From Chryseolinea sp. (GTDB lineage Bacteria; Bacteroidota; Bacteroidia; Cytophagales; Cyclobacteriaceae), in NCBI GenBank assembly GCA_025923195.1, contig JAICGJ010000003.1, forward strand, positions 1 through 64,000: DNA of 64,000 nt. The letters run 5' to 3'. Under the pieces are notes generated by a model. That model was not told where the DNA came from and ran no database searches. It worked only from the letters and a program-made list of their open reading frames with translations. How positions within the stretch are numbered: position 1 is the first letter of the stretch; the number at the start of each line of letters is the position of its first letter. The position numbers were made by a program, and so were the translations under genes. Shown one piece after another: positions 1-64,000 of the stretch.

Positions 1-18
1 CTGACTAAAAAAACATTT

Positions 19-2394
19 ATGATAAAAAATTATCTTGTAATAGCCTGGCGTAACTTTATAAAGCATCGCACTTTCAGCCTGATCAATATTATTGGGTTTT
101 CGCTGGCGATGTCCTCATGCTTCCTCATTTTCTTTCACATTCGGAGCGAACTTAGTTATGAAAAAAATTTTCCGAAGCATGAAAAGATTTACCGCGTACA
201 TCCACCGGAATGGGCCAAAAGTTCACCTCCGCTAGCGGGAGCTATGCTCGATTTCTTCCCAGAAGTAAAATCTGCCGCACGGTTTTACCAGTGGGGAAAC
301 CGCGTCTTCAGCCATGGCGACTTTCACACGGAATTAAAAAGTGGATTCTGTGCAGACTCATCGGCTATTGAAATGTTCGACCTTGAATTTGTCTTTGGAA
401 GTCCCGAAAAGTCTCTGCGCGCCTATAACACCATTGTACTTACTGAATCAGCTGCGAGGACTTTTTTTGGTGACGAGGATCCAACGGGCAGGATGCTTCG
501 AGTGGCGGCCAATACAGAATATGCAATCACAGGTGTGATCAGGGACTTACCCGAAAATACGCACTTCAAATTCGATTATTTGATCCCCTTCACTACTTTC
601 TATAAAGACATACCTGAAAACTGGACCTCCTCGAAAGGATGGATGGCACCCTATACCTATGTACTCATTGAGGAGAATGAATTTCCCAATGTGCTATCAA
701 AAGTGGAGGGGTTTCTATTGAAATTCTATGAAGGTCGGGGGACGCCGGAAGAAATTAAAGCAAATGCAAAACTTGAATTTCAACCACTAACTGATATTCA
801 CCTTCATTCACACCTGGAACAAGAGATGAGTGCCAACAGCAACGCAGGCTATGTCTATATTTTTGGTGCCGTTGCTGTCTTCATCATTTTCATCGCCTCA
901 GTAAATTTTATAAATCTTAATATTTCACTTGCGTTCAGACGAATGAAGGAAACGGGTATGCGAAAAGCGATGGGGGCATTTCGATCGCAGATCATCCGTC
1001 AATATCTCACAGAGACTATGCTCACTAGTTTTATTTCCTTTATCATCGCCCTGGCGCTTTTCTTTGCAGTGCTGCCAAATTACAACTCCCTGGCCGGACG
1101 CGCAGTGCAGCCAGCAGAAATATTTAAACTTCAGAATATTGGAATAATGTTAGCCCTCATCCTCGGTGTAAGCCTCATTTCCGGCCTCTATCCTGCAATT
1201 TTTATTTCAAGCTTCAGGCCCATTGAGTCATTGAAAGGCCAAAAAGATCCCCGGTCGTTTACGTCGTACATTCGAAAAGGGCTCGTCGTTTTTCAATTCG
1301 CTGCGTCCGTATTCATGATAGCCTGCACGATCATTATTTTTCGACAAATGAAGTATTTTGAATCGACAGATCTCGGCTTCAATAAAGATCAGATCGTTGC
1401 GGTGAAATTATATGGAGGGCTGGCTGAAAAGTTTGCAAATGACCAGCAAGTAATCAAGACCGCTTTGAAAAGCAATACGTCGATCATTAACGTCGGGTCA
1501 TCATCGGTATTACCTGGTGACATGATAAGCGTTGAAAGCGTTGTGCCCGAGGGTGCAGATCCCAATGCGGAATTTCCGTCATTCCGGGTTATCAGGGCGG
1601 ATTACGATCTTGCATCAGCACTTGAGTTGAAAATGCTTGAAGGGAGAAATTTTTCACCTCAATACAATGACTCAGCTTCGTTCCTGATCAATGAGACTGC
1701 GGCAAAGGCACTTAATCTGACCCACCCCGTCGGGAGCAGAATTACTAACCAAACCTTCGGGCTAACAGGAACCGTCATTGGCTTAATAACAGATTTTCAT
1801 TTTACATCCCTTCACAATCCCATAGAGCCACTCTTGATCGAGTACAAGCCGTCGTGGACGTCCTATCTGTACATTAAAACAAAGTCTGAAGACGTACAAT
1901 CCACCTTACAGTTTATTGAGCAAACCCTCAAACGAATTGAGCCATCGAACTTGTTCACACATACCTTTATTGACGAACGATGGGATCTTCAGTATCGTGA
2001 AGAAAATAAAATGAGTGCCCTTTTCAATGCGTTTTCCATCTTCATGATCGGAATTTCGTGCATCGGCCTATTTGGCCTTTCCGCTATTGCTATCGAAGCA
2101 CGCAAAAAAGAAATAGGTATCCGGAAAGTAGTTGGCGCCAGTTCGCAAACCATCGTACGCATCATTTCAAATGAATTTCTTGTGATGGTGTTATTGGGAT
2201 CCGCGATTGCATTGCCGGCCGCCTGGTATGCGATGGATCAATGGCTCCAAAAATTCGTATTCAAGATCGCTATAACAGGTGACACGTTTTTACTTACACT
2301 AATAGTGGCCATCTCGGTCGCATTCTGCGCTGTGCTCTCCAACGCCCTGAAGGCAGCGCGAAGCAATCCCGTCAACTCATTGCGGAATGAATAA
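19..2394 (+). CDS. ABC transporter permease, FtsX/MacB-like
   Basis: ORF of 791 aa; N-terminal MacB periplasmic-core-like region and two FtsX-type permease segments ending in 'EIGIRKVVGASSQTIVRII...AARSNPVNSLRNE', typical of Bacteroidota permeases. Confidence 0.93.
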   Translation: MIKNYLVIAWRNFIKHRTFSLINIIGFSLAMSSCFLIFFHIRSELSYEKNFPKHEKIYRVHPPEWAKSSPPLAGAMLDFFPEVKSAARFYQWGNRVFSHGDFHTELKSGFCADSSAIEMFDLEFVFGSPEKSLRAYNTIVLTESAARTFFGDEDPTGRMLRVAANTEYAITGVIRDLPENTHFKFDYLIPFTTFYKDIPENWTSSKGWMAPYTYVLIEENEFPNVLSKVEGFLLKFYEGRGTPEEIKANAKLEFQPLTDIHLHSHLEQEMSANSNAGYVYIFGAVAVFIIFIASVNFINLNISLAFRRMKETGMRKAMGAFRSQIIRQYLTETMLTSFISFIIALALFFAVLPNYNSLAGRAVQPAEIFKLQNIGIMLALILGVSLISGLYPAIFISSFRPIESLKGQKDPRSFTSYIRKGLVVFQFAASVFMIACTIIIFRQMKYFESTDLGFNKDQIVAVKLYGGLAEKFANDQQVIKTALKSNTSIINVGSSSVLPGDMISVESVVPEGADPNAEFPSFRVIRADYDLASALELKMLEGRNFSPQYNDSASFLINETAAKALNLTHPVGSRITNQTFGLTGTVIGLITDFHFTSLHNPIEPLLIEYKPSWTSYLYIKTKSEDVQSTLQFIEQTLKRIEPSNLFTHTFIDERWDLQYREENKMSALFNAFSIFMIGISCIGLFGLSAIAIEARKKEIGIRKVVGASSQTIVRIISNEFLVMVLLGSAIALPAAWYAMDQWLQKFVFKIAITGDTFLLTLIVAISVAFCAVLSNALKAARSNPVNSLRNE

Positions 2395-2425
2395 AGTATA
2401 GTTTTATGTTTCAGGAGCTGATAAG

Positions 2426-5338
2426 TCATTTGACGTTATTCAAGAATCCAACGACATCTGCCAAATCCTGATCGCTCAACCCGAGTGATGAGGCGTCAGG
2501 CATTAAACTCTTTTCTGATTTGTGCCTGGATGACACTTCGCTAACGGGTATAATGCGCCTAACACCGTTGAGATCTTTGATCACAATTGTTTCTTTTCCG
2601 TCGGCAACTAAGAATCCAAATTGAGACTGACCATCCTTTGTATTGATTGTCCAGCCTTCGTACCCAAAAACTATGCCGGCAGACGGATTCACAATGGCAT
2701 CCATCAATGCTTGTTTGTCAAATTTATCTTTGATCAATGTAAGTTCAGGACCTATTTCCTTTCCCATGGATTTAACCTTATGACAAGCGCCGCACTTATT
2801 CTCAAAGATTACTACTCCTTTTTTTTCATCTGGCTTCAATGAGGCGATCGATGGTATAGCATAATTATGTTTATCATCTGACGCAAAGTATTGAGACGCC
2901 TGTACTCTGACGGTTCGATCAGGGCTGTTCAATATGCGCTCGGTCACGACCGGATACAGTGCTTTGGGAAACTTACCTTCAGAAACCATGGACAGGATCA
3001 TTTTGCTCCCGACAATATCCGAAGCCATTTCGCGGGCACTTCGCCTTTTTTCATCCATCGGTATAACCTCATCCAGCACATTGCTCATTTTGACTTTCAT
3101 TTCAGCAACCTTTCTTTCGTGGGCGGGGTCGAATCCACCCTTGCTCCAGTCTGCAAGCTTAAACCAGTCATTGCTTTGCCGGAAAGAAAGCCAATAGGAC
3201 GACTGCTCCATCACATCCTTAAGCGTGTTTTTAGTCAATTCAGCCATCGCCGAAACGGCCCTCCTGTCGTTGATAAATGCGAGCGCCGTAATCGCGCGTT
3301 CTCGTTCTCTCGCGCTAAGTTTGGGGGACTGCGCGCGAAGTTTAAGATGATCGATATAGCTCGGCGGATGCAGCCTCCAAACGACCGCCTCCATTCTCTC
3401 GTCCCATGACTCCGGCTTCTGATCTGCCGCATCGAACAAGACTGCAGCGGCTTTCAAAAAGTCGTCTTCTTGACCAGTTACTGCATTACCCAACGCTTCC
3501 AGAAACCAACGGTCTTTCGAGTCAAAGTCTTTTAGGAGAGCCAAAAGGATAGGCTTCGTAACGGAATAGGGATATTCGGACAGGGCAATTAATACTTCCC
3601 TTTTTAAAAACTCAGAAGGATCGTCCGCCAAACCAGTAGCATAGGGAATGATATCTCCCGAAGAGTGACGCAAAGCCCTGAACGCAACGGTACGGATATC
3701 TTCATCTTTGTGCTTCAGAAGTTTTTCTACCTCAGTCTTTCCAGAATCCCCTAAGCCCACGAGAACCCAAACAGCGCGAGCCCGATGATAGGAATTCTCA
3801 GAGTCAAGCAATTTACTAACCTCTGGTATTGCATCTGTTCCCTTCGCCTTCAACTTCTCACCGGCTTCAAATCGAACGTTTATGGCGGGATTTAGCAGTG
3901 CTTCGATACACCCACGAACGGTCGACATGTCAAGAACCGGACGATGGAGATCACTACCCTTAGGAGTTATCCGATAGATTCTGCCATAACCTGTCGAATC
4001 ATCCATTTGATGACCACCAACTACCGGATCATACCAGTCGGCAACATATATCGCTCCTTCAGTGCCTACAGCCACGTCACTTGGACGAAACCACTTATCC
4101 GCCTGGCTGTTTTCAAGAGAATCATTCCAAACATAATCTTCATTGTCGTCGCTGAGGGACGTGATGAAATTCGTTCTCTTACCTAAATCGTAACCCGAAA
4201 GATGGCGCTTGGGGTGATACGAAAAAATAACGTTTCTACCGGCATCCGCACTCAGCAATGTTCCCCGGAACTGTTCACCAAAGGCGTCGCCCTCGTACAC
4301 AACGATGCCGGTAGGCGCGCCTGCGCCCGTACGGTCTCCTGCGGGGATAACGCCCGGATCATCCTGATGCCAATGAGCAGTGAATACATCCTGGCCCGGC
4401 CGCTGATCAGCCTGCCAATACCGCGTGCCATCTGCACTAAAATATCCAGCATTTCCTCCTTCCATCAACCAGGTAGTACGACAGGTTACAACCTGGTCGT
4501 CATTATCATTTTGCCAAAGGTCTCCCCTTGAATCAACGGCGAGCTCATATGCATTTCTAAAATTGTGACCCAACACTTTCATATTTTTTCCGTCAGGGTT
4601 TATGCGTAATGCCAGGCCCCCAACCCAAACCTTCCCGTCGTCGCTTTTCATATTGCCGCTGTTCTGTGTATTGTAAGGAGACCCACCGGTATACATACTT
4701 CCTGATCGCAATGTCCAACCACTTTTATCGGTCACAACATGAGGGCCAGCATTGCCGGTCGGGAAATAAAAATTTCCATCCGGTCCACCTACAATGGCAT
4801 GCAATGAATGGTCATGGTCCAGCCCGCCAAATCCTGTCAGGAAAATTTCCTTTTTGTCCGGGTGATCATCAGCGTCTTCATCTGTGTAGACAATAAGATT
4901 GGGGGAACAGGACACAAAAACTCTATTACCAATCACTGCTATTCCAAGTGGTGAAATGAGGTCCTTGTCCTGAACAAAAACTTTGGAATCGTCGGCCCGT
5001 CCGTCTCCATCCCGGTCCTCGAGTATAACTACCCGATCGCCTTGCTGATGATGAAGTGCTTTGGTGGAGTCGTTATTATAGTTGCGATAATTTACAGCCT
5101 CAGTAACCCATAACCTGCCTTTACTATCGATATCAATATTGGTGGGGTTAAAAAACATAGGAGATTCTGCCCACAATTTCGCTTCAAGATCATCAGGCAA
5201 ATACAGCTGCGGCTTATTCATCGTACCTTCTTTCTGCTGGCAAGACAGTATGGCCATTGCTGACAATACAAAAACGAGCAAGCGGTGCGAGGCCGATTTC
5301 AAAGTGTTGCAAGTCAATCTGCCAAAAGTAGAATTCAT
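2426..5338 (-). CDS. PVC-type heme-binding / membrane-bound dehydrogenase-like protein with HEAT-like repeats and C-terminal cytochrome c domain
   Basis: 970 aa; lipoprotein-like N-terminus (AILSCQQKEG), beta-propeller-like region, HEAT-like repeats, CxxCH heme motif 'CGACHKVKS' near the C-terminus. Confidence 0.9.
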   Translation of the reverse strand: MNSTFGRLTCNTLKSASHRLLVFVLSAMAILSCQQKEGTMNKPQLYLPDDLEAKLWAESPMFFNPTNIDIDSKGRLWVTEAVNYRNYNNDSTKALHHQQGDRVVILEDRDGDGRADDSKVFVQDKDLISPLGIAVIGNRVFVSCSPNLIVYTDEDADDHPDKKEIFLTGFGGLDHDHSLHAIVGGPDGNFYFPTGNAGPHVVTDKSGWTLRSGSMYTGGSPYNTQNSGNMKSDDGKVWVGGLALRINPDGKNMKVLGHNFRNAYELAVDSRGDLWQNDNDDQVVTCRTTWLMEGGNAGYFSADGTRYWQADQRPGQDVFTAHWHQDDPGVIPAGDRTGAGAPTGIVVYEGDAFGEQFRGTLLSADAGRNVIFSYHPKRHLSGYDLGKRTNFITSLSDDNEDYVWNDSLENSQADKWFRPSDVAVGTEGAIYVADWYDPVVGGHQMDDSTGYGRIYRITPKGSDLHRPVLDMSTVRGCIEALLNPAINVRFEAGEKLKAKGTDAIPEVSKLLDSENSYHRARAVWVLVGLGDSGKTEVEKLLKHKDEDIRTVAFRALRHSSGDIIPYATGLADDPSEFLKREVLIALSEYPYSVTKPILLALLKDFDSKDRWFLEALGNAVTGQEDDFLKAAAVLFDAADQKPESWDERMEAVVWRLHPPSYIDHLKLRAQSPKLSARERERAITALAFINDRRAVSAMAELTKNTLKDVMEQSSYWLSFRQSNDWFKLADWSKGGFDPAHERKVAEMKVKMSNVLDEVIPMDEKRRSAREMASDIVGSKMILSMVSEGKFPKALYPVVTERILNSPDRTVRVQASQYFASDDKHNYAIPSIASLKPDEKKGVVIFENKCGACHKVKSMGKEIGPELTLIKDKFDKQALMDAIVNPSAGIVFGYEGWTINTKDGQSQFGFLVADGKETIVIKDLNGVRRIIPVSEVSSRHKSEKSLMPDASSLGLSDQDLADVVGFLNNVK

Positions 5339-5775
5339 AATAAAGGACTCCTCTAACTTTCTTAATCGTTCTGTTGAAACTAAGAACTTTACGGGGACCG
5401 TCCAAACCTTGCGTCATGATATGGGTTCGATACATAATCTTGTCAAAACAGCACACTGAAAAATACGGACTGAGTGTTCAATTCAAAAAAACAAATAACC
5501 CTGAACTGTGGGATTATGAGAAAACAGTACAAACGTAAATGATCCCAAACTTCAAATTCCAATGTAATATGCAAGCCTTAGCCAAAACGATACGGGAGCG
5601 GATTACATAGGGATTAGATCCGTGGCAAAGTGCGGATAATTGTGCCTGCGGGACGCTCTGGATCGACATTCCTTCTTTCTAAACTCGATCTCAGAATCTT
5701 ACATGACCCAAAAAGGTGATTGATCAACCTATTTATAACCCCTTCCTTTGTACAAGAAATCAACTTGTGATCTGA

Positions 5776-5883
5776 ATGCAATTGCGGCAGTCTAACGTGT
5801 TCGAAATGAAACTGAATCGCCATATGATTTTTTTACTGCTGTATCTGCTCATCCTCTTAACAACCTTTATTTTAAGTTCGTAA
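5776..5883 (+). CDS. possible small single-TM peptide (35 aa, or 25 aa from the ATG at 5806)
   Basis: Manual reading: MQLRQSNVFEMKLNRHMIFLLLYLLILLTTFILSS*; stop codon is 3 nt before the GH5 ATG at 5887; below the length cutoff of the ORF track. Confidence 0.3.
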   Translation: MQLRQSNVFEMKLNRHMIFLLLYLLILLTTFILSS

Positions 5884-5886
5884 GCT

Positions 5887-7035
5887 ATGGTCCAGACTAT
5901 CATTTTGAATTTCAGTCGCCGGGTCATTTCAAGTTTGTTCCTCATCAACATCTTGTTCATACAGTCCTGCGATTCGGATGAGGATCCTATTGCCACTGTG
6001 GATTCTACCTTTAAGGTTGTGGGAACAAAACTGACAGATCCCTGTGGGGAAACGGTTATACTCAAGGGAGTTAACAAGATGAGCGTATTTGATGAAAATG
6101 ACTTATATGGGGAAAATTATTTTCCGGAGATCGCTAAAACCAATTCGAATTGCGTTCGAATTGTTTGGCAGGCGCAGTACAGTAATGGTTCTCCTTCGTT
6201 ACTCAATCAACTCGATTCTCTGATAAAAAACTGCATAGAAAATGAAATGATTCCTATGGTTGAAATGCACGACGCAACATGCAGCTGGAATGAATTGAAT
6301 GACGTTGTCAATTACTGGATTCAGCCGGGTGTTGTTCGAACTGTACAACGGTATGAACATGCGCTTCTTGTGAACATTGCAAATGAGGCAGGAGACGACG
6401 GCGTAACGGAACAACAATTTTTATCTGGCTATCAATCCGCCATAACGAAATTGCGTAACGCGGGAATTCGCACACCTCTCATTATCGATGCGAAAGGATG
6501 TGGAAAAGATCTTGATGTATTGGTACCAACAGCGGCTGCATTAATTGCTCATGATCCGGATCATAACGTTATGTTCTCAGTGCATCCATATTGGTCGAAA
6601 GTTGCCATACAAACGGTACAGCCGACTTTTATAAAAGATCAGATAGAGAAAGCTAAAGACAACAGCATTCCACTTTTGCTCGGTGAATTATGCGGGTATG
6701 GGGGTTGGCCCGGCCTAGACGAACCAGACGTTGCATCGTGCGAAGAGAAAGGATCAATCGATTATCAAACCCTATTGTCGGAAGCTGCTGCAAATGATAT
6801 CGGTTACCTCGTATGGGAATGGGGCCCGGGGAATGGATTTTATGAATACAATCCCCCAGTGCTATGCCCTGGCATGGATATGACGACCAATGGCACGTAT
6901 CAATCCATAGTTGACATCGTACCGGGATCAAAACCGAGAGGTTGGATTAGAGATGTTGTGCTTGATAGTCCTTACAGTGTTAAAAAAACAGCTACTAAGT
7001 CCTCATACATATTGAATGGTTTCAAGTGTCAGTGA
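5887..7035 (+). CDS. GH5-family glycoside hydrolase (cellulase/mannanase-like), lipoprotein
   Basis: 382 aa; lipobox-like 'LFIQSC'; 'LVNIANEAGDD' and 'LLLGELCGYG' fit the GH5 acid/base and nucleophile motifs. Confidence 0.82.
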   Translation: MVQTIILNFSRRVISSLFLINILFIQSCDSDEDPIATVDSTFKVVGTKLTDPCGETVILKGVNKMSVFDENDLYGENYFPEIAKTNSNCVRIVWQAQYSNGSPSLLNQLDSLIKNCIENEMIPMVEMHDATCSWNELNDVVNYWIQPGVVRTVQRYEHALLVNIANEAGDDGVTEQQFLSGYQSAITKLRNAGIRTPLIIDAKGCGKDLDVLVPTAAALIAHDPDHNVMFSVHPYWSKVAIQTVQPTFIKDQIEKAKDNSIPLLLGELCGYGGWPGLDEPDVASCEEKGSIDYQTLLSEAAANDIGYLVWEWGPGNGFYEYNPPVLCPGMDMTTNGTYQSIVDIVPGSKPRGWIRDVVLDSPYSVKKTATKSSYILNGFKCQ

Positions 7036-7158
7036 TGAGTGCTTCATTAGTAAGGTTTGAATATGTCTAGACTGAATCCTGACCTAAAAGAGTGATTGAA
7101 TTCAAGTTTCGTCCTGCATTTCTTTGCTGAGTATCCTTTATATCAGACTTCTTCATAC

Positions 7159-8901
7159 ATGGCTTTCCCGATCGATACAAAAGTAAAACTTCCAAGAAGA
7201 TTTTGGATTCCACTTTGGGCCATCCTGGTCTCGTTTAGTCATATCGCGCGTGCGCAAGACTTGGAACAAATCGCAAACCAGAAACCAGTTGAGGTACATG
7301 GAGGCATTGATGCCCGAGCAATATTTTATGATGCCAATGGTATTGCACCTCGATACCTACCTTTCAATTATTATTTGACAGGTTCTCCCGTTCTATCGCT
7401 TTATGGAATCGAAATTCCAGTGTATTTCAGTTTCAGCCGACAACAAAATTCATTTACACAGCCCTTCAATCAGTTTGGATTAAGTCCGCAGTACAAATGG
7501 ATAACACTTCACGCGGGTTATCGAAACTTGCAATATTCTCCCTTTACGCTTGCTGGACATACTTTTCTTGGTGGCGGTGTCGATTTACGCCCGGGAAAAT
7601 GGCGCGTGGGCGGTATGTACGGTCGCTTTAATAAAGCCACCGTCTTAGATACACTACAGGGTATCTATATTGAAAATTTTTCTTTCAAACGCACAGGTTA
7701 TGCGTTCAAGATCGGTTACGGTACGTCTGAACGATATATCGATTTTGTTGCTTTGCATGCAAAAGATCATGCAGGTTCTTCTCCCATAATCGAAAAGCAC
7801 TGGCTTGATTCTATGAAGATTACTCCAGCCGAAAATTTGGTGAGTGGATATCAAATGCGCTACACTTTTTTTGATGGAAAAATCAGTCTTGAAAGTGATG
7901 GCGCGTTTAGTGTATACACCGCAGATGCACGCTTAGACCCCATTGCAGACAGTGCTTCGGTAGAAAGTTTAGAGGCGTTCGAGAACTTCATTACAACAAA
8001 TTACAGTACTGAAGTATATGCTGCATTCCAGGCGAGTGCAACCTATAGATTAAAGTTGATGAGCTTTAAATTGCAATACCGATATGTAGAACCAGGATAT
8101 CAATCGATGGGCGCATACTTCCTGAACAACGATTTAGAAAACTGGACAATTAATCCGTCGCTAATTTTGCGCAAGGGCAGCCTGCGGTTTACGGGAAGCT
8201 TGGGCTTTCAACGCGATAACTTGCAAGACTTAAAACGGGCAACGTCTCACCGTGTTATTGGAGCGGCCAACCTCGCGGCAGAGTTGACTGATAAACTAGG
8301 ACTTGATCTTTCATATACGAATTTCAGCAACACGCAACGGGCCCGGATAGTGCGCTTCGCTGATTCGTTGCGTGTGGCTCAATCAACGCAAAATTTTTCC
8401 TTTTCACCACGCTATATCAAGACTACGGCCCTTAGAAGTTACTCCATTTTACTTTCTTTCAATTTCAATAGATTTCAAGAGCTCAATACGCAGCGGACGC
8501 TCGAAGGCACTGGAAATGACATCTTAACACAAACATATTTCGCTACGTACCAGGTTGGATTTTTGGCGTCCCGTTCTTCGCTGTTTGTTACAATTAACTA
8601 TGCGCGTCTGGGTAATGATAGTATCAAGGATCAGAATTCGGGCCTTTCGATTGGTGGTACAAAATCATTTGCTTCCAATAGAATTATTGTTACCGGTTCC
8701 AGTGGATACATCTTCAGTAATCGCAATGGCGGGCGAGGACATATTTTAAATGAATCATTACAAGCCAGGTTTATCGTACATCCCAAACATAGCTTTCAAA
8801 GCATGATCGTCTTCCTCGGAAACTATCCGGATAATGAGTCTGAGCTTCAAAGAAAATTTACCGAGATACGAGCTGAGCTGGGATATAACTTTAATTTTTA
8901 A
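7159..8901 (+). CDS. predicted outer-membrane beta-barrel-like protein (start revised from TTG 7096 to ATG 7159)
   Basis: Signal peptide after ATG 7159 (MAFPIDTKVKLPRRFWIPLWAILVSFSHIARAQD); alternating amphipathic strands; C-terminal '...RAELGYNFNF' ends in an aromatic like OM barrels. Confidence 0.7.
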   Translation: MAFPIDTKVKLPRRFWIPLWAILVSFSHIARAQDLEQIANQKPVEVHGGIDARAIFYDANGIAPRYLPFNYYLTGSPVLSLYGIEIPVYFSFSRQQNSFTQPFNQFGLSPQYKWITLHAGYRNLQYSPFTLAGHTFLGGGVDLRPGKWRVGGMYGRFNKATVLDTLQGIYIENFSFKRTGYAFKIGYGTSERYIDFVALHAKDHAGSSPIIEKHWLDSMKITPAENLVSGYQMRYTFFDGKISLESDGAFSVYTADARLDPIADSASVESLEAFENFITTNYSTEVYAAFQASATYRLKLMSFKLQYRYVEPGYQSMGAYFLNNDLENWTINPSLILRKGSLRFTGSLGFQRDNLQDLKRATSHRVIGAANLAAELTDKLGLDLSYTNFSNTQRARIVRFADSLRVAQSTQNFSFSPRYIKTTALRSYSILLSFNFNRFQELNTQRTLEGTGNDILTQTYFATYQVGFLASRSSLFVTINYARLGNDSIKDQNSGLSIGGTKSFASNRIIVTGSSGYIFSNRNGGRGHILNESLQARFIVHPKHSFQSMIVFLGNYPDNESELQRKFTEIRAELGYNFNF

Positions 8902-8906
8902 GACAC

Positions 8907-11900
8907 ATGAAAGCTTGGAAAATCTTTTTTCTGATGGTGATGGGTGTGTGTACGATGACCGCTGTGGCACAGTCTCCGATACGCGTACAGATTCAGGTGA
9001 GTAGACCATATCCAAATAAGATATCAGATTTCCAGTCGAATCCGAATCAGGTGGTGATCTTATTGACCAACAACTCACAAGTCACCCACAACGTTCAGCT
9101 CTTGGGATCAGTCAATGGCGATAATAACGTCAGCGTAAGGACCGCCAATAACTACAGGAGCAGCAGGCCTATTGTTGTGGCACCGTTATCGCTAACCCGT
9201 GTATCGGCAGATGACATTGGTGCGCTTTTTAATACCAACACCCTCGTATTTGCCGGAATAACGAAAGAGGAGGCGACACGAATGAACGGTCTACCGGAAG
9301 GTGTCTATCAAATTTGTGTCAAGGTTATAGATTATGTTACCCGTACTCCGTTGTCTGAAGATGAGCCGTTAGGTTGCAGTAATATTTTTATGGTAAGCAA
9401 TTTGGAGCCGCCAGTAGTCATCAAGCCGTTTGCAGATGATTCGTTAAAAGCGCAATCGCCCCAGAACGTGGTGTTCAGTTGGTCATTGCCTCCTGGCGCG
9501 CCACCTTCTACACAATACAATGTTCGACTTGTTGAACTGCCTGATGCTAACAGAAATCCGTTTGATGTGATGCGATCTTCACGTCAGCCTTACTTTGAAA
9601 CTGTGGTGGTTGGTGCTCCTACGATATTGTACGGTCCTGCTGAGCCGCCGTTGGTTGAGGGCAGAAGGTACGCCCTTATGGTTACCGCAATTGATCCATT
9701 TAACAATGTAGTGTTCCGAAATGATGGAAGGAGCGAGGTCGTTGCTTTTACATACGGTAGGCCCGAACGCAAAAGTTTGATTTCGTTTCAGAGAATTGAA
9801 CGCCGTTCGTCGTTTGTAAATTTGCCTAGAACGGTAATCACCGGCAAAATTAATTGGTATTATCGCGCTTCAGAAGAAAAAGGGTTTGGGTTGTCTTCGA
9901 TGGTTGGCGCACCTTATCACTCCAATGCTGCCATGAGAGAAGCCATGATCGATCCATCGTCAGGTCCGGAGGCCACCACGACATTTCAACGGGCAGTGAG
10001 AGATGTGAATGCCTCGGTGGCAAGACTACCTGCAGCTGCTCCGAAACAATCGGTAATAAGCAGCCCTTTGAGTGCTGCGAGGAAAACATCCTCGGTCGGT
10101 GTTGTGATTTCGGGTGGACAGCCATTAACCAGCGTGACAACAGCGGAATTAAGCGCGTCGAGCAAATATTTGAGCTACATTCCAAATCTTTCTAAAAGAG
10201 GTGATACACCTCATCCGATGAAACGGGCTGCCGTAAAATTATATGCAGTAAGTACAGCAGGCAAGGAAAGCTTACTCGCTTCGACAACAACCGACGATGA
10301 AGGATCATTCGAAGCTGCTATTGTCAATGTTGCTTTCTATAATCCGGCGCTCGGAGATAAAATTAAGGTATACATCGACCATCCGGATTTTGTGCTGCAG
10401 GAGGCGACTCTCACTTTAACAAAGCCGGATTATACGGGAAAGTATGATTTGGGGACGCTGTGGGCTTTGGCGCGGACGTATCGTTTGAAACCTAAAGTCC
10501 TAGATGAAGGGAAGGTCGAAGTTAGTGATGCCATCGTTGAAATTTATCGCCCGGTCTCCTACTATGACAAAGATCCCAACGTGAAGAATGAAGGATCTTT
10601 AAAAAATGATTCGATCGTAAGAATCAACGGACAGCCCTGCGTGAAAGTGGCCGCTGTACGTTCCGGCAGTACCGCGCTTCGATTATTCTACAGTGACAAC
10701 TTCATGGATTATTATACCATTAGAGTTGTTCATAAAACACTGAAACCTCTTGTTCAGACATTAAGCATCTCCGGTTACGGAGGCGTCAAAGAGGAGGTTT
10801 CCCTTGTTGAGCAGACCTATTCTTGTGTGACTGGAATGCCCAGTTTGAAGGGCACGGTTGTAAAAAGATTGAGCCCAGAGATAAATGTTCCGGGTGCCAT
10901 CGTTACCTTATATTTCAACGACGATGCCGACTATGGTCCTAAGAAAAGTTCGACGATTGAAAATATCGGGAAACAATATTATGATCAGGCGGGAGTTAAG
11001 GTTTCGGCAGTGAGTTTGATAGGCAATACGCCTGGCGTTACGAAACCCAAGCCCATTGCATCTGGCCTCGGACCGACGAAAAGTGTCGTCGGAAATTTAA
11101 ACTTGATTGCACCAGCTCCCGCGACTTCGAGTACAACCAGTCCTTACGCCTCAACCTTCGTAGGAAGATCCGCAACAAGCTTGAGCGCTGCGGCGGTCTT
11201 ATCAAATACAAGATCCACCACCACCGATTCCCTCGGTAGCTTCTTGTTTACTGACTTACCCATCAGCGCAAAAGAAACTAGAATGACGGTGAGAATACCA
11301 GGCTATGAAAAGGTATTTGAGTTCAAAGTGATGATCGCTGTGAAGGGTACCGAATACAATTTGGGAAAAGTGTATCTGGACATGACTGTGTTTACAATTG
11401 GAGGCATTGTTAAGAACGAAGAAGGCCAACCTATTTCGCGCCCCGTTGTTAGATGGGTTTCCGGTGGTAATCCTAAGGAAGGTGATGAATATGGTCGATT
11501 TGCAATTGAAAATACAGCCGGTAAAGATACGCTGATCGTTTCAAAATTGGGTTTCGAAGAAAAGCGCATACCAGTTACGCTTACCGAACCCGTTGTACCT
11601 GATAATAAATCGGGTAAAACAGATAGAGGTTCAATGAAATCGCAAGTTGTTTCGCCGGCCTTGTGGAGTCAACAACTATTGGCACTACCTTCTTATTCCG
11701 CTGTCACAGCATCGACGCCAACATTTTCTGCTGCTGGATTAGGATTGCATACCGTGCATACTGTAAATCGCAAGGTTCTTCAGTTAAGCACGCAACCGCC
11801 TTCAAATAATACCAAAAAGAAAACTGCCGATGCATTTAGTGTTGCGGATTCTAAAGTTGCCCTGGCGTCGCTTTATAGTGTGCTGATTACGCCTGAACAG

Positions 11901-14885
11901 CAGCCTGTACCTCCTATTGATCTCGGCACGATTGTGCTGCGGAAAAAGATAGGACGATTATTGGTAAACGTCACTAAAGAATCGGATGGTTCGAAAGTAT
12001 CGGCTGCGCAGATCAACATAATCGATACTTCCATTGCCGGAATTACAGACGCAAATGGAAGGTGGTATTCAGAAGTGCCAGGTGGGAATGTCATTGTCGA
12101 AGTGAAGGGTGTTGCCGGAAGTGGACTGGTCACCGTTCAACGACAAATCGCTACATCGGACGTCGATACGACGGTCGTAGCTGTAGCGCTAAAAAACGGT
12201 GTAACGGTCAGCGGTCTGGTAACCGCCGGATCACAAAACATCAGCGATGCGACAGTGAGGGTGGATGGTTTAGACTACATCAATGTCAAGACAAATTCGT
12301 CTGGCCAATTCGCCATCGTTATCCCTACTGGAGAGTACACCCTTAAAGCGACAAAGACTGGCTATGTCGGGGCGGAGAGACAACAAGTATTTTCAGGTAC
12401 AACAGCCGAAGTCAATTTCAATCTCGGGCAAGCTGGATTCGACATTACTAAAATATTAGGTTTCGAGGTTGAAATAGAAAAAATGGAGGGCGCTGGAAAT
12501 AGCCGAACGCTTTCAGGCGCCGTGATCAATGTTCCTTCAAACCAGATGTTTACTGTTAAGCCAAATGAACGATTACCCTTCAATAACATAGTGGTCGATT
12601 TGATTGGGAATGTGCCCGTTCCCCGTGGCGGTCAACTCAATCTTTCCGTCACCCACCTTGATCTGCTTGCATTTGGATATCTGCCCGTTAAGGTTAAGAA
12701 TAACGATCTCGCTTTGGTCATAAAACAAGTTACGGGAAACATTCGGGCCGGACGTCTTGAAGCGATTCCAGAAATTAACTATCAAAAATTCATTCCTATA
12801 CCAATAGGATTTAAAGTACCGGAGGGATTGAAACACACCCTTACAACGGGTGGCATATCCTCAATTCCACTATTAGCCGCCGGAGAGTCATTGCCGACGC
12901 TGGAAAACTTTTCGATTCATACTTCAAGCGGAAACGCGGAGTTGTATGGATTTACATTGGGGCTCAATTCCGCCGCCTGTGAGGTTAAGAGTGATGGTCT
13001 GTATTTCAAGGGTGATTTAAGTTTGTCTGGCATACCCCTGCTCGATGACAGTAAGCTAGCTATAAATGAATTAATGATTGGCAAAGATGCCAGCCTTAAG
13101 AACGTGAGTGTTGATATCGGTGTTAATAACTCCATAAGCCTCGCGAGCTGGACTGCAACTTTATTATCTGTAGGCATCAATGAAAATGGGCTAAAACTTT
13201 CCGGTAATGTCAAGGTGAAAATACCGGAATCAACTGAATCGGGTATTGGCTTTGACAACTTGACGGTTAGTAAAACGGCTCTATATGGTGGTGATTTTAC
13301 ATTACCTGAAGAAGGAATAGATGTTTTCGGAATTGTGAAAATGAAGCGAGGTATCAAACCACTTTCATTTGGACGCCTTGGAAATACGAGTGTTCATTAC
13401 ATCGGGGGATCAGGCGAATTCAAACTGCCAAAATTCATTGATAATACGTTAACCGTAGAGTTCTTCCAAATTCAAACCGATGGGAAATTCGAAGCGAGAG
13501 TTCCCGTCAATATGAGTATTCCATTGCTCGGCCTCGCGAATATTTCTCTTCGAAGCCTGGGCTTCCGAACGACCGGGGGAGTTGGCGTTGATGTGATGGG
13601 TGATTTTAACTTGCACGCTATTCCATTTTTTAAAGCATCGGCGGGAGGTATTCACTATGGAAAAAATGGTTCTATTTCTGTCGACGAGTTAGGTGTAGGT
13701 TTTGACCTAGTTGGAATCGCCGCCTTAAATGCACGTGCAAAATTTGTCGATCAACCGGGTCGTCAAGGATTTGAAGGTTCTGGCAACATAAAGATAAAGG
13801 CAACGCCTCTTGACCTCGGATTGGGTTTCCGGTATTATAAATTACCAGCAGGAATTGAAATCGGCGCGCTGTTGCGAGCGGGTGTTGTAATACCGATTGG
13901 TGCCGTCACGCTTGCTGAAATCGAAGGTGAGTTTGGATTAAACACGCAGGATAATAAATGGATGGGACGTATAGGTGGGTCGTTAAGCATCGGCGGCTTA
14001 AATGCAGCTCTGGCGATTAAGCCACTTTCTATCACCGTGGAAAATGGTCCTGTTTTCAAACTTGATGGTGGATTAGCTGTCTTGGGACAGAGTGTTGCTA
14101 AGGCGCATGGTATTCTTGATTTTCCAAAATCGTACTTCAGTTTTGACTTTCGACAAAATCTTAATTTTCTGCCGGAACTCTACACATCCGACGGTGGTGG
14201 ACGTTTTGTGGTGTCAACTGCGCGAGATAATACCTATTGGATGATGGGTGTGATGTATCGTGCGAGCATGCTGGGTGGATTGGTGAAGGGTAATGCGAAC
14301 ATAACTGCTGGTTGGGGTCTAAATGTTGACGCACATCCCGAGCATAGTGAATATACTGGGTTCCTGAATCGCGACTATCTTGACAATGGCGTGCTTAAAG
14401 GCATCCATGTAGCAACGTTCGCAGGCATTAACTTCGATACAGGTGAACGAGGTTTTGCTGATGTAGCAACAGGTCGAGCATGGTATAATAATCACGGCGC
14501 TGTAAATATGGATATGGGCTTCGGAAGAGGAAGATATGGTTTTCGTGTAGCCACGGGATGGGAAGCAGGTGCTTACCTCAAGATCGCTGATGTAAACATC
14601 GCTGGTGCAGAAGTTGGAATCGATGGGGAGTTAAAAGGGTTCTACGATTATGGTGCGCGTTACCTTCAGTTCGATGGATATTTGCGCGCCAAGCTCATTG
14701 CATGGATCGGTGATTGTTCGAATGACTGTGTTAATAAAATCTGTTGGGGTGGATGCGTCAATCCATGTATGGTGGCTAACTGTGAGGTTTGTCCTATTCC
14801 AGTGGGCGGAAAGATATGCTTGAAGCCAGCTGTGAATGCTAGCTTCAACTCAAGTTCCGGGTTTAAAATGGGAATTGATTTCTAA
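8907..14885 (+). CDS. giant secreted protein (1992 aa) with Ig-like/carboxypeptidase-regulatory-like modules, long repetitive beta region and Cys-rich C-terminus; possibly TANFOR-domain-like
   Basis: Continuous ORF with signal peptide (MKAWKIFFLMVMGVCTMTAVAQS); several 'TTDDEGSFEA', 'ITDANGRWYSEVPGG', 'SSGQFAIVIPTGEYTLKATKTGY' type modules; C-terminal Cys cluster. Confidence 0.85.
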   Translation: MKAWKIFFLMVMGVCTMTAVAQSPIRVQIQVSRPYPNKISDFQSNPNQVVILLTNNSQVTHNVQLLGSVNGDNNVSVRTANNYRSSRPIVVAPLSLTRVSADDIGALFNTNTLVFAGITKEEATRMNGLPEGVYQICVKVIDYVTRTPLSEDEPLGCSNIFMVSNLEPPVVIKPFADDSLKAQSPQNVVFSWSLPPGAPPSTQYNVRLVELPDANRNPFDVMRSSRQPYFETVVVGAPTILYGPAEPPLVEGRRYALMVTAIDPFNNVVFRNDGRSEVVAFTYGRPERKSLISFQRIERRSSFVNLPRTVITGKINWYYRASEEKGFGLSSMVGAPYHSNAAMREAMIDPSSGPEATTTFQRAVRDVNASVARLPAAAPKQSVISSPLSAARKTSSVGVVISGGQPLTSVTTAELSASSKYLSYIPNLSKRGDTPHPMKRAAVKLYAVSTAGKESLLASTTTDDEGSFEAAIVNVAFYNPALGDKIKVYIDHPDFVLQEATLTLTKPDYTGKYDLGTLWALARTYRLKPKVLDEGKVEVSDAIVEIYRPVSYYDKDPNVKNEGSLKNDSIVRINGQPCVKVAAVRSGSTALRLFYSDNFMDYYTIRVVHKTLKPLVQTLSISGYGGVKEEVSLVEQTYSCVTGMPSLKGTVVKRLSPEINVPGAIVTLYFNDDADYGPKKSSTIENIGKQYYDQAGVKVSAVSLIGNTPGVTKPKPIASGLGPTKSVVGNLNLIAPAPATSSTTSPYASTFVGRSATSLSAAAVLSNTRSTTTDSLGSFLFTDLPISAKETRMTVRIPGYEKVFEFKVMIAVKGTEYNLGKVYLDMTVFTIGGIVKNEEGQPISRPVVRWVSGGNPKEGDEYGRFAIENTAGKDTLIVSKLGFEEKRIPVTLTEPVVPDNKSGKTDRGSMKSQVVSPALWSQQLLALPSYSAVTASTPTFSAAGLGLHTVHTVNRKVLQLSTQPPSNNTKKKTADAFSVADSKVALASLYSVLITPEQQPVPPIDLGTIVLRKKIGRLLVNVTKESDGSKVSAAQINIIDTSIAGITDANGRWYSEVPGGNVIVEVKGVAGSGLVTVQRQIATSDVDTTVVAVALKNGVTVSGLVTAGSQNISDATVRVDGLDYINVKTNSSGQFAIVIPTGEYTLKATKTGYVGAERQQVFSGTTAEVNFNLGQAGFDITKILGFEVEIEKMEGAGNSRTLSGAVINVPSNQMFTVKPNERLPFNNIVVDLIGNVPVPRGGQLNLSVTHLDLLAFGYLPVKVKNNDLALVIKQVTGNIRAGRLEAIPEINYQKFIPIPIGFKVPEGLKHTLTTGGISSIPLLAAGESLPTLENFSIHTSSGNAELYGFTLGLNSAACEVKSDGLYFKGDLSLSGIPLLDDSKLAINELMIGKDASLKNVSVDIGVNNSISLASWTATLLSVGINENGLKLSGNVKVKIPESTESGIGFDNLTVSKTALYGGDFTLPEEGIDVFGIVKMKRGIKPLSFGRLGNTSVHYIGGSGEFKLPKFIDNTLTVEFFQIQTDGKFEARVPVNMSIPLLGLANISLRSLGFRTTGGVGVDVMGDFNLHAIPFFKASAGGIHYGKNGSISVDELGVGFDLVGIAALNARAKFVDQPGRQGFEGSGNIKIKATPLDLGLGFRYYKLPAGIEIGALLRAGVVIPIGAVTLAEIEGEFGLNTQDNKWMGRIGGSLSIGGLNAALAIKPLSITVENGPVFKLDGGLAVLGQSVAKAHGILDFPKSYFSFDFRQNLNFLPELYTSDGGGRFVVSTARDNTYWMMGVMYRASMLGGLVKGNANITAGWGLNVDAHPEHSEYTGFLNRDYLDNGVLKGIHVATFAGINFDTGERGFADVATGRAWYNNHGAVNMDMGFGRGRYGFRVATGWEAGAYLKIADVNIAGAEVGIDGELKGFYDYGARYLQFDGYLRAKLIAWIGDCSNDCVNKICWGGCVNPCMVANCEVCPIPVGGKICLKPAVNASFNSSSGFKMGIDF

Positions 14886-14916
14886 AGCGTTTATGTGTTT
14901 AGGTGTTCAGGTGTAT

Positions 14917-17007
14917 ATGATACCAAAAAAGATGAAAATGTTTTATGAGATGGTTTTTCGGTTATGCATTGTAACATGTTCAGTGCTTGTTGCAAGTCAT
15001 TTGGCGGTTGGACAAGCGCAGGAAAACAATGCCTTACCGCTAAAATATTCGCAAAGAGATGGAACATATCTCTATTTTTCGGATCGCGCTTTATCACCGA
15101 CACTGCCTTTTAATGGTATTGTAAGCGTTCGCGTAAGCCGAAACACGGGAAGAGGTTTTAAAGAATTGCTTATAGCAGCACGACCTTCGACTCTGAAGGA
15201 ATTCAAAAAGATGTGCGGTGAACAAACATGGTCCCAAATGAAGGTGATTAAAAAATTATCTTCCGATGAAGAAGCTTGGAAATATATTGTAGATCACCAC
15301 CTGCTTGACGACTATGGTACGTTGGCTTTTGATATGGCATTTCGTCAGGCGATGGGAAGCGCTTACCTCGATAAAGAAGCAGCTGGTTTAGCAACGGGCA
15401 AGCAATGGCGGTATAAGGTTGATTGGCTTAATGCTTCTGGAGGTATTATTCAGTCCGCTGAGGGAACGATTACAGGTGGTGCAAAACTGTTTACCATTGG
15501 GCATGTCAGCAAGTCCCGCTCATTTGCAAACGATTCATTGGTGAACCTTCAATGGTACGCATTAGAGAAACAAGGCTCCAATCATATTGTCATGGCGGAT
15601 ATTTTCCGGCAAACTGGCGGTAAAGGGCCATTTACTAAATTATCTGCGAAATTGTTTGCTAATCGAAAAGGCGATTCTCTAATTTTTAATTATCGGGAAA
15701 ATGTGATTCCCCAAGCTTTGTATCGATACTACCTTCGCCCTACTGATGAAATGGGTAACAGCGCGGGGCCTTCTGATACGATCAACGTGCTGTCATTTAA
15801 CTTCGCTGCATTGCCACTGCTGCAAGATGTATCAGCCCAAGATACCTTGAATGGCGTTTTCGTTAAGTGGAAACCATTAGGCGATTTGCCGCACGTAACC
15901 GGAATTGAAGTACAGCGCTCGCGGGATGTACGTGGCAACTATGTTATTCTGGACACAATTGCCGTAACGAGTATATCTTTTTTTGATGATCGAGTGCTTC
16001 CTGATATTCCATATTTCTATCGACTTCGCTTGGTCGCGTTGCAAGGCATGGAGAAGGAAGCGGGATATTCGGGTTATGTAACCGCCGTCGTAAAGAATAA
16101 GCTTAAGAATCCAGATCCACCTTATTCATTGGAAGGAAATATCGTAGATGGGAAAGTACATCTTACTTGGCAAGCTGTTTATGATCCCGACCTGTACGCA
16201 TATTTCGTATACAGAAGTCCATCGGATCAACAGAAATTCGAAGTCATCTCCCCCGGGCTTCAAACGCTCGACTTTACCGACACATCGTCGGTCAGCGGAC
16301 GAGTTCAATATGTTTATGCCATTAAAGCTGTGAACAACTACAGCCTGGAGAGTGAATATTCCAACCTGGTAACCATGCGCCAACCCGTTGTTGAATTGCC
16401 GGATGCTCCTAGGGGTTTAAACGCATACCTGGATCATGGGAAAGTTGTCTTGTTGTGGCCATCTGCAAGTAGAACAGATCACGCCATCGCAGGATATAAT
16501 ATATACAAACGCGAACTTCAAGCGCAAAACACTTTTAGTGCTGATCAGCCGGCAGCAGTGCAAGCGACGAGTCTGAAATTTATTTTGGTAAATGATGCAT
16601 TAATTACGCAACCTCACTTTGAAGATAGACAACTTATCCCAGGAGAAACATACGAATATGCTATTTCTTCTGTAGACATTTTTGGAATTGAAAGTACCTA
16701 TTCCCCATTCGCTAAACTGACGGTGGAAATTGCAGCGAGGATCGTTGAAACTTGCACGATCCGAAAAATCGGCACTGGTATTGAATTAACGTGGGACCCA
16801 TCTCTCCATGAAGGCGCGGAGGTCGTTTCAATTTATCGCAAGCGAGCTGGCGCTATGAATTATCAGAGGGTAGCGAGTCTTACCGGAGGGCAGACAACCT
16901 ACGTCGACAAAACCGCTGCGAAGGGAGCGTTGTACATTTATGTCATCAGCGCTGAACGAGGTAAGACCGTATTGGCTAAAAGTGAAGAGAAAAATATTCA
17001 TTACTGA
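14917..17007 (+). CDS. secreted fibronectin type III-like repeat protein
   Basis: Start revised to ATG 14917 (MIPKKMKMFYEMVFRLCIVTCSVLVASHLAVGQA signal peptide); repeated 'VHLTWQAVYDPDLYAYFVYRS', 'VVLLWPSASRTDHAIAGYNIYKRE' FN3-type motifs. Confidence 0.82.
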   Translation: MIPKKMKMFYEMVFRLCIVTCSVLVASHLAVGQAQENNALPLKYSQRDGTYLYFSDRALSPTLPFNGIVSVRVSRNTGRGFKELLIAARPSTLKEFKKMCGEQTWSQMKVIKKLSSDEEAWKYIVDHHLLDDYGTLAFDMAFRQAMGSAYLDKEAAGLATGKQWRYKVDWLNASGGIIQSAEGTITGGAKLFTIGHVSKSRSFANDSLVNLQWYALEKQGSNHIVMADIFRQTGGKGPFTKLSAKLFANRKGDSLIFNYRENVIPQALYRYYLRPTDEMGNSAGPSDTINVLSFNFAALPLLQDVSAQDTLNGVFVKWKPLGDLPHVTGIEVQRSRDVRGNYVILDTIAVTSISFFDDRVLPDIPYFYRLRLVALQGMEKEAGYSGYVTAVVKNKLKNPDPPYSLEGNIVDGKVHLTWQAVYDPDLYAYFVYRSPSDQQKFEVISPGLQTLDFTDTSSVSGRVQYVYAIKAVNNYSLESEYSNLVTMRQPVVELPDAPRGLNAYLDHGKVVLLWPSASRTDHAIAGYNIYKRELQAQNTFSADQPAAVQATSLKFILVNDALITQPHFEDRQLIPGETYEYAISSVDIFGIESTYSPFAKLTVEIAARIVETCTIRKIGTGIELTWDPSLHEGAEVVSIYRKRAGAMNYQRVASLTGGQTTYVDKTAAKGALYIYVISAERGKTVLAKSEEKNIHY

Positions 17008-17014
17008 CATCATT

Positions 17015-18190
17015 ATGAAGATATGTTTCGAATCAATAATGTTTGCTTTGCCTCCCGGGCTACAAAGGCTCTTGGCCCTCGGGGTCATGATCATGGTTTG
17101 GCTTATGGCTTCACAATGTGCTCAGGATAATGTGTTGGCCGAACTGGACGGCACGATCAGGATCGATAGCATTTCACCTGCTGCAGGACCGGTTGGTACA
17201 ACGGTAAAAATTTATGGAAGCGGGTTTTCTTCAACCGTCAATCACAATGAAGTTTCGATTAATGGCATAAAGGCATCTATTCTTGAGCCAGCGAGTCTGA
17301 CAACACTCATTATTCAGGTGCCACCGAATTCGACAACCGGCAAAGTGAGTTTGAAAGTTGACAATGTGATGACCCAGGGGCCCGTTTTTACGGTTGTTGA
17401 TCCGCCGATTATTCTATCCGTGACGCCTCTTCAAGGCTTCGCAGGTTACCGTGTATTTATAAATGGATCAAAGCTTTCACAGGTCAGTGATGTTAGATTC
17501 AATGGTGTGGCGGGTGAAATCTTTAGCAAAAGCTCCGCAGAAATCGTTGTGATTACACCCAATAGTACTACCGGTGTCATTGAGCTATTGTTCCCGGAAG
17601 GAAAAGTTACAGGGCCGGTGTTTACTTACCTGCCAATACCGGTCATTGACACAGCTGGCATCATTCAGTACATTCGGTTGGATGCTGAGGGCCCGTTGGG
17701 GAGTGCCATTGCTTTTTTGGGCCGACATTTTGCTACCGATGCCGCAAAACTAAAAGTCTACTTAAATGCACAGAGTGTAGACATTCTTTCCGCTGGTCTG
17801 GATAATGACGGGAACCCGGGGGTAATTATAGGCATGCCTCCACCCGAAACCGATAATCCTACAACGCTGGAGATTGAATCGGAAGGCATAAGGAGCTTAC
17901 CTTTTGAATTCGTTATTCCACCAAAGTTAAATGACCTTTCATACAATTACATTGGTAATACAATGCGGATTCGGCTGGACGCTTATGGCTCTTACTTTGG
18001 GGTAGCCAATCCGTTAAAACAAGTAAAGGTGTTTCAAGTGGGTGCTGTTAATATACCGGTCCCATTAACAGTAGTGTCATGGACTCCAACACTTATTACA
18101 ATGGAGTTAGATATTGTTCATGGCGAGTATTATGATGTGAGCGTTGAGGTGAAAGAAGAGATTTCAGAAGTAATCAGGTTTAGGCCATAG
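17015..18190 (+). CDS. IPT/TIG domain-containing lipoprotein
   Basis: Start revised to ATG 17015; lipobox-like 'MASQCAQ'; repeats 'IDSISPAAGPVGTTVKIYGSGFSS' and 'ILSVTPLQGFAGYRVFINGSKLS' typical of IPT/TIG. Confidence 0.87.
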   Translation: MKICFESIMFALPPGLQRLLALGVMIMVWLMASQCAQDNVLAELDGTIRIDSISPAAGPVGTTVKIYGSGFSSTVNHNEVSINGIKASILEPASLTTLIIQVPPNSTTGKVSLKVDNVMTQGPVFTVVDPPIILSVTPLQGFAGYRVFINGSKLSQVSDVRFNGVAGEIFSKSSAEIVVITPNSTTGVIELLFPEGKVTGPVFTYLPIPVIDTAGIIQYIRLDAEGPLGSAIAFLGRHFATDAAKLKVYLNAQSVDILSAGLDNDGNPGVIIGMPPPETDNPTTLEIESEGIRSLPFEFVIPPKLNDLSYNYIGNTMRIRLDAYGSYFGVANPLKQVKVFQVGAVNIPVPLTVVSWTPTLITMELDIVHGEYYDVSVEVKEEISEVIRFRP

Positions 18191-18274
18191 GTAGTTCGTG
18201 GACGCTTGACAGTTCAAGGAGACAAATTCGTTTGTTGATGAAATAGGTTCATCGGTTGCGCTACGCGCAATTAT

Positions 18275-19348
18275 TCAAGTCAAAATTCGGTGGGTCGGTC
18301 TTGGAAAGCCTGGCCGAAAAACAGACCACCTTCCCTCAATTATTTTGCAGCCATACCGACGCTCAGCCCCGGCCAGAATTTCATCCACAATTTTTTCCAA
18401 GCTTTTAGGCCCAGTCTCTACACGTGCATTGATCAATATGTTGACTAAGTTTGATTTTATGTGATTCAGTTTGATATCCGCCCCGGTACTGGTGGATGTA
18501 AAGCACACGCGTTCACTACCTTCTTCCGACTCAACAAAAAACTTAAGATGACCGATCGCAAAACGTCTTAGTTGGATCTCGTTTACTATGGATGCAATGA
18601 TATTTTTTACAACAAAAGTTGCCTGCTCACCCGATGCCCGGATGCTGATGCTTTTATCGAGCCAGGCAAGCTGGGCCTCGCCATGCCCGTAAATCTCATA
18701 GTCAATGTCCAATGAAACTCGCTGTCCAGTCAGAGTGAAATTGTGGATTGCTTCAAGCCAACCCTCGATGTGGTCATCGAGCAACGAGTTCTGGTGCAGA
18801 ATCATCTTACCCGGGTATTCAGACCTTATGATCCCGTCAAGCATTTGTTGCTGGTCTGCACTCAGCAGATCAATTTTGTTTAATATCAGCAGATCGGCTT
18901 CAGCTAGTTGTTTTTTATAAATGTAGCGTACCGATTCATCGATAAACGCTGAACGTCCTTCGAGAATTGAAGACAACAACTCAGCATCTGCAAAAATCGA
19001 AATCACCACTTCAATCTCGGGCATGAATTTGTGCAAGGGTTTTGCAATGGTTGCGATAAGGTCAGTACAGGATCCTACAGATTCGGCAAAAATCAGTTCC
19101 GGATGATTTTTTCCCAACGCCAGAATGTGTTCACCTAATTGCGGATAGTTGCAGCAAAAGCACCCATTGGATACTTCCTTCACAGGAATGTCAAACTTTC
19201 TAATAAATTCGCTGTCAACTTGCTGGTCACCCTGGTCATTCGTAATGACTGCCACCCTGCGGTTGGCGCGCAGCAAAATGCGGGCAGCGCTCGCAATAGC
19301 GGTTGTCTTTCCGCTGCCCAGGAATCCACCTGTAAGAGCCAGCTTCAT
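18275..19348 (-). CDS. CobW/HypB/UreG-type P-loop GTP-binding protein
   Basis: Start revised to ATG at 19348 (MKLALTGGFLGSGKTTAIA); Walker A GGFLGSGKTT, metal-site-like 'NGCFCCNYPQL', 'NKIDLL' G4 motif. Confidence 0.88.
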   Translation of the reverse strand: MKLALTGGFLGSGKTTAIASAARILLRANRRVAVITNDQGDQQVDSEFIRKFDIPVKEVSNGCFCCNYPQLGEHILALGKNHPELIFAESVGSCTDLIATIAKPLHKFMPEIEVVISIFADAELLSSILEGRSAFIDESVRYIYKKQLAEADLLILNKIDLLSADQQQMLDGIIRSEYPGKMILHQNSLLDDHIEGWLEAIHNFTLTGQRVSLDIDYEIYGHGEAQLAWLDKSISIRASGEQATFVVKNIIASIVNEIQLRRFAIGHLKFFVESEEGSERVCFTSTSTGADIKLNHIKSNLVNILINARVETGPKSLEKIVDEILAGAERRYGCKIIEGRWSVFRPGFPRPTHRILT

Positions 19349-19475
19349 AATAGTTATTGACCAAGGTAATAAAAGATCGACACTATCGGACTGACCCACA
19401 CGCAAATCGAACTTCATGAATGTTTGCCATCTGCCAAAAAATAAAACTATATTCAATGATCAAAACCAGACGCTG

Positions 19476-22148
19476 ATGAAAACCAATTCTGACAGACGAG
19501 CATTTCTAAAAAAAATCGGGGTAGGTAGTGTAGCGGCGACGACATTGCCCACGGTAGTATTGGCAGAAGAGCTACAAGCGGTAGCCGTAGCTAAGAAAAA
19601 TAATGCGCCGAAATTAAAGGCTGCCCGTGATTACAATGCCATTTATACCGGCGAATATTTGAGACGTATTGCGTTTCCGATTGGTGGTTTGGGCGCCGGC
19701 ATGTTTTGCATGGAGGGAAATGGCGCCATCTCCCACATGTCGATAAGAAGCAAGCCAGAAGTGTTCAATGAGCCTGGCATGTTTGGGGCTATTTCAATAA
19801 AGGGCTTGAGAAGTGGAGCGAAGATCGTTGAGGGCCCCGTTCCTGATTGGAAACGTTTCGGCCAGCCAAACACGGGCAACGGCGCAGGGGGTTCTATATT
19901 TGGATTACCTAGATTTGATCAGGCTTCGTTCCTTACAAGGTTTCCCTTTGCGACCATTACCCTCGAAGAAAAGGATTACCCTCTTCGTGCTGAACTAACA
20001 GGCTGGAGTCCGTTTATACCCACTGATGCTGACAATTCCAGTTTACCCGCGGGTGCGCTCGAATATAAATTCCGAAATACCAGTAGTCAGACAGTTGATT
20101 GTGTGTTTTCATTTCACAGTAAGAACTTTCTGAAGCCTAAAGACATCGATACGCAAAAAATAAAGCTTGGCAAGAATTCTATTAAATCTCGGCCCAACGG
20201 ATTCATTCTTGCGCAATTTCCATCAGAAAACCGTCCTTTTGATGAAGGCGATTTCAGTATTTTTTCCGATTCCGAGGGAGTAGTAGTAGACCATTGCTGG
20301 TTTCGGGGTGGTTGGTTCGACCCCTTGACGATGGCTTGGGAGTCGATCAGAAAAAGTGAAGCAAAAAAATCAGATCCCGTTGAATCAGATGCACCTGGCG
20401 CGTCTTTTTACATTCCATTTCAACTCGCTGCAGGGGCAGAGAAAGTAATAAAAGTTATGATGGGTTGGTACATTCCTGTTTCTGACACCCGGCATGGAGG
20501 GGACGCCAAGGAAGAGGACAAGTGCGATGCAACCTCGGGCTGTTGTCCGACATCGGCTCATCTGGGAACCACCGTCGCCGATGAAACTTATACAATCGGC
20601 AAATATAAGCCCTGGTACAGCAACCGCTTTAAAAATGTTAATGAAGTGACTGACTATTGGTCAAAAAATTACAATGACCTTCATCAGAAATCAAAATTGT
20701 TCAGCGATGCTTTTTACAGAAGCACACTTCCGGCAGAAGTAACGGAGGCGATAGCTGCTAACCTTACGATTCTGAAGTCACCCACAGTGATGCGTCAATT
20801 CGACGGAAGGTTGTGGAGTTACGAAGGCTGCGGCGATAATTGGGGATGCTGTCACGGGTCCTGTACGCACGTATGGAACTATGCGCAAGCAATTCCCCAT
20901 CTGTTTCCCGCACTGGAAAGGACACTTAGACACACGGAATTCTGTGAAAGTCAAAACAAGAATGGGCATCAAACCTTTCGCGCGGCATTACCTATCCGGC
21001 CCGTCGATCACGAATTTTATGCCGCTGCTGACGGGCAGCTTGGGGGTATTATGAAAGTCTATCGCGACTGGCGGATTCATGGTGACGATGAATGGTTGAG
21101 GAAAATGTATCCTATGGTAAAGAAAAGTTTGGACTACTGCATAGCCACATGGGATCCAAAAAACAAAGGCGTAATTGAAGAGCCTCATCATAACACCTAT
21201 GATATTGAATTCTGGGGACCAGATGGAATGTGTACTAGCTTTTATCTTGGCGCTTTGACGGCGATTATTCAAATAGGTAAGTTTCTCAAAAAAACCAAGG
21301 ATGTCGCCGTGTATCAGAAGCTGCTGGAAAAAGGGAAGAAGATCATTGAAAGCGAGCTTTATAATGGGGAATACTTTTACCAGAAAATCCAAGTTACCGG
21401 GTTGAATGCTCCCAATCCGATAGAAGCGTCAAAGAAATCCATGGGAGGTGAATACTCTGAGGAAGCGCGGCAATTACTGGAAAAGGAGGGGCCGAAATAC
21501 CAGTATGGCACCGGTTGTTTGTCCGATGGCGTGTTGGGAGCATGGATCGCCAAAGTCTCCGGCCTGGATGACCCATTTGATTCCAACAAAATTACGAGTC
21601 ACCTCGTGGCGGTTCACAAGTATAATTTTAAGACTGATTTAAGTGAACATGCAAACCCGCAACGGCCATCCTTTGCGTTGGGCAATGAAGGAGGACTACT
21701 CCTATGTTCATGGCCAAAAGATGGAAAACTGTCCTTGCCGTTTGTCTACAGCGATGAGGTATGGACTGGTATCGAATACCAGGTAGCATCGCATTTGATG
21801 TTTATGGGAAAGGTTAAAGAAGGCCTGGAAATAGTTCGCGCATGCCGTGACCGTTACGACGGCCGGGTAAGAAATCCGTTCAATGAATACGAGTGCGGAC
21901 ATTGGTATGCGCGCGCACTTTCCAGCTACGGGTTACTACAAGGATTAACAGGTGTCAGATTTGATGCTGTTAACAAAATGCTGTTTGTCGATTCACGGGT
22001 GGGTGATTTTACTTCCTTCTTATCGACCGATACCGGCTTTGGAACAGTAAGTCTCGACAATGGAAAAGTGAATGTTCAGGTGGCATTCGGGACTATTCCA
22101 ATCCAAAAAATAAACCTGGCTGGAAAGATCTCTGAGTATAAGGCATAG
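19476..22148 (+). CDS. GH116-family (non-lysosomal glucosylceramidase-like) glycosidase with Tat signal
   Basis: Start revised to 19476 (MKTNSDRRAFLKKIGVGSVAATTLPTVVLA); DUF608/GH116 motifs 'PIGGLGAGMFCMEGNGAISHMSI', 'CHGSCTHVWNYAQAIPHLFPALERTLR'. Confidence 0.9.
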   Translation: MKTNSDRRAFLKKIGVGSVAATTLPTVVLAEELQAVAVAKKNNAPKLKAARDYNAIYTGEYLRRIAFPIGGLGAGMFCMEGNGAISHMSIRSKPEVFNEPGMFGAISIKGLRSGAKIVEGPVPDWKRFGQPNTGNGAGGSIFGLPRFDQASFLTRFPFATITLEEKDYPLRAELTGWSPFIPTDADNSSLPAGALEYKFRNTSSQTVDCVFSFHSKNFLKPKDIDTQKIKLGKNSIKSRPNGFILAQFPSENRPFDEGDFSIFSDSEGVVVDHCWFRGGWFDPLTMAWESIRKSEAKKSDPVESDAPGASFYIPFQLAAGAEKVIKVMMGWYIPVSDTRHGGDAKEEDKCDATSGCCPTSAHLGTTVADETYTIGKYKPWYSNRFKNVNEVTDYWSKNYNDLHQKSKLFSDAFYRSTLPAEVTEAIAANLTILKSPTVMRQFDGRLWSYEGCGDNWGCCHGSCTHVWNYAQAIPHLFPALERTLRHTEFCESQNKNGHQTFRAALPIRPVDHEFYAAADGQLGGIMKVYRDWRIHGDDEWLRKMYPMVKKSLDYCIATWDPKNKGVIEEPHHNTYDIEFWGPDGMCTSFYLGALTAIIQIGKFLKKTKDVAVYQKLLEKGKKIIESELYNGEYFYQKIQVTGLNAPNPIEASKKSMGGEYSEEARQLLEKEGPKYQYGTGCLSDGVLGAWIAKVSGLDDPFDSNKITSHLVAVHKYNFKTDLSEHANPQRPSFALGNEGGLLLCSWPKDGKLSLPFVYSDEVWTGIEYQVASHLMFMGKVKEGLEIVRACRDRYDGRVRNPFNEYECGHWYARALSSYGLLQGLTGVRFDAVNKMLFVDSRVGDFTSFLSTDTGFGTVSLDNGKVNVQVAFGTIPIQKINLAGKISEYKA

Positions 22149-22518
22149 AGAAAAGATTACTCGACGGCCATCGGGCGCACCGATTCACGTTCTGCAGGGC
22201 GGACCCCATTGGATTTGACAAGCTTCCGTGTGCATTGCGCTTTATTAATGCGATTTGCGACCTTTCGACCATTTTTCGATAGTCTTCACGTTAATTTAGA
22301 TCAACGTTCCCAGAACACGCAATCTGTTCTTTGCTCGATTAAAAAAGGGAAAACACCAGATTAAAAACTGCGGTGCCAGAATAAAAGTGTACCTTTACAA
22401 GAATTCAATTCCACGCCTTCCAATTGATTGCTTTCTCCGATTGAGTGGATAAGATGATTCTCCTTGGATCTTTTGATTTGAATATACAGGAGGTAATCCA
22501 TTCAAAAAAGAATATTTC

Positions 22519-23382
22519 GTGCGACAGCTCAAGATAATTAAGCAAATTACAAATCGGGAAAGTCAGTCCCTTGACAAGTATTTACAAGAAATCGGCAAGG
22601 TAGATCTAATCACTTCTGATGAGGAAGTGCAACTTGCTATCCGGATCAGATCTGGCGATGAAATTGCTATCCAAAAGCTAACAAAGGCGAATTTAAGATT
22701 TGTCGTTTCAGTAGCTAAGCAATATCAAAACAATGGTTTGTCGTTGGGAGACCTGATCAATGAAGGAAATCTCGGATTAATAAAGGCCGCTTCGAGGTTT
22801 GATGAGACGAGGGGCTTCAAGTTCATCTCTTATGCCGTTTGGTGGATACGCCAATCCATTTTGCAAGCACTCGCAGAGCAATCGAGAATCGTAAGATTAC
22901 CATTAAATCGCGTAAGCTCTTTGAACAAGCTATCAAGGACGTTTTCGGAGCTTGAACAGAAATATCAACGCGATCCCTCTTATGAAGAATTAAGCAATAC
23001 CCTGGGCGTGAGTGAAGAAGAGGTCATGCTTACCTATAAGATATCCGGCAGGCATTTTTCACTTGATGCACCATTTGTGCAAGGTGAAGAAAATAGTTTG
23101 CTTGATACGCTGACAAATGAGGGTGACGCAACACCAGAGTCAAATCTGCTCCGGGATTCACTACAAGGTGAAGTGTCACGCGCCTTAGCTACGCTGACGG
23201 CAAGAGAATCGGACGTAATCTGTTATTATTACGGTCTGATGGGCGTGGAAAGTCTAACCCTTGAAGAAATTGGCGAAAAATTCAACATCACAAGGGAAAG
23301 GGTCCGACAAATTAAGGAAAAGGCTACCAACCGGCTGAGGCACGCATCCAGAAGCCGGGTCCTGCGATCCTATCTCGGATAG
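22519..23382 (+). CDS. rpoD: RNA polymerase sigma-70 factor, RpoD/SigA-type (GTG start)
   Basis: 287 aa [30 protein letters not shown]..., regions 1.2, 2 and 4 present ([56 protein letters not shown]). Whether it is the principal sigma factor or a paralog cannot be told from the window. Confidence 0.93.
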
Positions 23383-23624
23383 ATTGAATAATAAAAACAT
23401 ATTTCTTAGGTTGGGCTCACCAGGATTGTTATATTTGCATCGCATTTAAGAATCAGTGCTTCGACATTTTCCTGCCTCAAGATTTGTTAGGAACACCTCC
23501 TTAATTTAATAACCTTCTAGAATAGTTGTCCTGTTTGCGACAACGAATAGATACGTTTATTGCAGTCTTTGTGCGAAAATTCAAGCGAAGACTTACAAAC
23601 TAGTTTTTTTTAATTTAAATAATA

Positions 23625-23819
23625 ATGCAAGGAACAGTAAAGTTTTTTAATGAAGCCAAAGGATTTGGATTCATTAAACCCACAAATTCGAACACGGACA
23701 TTTTTGTTCATTCTTCAGGTCTTATCGACGAGATTCGTGAAAACGATAAAGTTGAATATGAAGAAGAAAGAGGAAAAAAAGGTATGAATGCAGTTAATGT
23801 CAAGTTGCTTGACAACTAG
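23625..23819 (+). CDS. cold shock protein (CSD family)
   Basis: 64 aa MQGTVKFFNEAKGFGFIKPTNSNTDIFVHSSGL with RNP1/RNP2. Confidence 0.96.
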   Translation: MQGTVKFFNEAKGFGFIKPTNSNTDIFVHSSGLIDEIRENDKVEYEEERGKKGMNAVNVKLLDN

Positions 23820-23848
23820 AAATAGTTCATTCTAATTGTAACGTCATG

Positions 23849-23877
23849 AAGAACCACCTGAAAGTGGTTCTTTTTTT
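23849..23877 (+). terminator. intrinsic terminator of the cold shock gene
   Basis: AAGAACCAC-ctgaaa-GTGGTTCTT perfect 9-bp stem followed by a T run. Confidence 0.9.
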
Positions 23878-23895
23878 GTGTCTATGTCTGAAATT

Positions 23896-25017
23896 TTAAC
23901 TACTTCGCAGGACTTCTCTCATCTTGCTTCTATAGCTTTTGACAAAACGAGCTTGTGATAATATCGGAAATGTGGCAAAGAATAAGCAAACGCCCGCGCA
24001 AATGAACGTGTGCGTTATGTTTGCAAAAAAGACTCCAGAGGAATAAATGCCCAGAATCAATATAACGGAATAAGGAAGGGAGCATGCCAGAATATTCATC
24101 GCGAATTCGAGATCAAATATTCTACTTTTATCCGGTACCTCTGATTTACGTTCAAGCTCCCCAATAGATGCCATATGCGCAAAGGGCCAAAAGCTGCAAG
24201 CACTTTGTGGAAAGACGACAATTAAAAGTGCGATAGCTAGATCCTGAACGGGCAATATCGCCAATAGAATACTGCTCAATAAAAACGCGATACCTGATCG
24301 GAAAAACAGAAATGATAGGATGATTTTTGCCTGGTGGCGGGTTAATTTCATTGAAATGCCGATAAACAATAAAACCAGAGGCGTCATCATAACACTTAGG
24401 CGATCCACATTCGTAGTGATAAAACCTGGAAGGGACTCAAAGCTCAGTCCCAGTGACAGCATTAAAATAGCCGTTGCAATCACAAGGTTAACAGGTTCTT
24501 CAACCAAGGCTTTCAACAGGTCTTTCACCTTTGATGAGGTTCTGCGTTCAGTCATGGAGTGATTGTTAAAATACCATTTCATTGCGACGAGATAAGCGAT
24601 GATCAGAACAAAAACCTTATTGCCAATGTCGCCCAAGGCGGCCATAGCAAAGGGAGTTTCACCACTGTATTCGAGGATAAAAGGGAAACAAGACAGGCCG
24701 GGTGCAAGGGACGGTAACAGCAATGTCGCTGCGCGATATTGGGACAAGGGGACATTAAAAAGGGATTGAAGCGGCAACTTATCGACCAAAGCATACAGAA
24801 TTAAGTTAAAGCCCAGGGCGAGTAGGGGAATAAATATCATGGAGGGTTCAAATTCAATTTTTAGTAGCGCAATGAAAATCGTCGCAGGAAGCGCTAAACT
24901 TAGAATGAGCGTCTTGATTCCCTCCTTCTGATCCTTACTCTTGATCTTGTTTCGAAGCAGAAAGCCGATAACAATCATCAGTAATAATGAAAGTGTTTTG
25001 ATGACAGCGGAATTCAT
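23896..25017 (-). CDS. AEC-family (auxin efflux carrier-like) transporter
   Basis: 373 aa hydrophobic protein with about 10 TM segments; 'LALPATIFIALL' and 'VFPQSACSFWPFAH' consistent with the family. Confidence 0.75.
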   Translation of the reverse strand: MNSAVIKTLSLLLMIVIGFLLRNKIKSKDQKEGIKTLILSLALPATIFIALLKIEFEPSMIFIPLLALGFNLILYALVDKLPLQSLFNVPLSQYRAATLLLPSLAPGLSCFPFILEYSGETPFAMAALGDIGNKVFVLIIAYLVAMKWYFNNHSMTERRTSSKVKDLLKALVEEPVNLVIATAILMLSLGLSFESLPGFITTNVDRLSVMMTPLVLLFIGISMKLTRHQAKIILSFLFFRSGIAFLLSSILLAILPVQDLAIALLIVVFPQSACSFWPFAHMASIGELERKSEVPDKSRIFDLEFAMNILACSLPYSVILILGIYSSGVFFANITHTFICAGVCLFFATFPILSQARFVKSYRSKMREVLRSS

Positions 25018-25145
25018 TGATGGGGTTTAAGAAATTTGGACATGGTTAGAGTTGCTGCATAGGTTGCAGGTGCAAAGACTACCAGCCGGAGCAGCTTATG
25101 CCTTTGCAACCTGCAGATTATTACAGGAAATCTTCCTGTACTTTA

Positions 25146-26327
25146 TTATGCAATCTGGAGAAACGCTTCCTCGAACACCTTCATTTCATCCATGAGTCCG
25201 ATGCTCACGCGACACCAATTCTTGTCGTTGAATTTCCAAAATCGCACGCTGACGCCACGGTTCATCATTTCCTCCACGAATTTTTTCCCGTCAGTCTTGA
25301 TCGGGAATAGTACAAAGTTGGTAGAGGAGGGAATGTATTCATAGCCCTGTTTTTTCAATATCTTATACAAGTATTCCTTTGACTCCGTCGTTTTTTTCAG
25401 AGCTTCATGAAGAAATTCGGCATCTTGATAACTCGCTAGCGCTGCGCTTCCTGAAGTTGCTGAAATCGACCGGCCACCTTTTGAATAAGGTTTCAGCGCT
25501 TCCAGCATTGCCGTCTGCGCCACCATGTATCCTACTCTCAAGCCAGCAAACCCGTATAACTTCGAAAACGTGCGTGCAACCATCACGTTGCTACCTTTGC
25601 GCACACATTCCATTACAGATGCGTCTTTAGGGTTGTCCAAGTAATCAATGTAGGCTTCATCTACAAAGACAGGTACGCGCTTTGAAACTCGCTCGCAAAA
25701 AGACTTTAACTTAGTTGAATCGACCGTTGTCCCCGTCGGGTTGTTGGGATTGCACACGTACATCAGCACAGTCTTTTCGTCAATGGCTTTTTCCATAGCG
25801 TCGAGATCAAGTTTGTAATCTGATGTCAGTGGAACTTTTTTCCAGGTCGTGCTGAAATATTCAGACATGTCCTGGGGTATGTTGCCGTAAGTTGGATCAC
25901 CGCTGACAAGGTTTCCACCCATTTTTCCAAAATATGCCACTGCGGCCTGCAGCAATGGACCTGAACCTGCTCCCAGCATGACGTTTTCAGCCTTTAGTTG
26001 TTCATACTCAGCGATCTTCTCAGCCAAAGTCTGTAATGTCTTCATGGGGTACTGATAGCTTTTGTCAATGGCTTCGATCAGAGCCTTCTTGGCTTTCTCC
26101 GATGGACCAAAAGGATTTTCGTTGGCGGAGAGACGGGCCTTGATATCGGCCATCGCTTGACGTCGGATCATCTCTCCTGACATCGTTTCGGTTGTGCCAA
26201 TATATTTTGAATGCGATGATGATGATGCGAACGCATCGCTTAGGCTACCGGAAAGGAAGGCAAGTGATCCGGTTACGAGCGTACTGTTCTTGATCCATTG
26301 GCGTCTGTTGAGTGTTCTTGTTGCCAT
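25146..26327 (-). CDS. Tat-exported PLP-dependent aminotransferase, histidinol-phosphate aminotransferase-like
   Basis: N-terminus MATRTLNRRQWIKNSTLVTGSLAFLSGSLSDAFA; fold I motifs 'RLSANENPFGPS', 'YVCNPNNPTGT', 'FVDEAYIDY', PLP-Lys region 'RTFSKLYGFAGLRVGY'. Confidence 0.9.
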   Translation of the reverse strand: MATRTLNRRQWIKNSTLVTGSLAFLSGSLSDAFASSSSHSKYIGTTETMSGEMIRRQAMADIKARLSANENPFGPSEKAKKALIEAIDKSYQYPMKTLQTLAEKIAEYEQLKAENVMLGAGSGPLLQAAVAYFGKMGGNLVSGDPTYGNIPQDMSEYFSTTWKKVPLTSDYKLDLDAMEKAIDEKTVLMYVCNPNNPTGTTVDSTKLKSFCERVSKRVPVFVDEAYIDYLDNPKDASVMECVRKGSNVMVARTFSKLYGFAGLRVGYMVAQTAMLEALKPYSKGGRSISATSGSAALASYQDAEFLHEALKKTTESKEYLYKILKKQGYEYIPSSTNFVLFPIKTDGKKFVEEMMNRGVSVRFWKFNDKNWCRVSIGLMDEMKVFEEAFLQIA

Positions 26328-26390
26328 GTTTTTGGGGTTTTAGTCTTGTTCAATCTTTAAAATTGTGCTTTGAATACTTATTGCGACATG

Positions 26391-26455
26391 AATAAAAAGC
26401 AACAAAATGATCTTCCGCTCACGGGTTAGGTGGAAGCGAAAAGACCATTTGTTGC
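26391..26455 (-). terminator. large imperfect hairpin terminator downstream of the susC-susD-lipoprotein genes
   Basis: Minus strand: GCAACAAATGGTCTTTTCGCTTCC...GCGGAAGATCATTTTGTTGC followed by TTTTTATT. Confidence 0.75.
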
Positions 26456-26481
26456 AATACTTTTAAGCGGTGTCAATTGAT

Positions 26482-26871
26482 CTACTTTAAGAATCTGAAA
26501 GCTGTTCCTTTGTACTCGCCAGCGTATTCGTTAGGTTTAGCACCTGTGAATGTTACCAGAAAACTACCAGTGGCATCTGTTGTGAAAACACCCATCGAAG
26601 TACTTGCAGCAAAGACCTCGACCTGGAGATCGGCTAGCGGGATGGAATCGATCCCTATGGTGTAATCAAGGATGCCACTCTTATCCAATTCATAGAAGTA
26701 AGCCGTTACCTCATTCGGGCTTGTATTTTTAATATCGAGAAGTACCGGAGAAGCGATCTTACTGATAGCCATGTCCGATTCGTCCTCACAGCTGGTTATC
26801 GTCACGATTATCATGGCGGCCAACAGAGCCATAATACAAGTTGTTCTTATTTTTGACATTCTTTCGTTCAT
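26482..26871 (-). CDS. small lipoprotein with Ig-like/DUF-type fold, co-oriented with susCD
   Basis: 129 aa; 'MALLAAMIIVTITSCEDESD' lipobox; 13 nt from the susD stop. Confidence 0.7.
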   Translation of the reverse strand: MNERMSKIRTTCIMALLAAMIIVTITSCEDESDMAISKIASPVLLDIKNTSPNEVTAYFYELDKSGILDYTIGIDSIPLADLQVEVFAASTSMGVFTTDATGSFLVTFTGAKPNEYAGEYKGTAFRFLK

Positions 26872-26883
26872 AAAATTTCTTGT

Positions 26884-28356
26884 TTAGTTTTCTACCCACC
26901 AGAGTTTTGTTTTCATGTTGTCAGGACCACCGTTCAAATCATCTGTTGACGCAACCTTTGCAGCGTTCAGGGAATATTCGGTTGACGGATACACAAGTCT
27001 GGTTGGCAACACACCGTCGTTTTGAAATTTTGCTTGCGGATCTGGTGCAGGCATAATGGGATAGCCCGTCCTGCGGAACTCAGTCCATGCTTCTATTCCT
27101 TGACCAAACAGTGCGATCCATTTTTGTGTCATTATATTCTCCTTTGACACAGGTCCTAGCTGTTCAACATATCCTGCAGGAACGGCAAGCCCATACTGAT
27201 CGAATCCAGCGGCAATTCCCTCCTGGAATAAAGCTTCAGAGTCGCCCGCAATATTGCCTTCCAGCGCCGCCTCAGCTTTGATAAACAGAAGCTCAGCATA
27301 CGTCATCAAGACTGCAGGTGACGTTGCCTGTGCGAAGATCGCCGGGTTAATTACGGCACTGTATCCTAGATACTTCGTTGCGATTTCACCAGGCAATCCG
27401 TTGGGATGACCCGAAATGACACCTCCTGAAAGACTACCGGGCACAGCATATACCTCGAGCCTGGGGTCGCTAAGGCTCTTAAGTTTATCAACTAAAGTGC
27501 TGCTGATATTCCAATCCGTGCGGCCCTGCTGAATTAGGATATCATGCCATGGATTATTAGTGGGGACAGCGCCATATTTGAGCTGCGCGATCTCGCTCTT
27601 GTCATCAATCATCGGAAAGGTCGTGGGATCATCAAGCATAGCTTGCATTTCCACTGAAGAAGAGCTTATGAGATGGGCCTGGCGATTGAGTAATTTAAAC
27701 CGAAGTGAATTAAAAAATTTCTTCCACAGGATTATCTTTCCTGAGAACATGATATCTCCTTTTATTGGCGGTCCGGCAGGATCGAGCATTTCGTTTGCAA
27801 TTCTCAGTTCTTCAATGATCCCGCCATATATAGTTTCCTGTGAATCATAAGCTGGTGAAAAGACTGGTTCGTCGGCTGTACCTGCCAGCGCCTCCGAATA
27901 TGGAACGGCTCCCCATATATCGGTAAGGAGGGAAAATGACCAGGCGCGCATTCCTCTTCCAATGCCTTCGTAATTTGCGTTAGGATCGTCTGAAGCGGGG
28001 CCGGAATTTTCAATGATCTTCTGATAGTTGATCAATCCTTCAGCATAAAATACTTCCCAATTCTTTATGTTTACCGAGGGTTGCACATTGTAGTTATCAC
28101 CTTCATTTTCATAGATATTTCTCGTCAGGTATCCGGCCCATGACATTGCATGATCGAAGTTGATCCGTTCGTTTCTAACCTTGTTGCCCCAATAGTTGTC
28201 GATGGAGGACTGCAACGCCTGGGGTAACAGGTATTGAGAACCTACTTCGAGGGGCTTATTAGGGTTCTGATTAGTCTCCTCAAAATCGTTGGTACATGAC
28301 CCCGTCACAAAAGATGCTGCCAGGGTTATGAGGTAAAGTTTTATAGATAATTTCAT
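26884..28356 (-). CDS. SusD/RagB family nutrient-binding lipoprotein
   Basis: 490 aa; 'TGSCTNDFEETNQNPN' lipobox; 'YAELLFIKAEAAL' and 'QKWIALFGQGIEAWTEFRRTGYP' SusD motifs. Confidence 0.95.
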   Translation of the reverse strand: MKLSIKLYLITLAASFVTGSCTNDFEETNQNPNKPLEVGSQYLLPQALQSSIDNYWGNKVRNERINFDHAMSWAGYLTRNIYENEGDNYNVQPSVNIKNWEVFYAEGLINYQKIIENSGPASDDPNANYEGIGRGMRAWSFSLLTDIWGAVPYSEALAGTADEPVFSPAYDSQETIYGGIIEELRIANEMLDPAGPPIKGDIMFSGKIILWKKFFNSLRFKLLNRQAHLISSSSVEMQAMLDDPTTFPMIDDKSEIAQLKYGAVPTNNPWHDILIQQGRTDWNISSTLVDKLKSLSDPRLEVYAVPGSLSGGVISGHPNGLPGEIATKYLGYSAVINPAIFAQATSPAVLMTYAELLFIKAEAALEGNIAGDSEALFQEGIAAGFDQYGLAVPAGYVEQLGPVSKENIMTQKWIALFGQGIEAWTEFRRTGYPIMPAPDPQAKFQNDGVLPTRLVYPSTEYSLNAAKVASTDDLNGGPDNMKTKLWWVEN

Positions 28357-28368
28357 AAAGAGTCCCTT

Positions 28369-31300
28369 TTAAAATTTAACATTTACGCTAAAACCAACGC
28401 TTCTTGTACTTGGCAACTGGCCGCTGTTAAAGCCGAGATCGGCGCTGCTGATTTCCGGATCAATATGTCTTGCATTCTTATGGAAGATGGCCAGGTTCCT
28501 GCCGATTGCGGACACGGTGACTGACTCAAGGAAGTTTTTCTCAAACCACTTACCGGGTAGCCTATAGGTGATGGTCGCCTCACGCAGCTTGACATAACTG
28601 CCATCCATGACAGCAGCTTCATGATACTGCCGGCCGCTGTAATAGGTCATGAAGGTGCGGGTCGAGGCGACAACGTCGTTGGGAACGTAATTCGGCGACT
28701 CTGATGAACCAATATTTTTTACACCTAGACCAATGACTCCCTCTTCCCTTCCTTCCAGACTTTCTTCCAAAACCCCATTCTGCCTTCCCAGGCTGCTCCC
28801 CATGTCATAGATATTGCCGCCCTGCTTGATATCGACCAGGGCGCTGACCGTTACACCTTTGAAAGTTATTGCATTAAGAATTCCGCCAGTCCAGTCGGGC
28901 GTTATGTTCCCTATTACATGCTGGCCGGGAAGATTATAAGGATATCCGTTTCTAAATATCAGTTGTCCATCCTCTGTTCTTGCAAGCTTGTTGCCATAGA
29001 GGTTACCATACGGCTGACCTACACGCGCTTCCAGAGAAGCGCCGCGCTGTGTCCACAATATAAGGGAATTCAAACCCGACGCCAGTTCGACAACTTCGTT
29101 TTTGTTTTTCGCGAAATTCAGGCTTGCGTCCCAGGTAAGTCCATTACCCAATTTTATGATCGTTCCGCTAAGAGAAATTTCCACACCTTTGTTCGTTATC
29201 TTGCCGGCATTTAAGATCCGTCCCGTGTAGCCGCCACTCCTGGAAATATCTACGGCTAAGATCTGGTCCTTGGTAGACTGATCATAATAGGTCACATCCA
29301 GTCCAAGTCTTCCTCCGAAGAAACGGATATCAGCGCCCAGTTCCATGCCCGTCGTAATTTCCGGTTTGAGGTCAGCATTTGCGATCTGAGAGCTCTCCGA
29401 GAATTTCGGTACACTTCCATTCCATAATCCCTTCGGGCTATATACCTGTTGCAATTGATAAGGCGCGCCATCGCTTCCCACCTGAGCCCAGCTTCCCCGC
29501 AGCTTCATGAAGGAGAGTGCGCTGTTAAATAGCGAAGGCACCATATCAGACACCACAGCGCTCAAGGCAGCCGACGGATAGAAGTAAGAATTATTTTGCT
29601 TTGGAAGTGTACTTGACCAGTCGTTTCTTCCCGTCAGGTCAAGAAAAATAAAATTTTTGTATCCGAGCGTAACCGCACCGAATAAGCTGTTCATTTCCGA
29701 TTCTAAAATGGAACTTTCATTAAGGTTCGGGCTTGCATTATTTCCTAAGTTATATACCCGGTCAATAGTGAGTTCGTTAACTCTGGTATAGTTGCTCTTG
29801 AAATAGTTTTTCCTGTTTATTCCTCCCAACTGCACAACTAGTGAAATGTCTTTGAATTGCTTATCTGCCTTCACAATAAAGTCAGAGTTGGTTTCCTGGT
29901 TCCGCAGCACCTCTTCGCTGTAACGGCCGGCACGGAATGAGCCCCCCTTTGTACGGGCAAAACGATCAACCACTATTCGAGTATCCGTCCATAAATCGGT
30001 GCCTGACCGCGCCAAAACGCTTAACCAATCCGTTAGTTGATAGCTTATCGCTACATTCCCAAGAAACCGGTCTTTTTCGTTAGGTTGAACCAAGACCTCC
30101 TGTTCAAAATATGGGTTGCTAAAAAAAGTATGCTGCCAGTTTGGTGGTTCCGTATCACCGGCCGGTTGAATGTGCACACTTTCGTAATCCCTGTAGTTCT
30201 TCAGTTGTGTAAAATTGACATGACGATGATGCCAGACGAAATTGCTTGAACTCGAAAAGGCCCGATTATCGGATCCTGATTTAATGTACTCTCCCGAAAC
30301 AACTACTTTTAATTTATCAGTAAAATTGTAGGAGGCATTCAGCCTGAAATTGTTCCGGTAGTAATCGTTGTTGTAAACAATACCATCCTGCTTGAGCTGC
30401 CCCGCGGAGAACCGGAAAGAACCGACATCATTGTTTCCCGTGATGGATACGTTGGTGCCAAGCGTTTTGCCAGTTTCCCACCACTGCTCCCAATTGTCAG
30501 GTTCTGGAACCAACGGCGCTGTTTCAGTACCCGACCACCAATGGCGGACGAGGCGACCATCCATTGGCGATCCCCAGCTTTCATCTGTACCAGCGCTGCC
30601 TTTAAAACCATCGACTGTACCGCTCCACCCGTCAGCATACCAGGTTAAGTAACCGGATCCTCCACCATAAACGTTTTGAAATTTCGGCTTGACCAAAGGT
30701 TCTTCGAAAGTAGCGCTGAAATTCACTTCAGCACCAATACCTTTGCTTGCGCCTGATCCTGTTTTAGTGGTCACCAGAATAACGCCATTTGCAGCGCGAG
30801 AGCCATACAACGCAGCCGCCGAGGGACCCTTCAAAATACTGACGCTGGCAATGTTGTTGGGATCAATCTCTGAGATACCTCCGCCGTATTGCTGATTTTG
30901 CTTTCGGTTGTAATTGCCATCGTTTCTGGTGGCGTCCTCGCTCGAGGTCAGATTTCGTGAGTTGACCGTTTGTGCGATAGGTACTCCATCAACTACAACG
31001 AGAGGCTGGTTATTTCCTCCAACGGACGAGAAACCGCGCAATACAAACTCCGGGCTTCCGCCTGGTATTGAATTGGTGGACACCTGGAGGCCCGCGACTT
31101 TACCCGATAAATTATTTACAACGCTGGATGTGGGTGCCCTGGAGATCTCGTCTCCGTTGACTTCCTGCACGGCATATCCCAACGCTTTCTTTTCTCGCTC
31201 TAGCCCAAAGGCGGTAACAACCAGTTCAGAAAGTTGTTGTATATCGGTCTCCATATCAACATCTATTACAGATTGATTACCGATCAATACTTCCTTGGGT

Positions 31301-31563
31301 GACATCCCGATAAAAGTAAATATCAAGGTCTCACCGGCCTCTGGTACCGTAATAGAATAACTGCCATTGCCATCCGTAATGGTACCAACTGTGGTACCCT
31401 TGACGACGATGTTGACGCCTGCTACAACAGACTTGTCTTCAGTGGACTTTACACTTCCAGTAATGACGCGTTCCTGAGCAAGAACTTGGGCACTCAGCAA
31501 GCAGCAAACAACTGCGCAATAAATAGGAATGCTGAGACAGGATTGGGTAAAACATCTCTTCAT
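28369..31563 (-). CDS. SusC/RagA family TonB-linked outer-membrane receptor
   Basis: 1064 aa; CarboxypepD_reg-like N-terminus, TonB plug 'PLVVVDGVPI', 'SVLKGPSAAALYGSRAANGVILVTTKTG', C-terminal 'STRSVGFSVNVKF'. Confidence 0.97.
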   Translation of the reverse strand: MKRCFTQSCLSIPIYCAVVCCLLSAQVLAQERVITGSVKSTEDKSVVAGVNIVVKGTTVGTITDGNGSYSITVPEAGETLIFTFIGMSPKEVLIGNQSVIDVDMETDIQQLSELVVTAFGLEREKKALGYAVQEVNGDEISRAPTSSVVNNLSGKVAGLQVSTNSIPGGSPEFVLRGFSSVGGNNQPLVVVDGVPIAQTVNSRNLTSSEDATRNDGNYNRKQNQQYGGGISEIDPNNIASVSILKGPSAAALYGSRAANGVILVTTKTGSGASKGIGAEVNFSATFEEPLVKPKFQNVYGGGSGYLTWYADGWSGTVDGFKGSAGTDESWGSPMDGRLVRHWWSGTETAPLVPEPDNWEQWWETGKTLGTNVSITGNNDVGSFRFSAGQLKQDGIVYNNDYYRNNFRLNASYNFTDKLKVVVSGEYIKSGSDNRAFSSSSNFVWHHRHVNFTQLKNYRDYESVHIQPAGDTEPPNWQHTFFSNPYFEQEVLVQPNEKDRFLGNVAISYQLTDWLSVLARSGTDLWTDTRIVVDRFARTKGGSFRAGRYSEEVLRNQETNSDFIVKADKQFKDISLVVQLGGINRKNYFKSNYTRVNELTIDRVYNLGNNASPNLNESSILESEMNSLFGAVTLGYKNFIFLDLTGRNDWSSTLPKQNNSYFYPSAALSAVVSDMVPSLFNSALSFMKLRGSWAQVGSDGAPYQLQQVYSPKGLWNGSVPKFSESSQIANADLKPEITTGMELGADIRFFGGRLGLDVTYYDQSTKDQILAVDISRSGGYTGRILNAGKITNKGVEISLSGTIIKLGNGLTWDASLNFAKNKNEVVELASGLNSLILWTQRGASLEARVGQPYGNLYGNKLARTEDGQLIFRNGYPYNLPGQHVIGNITPDWTGGILNAITFKGVTVSALVDIKQGGNIYDMGSSLGRQNGVLEESLEGREEGVIGLGVKNIGSSESPNYVPNDVVASTRTFMTYYSGRQYHEAAVMDGSYVKLREATITYRLPGKWFEKNFLESVTVSAIGRNLAIFHKNARHIDPEISSADLGFNSGQLPSTRSVGFSVNVKF

Positions 31564-32116
31564 AGGGTATATGTTTAGGTTAATAAAAACCTGTGTGTTG
31601 AAACAATACCCTAACCCGATTTAAGATCTTGACAAAATATTGTTTTGATCTCGTACTGTTTTCGCAATAAATCTATATGCTTAATTCGTGTTTTGCAGAA
31701 TATTGTAATGAAATACAGGAATTTGACGTGGAACACGTTTGAAATAAAAATTTTCCGAAAAGGTTTGCTGTGATGCAATTTCAGACAGTGTGACGTCGCA
31801 CCCGTGTGAACACCTTTTTGAAAACGTTATATGAAATGCATCTCCTCTCTAAAAGAAAATTAACGTTCCGTCATGGACTTGTAAGGTGCAATGAGGTAAG
31901 CCGCTCCAAGATATCTGAACCATAAAAAATTGCCCCCTTCTTACATCGAACGGATCCTGTGAGCAAATCCGCAAAGTGATATTTAAAGAACCAAACGGCG
32001 ACCCAAAATCAGTCAAAAGAAGCAAGGGTGATCCATGAGTCATTGATACAACTCTATAGCTACCTGCTAGAAATAGAATACGGAGCCGCCAGAACATCAA
32101 GTCTGCATTTGGCCTT

Positions 32117-32569
32117 TTAGAGTAAGCCGACCTGGACCTCCGTTACGTTCGCGTCAGGATTGTAAAAGTCTGCGTTGATGTAAATCTCCCTGTTATTTGC
32201 CGATGATTCTAGCTTATGCTTGCTGATAAATTGCATTATTTTATTATACATAGATGGCAATTCATCCCAACCACCCTCATGAATGAGGGATACGCATTTG
32301 AACGGCTGTGTTCTCTTAAAATGAAATTGTCCATCATAACCCGGCAGCACGTCTGAAACAGGCAAGGCAATTTCCAGAAAAAACGATTTGTTCGTATCGC
32401 CGGAAAATCCGTAGTAATGCCAATGCAGCGGACCGGTAATATGCAGGTTGTGCGTAACTGCTTCCCGATAAACCTCTTTCGCCTTGGGAAGAAAATCAAC
32501 CAGATTGCTGAGCGTCGCCTCCGTGCGGTAATAAACGAAATTAATGGGTTTTACTTCTTTGACTTGCAT
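32117..32569 (-). CDS. GyrI-like / AraC effector-binding-type domain protein
   Basis: Start revised to 32569 (MQVKEVKPINFVYYRTEATLSNLVDFLPKAKEVYREAV); pattern like bacterial GyrI-like stand-alone effector-binding domains. Confidence 0.6.
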   Translation of the reverse strand: MQVKEVKPINFVYYRTEATLSNLVDFLPKAKEVYREAVTHNLHITGPLHWHYYGFSGDTNKSFFLEIALPVSDVLPGYDGQFHFKRTQPFKCVSLIHEGGWDELPSMYNKIMQFISKHKLESSANNREIYINADFYNPDANVTEVQVGLL

Positions 32570-32697
32570 AGCGATTGTTTTTTTTTCGCTAATCAAAGTA
32601 AGATGCATGACAGCCTTGTGTCAGCAGAATCCAACACTGAGAAATTATTAACTGAAGAAGCAGCAATCCCCACATTAAGAAGATTGCTGCATCCCTT

Positions 32698-33105
32698 TTA
32701 TACGCTCGCAAAAGCTTTTGGCTTTAGCAAAGGCTTATAATAATCTCGATAGGCCCAAGAAACATAAATGTGTAGTACCAGGATTGCCACGCTCATCAGG
32801 GGATTGTCCGTCAAAAAAACATGAAACATGAAAATATTAATACTTATTGGCATAAGGACAACCAATGCGAGCGGAACAAACGCTCCTGTCAGAAGCGCGA
32901 TTGCCAGAACAATTTCAATTGCCTTTAGGAAAGGGAAAAAGTATCCTGACAAGAATAAACCCGTGGTGAAACTTTCAGCGGCGCCACCTGTCTGCGGGGG
33001 TGTAGGCAGAAACTGGAAAAAGAAATTCAAACCAAAAACGAGAAAAATCAGGCCGAGGAAAACTCTGGCACCTGCTACTGTGATAGTTTTAATTTTGTGC
33101 GACAT
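32698..33105 (-). CDS. DoxX family membrane protein
   Basis: 135 aa four-TM protein 'ARVFLGLIFLVFGLNFFFQFLP'. Confidence 0.75.
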   Translation of the reverse strand: MSHKIKTITVAGARVFLGLIFLVFGLNFFFQFLPTPPQTGGAAESFTTGLFLSGYFFPFLKAIEIVLAIALLTGAFVPLALVVLMPISINIFMFHVFLTDNPLMSVAILVLHIYVSWAYRDYYKPLLKPKAFASV

Positions 33106-33131
33106 AAATGACTGCGTATGATTTGTTTTTA

Positions 33132-34235
33132 TTAAGCTGTGACCGCTTCGTCTTCAAATACCGGATAGTCGGTAAATCCCTTTTCACCAGGTGTATACAG
33201 CGTGCTGGCGTCGAGTCTGATGTTGAGCGGGAGTCCCTTTTGAAACCGATGAACCAAGTCGGGATTTGTTATGAAGGGTTTGCCGAATCCAACGAGATCT
33301 GTGAGATTCGCCGCCAAGTGTTGCTCGGCTTTTTCAAGATTGTATCCACCTGTCAGAATAATTGAATTATTAAAGGTCGAGCGGATCTTTTGTTTCAAGT
33401 ACAGTGGAACATGAGCTCCTCCGTCTGCGGTGTGATCGACCAAATGCATGTATATAAGTCCCAGTTTATTTAATTGTTCTGCCAAGAATGTATAGGTCGT
33501 ATCGATCTCTGGATAATGCGGCATGTCATTGTACACACCATAGGGGGAAATGCGTACACCAGTTCTATCTTTTCCAATTGCATCGCTTACGCCACGCGTG
33601 ACGTCAAGAACAAAACGCGTTCTGTTTTCCACATTCCCGCCATAGTTGTCTGTCCGTTGGTTAGAATGCGGAGATAGAAATTGCTCGAGCAAATATCCGT
33701 TCGCAGCATGTAGTTCTACCCCATCAAATCCTGCGGTTATTGCATTGATGGCAGCCTGAACAAACTCTTCTTGGGTGGCCCTCAGTTCCGACGCGGATAA
33801 CGCTTGGGGTACCGGAAGTTCTTGATACCCTTCCGCATCGGTCCACATTTGACCTTTTGCCTGTATGGCTGACGGTGCCACCACGCGGCCATCTTCGGGA
33901 AGATTATTGACGTGACTGATTCGACCTGTATGCATTAACTGGACAAAGATCTTTCCCCCATTTTCGTGCACGCTATCTGTGACTTGTTTCCAGGCTGCAA
34001 CTTGTTGAGGTGAGAAAATACCGGGGATTCGCGCATAGCCCAACCCGTTAGGAGAGGGCGAGACGCCTTCCGTAACAATGAGCCCTGCTGATGCGCGTTG
34101 CCCATAATATTTGGCCATGATCTGATTGGGGATATTGTCGATGGCACGGCTCCGTGTCATCGGGGCCATTGCGATCCGGTTCGATAGTTTTACAGATCCC
34201 AAATCATGTGTTGTGAATAAGGTGTTGGTCTTCAT
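33132..34235 (-). CDS. Old-yellow-enzyme family alkene reductase (NemA-like)
   Basis: 367 aa; 'SNRIAMAPMTRSRA', 'AGFDGVELHAANGYLLEQFLSPHSNQRTDNYGG', 'GFGKPFITNPDLVHRFQKGLPLN'. Confidence 0.95.
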   Translation of the reverse strand: MKTNTLFTTHDLGSVKLSNRIAMAPMTRSRAIDNIPNQIMAKYYGQRASAGLIVTEGVSPSPNGLGYARIPGIFSPQQVAAWKQVTDSVHENGGKIFVQLMHTGRISHVNNLPEDGRVVAPSAIQAKGQMWTDAEGYQELPVPQALSASELRATQEEFVQAAINAITAGFDGVELHAANGYLLEQFLSPHSNQRTDNYGGNVENRTRFVLDVTRGVSDAIGKDRTGVRISPYGVYNDMPHYPEIDTTYTFLAEQLNKLGLIYMHLVDHTADGGAHVPLYLKQKIRSTFNNSIILTGGYNLEKAEQHLAANLTDLVGFGKPFITNPDLVHRFQKGLPLNIRLDASTLYTPGEKGFTDYPVFEDEAVTA

Positions 34236-34390
34236 AGAATTATATTTATTTAGTTATATATTTAAATGTATCTATATATTTAAGCGCGATTTTCCCTCGC
34301 AAATGCACTTTTTACATAATTATAAGTCTGTAGGAGTGCTAAAAGTTCATCGATTCATTTAAATTTTTCGATGTATTTCTTAAAAAAATT

Positions 34391-34678
34391 TTAAGAACCT
34401 CTGAATTGCGAACCTATCGTAGAAGTATAATCCTTCAATAGCTGCTCATTCAGCGTATATTTATGGTTCCTCCCCTCTTTTTCAGGTTCAATAATACCCG
34501 CCTCTATCAAGATTTTGATATGATGGCTAATTGAGGGCTGCGTTAAATCGATCACGCCCTGAATTTCAGAACATTGCCCTGATCCTCCTTTTTTCGAAAT
34601 ATGGTGCAATATTTTCAGTCGATTTGAGTCGCCAAGAGCCTTAGAAATTTTCTCTATTTGTTTTAACGAAAGCACCAT
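34391..34678 (-). CDS. ArsR-type winged-helix transcriptional regulator
   Basis: 95 aa; 'ISKALGDSNRLKILHHISKKGG...LTQPSISHHIKILIEAGIIEPEKEGRNHKYTLN'. Confidence 0.9.
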   Translation of the reverse strand: MVLSLKQIEKISKALGDSNRLKILHHISKKGGSGQCSEIQGVIDLTQPSISHHIKILIEAGIIEPEKEGRNHKYTLNEQLLKDYTSTIGSQFRGS

Positions 34679-34773
34679 AACATATTGAAGAACGTAAATG
34701 TATTAATCTTGGCCTATTACGCAAAAGAAATAAAAAAAGTTGCACAGAATAGACGGTCAGGCCAGTTCTGCAA

Positions 34774-36168
34774 TTAAAGCTGCATTCTTTTATCAGTCCA
34801 GGTCGCCAGGTCTTGGGCACTATGCGTAATTAGGATCAAAGTGATTTCGGAGCTCAGGTGGGTCAACAGGTATTTGGACAGCCTATCTTTTTGAATTGGG
34901 TCCAGGAATTGAAATGGCTCATCCAGCAGCCAAAGCTCTTTTTCCGACATAAAGCAAGCCAATATCATCAAAAGTTGGAGCTGACCTGATGAAAATGTCC
35001 TGACGGGCTTATCTATAAATGAATCAACATCAAAGTATCGGATTATTCCATCGAGCGCGCCACCAGCCCGACCGGCGTTAACACTTCTTATGTATTCACG
35101 GCCAGACAATGTTGCGCTATTAGAATCCAGGAAACTGGCTTGCTCCGGTCCCAAATAATTAATCCTTCTCTTTATGTCCCAAATGGATTCCCCGCTACCA
35201 CGTCGCCTACCAAACAAGTAAATCTCCTGCGCATAGGCCTGGGGATGGTCCGCAAAAATGAGGCTAAACAATGTGGTCTTGCCGGCGCCATTACGGCCCG
35301 TCAGGGCCCACCGCTCACCCTTCCTTACAGTCCAATTAAAGTTCCGGAAAACTTCATAGCTGCCATATTTCAGTTTCAGATTTTTGATCTCAATCAAGGT
35401 AGGGAGATCACCATCAGAGAATTGACTTTGCGTCAGTTCGTGGGAAATATTTTCTTTCATTTTATGCACTCCGGCCCCGTATCTTTCAGATTTTACAATC
35501 TTGAAATTCTCCAGCTTCAAATGTCGATTGATACACCTCGGCAGATGAAACTGATGGTCGACAATGATAATTTGTATTTTGTATTGTTCGGCGATAAGGT
35601 CTATAAACCGGCAAAGGTCTTCCCTGCTTTCGTAATCGAGACCTTCTAAAGGATAGTCCAGCAGCAACAATTTTGGCACACCTTTTAAGAAACTCTTTAA
35701 CAAAAGAAGTTTCTTCAGTTGACCATTTGACAGACGACTCAGCTCCACGTTGAGCAAGTGTCTAATCGATAGACTAAGCGGGATATGGTGCTCACCCATT
35801 TGTTCCAGCGGCTCACCTAACACATCCCTGACGAGCGGTGTTCGACTATCTTCCATGCCGTAGTATCGTTGCTGATAGAAGAGGTTATTGCCATCGACAA
35901 AGGAGCGCAATGCGTGGGCCGGGATGTAGGTGATCAAGTTCTTTTTTTCCGCGTACCTCACGTCCCAGATAAAACCCTTAATAAAATCGTAATGAATCTC
36001 GCCCTTTGGGATATGCATCATGCCAGAAAGCATTTCAAGGAGGATAGACTTTCCGCTACCATTTGACCCAGTTATAAGCCAATTCTCACCGTGCTCGATA
36101 CGCCATGAAAAACTTTCATACAGAGTATGTCCCTGCTTTACGATATCGACTTTTTCTATGTCAATCAT
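34774..36168 (-). CDS. tandem ABC ATPase, ModF/PhrA-like, no adjacent permease
   Basis: 464 aa with two P-loops (GSNGSGKSI, GRNGAGKTT) and two signature-like motifs (LSNGQLKKL, FSSGQLQLL). Confidence 0.88.
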   Translation of the reverse strand: MIDIEKVDIVKQGHTLYESFSWRIEHGENWLITGSNGSGKSILLEMLSGMMHIPKGEIHYDFIKGFIWDVRYAEKKNLITYIPAHALRSFVDGNNLFYQQRYYGMEDSRTPLVRDVLGEPLEQMGEHHIPLSLSIRHLLNVELSRLSNGQLKKLLLLKSFLKGVPKLLLLDYPLEGLDYESREDLCRFIDLIAEQYKIQIIIVDHQFHLPRCINRHLKLENFKIVKSERYGAGVHKMKENISHELTQSQFSDGDLPTLIEIKNLKLKYGSYEVFRNFNWTVRKGERWALTGRNGAGKTTLFSLIFADHPQAYAQEIYLFGRRRGSGESIWDIKRRINYLGPEQASFLDSNSATLSGREYIRSVNAGRAGGALDGIIRYFDVDSFIDKPVRTFSSGQLQLLMILACFMSEKELWLLDEPFQFLDPIQKDRLSKYLLTHLSSEITLILITHSAQDLATWTDKRMQL

Positions 36169-36354
36169 GGCTTCAAAACTATAAATCTTTTTGATGGCTT
36201 AAACCAAATCCGATTTGCAATCCGTGACTATGCTGTCGGATAGAAATTACGGGTTTTGCAGCTATTGTTAGAGAAAGTATGTAAGAAAACAACAACAGGG
36301 GCGTTGTTGCTGAACATTATCGCTGTGAATTGTTTATTATAAAAAAACAAGAAT

Positions 36355-36783
36355 ATGTCAGCTAATCTGATTGCTAAGGCATCAACGACGATTTCAGCTC
36401 CTGCATCGGCAGTTTGGGACGCCCTTACAAATCCAAGTTTGATTAAACAATACTTTTTCGGCACCGATGCCGTGTCAGACTGGAAAGAAGGAAGTCCTTT
36501 AGAATTTAAGGGTGAGTGGAACGGAAAACAGTATATTGACAAGGGTGTCATTTTGAAAAGTGAGCCAGCCAAGCTATTCCAGTACACGTACCTTAGTTCT
36601 TTTTCAGGGCTACCTGACGTTCCAGAAAATTATGCCAACATCACCTACGAACTTTTTGAGGACAACGGAGAAACTACGCTCAATGTAAAACAGGAAAACG
36701 TTGCCAACGAAGATGCCCGCAAGCATTCTGAAGAAAATTGGGAACTGGTATTGAAAAATCTTAAGAATCTGCTGGAGAAATAG
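36355..36783 (+). CDS. SRPBCC/AHSA1 domain protein
   Basis: 142 aa; 'ISAPASAVWDALTNPSLIKQYFFGTDAVSDWKEGSPLEFKGEW'. Confidence 0.93.
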   Translation: MSANLIAKASTTISAPASAVWDALTNPSLIKQYFFGTDAVSDWKEGSPLEFKGEWNGKQYIDKGVILKSEPAKLFQYTYLSSFSGLPDVPENYANITYELFEDNGETTLNVKQENVANEDARKHSEENWELVLKNLKNLLEK

Positions 36784-37044
36784 CTACTTTGAGCGACCCC
36801 ACTTCATTCTCATATACAGGTTTCCCTGCTTTAACTCTTCCAGCATTTGTTGGGTCCTTTTTTGCTTCGTGGTCTCAAGTTTTGCTCGAGTGATCCAACC
36901 GATATAATCATTCTGCTGGTATGGCGGACGTGCCTTGTACAACTCCAATAAGCCGTGTTTCTCCAGCAATGATCTAATATTGCGTGGCATTGGATTGATG
37001 GATCTTTTTAGCGTTGATATTCCACTTACCTTTTTCATGAACAT
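36784..37044 (-). CDS. YdeI/OmpD-associated-like small protein
   Basis: 86 aa; 'RPPYQQNDYIGWITRAKLETTKQKRTQQMLEELKQGNLYMRMKW'. Confidence 0.7.
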   Translation of the reverse strand: MFMKKVSGISTLKRSINPMPRNIRSLLEKHGLLELYKARPPYQQNDYIGWITRAKLETTKQKRTQQMLEELKQGNLYMRMKWGRSK

Positions 37045-37131
37045 TTAATCTGATTTGTTTCAGAATCTGCTAGCCTGGCATCCGTCCCTCAAGCTCCAAT
37101 GGAATTTGGAAATGGTTTCTAAATTTGTCGA

Positions 37132-38202
37132 ATGCGAAAACTAATCCGCTACTTATTTCTGCGACCAATCCTCTGGCTAGCCAATACTTTTTCCACCGCA
37201 CCTGACAGACAAAGGATTTATAGTGCATTAACGAAATTGAAAGTCCGCCTGCAAACTGATCCTGGCAAAAAAGGGTTTGTAATCCCATTTGATATAAACA
37301 CGGGCAAATACATCTTGTTTTCGGATCAGCATAAAGGCAGAAAAAACGGGGCAGACGATTTCATGCTCGCGGAAACAAACTATGTGTCCGCCCTTGACTA
37401 CTACAACCGACAAGCCTTTCATCTTATTTGTTTAGGTGACTGTGAAGAGCTTTGGGAAAATACGTTGTTCCACGTCAAGAAGCATAACACGCTCTCCTTT
37501 GAGGCAGAAAAAAAATTCGTATTTCGTAATGCGTTCACAAAAATTTTTGGCAATCACGACCTTGATTGGGAAATCAATCCGACAGCGGCGACCGATCTAG
37601 CTGAACTATACGAAAGACAAATTGCTGTAATGGAAGGCGTTATTCTACAGGCAATGATTGAAGAAAGAATGTTCACCATATTTTGCACACACGGTCATCA
37701 AGGGGATTTGCAAAGCGACGGAAATTTGTTCAGCAAGTTCTTTGTTTCGAAAATATGGGCGCCACTACAGGCCTACCTGAGAATCAATCCCAATACACCG
37801 GCTTACAATGCGACACTTAAGACCGAACACAACAATATCATGTATGAATGGTCATCAGATCAACAAGATCTATTGCTAATCACGGGGCACACACATCAGC
37901 CCGTGTTCGAATCATTAACCCTCCTAGAAAGAATGCAGCGTCGCGACGCTATAAAGAAATCCAGGAATGAGCCAGTACAAAAAAATTACAACATGCCGAC
38001 GCCTTCCCTGGAATTCTTCCAAAAAATACGGCCTACTTATTTCAACACTGGATGCTGCTGTTACGATGACGGCGATATTACAGGAATTGAGATTGACCGC
38101 GGATATATCAGGCTGATCAAGTGGGAGAAAAAAGGCGGAAAGAGTGAGAGAGTTGAACTGGAAAAAATTTCTTTCTTACAACTTGCCAGGCAGCTCTCAT
38201 AA
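37132..38202 (+). CDS. metallophosphoesterase
   Basis: 356 aa; 'ILFSDQHKGRKNGADDF', 'LGDCEELWE', 'FGNHDLDW', 'CTHGHQGD', 'ITGHTHQPVF' calcineurin-like motifs. Confidence 0.9.
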   Translation: MRKLIRYLFLRPILWLANTFSTAPDRQRIYSALTKLKVRLQTDPGKKGFVIPFDINTGKYILFSDQHKGRKNGADDFMLAETNYVSALDYYNRQAFHLICLGDCEELWENTLFHVKKHNTLSFEAEKKFVFRNAFTKIFGNHDLDWEINPTAATDLAELYERQIAVMEGVILQAMIEERMFTIFCTHGHQGDLQSDGNLFSKFFVSKIWAPLQAYLRINPNTPAYNATLKTEHNNIMYEWSSDQQDLLLITGHTHQPVFESLTLLERMQRRDAIKKSRNEPVQKNYNMPTPSLEFFQKIRPTYFNTGCCCYDDGDITGIEIDRGYIRLIKWEKKGGKSERVELEKISFLQLARQLS

Positions 38203-38225
38203 ATTAGCATATTTGTTGTCTTCCA

Positions 38226-39152
38226 TTGCACATGATGAAACATGTAGTTTACATACTAATACTGATCTCTCAATCGTGTTTGGCCCAGCCACGACAGGTC
38301 GCCGTTACGATCGATGACGTGCCTAACGTTAATGTTTTTCAGCGGGACAATTTCCGATCGATTTTGCTTGAACGTATTGAGGAACTGAATATTCCCGTGG
38401 CTATTTTCATCAACGAAAAAAACATTTACAATAATGCTTTTGTAAAAGAAAACATCGCGTGTCTGGAGCGGTGGCTTACGAGTAACACCGTCACGCCAGG
38501 CAATCATTCTTTTAGCCACATTAATTATGCCGACACTACGCTGGAATCCTTTCAACAAGACATCATTAAAGGTGAAAAATTAACTACTCAGATCATGCGA
38601 CGGCGGCCACCATATTTCAGGTTTCCTTTTAACAGCCTCGGAAACGATAGCGCATCATATGCGGTCATCCAAAATTTTTTAACAATCCGAGGATACATCC
38701 ACGCCCCATTCACCATAGAAAGTGAAGACTGGGCATTTAATGCGCTCTATGAAGATGCGCTGCAAAATCAGGACGTGGGCAGAGCACGGGAAATTGGACA
38801 GCAATACGTGATACACACCATGAACTTGTTTCATCATTTTGAGACACTGTGCGAGAATTTGTATGGAAGAAACATAAGGCACATTTATCTGTGTCATGAC
38901 AACCAACTGAATACGGACTACCTGCCTGCACTCATCAAAGACCTGGGCAAATCAGGCTATTCATTCATATCACTTGAACAGGCACTTGACGATATTGTAT
39001 ATCAATCGACAGAATTCTATACCGGCAGGTATGGATTCTCCTGGATTTACAGATGGGAAAAAGATCAGGATAAACGAAAAGCCATGATGCGTGGGGAACC
39101 CGTCGATGAATCCTTGCACATCGAGTATCAAAAGTTGGTCAACAAAAAATAA
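38226..39152 (+). CDS. polysaccharide deacetylase (NodB-like), secreted
   Basis: 308 aa; signal peptide; 'VAVTIDDVPN', 'TPGNHSFSHINY', 'RPPYFRFPFNSLG'. Confidence 0.88.
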   Translation: MHMMKHVVYILILISQSCLAQPRQVAVTIDDVPNVNVFQRDNFRSILLERIEELNIPVAIFINEKNIYNNAFVKENIACLERWLTSNTVTPGNHSFSHINYADTTLESFQQDIIKGEKLTTQIMRRRPPYFRFPFNSLGNDSASYAVIQNFLTIRGYIHAPFTIESEDWAFNALYEDALQNQDVGRAREIGQQYVIHTMNLFHHFETLCENLYGRNIRHIYLCHDNQLNTDYLPALIKDLGKSGYSFISLEQALDDIVYQSTEFYTGRYGFSWIYRWEKDQDKRKAMMRGEPVDESLHIEYQKLVNKK

Positions 39153-39342
39153 TTCTTTTCATGGGCACTAACTCACATAGGAAATAACGAGCCGCCTACC
39201 CTATTCTAAAATGCAGAGAATATCGTTTAAATTGACTATCTTTGTGGCTCACTCCTCCGAATTCCGTAAAAAACGCGTGTTTACGCAACGATAACAAGAG
39301 GCGTTTTAACATTACAAGCTTCTTGCAGCAAACCAAAAACTC

Positions 39343-40599
39343 ATGTCATTCGAAAAATTAACGCTCATAGAGCCGATTTTGCGCGCCCTTAAGAACGAGG
39401 GATATACGCACCCAACCCCAGTACAGGAACGAGCAATTCCCGTATTATTAGAAAGAAAAGATCTCCTTGGATGTGCACAGACTGGCACTGGAAAAACAGC
39501 AGCATTCGCCATCCCGATCTTACAGTTGCTTCACCAGGATGAACTTTTCGTCAAAGGTCCTTCTGGTATTAAGGCAATGATACTGACTCCTACCCGGGAA
39601 CTCGCCATCCAAATCGGGGAAAGTTTTTCCGCCTATGGAAGGCACCTCCGGTTACGACATACCGTTGTATTCGGTGGTGTTCCTCAGCGATCACAAACGG
39701 ATGCGCTGCGTTCAGGCGTTGACATATTAATTGCAACACCAGGACGCTTGCTGGATCTCATGGACCAGCGATTCGTGAAACTTCAGAATCTGAAACTGTT
39801 AGTGCTAGACGAGGCGGATCGCATGTTGGATATGGGATTTATTCACGACGTCAAAAAAATTATTGGCCGTATTCCTGCACAACGTCAGACAATTTTCTTT
39901 TCCGCTACGATGCCTCCTGAGATTGCTAAGCTCGCAGATACTATATTGACTAACCCCGTTCGGATTGACGTCACCCCCGTCTCGTCGACCGCGAATACCA
40001 TCAAACAGGCAGTCTATTTTGTTGGAAAGAATGACAAACGCAAGCTGCTACTTCACATATTGCAGGACAGGAGTATCATTACTGCGTTGGTTTTCGCTCG
40101 CACAAAACATGGCGCCGACCGGGTCGCTAAAGACCTTATCAAATCCGGGATTCGCGCTGAAGCTATCCATGGTAATAAATCACAAAATGCGCGTCAGCGC
40201 GCCCTGAGCAACTTCAAGTCACAGCAGACTCGTGTATTGGTGGCTACCGATATTGCTGCGCGCGGAATTGACGTTGAAGAATTGTCCCACGTGATCAACT
40301 ATGAATTGCCCAACGTGCCCGAGACCTATGTCCACCGAATTGGGCGAACCGGACGCGCAGGGTCAACCGGAATATCACTTTCTTTTTGTGATGAAGAGGA
40401 AAAGGAGTATTTGCGCGACATCCATAAGCTTATTAAAAAAACGATCCCTGTCATTGAGGATCAGCCGTATCACATGACATACGCCGCACTTTCACAACAG
40501 ACGAAACAGTCAGGGGAATCTGTGAATGCAAAGAATAACAACAGGTCGGGCTTTGCCCGGTCGGGAAGACAGCAATATCGTGGCCGTTGGCAACGATAG
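39343..40599 (+). CDS. DEAD-box RNA helicase (RhlE-like)
   Basis: 418 aa; '[11 protein letters not shown]', 'PTRELAIQI', '[13 protein letters not shown]', 'SATMP', '[10 protein letters not shown]'; basic RG-rich tail. Confidence 0.96.
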
Positions 40600-40626
40600 G
40601 ACGCAACGTGAAGACTATGCTATACA

Positions 40627-40648
40627 AAAGGGCTCACCCGAGCCCTTT
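40627..40648. terminator. bidirectional-type terminator hairpin between helicase and SOD genes
   Basis: AAAGGGCTC-accc-GAGCCCTTT perfect 9-bp stem between convergent genes. Confidence 0.8.
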
Positions 40649-40671
40649 CCTATTTGTATTGAAACGCAAAT

Positions 40672-41277
40672 CTACTTACCGGCAAATCGTTTAGCCACTT
40701 CATTCCAGTTCACAACATTCCAAAATGCTGCTATGTAGTCCGGTCTGCGGTTTTGATAATTGAGGTAATAGGCATGTTCCCAAACATCGAGTCCGAGAAC
40801 AGGTTTGCCCTGAGCTTCAGCAACATCCATCAACGGATTGTCCTGATTTGGAGTGGAGGTAATTTGAAGTTTTCCGCTGCTGTCTGTAATCAACCAGGCC
40901 CAGCCGGACCCAAATCGGCCCACCGCGGCGGCAGCGAACTTAGTTTTAAACTCATCAAAATTTCCGAATGCTGAATTGATGGCATCTGCTAACGCACCTG
41001 AGGGTTTGCCTCCAGCGTTCGGTCCAAGGATAGTCCAAAAAAAGCTGTGATTGTAGTGTCCTCCGCCGTTGTTGCGAACAGCGACGGGATATTTTGAAAC
41101 GTTTTTACATATATCTTCGATGCTTAAATTCTCTTCAGGTTTACCAGCGACGGCGTTATTCAAGTTGGTAACATAAGTGTTGTGATGTTTACCATGGTGT
41201 ATTTCCATAGTACGAGCGTCGATATGAGGTTCAAGCGCATTAAACGCATAAGGAAGAGCAGGAAGTGTGAATGCCAT
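40672..41277 (-). CDS. Fe/Mn superoxide dismutase
   Basis: 201 aa; '[36 protein letters not shown]', '[19 protein letters not shown]'. Confidence 0.97.
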
Positions 41278-41401
41278 AATGATAGTGGATTTTTTTAGTT
41301 AAACATAAATTTCTTGCGCAACCAAATATACAACCATAACTGTATCGAGAAAATTTCAATACATGGCTGTTATTGGGCCGCACGTTTACAAAGGCTTGTT
41401 G

Positions 41402-41761
41402 TTAAAACGGCAAATCATCAGCAGTGTTATTGGAATCTGCTACAAAAGGCTCGTCCATGGCTGGCGGAGGTGAATCAACACTGCCGGTGTTATGTTTTTC
41501 GATTTTCCACGCGCGCGCTTCGGTGTACCACCGGCCGTTGTATTCCCTGCTTTCAAGCTCAACGGCCGCGGTGACGAATTGTCCAACTGCAAGATTGAAC
41601 TGGTCTACTTTGTCACCCCAAACAGAAAGGCATACCTTCTTGGGATACTGACTTTGAGTTTCTACGATAAACTCTTGTTTCTTCCATGGACCCTTTTTTC
41701 CCATACCTGATTGAAGAGGAAGCAGTTGAATTACTCTACCTTTTAGTTCCATATTGTTCAT
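41402..41761 (-). CDS. DUF3127 family (OB-fold-like) protein
   Basis: 119 aa; 'MELKGRVIQLLPLQSGMGKKGPWKKQEFIVETQSQYPKKVCLSVWGDKV'; acidic C-terminal 'DDLPF' tail reminiscent of SSB-type tails. Confidence 0.88.
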   Translation of the reverse strand: MNNMELKGRVIQLLPLQSGMGKKGPWKKQEFIVETQSQYPKKVCLSVWGDKVDQFNLAVGQFVTAAVELESREYNGRWYTEARAWKIEKHNTGSVDSPPPAMDEPFVADSNNTADDLPF

Positions 41762-41766
41762 TTCTA

Positions 41767-42210
41767 TTACTTTCTAAGTTCCTTAAAAAAACTGTCTATA
41801 AGACTCTTGCTTTCATCTGCCTTCACGCCTCTCACCAATTCTGTTTTCGGGTGAAGCAAAGGTGCGTTTACTAAAGTGAAGCCTCGTTGAACATCGGACG
41901 CTCCGAATACCAATTTGTGAAGTTGCACCCAATGCAAAGCGCCAGCGCACATGACGCACGGCTCCAAAGTCACATATAAGGTGCATTCATTTAGATATTT
42001 GGAACCCAGATGATTGGAAGCCGCTGTTATGGCCAGCATTTCGGCGTGGGCTGTAGCATCCGTTAGTTTTTCCGTCTGATTGTGCGCCCTTGCGATAATC
42101 CGATTCATACAAACGACCACCGCCCCCACAGGAACTTCACCACTGTCCAAGGCTTTGCCAGCCTCTTTAATCGCTTCGCGCATGAAATACTCATCGGTGT
42201 ATAATTCCAT
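41767..42210 (-). CDS. tadA: nucleoside deaminase, tRNA adenosine deaminase-like
   Basis: 147 aa; 'ATAHAEMLAI' and 'TLEPCVMCAGAL' zinc deaminase motifs. Confidence 0.9.
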   Translation of the reverse strand: MELYTDEYFMREAIKEAGKALDSGEVPVGAVVVCMNRIIARAHNQTEKLTDATAHAEMLAITAASNHLGSKYLNECTLYVTLEPCVMCAGALHWVQLHKLVFGASDVQRGFTLVNAPLLHPKTELVRGVKADESKSLIDSFFKELRK

Positions 42211-42259
42211 AGGGCGGCAAATGTAAAGCTTAAAGATTAAAGCAGAAAGTTGTCGCGTG

Positions 42260-42826
42260 TCAGGTCTTTACTTTAATGCTCTTCATCATCGCGCGCGCAG
42301 TTTCCTGCCAATCTTGTTTTTCCCTCCTGGGACAATTGAAAGAGAACACGAGCGCCCTGCCAGGCTCAAGAAGATATTGAATGTATGTATACCTCAAAAT
42401 CGGATCCTGAAAACCCTCCTGCCGCGTGCCGTTGACACGAGAATCAAATTCAAAAAAGATAAATTTCTTTTTGTTGACTTCATGGACGCCTTCCCGTATC
42501 ATATCTACACGATCGAACATGCTCAGTACACTGGCCTTGAAAAATTTTTGAGCCATCTCGACATCGGTATCAGGCCACTGCGTGGCGGAAATATTAACGC
42601 TAAAATCAATTGTACGATCCAGATTCGTGTAGGCTGCTAACGGAGCTCTTACCGATGGATATCGCTGTGTAAAGTCAAGCGCGTCCATAGCGTTCCACTC
42701 GCGTGGGATAGATACGGTTATTTCATCGTTAACTTTGACTTTAACGAGTTTAGGTCGATCTGCGGCCACGAGGCTCAATCCCACCAAAAAAAACCACTTC
42801 AGCACTCTACTTTTAATTTTTTGCAT
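42260..42826 (-). CDS. secreted hypothetical protein
   Basis: 188 aa; hydrophobic N-terminus (VLKWFFLVGLSLVAA), clean ORF between divergent aspS and tadA. Confidence 0.65.
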   Translation of the reverse strand: MQKIKSRVLKWFFLVGLSLVAADRPKLVKVKVNDEITVSIPREWNAMDALDFTQRYPSVRAPLAAYTNLDRTIDFSVNISATQWPDTDVEMAQKFFKASVLSMFDRVDMIREGVHEVNKKKFIFFEFDSRVNGTRQEGFQDPILRYTYIQYLLEPGRALVFSFNCPRREKQDWQETARAMMKSIKVKT

Positions 42827-42902
42827 ACACTTACGGATACTAAAGTATTCTTAAATTCGCGCCTGTCTGTCGAATGGCAGCGCTAAATTAATCAAAACTC
42901 AG

Positions 42903-44666
42903 ATGTTACGGACGCATACATGTGGTCAATTGAGGTTATCGGATGTAAATCAAAACGTTGTCTTGACGGGTTGGGTGCAAAGATCTCGCGATAAAGGAAG
43001 CGTATTGTGGGTCGATTTGCGCGACAGATATGGCGTAACGCAATTGATATTTGAGGAAGCTAAAACAGATGCCGATGTATTGTCAGCTGGAAGAAGTCTG
43101 GGACGCGAATATGTTATCCAAATTGAAGGTTTGGTGGTGGAAAGGCTTTCAAAAAATGACAAACTCCCCACCGGAGAAATTGAAGTGAAAGTATCGAAGG
43201 TGAAGGTACTAAATCCCTCGAAGCTTCCTCCATTTACCATAGAAGATGATACTGATGGCGGCGAAGAGCTAAGGATGAAATACAGGTATCTTGACCTGCG
43301 CAGAAATCCGGTGCGCGAAAGTCTCCAGCTGCGGCACAAAATGGCGCAGCACACGAGAATGTTTCTTGATGGACAGAATTTTATCGAAGTGGAAACCCCG
43401 GTGCTGATAAAATCCACACCCGAAGGTGCCCGTGACTTCGTGGTTCCTTCGAGGATTCACAACGGCGAATTCTATGCATTACCACAGTCCCCTCAAACGT
43501 TCAAACAATTGTTGATGGTGTCAGGCTTTGACCGATATTATCAAATCGTTAAATGTTTCCGGGATGAGGACCTGCGCGCGGATCGCCAACCCGAATTCAC
43601 GCAAATTGATTGTGAAATGTCCTTCATTACACAGGAGGACATATTAAATACCTTTGAAGGATTGATCCGGCACCTGTTCAAACAAGTCAAGGGCGTTGAA
43701 CTGCCAGATGTACCTCGCATGAAATACGATGAGGCTATGCAATTTTACGGGTCCGATAAGCCGGACACGCGATTTGATATGAAGTTTGTGGATATTACGG
43801 ACCTGACGAAAGGAAAAAATTTTCAGGTCTTTGAAAGTGCAGAACTCGTCGTAGGGATCAATGCCAAGGGCTGTTCCGAATATTCGCGCAAACAAATTGA
43901 TGAACTTACTGAGTTCGTCAAGCGTCCTCAAGTCGGTGCAAAAGGTCTGGTGTACGTGCAATACAGAACAGATGGAACCATCAAATCTTCGGTGGATAAA
44001 TTTTACTCGGGCGACGAACTCAAAGGATGGACCGACAAATTCAACGCTGAGCCTGGTGATCTGATATTATTGCTCGCCGGCGAAGCCTTCTCGACGCGCA
44101 AACAATTGAATGAACTCCGCCTTTTGATGGGCGACAGATTGGGCTTTCGCGATAAGAATAAATTTTCGGCACTTTGGGTCCTGGATTTCCCGTTGCTGGA
44201 ATGGAGTGAAGAAACCCAGCGATATCACGCCATGCATCATCCTTTCACATCACCAAAACCTGAAGATATTAAGTTACTGGATACTGATCCTGGGAAAGTA
44301 CGTGCGAACGCTTATGATATGGTGATCAATGGTACTGAGGTTGGAGGAGGCTCTATCCGTATTCATGACAGGGCCACACAACAAATGATGTTCAACCATC
44401 TGGGATTTTCGGAGGCTGAAGCAAAGAAACAGTTTGGATTCTTAATGGAAGCTTTTGAGTTTGGTGCACCTCCCCATGGCGGGATTGCTTTTGGCTTTGA
44501 CCGGCTCTGTTCGATTTTCGGGGGGGCAGACTCCATCCGCGACTTTATTGCGTTCCCAAAAAATAACGCCGGGAAGGACGTTATGATCGATACACCATCC
44601 ACAATTTCCGAGGAACAGCTGAAGGAGCTGGGGATAGAAGTGAAAGTGAAAAGTGATAAGTTATAA
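42903..44666 (+). CDS. aspS: aspartyl-tRNA synthetase
   Basis: 587 aa; class II motifs '[23 protein letters not shown]', '[10 protein letters not shown]'; '[32 protein letters not shown]'. Confidence 0.99.
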
Positions 44667-44751
44667 GTGAAAAGTGATTGACCGCTAGGTTTCGCTTTTC
44701 ACTTTTAGTTTTTAGTTTTTCACTTGTCACTTTTAGTTTTTCACTTATCAC
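44641..44751. repeat. inverted A/T-rich repeat cluster (GTGAAAAGTGA / TCACTTTT units) between convergent genes
   Basis: Left arm tgaaagtgaaaagtgataagttataagtgaaaagtgatt; right arm gcttttcacttttagtttttagtttttcacttgtcacttttagtttttcacttatcac. Confidence 0.85.
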
Positions 44752-45926
44752 AAATAGCTCAGCCACCATTTGCTTCGTTGTTCAATCTTATATCGATCAT
44801 ACCATTTACACAACGGATAAAGTATGACAACAACTCCTATCCATACGACGTAGACAACCCATAGGCTAAATCCGTACCCGGCGAGGTTCGGCGAGTTAGT
44901 GACCCAGGTATCGAAGACCATGTCTGAGGCATCGTACCCAGTCAGCATAGCCGCAACCAATGCGAGCAGGTGAATCAGATACAAATGAAGCAAGTAGTAA
45001 AACATGGGCACCCGTCCGAGTATTTTAACTCTCTGGGCAGCCGTTCCAAAATAATTCTCAGAAATAGCCAGGAATAAAATCGCCGGACCCAATGTTACCA
45101 ACAGGTATAGCAATGAGGGTGGATACTTTGTAACATTCAAGAAAGACAACACCGTAAACACAGGACTGGGCTGAACCGACCAGTGATTAGGGTCACCATA
45201 ACCGTTGATAAATCTTATCACTACAAACAGGGCAACTAAGCCGAAACCAACATAAAGCAGCATTTGTTTGCGTGATTCCCGACTGTAGGAACTTTGATAG
45301 AAGAAACCGAAGCAATATCCTAATAACATCACGCCGACCCAGGGCACAAGCGGATAGGCAATGAATAGAAAAAAGTCTTGTGACAAAGAAAATCCCTGGA
45401 ATTGGTGGACCATCGACCATAAGATCGCGCTTGCACCATCCCCCTCGATGCGGAAACCATCAAGCAGGTTGTGTCCAACAACCATTAACAGACCGATCGC
45501 CAAAGTTATCTTAAAAGGCAAGTGAATTGCACCGGCCAATATGATCATGCCAATACCAAGTGCCCATATAACGAAGAGGGTTATAAGAGAAAAGTGAAAA
45601 TTGAAAAACCAGGCAAAGTTTACGATGGTCAATTCCAGAAAAACCAACCAGAGGCCACGCTTAAGCAAAAAGCCCGACAGGTCCTTTTTACTTCTCCTCA
45701 GTCCTATGAGAAATGCAGAGGTCCCGGCAAGGAAAATAAAAACAGGCGCACAAAAGTGAGTTACCCATCTTGTAAAGAACAGTATGACACTGGTTTTTGA
45801 CATATCCGTGGGGTCATACAGAAAGGCATCGGCATGGAAATAGTCTCGCACATGATCCAATGCCATAACAATCATAACAATACCACGCAACAGATCGATT
45901 GATTCTATTCGGGCAGACTTCGTCAT
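44748..45926 (-). CDS. DUF1624/heparan-alpha-glucosaminide N-acetyltransferase-like membrane protein
   Basis: 392 aa; 'RIESIDLLRGIVMIVMALDHVRDYFH' and multiple TM segments. Confidence 0.9.
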   Translation of the reverse strand: MTKSARIESIDLLRGIVMIVMALDHVRDYFHADAFLYDPTDMSKTSVILFFTRWVTHFCAPVFIFLAGTSAFLIGLRRSKKDLSGFLLKRGLWLVFLELTIVNFAWFFNFHFSLITLFVIWALGIGMIILAGAIHLPFKITLAIGLLMVVGHNLLDGFRIEGDGASAILWSMVHQFQGFSLSQDFFLFIAYPLVPWVGVMLLGYCFGFFYQSSYSRESRKQMLLYVGFGLVALFVVIRFINGYGDPNHWSVQPSPVFTVLSFLNVTKYPPSLLYLLVTLGPAILFLAISENYFGTAAQRVKILGRVPMFYYLLHLYLIHLLALVAAMLTGYDASDMVFDTWVTNSPNLAGYGFSLWVVYVVWIGVVVILYPLCKWYDRYKIEQRSKWWLSYL

Positions 45927-46024
45927 AAAACGGTTAATACGATTGGAGTAGCACGAGAGTTATCAAAATATTGAAAAATTCTGTCGTAATTTTCGCAATA
46001 CCGCTCGTTCTTCATTTCCAAAAA

Positions 46025-46861
46025 TTATTGCAAAAGTTTTTCAGGGATGCCGGAGATGCCTTCAATGACAATATTCCGATAGAAAACCTCGGCACCTTCA
46101 GATTGAATTTGGATTTTTCCCTTTCTTAATGGGGAGATATTTGGGCCATCAGGCTGACTTAAGTTGTACAGGGCCATTACGACTTTGTCATTGACGACAT
46201 GAACGCTGCTATCACCGTAGCAATACAGGTCAATTGTATTCCATTCCCCGGAAGGATTTTCTCCGTCACCACGCTTGACGCAGTTTCTCCCATTAGGACC
46301 TTTGTCGCGAAAAGTCAGCAGTTCAGCACCCGCTGTGTATACAAATCTCTGGCCCTGCTTTGCCGCTGGAACATCTGCAAATGCGCCGCCGCATCCCCAA
46401 TAATCCCCACAGTCGCCCTCCTGAATCTGGAATTCCTGAGATCGCATCCAAAACAACCAGTCGGCCGCATGAGGCCCGACGGCGTGGTACAAAATGCCAC
46501 TATCGCGTTTCGCATTTCGTTTCGGGTCCCATTTTAATTGCCCCCATTTAAATTCCAGTCGCAAATGATAGTTGCTAAACTCCTGCTGGGTTGAAAGCCC
46601 GCCAAAGTTCTCTCCCGATATGCGGATTGCAGGCTGTTCATCTTGTTTTACGACCGAAAAAACGTTGTTTGGATCTTTATTGAGTCCAATTGGCTCGCCA
46701 CCAAAGTCCTTCTTCGCCGAATCATAAATTGGTCCAATGTAGACGTCCCAGCCTTTCAAATCCTTTCCGTTGAATAGTGATTTCAACTTAATCGGTGCAT
46801 GGCTTAAGGTTACCCCTGTCAGGAGCGCAACGGAGACGAGTACGTAACGAATTTTGTACAT
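46025..46861 (-). CDS. DUF1080 (3-keto-disaccharide hydrolase-like) secreted protein
   Basis: Start revised to 46861 (MYKIRYVLVSVALLTGVTLSHA); 'LFNGKDLKGWDVYIG' and 'YHLRLEFKWGQ' are DUF1080 hallmarks. Confidence 0.92.
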   Translation of the reverse strand: MYKIRYVLVSVALLTGVTLSHAPIKLKSLFNGKDLKGWDVYIGPIYDSAKKDFGGEPIGLNKDPNNVFSVVKQDEQPAIRISGENFGGLSTQQEFSNYHLRLEFKWGQLKWDPKRNAKRDSGILYHAVGPHAADWLFWMRSQEFQIQEGDCGDYWGCGGAFADVPAAKQGQRFVYTAGAELLTFRDKGPNGRNCVKRGDGENPSGEWNTIDLYCYGDSSVHVVNDKVVMALYNLSQPDGPNISPLRKGKIQIQSEGAEVFYRNIVIEGISGIPEKLLQ

Positions 46862-47141
46862 TCTCAATATTAAACTATTCCAATTTAAGTCTTTTAAGAT
46901 TATGATAAAATTGAGAAAGTTCTGCGTCAAATCGATAACTGATTCTCCTGGAATTGTCATTCGCTTTCGCGCGTTGTATCAGCTGGTTAGATGCACTTTC
47001 CGTAAAGGGTATGCGACCTGGTCCCAAAAATTTGCTCTGCGCGAAAAATTTGTTCTGGGTGATAAAATCATGAGTCGAACCCTGAGGCTAGTGCTCAGGG
47101 CATCGAAACCATAAGGATAATTGGTAGCATATCAGAGATCT

Positions 47142-47333
47142 ATGACACTAACAAAGCAACGTTGTAACTATTTTCGACGTACTTGTGTTAAGGACGAATA
47201 TTTCCTCACGCTTGTAAATAAAACAGGAGGAAATCTTCGTTCTGAAAAGGCGGATCTTGAATTGGAATTGGACCCCAATGATACTGACAATCCATTACGA
47301 ATTGAGCCCAACAATATACGCCAAATGTGGTGA
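47142..47333 (+). CDS. possible small acidic-tailed hypothetical protein
   Basis: MTLTKQRCNYFRRTCVKDEYFLTLVNKTGGNLRSEKADLELELDPNDTDNPLRIEPNNIRQMW; non-overlapping, upstream and co-oriented with the MFS gene. Confidence 0.3.
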   Translation: MTLTKQRCNYFRRTCVKDEYFLTLVNKTGGNLRSEKADLELELDPNDTDNPLRIEPNNIRQMW

Positions 47334-47389
47334 TCACTTGCTTGGCATCGACCTAGGAGCGCAAAGAATTTTCACGTTAACTTACTCAG

Positions 47390-48628
47390 ATGCGAATAAA
47401 GACTTTTAGTAGATACGAAATTTTTATTATCGCAGTCCTTACCATTTTGCAGTTTACGGTGATTCTTGATTTTATGGTGTTATCGCCACTGGGCGCCATC
47501 CTACTTCCTGAGTTATCCATTAATCCCTCACAATTCGGAATGGTTGTATCGGCGTATGCTTTTAGCGCAGGTGCATCCGGTCTACTTGCTGCAGGCTTCG
47601 CAGATAAATTTGATAGAAAGAAACTTCTGCTGTTCTTTTACGGAGGCTTTATTATTGGTACAACGCTCTGCGCACTTGCCCCCGACTATCACGACTTGCT
47701 TTTAGCACGCATTATCACTGGCGTCTTCGGTGGAGTCCTCAGTTCAATAAGTTTTGCTATCATTACCGATATTTTCAAACTCGAAGTCAGGGGACGGGTT
47801 ATGGGTTTTGTACAGATGGCTTTTGCATCAAGTCAAGTGTTGGGCATACCCATAGGGTTGTATTTCGCGGACGCGTATGGCTGGCATTCGCCTTTCTTTA
47901 TGATCGTTGGCATCAGTATCATCGTTGGAATACTGATTATCCTTTTCATGAAGCCAATTGACAGCCATCTGAATATACCGTCCACGAAGAACCCGGTTCG
48001 ACACCTGATGAACACGATCTCCCGTTCAACCTACCTGAAAGGTTTTGCGGCAACGACCTTGCTGGCAACGGGTGGTTTTATGCTCATGCCCTTTGCCCGC
48101 GCCTTTAGTGTTAACAATTTGAACATAACCATGAAGCAGCTGCCGCTCTTGTACATGGTTACTGGTATTTTTTCGATGGTCACGGGACCGTTGATCGGTA
48201 AATTCAGCGATCAGGTTGGTAAATACAATATTTTCGTTGTCGGTTCAATCATAACGATGATGGTAGTGCCCATATATTGCAACTTAGGTGTTACTCCATT
48301 CTGGTTAGTGCTGGTGCTAAACATTATTATGTTTGCAGGAGTGGCCTCGCGCATAATATCGTCTTCGGCGCTGCTTACCGCAGTACCGGTTCCGCAGGAT
48401 CGTGGTGCATTTATGAGCATTAACTCGTCCGTTCAGCAAATATCCGGAGGCTTTGCAACCTTCATTGCCGGCCTTATCGTAGCGCAAACTCCCGAAGGAA
48501 AATTGATAAACTATGATACACTTGGATACGTAGTAGTTGGGGCGATGATAATTACCATTATCATGATGTACTCCATTCACGTATATGTCGAAAAAATTTC
48601 AAAGCAGAAGGTAGTTGTTCAGCCTTGA
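47390..48628 (+). CDS. MFS transporter
   Basis: 412 aa; 12-TM pattern; 'FADKFDRKKLLLFFYGGFIIGTTLCALAPDYHDLLLARIITGVFGG'. Confidence 0.92.
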   Translation: MRIKTFSRYEIFIIAVLTILQFTVILDFMVLSPLGAILLPELSINPSQFGMVVSAYAFSAGASGLLAAGFADKFDRKKLLLFFYGGFIIGTTLCALAPDYHDLLLARIITGVFGGVLSSISFAIITDIFKLEVRGRVMGFVQMAFASSQVLGIPIGLYFADAYGWHSPFFMIVGISIIVGILIILFMKPIDSHLNIPSTKNPVRHLMNTISRSTYLKGFAATTLLATGGFMLMPFARAFSVNNLNITMKQLPLLYMVTGIFSMVTGPLIGKFSDQVGKYNIFVVGSIITMMVVPIYCNLGVTPFWLVLVLNIIMFAGVASRIISSSALLTAVPVPQDRGAFMSINSSVQQISGGFATFIAGLIVAQTPEGKLINYDTLGYVVVGAMIITIIMMYSIHVYVEKISKQKVVVQP

Positions 48629-48634
48629 TCGTGA

Positions 48635-48793
48635 TCAGAAAAAAAGCAGATAAATAAAGAACAGCAAGACAAGCGCAAGGGCTATCCATTTTAGCGCGGT
48701 TGGCTGTTCCCCAAATTGATAATTGCATACAGGACAAATTTTACTCCTTGCGTCGATCTCCATGGCGCAAGAAGGGCATTCTTTGGTTTTCAT
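48635..48793 (-). CDS. small zinc-ribbon plus single-TM protein (52 aa), absent from the ORF track
   Basis: Manual translation: MKTKECPSCAMEIDARSKICPVCNYQFGEQPTALKWIALALVLLFFIYLLFF*; two CxxC knuckles and one TM helix. Confidence 0.75.
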   Translation of the reverse strand: MKTKECPSCAMEIDARSKICPVCNYQFGEQPTALKWIALALVLLFFIYLLFF

Positions 48794-48887
48794 TAGCGAA
48801 AGTTAACGCCTTAATTTTATTGGGAACAGTAGACTTGAACAACTCGCAGAAGTAAGGGTTAACTTTATAAACCAAAAAAAGTCGTTT

Positions 48888-49112
48888 ATGAGTCAGGCAT
48901 TTATGCGGGAAGGTGATGATCAATGGCTGAGTGATATTGGTCCCTCGGTCAAGGCACTGAGTTTTTTTTTAACGCGTGAAAACAACGGAATCGAGGTCTA
49001 CGAGCTAAAAACCGTCATCGATTCCCACGGAAATGAAATGCACGTGATGAGCAACGGCTTGTCGTACAAAAAGGACGAGCATGGCAAGTGGGAGATTGCG
49101 GAACTGTCTTAA
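48888..49112 (+). CDS. small conserved-looking hypothetical protein (74 aa)
   Basis: MSQAFMREGDDQWLSDIGPSVKALSFFLTRENNGIEVYELKTVIDSHGNEMHVMSNGLSYKKDEHGKWEIAELS. Confidence 0.65.
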   Translation: MSQAFMREGDDQWLSDIGPSVKALSFFLTRENNGIEVYELKTVIDSHGNEMHVMSNGLSYKKDEHGKWEIAELS

Positions 49113-49272
49113 TCGCACCCAACAGGTCAAAGTTGTGTAGTGATTTTTTACAACTTCCCCCATCGATCGTGTAAAGATGCTGGTAAATATCCCACGAATT
49201 GCGGGAGAATAATTATTACGCAGGGCTGTAGATTTAGATTTTTCTATCAGAAACATCATTAACCTAAGCCAT

Positions 49273-50355
49273 ATGAAAACAAATCTGACCCGCGTTTGCA
49301 TTGCTATTGCATTTGTAATTCTCTGCCAATCCTTGATCGCGCAAAACGTTACCACTCCGCGCCCTAGCCTAGCTGCCGAAGTCTCTCAAACCGTAGGCAT
49401 ATCAAAGGTGACCGTCAAATATTCCAGGCCAGCAGTAAACGAAAGAGAGGTATGGGGCGCTCTTGTGCCTTACGGGTGGAATGTTCAGGCGTTTGGTACC
49501 AAACATGAAGCACCATGGCGAGCCGGAGCAAATGAAAACACGGTAATTGAGCTTTCGCATGTTGCCAAGGTCCAAGATAAGGATGTTCCAGCCGGCTCCT
49601 ACGGTCTTTTTTTCGTGATCAATAAGGATAACACCGGTGAAGTCATATTATCCAAAGATTATAGATCATGGGGAAATTTCGCCTATGATCCGCAACGTGA
49701 CCAAATGCGTGCGCCAATCACCATACGCGACGGTGCCTTTACCGAACTGCTGACATTTGACTTCTTATCGGCGGACAAAAACTCCACCGAACTGGTGTTG
49801 AGCTGGGAGAAAAAGCAGTTTCCTGTTACAATCGCATTTGCTATGGATGAAATCGTCATGACCAATGCGGCAGAGGAGTTAAAGGGTGCCAAGGGATTCG
49901 ACTGGAAAGCGAATTCAAGCGCCGCCAATTATTCGCTGGTGAATAAAGTAAACATGGAGCAAGGAATGGTGTGGATCGATCGCGCCGTGAGCCAATCCAG
50001 GAATTTCACCACATTGAATATCAAGTCAGGCTTGTTGAATGAAATGGGAAAAACAGCAGAAGCAGAGAAAACAAAAAAAGAAGCATTAGCGCTGGCAACG
50101 GAAGTTGAACTTAACAATTATGGATATGAACTATTGGGGCTTAAGCAACACGATAAGGCTATTGAAATCCTAAAGATGGCCACTGAACGCTACCCGAAAA
50201 GCCCCAACGCCTGGGATAGCCTGGGAGAAGCCTACGCATTGAAAGGCGATACGAAAAATGCAATTGCGAACTTCAAGAAGTCGCTGTCTATGAACCCTCC
50301 GGAAAATGTCAGGGCTAATTCGGAAAAATATCTCAAGCAATTCGGTGCCCTGTAG
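49273..50355 (+). CDS. DUF2911 domain protein with C-terminal TPR
   Basis: 360 aa; signal peptide; 'PRPSLAAEVSQTVGISKVTVKYSRPAVNEREVWGALVPYG', 'WRAGANENTVIELS', TPR 'AWDSLGEAYALKGDTKNAIANFKKSLSMNP'. Confidence 0.94.
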   Translation: MKTNLTRVCIAIAFVILCQSLIAQNVTTPRPSLAAEVSQTVGISKVTVKYSRPAVNEREVWGALVPYGWNVQAFGTKHEAPWRAGANENTVIELSHVAKVQDKDVPAGSYGLFFVINKDNTGEVILSKDYRSWGNFAYDPQRDQMRAPITIRDGAFTELLTFDFLSADKNSTELVLSWEKKQFPVTIAFAMDEIVMTNAAEELKGAKGFDWKANSSAANYSLVNKVNMEQGMVWIDRAVSQSRNFTTLNIKSGLLNEMGKTAEAEKTKKEALALATEVELNNYGYELLGLKQHDKAIEILKMATERYPKSPNAWDSLGEAYALKGDTKNAIANFKKSLSMNPPENVRANSEKYLKQFGAL

Positions 50356-50435
50356 TCTGAGCCAGAAAATTTTCGGCCTCGGAAAAAATATCAAAATTCC
50401 GCCTTCTAAAACCAAGGGGATCAGCCTGTTATGAT

Positions 50436-50466
50436 AAAAGTACTCCTCCGTTGGGGAGTACTTTTT
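50436..50466 (+). terminator. intrinsic terminator downstream of the DUF2911 gene
   Basis: AAAAGTACTCC-tccgttgg-GGAGTACTTTTT followed by a T-rich tract. Confidence 0.88.
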
Positions 50467-50503
50467 ATTTTCCTTTTCTTTGTGCCCAAATAAAAAATCG
50501 GAC

Positions 50504-51235
50504 ATGAGATTGATAGTGGTTGTTATTGCCTTGTTGGCTAGCTTTCCCCTTTTTTCACAGTCAAAAAAGGAATTGATCGCTGAAATTGATGCCTTAAAGG
50601 CACAGATTGCTGAATTAAAAAAACCAAAGGAAGCGGATACAAGCGATGTCCATAAAAAAGCAAGCTACGGACTTGGAGTTATCGTTGCTTCCAACCTGAA
50701 AATGCAAGGCGGTGATTCAATTGACATCGAGACCTTGAACATTGCCATGAGGGACACCTATCTTGGCAAGCCACTTATTATGGATAAGGAAAAGAGCTCT
50801 GTGGTCGTGCAGGAGTATATGGAAAAGGCAATGGAAAGACGAGCGGCTAAGGTCCAGGAGGAAAGCAAAGTCTTTTTAGAATCCAATAAGACTAAGGAAG
50901 GTGTGCAAAGCACGGCCAGTGGCTTACAATACAAAGTATTATCATCCGGCAGCGGAAAGGCCCCAGCAGCGACTGACCGCGTTACCGTAAACTATACAGG
51001 AAAGTTGGTTGACGGAACTGTATTTGATAGTTCCGCTTCCCGGAATGAGCCAGCAACATTTGTAGTGAACCAGGTAATACCTGGATGGACTGAAGCCTTA
51101 CAGCTCATGCACGAGGGCGACAAGTGGCTGTTATTCATACCAAGTAGCCTCGCCTATGGAGAGCAAGGCGCTGGAGGCCAAATTCCTCCACACGCCACCC
51201 TAATTTTCGAAGTGGAGCTGTTGAAGGTAAATTAG
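50504..51235 (+). CDS. FKBP-type peptidyl-prolyl cis-trans isomerase (Mip-like), secreted
   Basis: Start revised to 50504 (MRLIVVVIALLASFPLFSQS); 'VTVNYTGKLVDGTVFDSS...IPGWTEALQLMHEGDKWLLFIPSSLAYGEQGAGGQIPPHATLIFEVELL'. Confidence 0.95.
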   Translation: MRLIVVVIALLASFPLFSQSKKELIAEIDALKAQIAELKKPKEADTSDVHKKASYGLGVIVASNLKMQGGDSIDIETLNIAMRDTYLGKPLIMDKEKSSVVVQEYMEKAMERRAAKVQEESKVFLESNKTKEGVQSTASGLQYKVLSSGSGKAPAATDRVTVNYTGKLVDGTVFDSSASRNEPATFVVNQVIPGWTEALQLMHEGDKWLLFIPSSLAYGEQGAGGQIPPHATLIFEVELLKVN

Positions 51236-51243
51236 CAGGCCTG

Positions 51244-51966
51244 TTACGTGGTGAGCCACTTGACAAATTTGCCCCACCATGTTTTTGGCGGCGGTTCCAG
51301 TTCTGCGGCCGAAAGCTCCTCTGTTTCCTCTCTGAGAACTCTCGCTGCTTTTGTCGGTTGGTGAGCCTTTACTTTCCGGAGATAGTTTTGGGTGCGTCTT
51401 TCTTTCTGCTGTCTTAGCTCCTCCTCTCTTTTCTTTTTAGCCTCAACTGCTTCCCGTTCGCGTTGAAGTGCGATAGGATTCTTCGTTGGCCGTTTATCCC
51501 TTTTGACTGTTTGATTGCGATTCTCCATCTCTTGCTCCTTAAGAGAATCGGATTCACTCTTCTCCAGGGGTTTGCAAGGTTCCTTTTTTTTGATCTCAGG
51601 AAGCTCAATTTTCCCGAGGACTTTTAACCCGGACAGTTCTATTTTGGGAGCCTTTATAACTTCGTTCTGTTCGATAAATGTTGCATCGTGTGCCATTTCC
51701 AAAGAGTCTGCGGCCACCTGCGATACCGTTGTGTTTAGATTATCAGGAAAGGTGTTCGTGGTCTCAATCGTATCGACGTCGTCCTGAAAGAAAGAAGTTG
51801 GTGAAAAATGCCGCATCACCAAAGCAACATAATCTGCTTCCAATCTGGCATTCGTACTGTTATCAATTGATATTCTATTGTTAGCCAGAAAATTGATGAT
51901 CTCAAGTGGTGTAACCTCTAGCTTTCTTGCAAGTTGCCCAAGCCTCATAGCTTTTATTGGATTCAA
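51244..51966 (-). CDS. protein with an N-terminal IF-2-N-like helical domain and charged linker
   Basis: 240 aa; 'MRLGQLARKLEVTPLEIINFLANNRISIDNSTNARLEADYVALVMRHF' resembles IF2 N-terminal subdomain; Lys/Glu/Arg-rich middle; 'TWWGKFVKWLTT' tail. Confidence 0.65.
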   Translation of the reverse strand: MNPIKAMRLGQLARKLEVTPLEIINFLANNRISIDNSTNARLEADYVALVMRHFSPTSFFQDDVDTIETTNTFPDNLNTTVSQVAADSLEMAHDATFIEQNEVIKAPKIELSGLKVLGKIELPEIKKKEPCKPLEKSESDSLKEQEMENRNQTVKRDKRPTKNPIALQREREAVEAKKKREEELRQQKERRTQNYLRKVKAHQPTKAARVLREETEELSAAELEPPPKTWWGKFVKWLTT

Positions 51967-52062
51967 TTATCAAAAATTGCCACAAATATAAGGCTGATGA
52001 ATGCGATTACAAAAAATAGAGGGCGTGAATGACAAAGTGGGCGAGTCACCCGCAAGAATTGC

Positions 52063-53502
52063 TTATTGATACTTATAGGATTTAACCGCTCCACCAAAAC
52101 GGTTGGTGTACTGCTCAGCGATTGACATGACCTGCTCATTTCTGTCTGTCAGGGTGCTGATCTTCCACGAAAGGTAATAATGGCTTTTCTCGTTACTATT
52201 AAAATGTACCCTGTTGTTTATAAAACGAAAAGCGATTTCCCCCAATTCCTGTTGCGTAATGTTGTGGAGAAAACTGTTAATCAACTTTAATTCGTCGCCA
52301 TAATTAGGTGTATACTTTGCAACATAGTTATAATACCGGTCTGAATTTCGGGCCTCATATAAGTCCGTGAGAATTCTACCGATCCTTGACACTACGTAAA
52401 CATTCCCGGGATAGCGGCTGTAAAGTTGCAACGCGTGGTAAAGCGCCAAATCATACTCATTATCCTTATACGCACTCTCAAGAGTCTCGAACGCGGCAAT
52501 GTCACCTACAGTTCTTACAAATTCAGGAGGCTGGTGGCGAGTTTGCGGAATTTGATTGCTGATATAGGGCTGCAGCGCTTTCCTCCTTATCGAAATATTC
52601 GGGTGAGAATCAATAGAATCTGCTGAATATAAGAAAGTGCCCATATATTTTTTGCTATATACGCTCAGTCGGGCATTTAACCAATGGTCTTGAAAAGGGT
52701 AATCTGAAGAATGAAAAGGTGCAAATATTTCCGCTCCTATGTCGTATCTAGGCGATTGCGGCGATTGGAGAATGTCGAGAACTGAGAATGACGCTCTTTC
52801 GTTGTATTTTGCATTCCGCAATAGAACTATGGCCATCGAATCAGCTTTCATTTCGTTAGTTCTGGACTGTTTACTGAAGTCATAGATGAGCTTGCGAAAC
52901 TCATCAATTTCGTCTCGGATCACCTTTCCTGAGATAATTCTAAAAGTCTGATTGCGTGCTTTATCTTCCAGGTCAAGATCGGCTTCCTGGACAATTCGAG
53001 TTCTGATATGACCTAATTCGTCGTGCGCCAGTTCATGGGCAAGAATAAAGGCTAGCTGGTTCTCATTTTCAATCCTGCCCAGTAGACCTACCGTGACGGC
53101 ATAAATGCCCTGTCCGTAACAGACAGCATTGACGTGAGGACTGGATAAAATAAGAACACGGCGTGGGTACGGGTTAAGCGTATTATGACTAACGATATTT
53201 TCTAACACTTTTTCGACGTATCTCTCGAGGTAATCATCTTTGATAAATGCGCCGTCCAGCACCTTTTCCATGAACCTCATCCTGCGTTCGAAATTGATTT
53301 GCCTTACTTCCCTGCTGACAGGCATGTTTTTATCTTCCTCTTCAAACTGAGATTCCAGTCCATTGATTAGTGCTTTGGACAATTCCGAATGCGTTTTCCT
53401 CGGAACATAGTTATCGGTAAACTGCGCGCTTGAGATATTAACGGCGCATACCAGAGCCGTTGCCCCTATTAGGCCAACACAACGTGTCGAAAGCAACTTC
53501 AT
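52063..53502 (-). CDS. M48-family metalloprotease
   Basis: 479 aa; signal peptide; HExxH in 'ILAHELAHDELGH', downstream 'RTNEMKADSMAI'. Confidence 0.9.
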   Translation of the reverse strand: MKLLSTRCVGLIGATALVCAVNISSAQFTDNYVPRKTHSELSKALINGLESQFEEEDKNMPVSREVRQINFERRMRFMEKVLDGAFIKDDYLERYVEKVLENIVSHNTLNPYPRRVLILSSPHVNAVCYGQGIYAVTVGLLGRIENENQLAFILAHELAHDELGHIRTRIVQEADLDLEDKARNQTFRIISGKVIRDEIDEFRKLIYDFSKQSRTNEMKADSMAIVLLRNAKYNERASFSVLDILQSPQSPRYDIGAEIFAPFHSSDYPFQDHWLNARLSVYSKKYMGTFLYSADSIDSHPNISIRRKALQPYISNQIPQTRHQPPEFVRTVGDIAAFETLESAYKDNEYDLALYHALQLYSRYPGNVYVVSRIGRILTDLYEARNSDRYYNYVAKYTPNYGDELKLINSFLHNITQQELGEIAFRFINNRVHFNSNEKSHYYLSWKISTLTDRNEQVMSIAEQYTNRFGGAVKSYKYQ

Positions 53503-53512
53503 AAACGAGAGG

Positions 53513-53932
53513 TTAGGCTATTGATTTTAAGAAATTGTCAAAGGAAGCCCTTTCACGAGGCAATCGATTGATCTCTTTTTGAATTTTGAAAATTTCGTCC
53601 AATGGCAAATGAAGTTCCTTGTGGTATATTTTGTATATCAATTGCCATTCTGCCTTGTCCATAAATCCATCACCATTAGCGACGACACACAGCCAGGCAA
53701 TTATTCGAATCTGTTGCATCCGATCGAGTTTCTTCAAAGCTTTAAGGCATTCACCCAGTAATGTTGAAGGGTCCTTTGATCTCAATAATTCCAATTCCAC
53801 TCTGAAGTCTTCGTCATTTATGCCTTCAGCCTTGGCAAGGAATTTTCCTGATAGTCGTTCATGGTCGTTGACATGACCATCCGCAGAAATCAGTACGAAG
53901 TATAGTTGCGTTATGATCGACTTGTAGTTCAT
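53513..53932 (-). CDS. TerB-like helical protein
   Basis: 139 aa; 'YFVLISADGHVNDHERLSGKFLAKAEGI...CVVANGDGFMDKAEWQLIYKIYHKELHL' with duplicated DGxxxxxE-type motifs typical of TerB. Confidence 0.6.
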   Translation of the reverse strand: MNYKSIITQLYFVLISADGHVNDHERLSGKFLAKAEGINDEDFRVELELLRSKDPSTLLGECLKALKKLDRMQQIRIIAWLCVVANGDGFMDKAEWQLIYKIYHKELHLPLDEIFKIQKEINRLPRERASFDNFLKSIA

Positions 53933-54373
53933 GGTATTTACGAGGTTTTTTCAGTAAGTATTCGAAAATGATGCCATAGCCCTGAGGCCCCAAAATCGGG
54001 CAAATTAGAGCCCATTCTTTAGCTGAAAGTTTCAAAATGGGAAAAAGTTTTATTCTTGGGCATGACTTGGGCCACTTTCGCCCTTATGTTCAGGCAGGTC
54101 TTTTCTCCTATATAACTACTCTACGTTGAGCCACAGAGAGCTCATTCAATTCTGCTGCCAAGTGCCTCATTCAAAGCGCAAGACTTCATTCCGTGCCGGC
54201 GCGATGGCCCGAGCCAAATGCGGGGGGGCCCGGCATACTGGCGGGCAGCATATTTGGCTCTTGAGATACGACAATCGAGTGAAATCCCTCAAAAAACTAG
54301 AAGGATCCACAAGTAGGGTTATCGAATAGATTTTCACGTTTCGTGTTGTTATATTTTTTATTTTTGTGCGCGT

Positions 54374-54733
54374 ATGTTTATAAGGAGGAGGACCCACAAC
54401 AGGCCGCTGGCAAGCATCTTATTAGTTGTCTTTTTGTTTACTTCTGCGTTTACGCAATCTTCCGGAGTACTATCAACTTATCTCAAGTCTTTCGGATGCA
54501 GTTTTGAAAAATCCAAATCGGCCGCTGCATCGACCTGTCAATTCCCCTTTGAAAAAAATGAAAAGGAAGAAAAGAAATCGGAAGATAAGACCGTGTTTCT
54601 TTCTCTCCTGGTTGAGGCAATACTATTCACACTAACCGAATCTCACGAACATTCCTTTTACTCCGACCCCAAATCGTCAGGAGATTCTGCAAATATTCCC
54701 TTATATCTCCTTATCCGGACACTGCGTCTCTGA
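54374..54733 (+). CDS. small hypothetical secreted/membrane protein upstream of dabA
   Basis: 119 aa; N-terminal TM/signal 'ASILLVVFLFTSAFT', two Cys, Lys/Glu-rich segment, hydrophobic C-terminal half. Confidence 0.5.
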   Translation: MFIRRRTHNRPLASILLVVFLFTSAFTQSSGVLSTYLKSFGCSFEKSKSAAASTCQFPFEKNEKEEKKSEDKTVFLSLLVEAILFTLTESHEHSFYSDPKSSGDSANIPLYLLIRTLRL

Positions 54734-54864
54734 ATTATCCTTTCAGCTGATGGCCCCGTAGCCGATTCTTTTCCTGGGCGCAGACCTGCTTTTTAAAGAA
54801 GTGCTATCAGCAGAACCATTTCATGGCTGCCTCTTTTGATTTTTTCAGCTAATTGACTTATGGA

Positions 54865-57411
54865 ATGAACTTAAGACATTCTGCCTTTTATCACAGTGGA
54901 CTGGCACGAGAAGTAAAAAGTAGCCAGGCCTTTGACCAGGAAGCAGTGCTCCTTGATCTGAAACATTTTTTACCTGCTCAGGGACCTCTAAAAGATTTTA
55001 TTCATCACAATACGCTGCACGCATTTCAACACTTAAAATTTTTTGATGCCTTGAGCCGTGCTTCAAAATTATTTGGCTACAAGGTGTCGCTTTCTTTATA
55101 TGAATACCGTAGACTGTATGTATCGCGGAACATCGACGAAGATATTCTCACCTGGATTATTGTCCAGCGGAAAGGCTCCCAGGAGGTAAATCGGTGGAAG
55201 GAAAAACTGATCAGCGAAAAATATCATCAAACAAGACTACCGAGGATTGGTCAGCTGCGTTCCAATTGGAAGAGACACTATCAGATCGACCTTGATTCGC
55301 TGGTGCACCCCACGCTATTCCGAGTTATTTGTAGCTACCTGGATCAGGGGATTGCTATGTGGAAATTTCCGAGTCACCCGGAAGGCTTTCTGGCATCCCT
55401 GCGCGAGCTTGAACGCAATAGTTTTACAAGCTTTTTCAGGAATAAGAGAGCGCGTAAGATTTTAATGGAGGGTTCGCACGACATAGCCAGTCTGCTGAAA
55501 ATTCTAATCGGAGATAAGTCCCAATACAAGCAATATCTTTTCGATCAGCAATTTGCCCATCAAGGCTGGTCAGGAATGGTGGCATACATCGAAGATCATC
55601 CTCAAAGCCTCCTGGATACTAAAAAAGTATCTTTGCATGACTTTGTGTTTTTTGAACTACTCCTAGAAATTGATGCGCTTGATTCTACGTTCGGCAATAT
55701 TTGGGCGCCTCTGTCATTAAAAGTCAGGAAGAAACCAGTTGACCTTTTCGCGGAAGAAGAAATAAAAAGTGAATTGGATGAAGTCCTTTCGATGTGGCAG
55801 GAGGCCTTCGAATGGACGCACTACGATCAGGCGCTTTCCGGAATTCTAAACCAGAAACGAAATCAGCAGCAATCCGCTCTCAAAAGCTTTCAAGCAATAT
55901 TCTGTATCGATGACCGGTCATTTTCATTCCGACACTATCTTGAAAAGTTTGACAGTCAATGTGAAACGTACGGCACGCCTGGATTCTTTAATGTCGAGTT
56001 CTTTTTTCAACCGGGTAGCGGAAAATTTTATACTAAACTATGCCCGGCTCCGGTAACTCCGAAATATCTTATCAAGGAAACAGCCTCTAATGAAAAGAAG
56101 GAGAAAGATGTACACTTTACGAAGCATTCTCACACATTATTCAGGGGTTGGTTTATTACGCAGACGCTGGGATTCATCTCGGCCCTCCGGCTGGCCCTAA
56201 ACATTTTCCGACCTAAAGCCAGCGCTGCTACTGCTTCCTCATTTGCCCACATGAACAAGGTATCAGAACTAACAATAGAGAACGGGGACGCCAGTCAGAC
56301 AGAAAATGGGCTGCAGATCGGGTTTACGGTCCAAGAAATGGCTATGCGTGTAGAGGATCTGTTAAGAGGCATCGGGCTAGTGAAAGACTTTGCCTCACTT
56401 GTCTATATTATCGGTCACGGCGCAAGCAGCGTAAACAATCCGCACTACGCTGCCTACGATTGTGGCGCCTGTGCGGGACGGCCTGGTTCGGTCAACGCCC
56501 GTGTGATTTGCTTTATGGCGAATCACCCAGGGGTAAGGACAATACTTCGCTCAAATGGGCTGAATATCCCTGACGCAGTCCGCTTTGTCGGAGGCTTGCA
56601 AGATACGACGCGAGACGAGATCGAATTCTTTGATGTGAACAAGTTGGACGAAGGAATGCTTGAACTGCATCGAAAAAATACCAGCGTTTTTGCAAAAGCC
56701 TTGGACGCAAATTCAAAAGAAAGATCGCGCCGGTTTGAATCCGTCAATACGCGTATGCCTGCCGCAAAGATCCATGAAAAAATCCGCACGAGATCCGTTT
56801 CATTATTCGAGCCCAGGCCTGAACTCAATCATGCAACTAACAGCTTGTGCATTGTTGGTCGAAGAAGTCTGACCAAAAATTTATTTCTCGACCGGCGCGC
56901 ATTTCTCAACTCGTACGACTACAGCCTTGACCTCAATGGCAAAGTACTTTTCAATGTTTTAAAACCGCTTGGTCCCGTTTGCGGCGGAATAAATCTCGAA
57001 TACTTTTTCTCCAGGGTCGATAACCAGAAGTTGGGAGCTGGTACCAAACTTCCGCACAATGTAATGGGTCTCTTCGGGGTAGCAAACGGAATTGAAGGTG
57101 ATTTGAGACCAGGGCTTCCAAGCCAAATGATCGAAGTACATGATCCTGTGAGGCTGATGCTGCTGGTGGAGCATTTTCCTCACGTAGTATTGGAAACGAT
57201 CCAACGATCCGATGAAGTGTATGAATGGTATATTAATGAATGGATCCACTTGGTTGTTTTCGATCCATTGACAGAAAAGTTGTATTTATTTCGCGATGGC
57301 ACCTTTACCGACTATCATCCAATCCAAAGAGCGGGTGTGACAAGCGATGTGACAAGCCTAATTGAATCCACTCGAGAAAATATTTCGGCTCATATAATCA
57401 CCACGCCATGA
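54865..57411 (+). CDS. dabA: DabA-type inorganic carbon transporter subunit (DUF2309)
   Basis: Start revised to ATG 54865; 'AIFCIDDRSFSFRHYLE' (Cys/Asp) and 'YIIGHGASSVNNPHYAAYDCGACAGRPG' (His/Cys) match the beta-carbonic-anhydrase-like zinc-site pattern of DUF2309/DabA. Confidence 0.92.
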   Translation: MNLRHSAFYHSGLAREVKSSQAFDQEAVLLDLKHFLPAQGPLKDFIHHNTLHAFQHLKFFDALSRASKLFGYKVSLSLYEYRRLYVSRNIDEDILTWIIVQRKGSQEVNRWKEKLISEKYHQTRLPRIGQLRSNWKRHYQIDLDSLVHPTLFRVICSYLDQGIAMWKFPSHPEGFLASLRELERNSFTSFFRNKRARKILMEGSHDIASLLKILIGDKSQYKQYLFDQQFAHQGWSGMVAYIEDHPQSLLDTKKVSLHDFVFFELLLEIDALDSTFGNIWAPLSLKVRKKPVDLFAEEEIKSELDEVLSMWQEAFEWTHYDQALSGILNQKRNQQQSALKSFQAIFCIDDRSFSFRHYLEKFDSQCETYGTPGFFNVEFFFQPGSGKFYTKLCPAPVTPKYLIKETASNEKKEKDVHFTKHSHTLFRGWFITQTLGFISALRLALNIFRPKASAATASSFAHMNKVSELTIENGDASQTENGLQIGFTVQEMAMRVEDLLRGIGLVKDFASLVYIIGHGASSVNNPHYAAYDCGACAGRPGSVNARVICFMANHPGVRTILRSNGLNIPDAVRFVGGLQDTTRDEIEFFDVNKLDEGMLELHRKNTSVFAKALDANSKERSRRFESVNTRMPAAKIHEKIRTRSVSLFEPRPELNHATNSLCIVGRRSLTKNLFLDRRAFLNSYDYSLDLNGKVLFNVLKPLGPVCGGINLEYFFSRVDNQKLGAGTKLPHNVMGLFGVANGIEGDLRPGLPSQMIEVHDPVRLMLLVEHFPHVVLETIQRSDEVYEWYINEWIHLVVFDPLTEKLYLFRDGTFTDYHPIQRAGVTSDVTSLIESTRENISAHIITTP

Positions 57412-59276
57412 CATTTTTTTTAGAACTTTTTATCCTTATTCCCGTGGCGGGATTTATTCTGAGCTTATTGATACCAGGCAAAAAGGAGAATAGTATCTCG
57501 TGGGTAGTTTACTTTACCGTGGGGATACATCTCTGTATGTTTTTGGTCTTCACAGGATTCTGGTTTTGGCAAGATCGCCCAATTCTCAACCTCAAAGATA
57601 TTGTCCTCTTTAAGACAGAAGGCTATGAGTTTTTTATTGATTTCTACTTTGACAAGATCTCAGCGGTGTATCTGTTAGTGGGTTCCTTTCTTACTTTCCT
57701 CGTAGGGATTTACAGCCGAAGTTATTTGCACAGAGAAAACGGATACAAACGCTTTTTTAATACCATCCTTTTCTTTTACGTAGGGTATAATATTGTAATT
57801 TTTTCCGGAAATCTTGAGACGCTTTTTATGGGCTGGGAGATCCTGGGGATCTCTTCGTTCCTGCTTATAGCTTTTTACAGGGATCGCTATCTTCCAGTGA
57901 AAAACGCCGTCAAAGTATTTTCTATTTACCGTATCGGCGATGTGGGCATCCTACTCGCGATGTGGATGAGTCATCATCTATGGCATGAAAACATCACATT
58001 CCTCAAGCTCAGCAACTATGAATTAGTGAGCTCGCAATTACAATCTCACAGTGTAATCGGCGTATTTATTTCGCTGATGATTCTCATTTCAGCTGTTGCC
58101 AAGTCCGCGCAATTTCCATTTTCATTTTGGCTGCCAAGAGCTATGGAAGGGCCTACGCCTTCCAGCGCGATTTTTTATGGAGCACTTTCGGTTCACGTCG
58201 GCATATATATTCTGCTGAGAACATTTCCATTCTGGGAACACCAGTTGTCAGTCAGAATATTGATTGGCTTAATAGGGCTGATTTCAAGCATTATTGCTAC
58301 CGGCATCGCACGCGTCCAATCCTCGATAAAAAGTCAGATCGCCTATGCTTCTATTGCCCAGATTGGAATCATCTTTATTGAGGTCGCAGCGGGGTTCCAA
58401 AACCTCGCGTTGTGGCACTTTGCTGGGAACGCATTCTTGCGAACTTATCAACTCCTGGTTTCTCCTTCCGTTGTAACTTACCTCATCCGTGAACAGTTTT
58501 ACAATTTCACCCCCCGGAAGCAAACCATCGAAGATTCGCTCCCCAAAAAGATTGAATACACGTTCTATATGCTTTGTCTGAAGGAATGGGGTCTTGACTC
58601 ACTCATGTATCGATACCTATGGAATCCACTCAAATGGGCCGGAAGGAAACTGAATGTACTTTCCCTCAACGGCGTGATCTACTTCTTTATCCCCGCTTAC
58701 CTTGCAGGACTATTTTGTGTTTATAACAAATCCCTGATATCTCAACAAATACAGACTTATTTACCAATGCTCTTTTCCATCATCGGTCTGGTTATGGTAA
58801 TAAAATCCTTTGTTGAAAGGAAGCAGTCTATGTTGAGTTGGGTGCTAATCATTATGAGCCATTTTTGGATAGCTTTGGCTGTTGCGTATAATGAACAATT
58901 TAAATTTGATGAAATTCACTTATATCTAAGCGGAATTGCTGTCTCAGGGGTCATAGGGATATTTTGCTTGCGACGACTAAAGTTTCATGAAAATGAGAGC
59001 GGCCTGGAAAAGTTTCAGGGGCATTCTTATCGGCATCCAAAGATTGCGCTCGTTTTTCTGATTGCTTGCTTGGGTGTTTCCGGGTTTCCAATTTCACCAA
59101 CCTTCATAGGAGAAGATTTAATTTTCACTCATATCCATCCGGACCAGGCGCTGCTGGCCTTTGTGATCTCGATAAGTTTTATTGTTGATGGTCTTTCTTT
59201 GATAAGAATCTATGCAAGAATCTTTCTCGGACCTCATGCTAAATCTATCTATGAGATGGCATATAAGTCATCATGA
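57408..59276 (+). CDS. dabB: DabB-type NuoL/MrpA-like proton-conducting membrane subunit
   Basis: 622 aa; 'ISAVAKSAQFPFSFWLPRAMEGPTPSSAIFYGALSVHVGIYILLR' proton_antipo_M signature; overlaps the dabA stop by ATGA. Confidence 0.92.
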   Translation: MTFFLELFILIPVAGFILSLLIPGKKENSISWVVYFTVGIHLCMFLVFTGFWFWQDRPILNLKDIVLFKTEGYEFFIDFYFDKISAVYLLVGSFLTFLVGIYSRSYLHRENGYKRFFNTILFFYVGYNIVIFSGNLETLFMGWEILGISSFLLIAFYRDRYLPVKNAVKVFSIYRIGDVGILLAMWMSHHLWHENITFLKLSNYELVSSQLQSHSVIGVFISLMILISAVAKSAQFPFSFWLPRAMEGPTPSSAIFYGALSVHVGIYILLRTFPFWEHQLSVRILIGLIGLISSIIATGIARVQSSIKSQIAYASIAQIGIIFIEVAAGFQNLALWHFAGNAFLRTYQLLVSPSVVTYLIREQFYNFTPRKQTIEDSLPKKIEYTFYMLCLKEWGLDSLMYRYLWNPLKWAGRKLNVLSLNGVIYFFIPAYLAGLFCVYNKSLISQQIQTYLPMLFSIIGLVMVIKSFVERKQSMLSWVLIIMSHFWIALAVAYNEQFKFDEIHLYLSGIAVSGVIGIFCLRRLKFHENESGLEKFQGHSYRHPKIALVFLIACLGVSGFPISPTFIGEDLIFTHIHPDQALLAFVISISFIVDGLSLIRIYARIFLGPHAKSIYEMAYKSS

Positions 59277-59400
59277 GGAAGTTATTACTTGTGCATAACT
59301 CAGTGGAAAAGTTGTGGAGTACTTTTTTGAAAAATATTTGCTATACGATAATCAGCAAAGTACCTTCATATCACTAAGTCGTTTTTTAAGGACTTGATCA

Positions 59401-59656
59401 GACAGGACCAGTAAACAAAATTTTATTTCTTACGGGAAGTAGAAACAAAGAAGCTGGGGCTGGATGGTTGTGCCAACGAGTAAGAGATCCTTCGGGTGAT
59501 CCCAGACGGTGGTACGAAACTGAGAATGGCTGTCGCAAGACGGTCGGACGAGGTTTTAATCCTTGAAAGGCCCTAAGGGTTGAACATTGGTTTCGGCTAA
59601 TGTCCAATTAAGACGGGAAACTCTCAAGCAATTGACGGGTTTCCCGTTTTTTTTTG
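59401..59656 (+). ncRNA. candidate structured noncoding RNA ending in an intrinsic terminator
   Basis: No convincing ORF; cUUCGg hairpin (59486-59501), 7-bp stem with GCAA tetraloop GGCTGTC-GCAA-GACGGTC (59528-59545), ACATT/AATGT hairpin (59584-59603), terminal stem plus T run. Confidence 0.55.
59613..59655 (+). terminator. strong intrinsic terminator
   Basis: ACGGGAAAC (59613-59621) pairs perfectly with GTTTCCCGT (59639-59647), followed by about nine T. Confidence 0.9.
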
Positions 59657-59686
59657 TATCCTGCCAAACACAAGTGAATTATCACT

Positions 59687-60457
59687 TCAAGCCCAGAAAT
59701 CAATCAACGTTATCACAAAGTTGTATGTAAAGTGCGCGGCAATTCCATACCATAATGTATTATACTTCATTCGCATAAACGCGAAAATCAATCCTAGCGG
59801 CACAAGCCAGAGCATACTGATCACCGCGAGGTGAATTATCCCGAATATGAAACCTGTTATATAAATCGCACTTCCCGCTGACGTAACTTTTGACAGGTTG
59901 GAGAATAAGAATCCACGAAAAGTGACTTCTTCGAATAATGCCGGTTGAACACAAATAAACAAAACTGCCCACAAAAACGGTGTGGACGTATCTTCAAATA
60001 GGTAGGTGCTGTAGAAAACATCATCCTGTATTGAAAACTGAATAATGTTTGCCAATCCTGTAACCATTATCCCGGCTATCGCTGCACAGACTATTGTTAA
60101 GCTCATCAGACCCAGCCGCAATCCGTTTAAAGAAAACAGATGCCTCAGCTCTTTAAAGTAGAATGCCCAGAAAGCAATCACAAAAATTACATCAATACCT
60201 GATATAATCGCCAGACCTTTAAAGCCTGGTGGAAAAATATCCGTCAGCTTGTAAGCAGCAAGCAATACAAGGGTTACAAAATAATAGACTAACGTAGGGG
60301 CTAGTGTTTGTATAACATCGCTTTGTACCGGCGGGCTTTCTGGATTGGAAAGTACTTCTTTTCCACAATGCCCACAAAAACGATCACCCGCCACAACGGT
60401 TCCATTACATGACTGACACTGTACTCCCGAGACTTCAATTGAATTATCCGTTGTCAA
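59687..60457 (-). CDS. CPBP-family intramembrane protease with N-terminal zinc ribbon
   Basis: 256 aa; 'CQSCNGTVVAGDRFCGHCGKEV' zinc ribbon; 'EEVTFRGFLFSNL' and 'FIFGIIHLAV' CPBP motifs. Confidence 0.92.
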   Translation of the reverse strand: MTTDNSIEVSGVQCQSCNGTVVAGDRFCGHCGKEVLSNPESPPVQSDVIQTLAPTLVYYFVTLVLLAAYKLTDIFPPGFKGLAIISGIDVIFVIAFWAFYFKELRHLFSLNGLRLGLMSLTIVCAAIAGIMVTGLANIIQFSIQDDVFYSTYLFEDTSTPFLWAVLFICVQPALFEEVTFRGFLFSNLSKVTSAGSAIYITGFIFGIIHLAVISMLWLVPLGLIFAFMRMKYNTLWYGIAAHFTYNFVITLIDFWA

Positions 60458-61007
60458 CAGGCACTGCTTTTAGTTTCTCAAGTTCTTTCAGATATCCCTG
60501 TCCCTCCTGTGCCGAACGAATGCCCTTAATAAAGGCGGCAATTACAAATATTTTGATAATGAGTCCGCTAAAGATGGATACTGGATCTACAAAGGCGTTC
60601 ACTACCTGCACGGTGAGATAAACCATAAAAGCTGTCAGTATTGCACCAAACGGATTTTTTGTACTCCACGCTGCGAAGATCAGGAACAAAATGCACAAAC
60701 ACAGATTAACAACCAAGGTGGGGACATCATCATTTACTAAACCTGCAATTCCGCCAAAGACGAAGAAGATACCGGCCAAAATATATATCGCAGTTTTGGC
60801 TCCCTTTATTTTATCATTGGCATCACCTAACAATCGCTTTCGGCTGCTTACCAGGAGCCTGAAGCTTCTCTGTTCATCGTCTGTGCCTCCTATAGGGAAA
60901 CTACATTGGGAACAAAACTTTCTATTCCCGGGGTTTTGAGTGGTACAATTTTCACAACTAACGTCGGGCGACAAAGCGCCAGATTCAGGTAAGAATTCCA
61001 TAAACAT
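60444..61007 (-). CDS. zinc-ribbon multi-TM membrane protein
   Basis: 187 aa; 'CENCTTQNPGNRKFCSQCSFPIGG' plus TM helices; 14-nt overlap with the CPBP ORF. Confidence 0.78.
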   Translation of the reverse strand: MFMEFLPESGALSPDVSCENCTTQNPGNRKFCSQCSFPIGGTDDEQRSFRLLVSSRKRLLGDANDKIKGAKTAIYILAGIFFVFGGIAGLVNDDVPTLVVNLCLCILFLIFAAWSTKNPFGAILTAFMVYLTVQVVNAFVDPVSIFSGLIIKIFVIAAFIKGIRSAQEGQGYLKELEKLKAVPVDNG

Positions 61008-61084
61008 CAGTTCCTTTTGTTAGAAAAAAGAAAGAATATCATGAATTACGGAAATGACCTTCTGGTAACCAATGAGGCATGCTG

Positions 61085-62359
61085 TCAAGAGGCATTAATC
61101 TGTTCCACAGTCTGCTTTCCGCTGGCTAAAGCAGCCTCAACAGTTCCCATCTCTGCACCTTCGTATAACGCCTCTCCAGCAAAGTAAATCGTGTCGTCAG
61201 CAGGTTTTGAAACAACTTGAATAGCTTGGGACGTCTTCAAGGTGGCGTATGCATAAGCACCAAGCGAGTATGGGTCGACATTCCAATTTATGACCTTCAT
61301 CGCTTTAGTGGTATTTCTGATTTGTTCATCCGAGGTTCCAAACAAGTAACCCAGCGACTGGAACGCGAGGCGTGACAAGGCGGATGTATCCTGGTCGATC
61401 TGCGATAATGATGGCCCTGCCAGCCAGCCTGTCAGCAATGGAGCAGGGTTGGGGTTTTGAGTCCACCATGTTGGTACTCGCGCGTCAGAAAACAGAAAAT
61501 TCAATCCAGGCATTTGGCGAAATTGACTGCCTTCGCGCCGTTCCCAAATGGGATCATTAAACTCAACAAGAAACTTAATTACGCCACCAACTTCCATATC
61601 CCAAAAAGCCTCGCGATGCCTCGCCAACGGGGGATCAAATTCAATAATACCCTTTTTTAAAACTGAAACCGGAGCGGTAACCAAGAGCTTACGCGCTTCA
61701 ATCGTTTCTTTGTTGTCTGTGAGAACTTGTACGTGGTCTCTTTTCCAAACCACCTTTCTTGCAGCGGTCGACAGCTTTAGTTTTCCTTCATGCTTCTGTA
61801 TTTCAGAATATAGGTAGTCCATCAGCCCGGAATACCCGCCAACTGGGCGATAGCCTTTGATATCTTCACTAGCCCATTCATCTCTCAACGCGAACGCGCT
61901 GGCTTTGTCAATATCTGCTGCATCATACCCTTCAACAAATTTCTTAACAGAATCTGTTAACACGCGGTATTTAGGTTCACCGAAATGCAATTGTAGAAAC
62001 TTGCCAATAGTCATGTCGTGGTCAAGCTTTTGAAGTTGCCTTATCAATTCATCCCATTCATCGTCGAAAAGATCTCCTTCAGACAACGTGTTGTCTACCA
62101 TGTTCCATACCCTGCCTTCTCCCCCAAAATATGAAATATTTGCCTCCTTCATCAAACCTTTTGTGAGAGGCAAATCACCATGCATAAATTCAGCGCCCGC
62201 CTCCACTGGCACAGAAAAATTCTCTCCACGAATTGTATAAATCCTCCCGCCAATACGATCGCGGGCCTCAAGAACCGTGACTGACTTCCTCTGGCTTGCG
62301 AGAGCTCTTGCTGCATACAGCCCAGCTGCGCCGGCTCCGATTATGACAATGTCGACCAT
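61085..62359 (-). CDS. FAD-dependent flavin amine oxidase
   Basis: Start revised to 62359 (MVDIVIIGAGAAGLYAARALASQRKSVTVLEARDRIGGRIYT); C-terminal 'TIYFAGEALYEGAEMGTVEAALASGKQTVEQI'. Confidence 0.93.
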   Translation of the reverse strand: MVDIVIIGAGAAGLYAARALASQRKSVTVLEARDRIGGRIYTIRGENFSVPVEAGAEFMHGDLPLTKGLMKEANISYFGGEGRVWNMVDNTLSEGDLFDDEWDELIRQLQKLDHDMTIGKFLQLHFGEPKYRVLTDSVKKFVEGYDAADIDKASAFALRDEWASEDIKGYRPVGGYSGLMDYLYSEIQKHEGKLKLSTAARKVVWKRDHVQVLTDNKETIEARKLLVTAPVSVLKKGIIEFDPPLARHREAFWDMEVGGVIKFLVEFNDPIWERREGSQFRQMPGLNFLFSDARVPTWWTQNPNPAPLLTGWLAGPSLSQIDQDTSALSRLAFQSLGYLFGTSDEQIRNTTKAMKVINWNVDPYSLGAYAYATLKTSQAIQVVSKPADDTIYFAGEALYEGAEMGTVEAALASGKQTVEQINAS

Positions 62360-62375
62360 AGGACAGAAAACTTTT

Positions 62376-62789
62376 TTATTCCGGTTTTTGGCGCCACATT
62401 TTCTTTTCGGAATGCAGCTTCTTGCTCCGAATTCGTTTCTCAACTGCGGTTTTTGAAGGGGAGGATCTTTTCCGAACCTTCTTCTTGACCAAGGCTTTCT
62501 TCAGAAGGATTTCCAATTTGTTTAAAACGGCCTCTTTGTTCTCCAGCTGAGACCTCCTGTCTTGTGATGACAGGTGGAGTACACCCCCTTTTGTAAGTTG
62601 CGACGCCAACGCCCTCAGGATCGTTGTTTTTTCCTCTTCGCTTAGAATCTGAGAACGGGCAACGTCAAATTTGAGAGTGATCTTTGAATTTACCTTGTTA
62701 ACATTCTGGCCGCCCGGCCCCCCGCTTCGGGAGGCTGTAAAATCCAGTTCGCTATATAATAAAGATGCAGTGATCGATCGCGAATTCAT
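62376..62789 (-). CDS. arfB: alternative ribosome-rescue peptidyl-tRNA hydrolase ArfB (YaeJ)
   Basis: 137 aa; 'FTASRSGGPGGQNVNKVNSKITL' GGQ motif and basic C-terminal tail. Confidence 0.93.
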   Translation of the reverse strand: MNSRSITASLLYSELDFTASRSGGPGGQNVNKVNSKITLKFDVARSQILSEEEKTTILRALASQLTKGGVLHLSSQDRRSQLENKEAVLNKLEILLKKALVKKKVRKRSSPSKTAVEKRIRSKKLHSEKKMWRQKPE

Positions 62790-62944
62790 GTGGCAGCGTG
62801 GTCATATTGTTGCAAGATACTTGACTCTTGATCTCACACAAAACCCAATTTCGAGGGAATTGTTATGCACAAAAGTTACATTGTTTGAGAGGAGATAGAT
62901 TATTAAGCTGCTAAAATTGGGTAACTTCCATTTCAACACGCGGT

Positions 62945-64000
62945 ATGGTGAAAAGATTGTTTAAATGGTTGATATATGCCGTCGTGCTTATTGTCGTTCT
63001 GGTGATAGGCGTGCTGGCAACTGCATATTTGAATCGCGATAAGCTCCTCGACAAGCTGAGCGCTGAACTCAGTAAAGGGATCAACGGAAAATTTTATATC
63101 GATAAGATCGATTTTACTTTTCTACATCATTTTCCCAACTTTTCGATAACTCTTCGCGACGTTCATTTGAGGGATCAGCAATACGAAGTTTACCGCCGTG
63201 AGATTTTTGTGGCAAAAAGAATTTTTGTTGACGTCGGACTTTATCCCTTATTGAAAAAGGAGATCGTGGTCAATTCCGTATTTGTAGATGACGCAGACAT
63301 ATTTGTATTTAGAACACACAACGGCGATACCAATACAGACATCTTCAAGAGACCTGTGGACTCGACGAGAATTCCTACACCGGCTGAAACCTCGATGCTC
63401 TTTAAAATAGAACAGATTGGTTTTAATGATGTAGCTGTTATGTATTCGGATTCTGTCAGGAATAAAGTGATTAGCTTCGAGTTTCTAAACACTGAACACA
63501 GCCTCGTGCAAACGGACTCTGGCTATAATATTAGCATAGAAGGAGATATGCATTTCAACAAATTATTACTAAATCCGCAGGCAGGCAGTTTTTTAGAAGA
63601 TAAGAATGTAGACGTGAGCCTGTTCCTGCACTTTAATCCCAAGGAAAAATATCTTGATGTATTACCTTCTTCTTTGTTTTATCAACAAAATCAAATCAAC
63701 CTCGCTGGAAATTTTGAATTAAGAAAAGCAGGAAAATATACACTTGAATTCAAAGCGACCGATATAAATCCAGAGGAGACCAAGAAGCTCTTGAGCCCGA
63801 AACTCAACAAGTCATTGGCGAAATTCAAGTTCGACCAGGTCCTCACAGTAGAAGTAGATCTCACAGGCAAGTCCCTTCCAGCATATATTCCTAAAGCTGT
63901 CGTTAATTTTCACACTAGCAACGCTGACTTTCATTACGGTTCTTTGGATTTTTATTCGCTAACGCTCAAGGGTTCTTTCACAAATGAAGTTGACAGCTCG
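62945..64000 (+). CDS. AsmA-family-like membrane protein, truncated by window end
   Basis: Manual reading (not in ORF track): MVKRLFKWLIYAVVLIVVLVIGVLATAYLNRDKLLDKLSAELSKGINGKFYIDKIDFTFLHHFPNFSITLRDVHLRD...; open to the window end. Confidence 0.85.
   Translation, partial: MVKRLFKWLIYAVVLIVVLVIGVLATAYLNRDKLLDKLSAELSKGINGKFYIDKIDFTFLHHFPNFSITLRDVHLRDQQYEVYRREIFVAKRIFVDVGLYPLLKKEIVVNSVFVDDADIFVFRTHNGDTNTDIFKRPVDSTRIPTPAETSMLFKIEQIGFNDVAVMYSDSVRNKVISFEFLNTEHSLVQTDSGYNISIEGDMHFNKLLLNPQAGSFLEDKNVDVSLFLHFNPKEKYLDVLPSSLFYQQNQINLAGNFELRKAGKYTLEFKATDINPEETKKLLSPKLNKSLAKFKFDQVLTVEVDLTGKSLPAYIPKAVVNFHTSNADFHYGSLDFYSLTLKGSFTNEVDSS

Follow-up and report, generated by a model that had tools for sequence, protein, structure and literature searches.

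A putative standalone structured RNA gene beside dabAB in Chryseolinea sp. and its relatives in the Bacteroidia

To our knowledge, few large structured bacterial RNAs have been described, each new one having pointed to unforeseen biology, and little is known of replication control and of global RNAs in the Bacteroidota. Among the systems closest to the locus presented here, 6S RNA (RF00013) and 6S-Flavo (RF01685) are likewise standalone structured RNAs with promoters of their own, the latter being the Bacteroidota version and thus the taxonomically nearest known housekeeping regulator RNA. 6S RNA, however, forms one rod that is closed by its two ends and opens into a central bubble, whereas the present RNA is predicted to form a junction closed by helix P1 and bearing the arms P2 to P4, with P5 and P6 outside P1. 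GOLLD, ROOL, OLE and HEARO are likewise long, multi-arm structured RNAs, and some members of the form termed type II below reach ~600 nt and contain a repeated module; yet no Rfam match to any of the four is found in type I or type II, and the present RNA has no recurring protein neighbour. The EcpR1 sRNA of Sinorhizobium is also a conserved structured trans-acting RNA linked to DnaA and the cell cycle, but it is ~101 nt long, consists of two stem-loops and represses the dnaA mRNA (PMC4414408); no sequence relation to it has been shown, and here the putative DnaA link sits in the promoter. Finally, datA and other DnaA-box clusters are likewise intergenic and composed of tandem DnaA-box-like sites, whereas the array described here is a fixed part of the promoter of a covarying RNA.

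The window is the whole 64,000-nucleotide stretch of Chryseolinea sp. DNA that was analysed (contig JAICGJ010000003.1). The RNA gene is intergenic, lying between dabB, which ends at 59276, and a convergent CPBP gene (59687-60457, - strand). The dabA-dabB inorganic carbon transporter operon is complete (54853-59276), and DabA (Pfam E = 2.3e-212), the DabB-type antiporter subunit and the Rce1-like protein were all confirmed with Pfam. In our reading, 59290-59656 is an entire gene, whose product is a ~284-nt ncRNA that is structured, stands alone and acts in trans; together with the DnaA and ribonucleoprotein (RNP) proposals set out below and with transcription inferred, this reading is given a probability of roughly 0.7. 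The gene, its fold and its family are well supported and judged nearly certain; transcription itself is inferred, there being no expression data. The RNA, a type I member, is placed at 59373-59656, from the predicted +1 to the end of the T-run, and a covariance model matches the window at 59372-59656; all of its features lie on the + strand. The sequence-only reading had proposed an element of ~250 nt, which stands as a discrete structured element, although its 5' end lies ~28 nt earlier than was then supposed.

The conserved DNA also reaches further upstream than that reading, the match with relatives, promoter included, extending back to ~59290. In the Bacteroidota, the sigma factor promoter comprises TTTG near -33 and TAnnTTTG at -7 (PMC7366714), the latter being located at -12 to -5 (PMC9723704). 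A TTTG at 59337-59340, which occupies the same aligned place in relatives and matches the sigmaABfr TTTG (PMC7366714), is followed after a spacer of 20 by the conserved -7 box TACCTTCA (59361-59368), and every type I copy has a TTTG, a spacer of ~20 and a TAnnTT-type box. The RNA thus has its own predicted promoter of the Bacteroidota kind, TTTG-N20-TACCTTCA, and from the -12 to -5 placement (PMC9723704) the predicted +1 is therefore 59373, where P1 begins.

When 59 relatives were searched at the DNA level, the element turned up in three genomes (G004, 78%; G005, 71%; G029, 75%) and its 3' end only in a fourth (G009); the four are Chryseolinea sp. H1M3-3 and three MAGs of the Cyclobacteriaceae. 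A pattern scan of named genomes returned only four relatives, its terminator motif being too specific. With R1, a covariance model built from five sequences, full-length copies, also in other genera, were found in G071, G092, G112, G149, in G009 (the second of a tandem pair) and in G114 (a tandem pair), and model R2 added a copy in G367. In all, 10 further Cyclobacteriaceae genomes conserve the RNA at full length, and two of these have it in tandem. The RNA is not universal, since three genomes of the same genus (G001-G003) gave no DNA match and the first two of them no model match; plasmid and phage records likewise held no match to the element.

The sequence-only reading had seen dense RNA-like structure in the gap, and the predicted folding exceeds chance: for 59401-59660 z = -3.71, with 0 of 200 shuffles matching its stability, and with the corrected 5' end (59373-59656, + strand) z = -5.15, with 0 of 200 dinucleotide shuffles equally stable. 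The opposite strand gives z = -2.03. The type I alignment comprises 12 sequences of 41-87% identity and yields a consensus of 95 pairs, in 77 of which both partners change in one sequence or more; 85% of cells are paired. Its covariation score is 0.549; shuffling lowers this to 0.262 +/- 0.013, and sliding to no more than 0.168. Because this alignment had been fitted to the structure, and 5 of its 12 sequences had gone into the model, most weight falls on the slid controls; such fitting applies to alignments A3 and A5, and some of the sequences had served to build models. None of the reading frames stays open throughout the aligned sequences. Homologs and covariation, the evidence for which the earlier proposal had asked, were both found and, with the predicted promoter, they support an RNA that is structured, stands alone and ends in a terminator of its own.

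The long-range stem P1 (helix 1), whose limits are approximate, pairs 59374-59395 with 59554-59577 and closes the junction; 14 of its 19 pairs change on both sides and 73.9% of cells are paired, its middle being the weakest part and poorly paired in several members. The P2 arm (59396-59467) consists of a basal helix, a symmetric A-rich internal loop (AAACAAAA, 59413-59420, facing ACAAAGAA, 59445-59452) and an apical stem (59421-59430/59435-59444) with the loop TACG at 59431-59434; in its helices 2-4, 85, 84 and 91% of cells are paired, and both partners change in 21 of 24 pairs. P3 (59484-59503; helix 5, both-side change in 6 of 6 pairs) carries a TTCG loop at 59491-59494, the UUCG being replaced by GCAA in G092 and G149, and P4 (59516-59554; helix 6, 16 of 17 pairs) a GCAA loop at 59535-59538. 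P5 (59578-59609; helix 7, 12 of 13 pairs, 92% paired) has a TTCG loop, which is cTACGg in most relatives, and is common to type II. The intrinsic terminator P6 (59610-59656; helices 8-9, with 98.5-100% of cells paired) is formed by the stem 59610-59621/59639-59650, an inner UCAA-UUGA stem and a T-run at 59647-59655, and was also found by a terminator scan. All five elements first named from the letters are present in the sequence, and four of them belong to the conserved structure: the UUCG-capped hairpin of P3, GGCTGTC-GCAA-GACGGTC at 59528-59545, the ACATT/AATGT pairing at 59584-59603 and the terminator. The fifth, a GTTG-tgc-CAAC hairpin at 59467-59477, is not conserved; relatives lack the CAAC, and GGTTG pairs instead with an upstream TGATC (helix 2).

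A second form, type II, was first reached through partial matches of R1 and R2. It is ~250-630 nt long, with a 5' signature AYCAAGYGAGRGAUA and a 3' signature AACWGUARCUUGRC, after which come a cUACGg hairpin and a terminator. R3, a model of the type II core built without type I sequences, recovers 13 of 13 type I copies, the window scoring 25 bits, and at E <= 0.01 it matches 42 of 293 Cytophagales and 40 of 296 Bacteroidia genomes; in a phylum-wide sample only 7 of 299 genomes match at E <= 0.001. Among the class-level loci inspected, 13 of 25 also carry the 5' signature and the promoter, as judged by regular expression, and the rest may be divergent or false. The covariation score of the core over 81 distinct sequences is 0.649 against 0.246. 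The two types are taken as one family on the strength of recovery by R3, core covariation, the shared order of P1a, P5 and P6, and the shared promoter layout.

Several further observations concern the wider set of loci. Paired copies, tandem or closely linked and each with its own promoter, occur in several genomes, at L014 (6784-7455), L027 (1040-1781), L076, L055, L080, L081, L088 and L089. Type II RNAs in genomes of the genus g105 (L049, L052, L054; ~450-600 nt) contain an internally repeated module, GGCAC-AAAGG ... UUCUGARACGG-nnnn-CCGCAGAA-GUGYC, in 2-3 copies per RNA. A PhoH-like (PIN-PhoH) gene lies near the type II RNAs of one subgroup only (L120, L121, L123, L128, L133, L135).

As to how such an RNA might work, RNA polymerase with the housekeeping sigma factor would start at ~59373 and stop at the P6 terminator, and the transcript would fold so that the long-range P1 closes a multi-arm junction (P2 with its conserved A-rich internal loop, P3 and P4), followed by P5 and the terminator. 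Acting in trans, the RNA would then serve as a scaffold for an RNP or as a regulator, with a protein bound at its conserved internal loops, as is inferred. That it works as an RNP scaffold and not by base pairing is judged probable, if by no wide measure, its function being inferred. The alternative of a base-pairing regulatory sRNA, in which one accessible stretch would bind mRNAs while the remaining fold confers stability, remains possible although unlikely. The RNA resembles many sRNAs in having a promoter and terminator of its own, a variable context and tandem paralogs, and Rfp18 of Flavobacterium is a structured sRNA that acts on protease mRNAs (PMC9723704); yet the best-conserved unpaired stretches are the A-rich internal loops, with no exposed seed, and the size and multi-arm architecture go beyond those of typical sRNAs.

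The Rfam 15 covariance models gave only chance eukaryotic matches to the window (E 2.3-8.3) and no credible match to the type II loci, so that the known families which the sequence-only reading had left open (6S, HEARO, group II intron remnants) were not found. That it could be an unrecognised 6S RNA, which would bind RNA polymerase and repress it in stationary phase, is an improbable reading. In its favour, RF00013 had no match above cut-off in 6 carrier genomes or in 296 Bacteroidia genomes, with positive controls, and RF01685 none above cut-off in 10 carrier genomes and none at the RNA locus; against it, the RNA itself has no Rfam 6S match and, with a multi-arm junction and two hairpins outside P1, lacks the single rod and central bubble of 6S. 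In G009 the 6S-Flavo model matches weakly (41 bits against a cut-off of 85) at another locus, L137 (G009:C68:2299-2436), away from both RNA copies of that genome; this is possibly a divergent 6S RNA in the Cyclobacteriaceae, which otherwise show none. In the RNA-discovery papers PMC11109978 and PMC8632094, names in Flavobacter-, Chitinophag- and Cytophag- are absent. Judged on Rfam 15 and the open-access literature only, the putative RNA family is previously uncatalogued, being new by sequence and predicted structure.

Upstream of the promoter, 59290-59321 holds a same-strand tandem array of three DnaA-box-like 9-mers, TGTGCATAA (59290-59298), AGTGGAAAA (59302-59310) and TGTGGAGTA (59313-59321), spaced by 12 and 11 bp. 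The array is conserved in 13 type I upstream regions, the first box being degenerate in two, and it also occurs in type II; GTGGAAAAGTTGTGGANTACTTT is unique in the window's own genome. Within the 85 bp upstream of the core promoter in 63 upstream regions, 235 TGTKNATAA-like 9-mers lie on the same strand, against 56 +/- 8 after shuffling, which preserved base composition only, and 33 on the opposite strand. Box spacings are 11, 12, 23 and 34 bp, with peaks at 11 and 12. The DnaA box is TTATnCACA (PMC5742627), of which TGTGNATAA is the reverse complement, and only one of the three boxes in the window fits it. In G084 a TGTGGATAAC-GTGTGGATTA pair stands upstream of dnaA itself, and this pair and the reverse-complement match support DnaA as the binder without proving it. 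A TGTGKATAA-type tandem pair is also conserved beside an rpsU-like gene in G000, G004 and G112 (L159, L176, L161), so such pairs are not unique to these RNA promoters.

One feature expected of a DnaA-controlled promoter, a nearby cluster of DnaA-box-like sites, is present; in our proposal, transcription would be set by a DnaA oligomer on the box array just upstream, the binding being inferred. We put DnaA control of the RNA at slightly better than an even chance; binding is inferred by resemblance alone, and another factor could read the array. It is very improbable that the DNA is itself the working element, a cluster of DnaA boxes akin to datA or to an origin, and that transcription alongside it yields the RNA as a by-product. 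The same-strand spacing of 11-12 bp does resemble a DnaA oligomerisation region (PMC5742627), but strong base-pair covariation in the RNA is not expected from selection on DNA sites. An oriC is rejected as well: on contig C2 of G149 the GC skew stays negative for 525 kb and does not invert at 163 kb, and RNA copies lie ~250 and 670 kb apart in G031 and G101, where an oriC would be one per chromosome.

The gene reading is also borne out by genomic context. The genes on either side of the RNA vary by genome, dabAB adjoining it only in the window; an amine oxidase/ArfB neighbourhood is common to the window and G004, and among 234 neighbouring ORFs across the family no recurring protein neighbour was found. 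A cis-acting riboswitch had been thought unlikely, and remains so, since the next gene is convergent, the RNA ends in a terminator and the neighbours vary. That the RNA derives from the dabAB 3'UTR, as the sequence-only reading had allowed, or is a plain terminator region can be set aside almost entirely: it does begin 96 bp 3' of the confirmed dabAB genes on the same strand, but relatives conserve its own promoter and, because neighbours differ between genomes, with unrelated genes upstream, it is taken as a standalone RNA gene.

The present work thus describes an RNA family, spread over a major bacterial class and absent from Rfam 15, whose promoter offers a ready DnaA hypothesis. The broadest proposal remains tentative, its odds falling somewhat short of even: that large structured RNAs of a single family, class-wide in the Bacteroidia, are placed under DnaA control by a phased array of boxes and make up an RNA branch of the control of replication or of the cell cycle. 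Should the promoter array be read in this way, an RNA regulator may be linked to the cell cycle.
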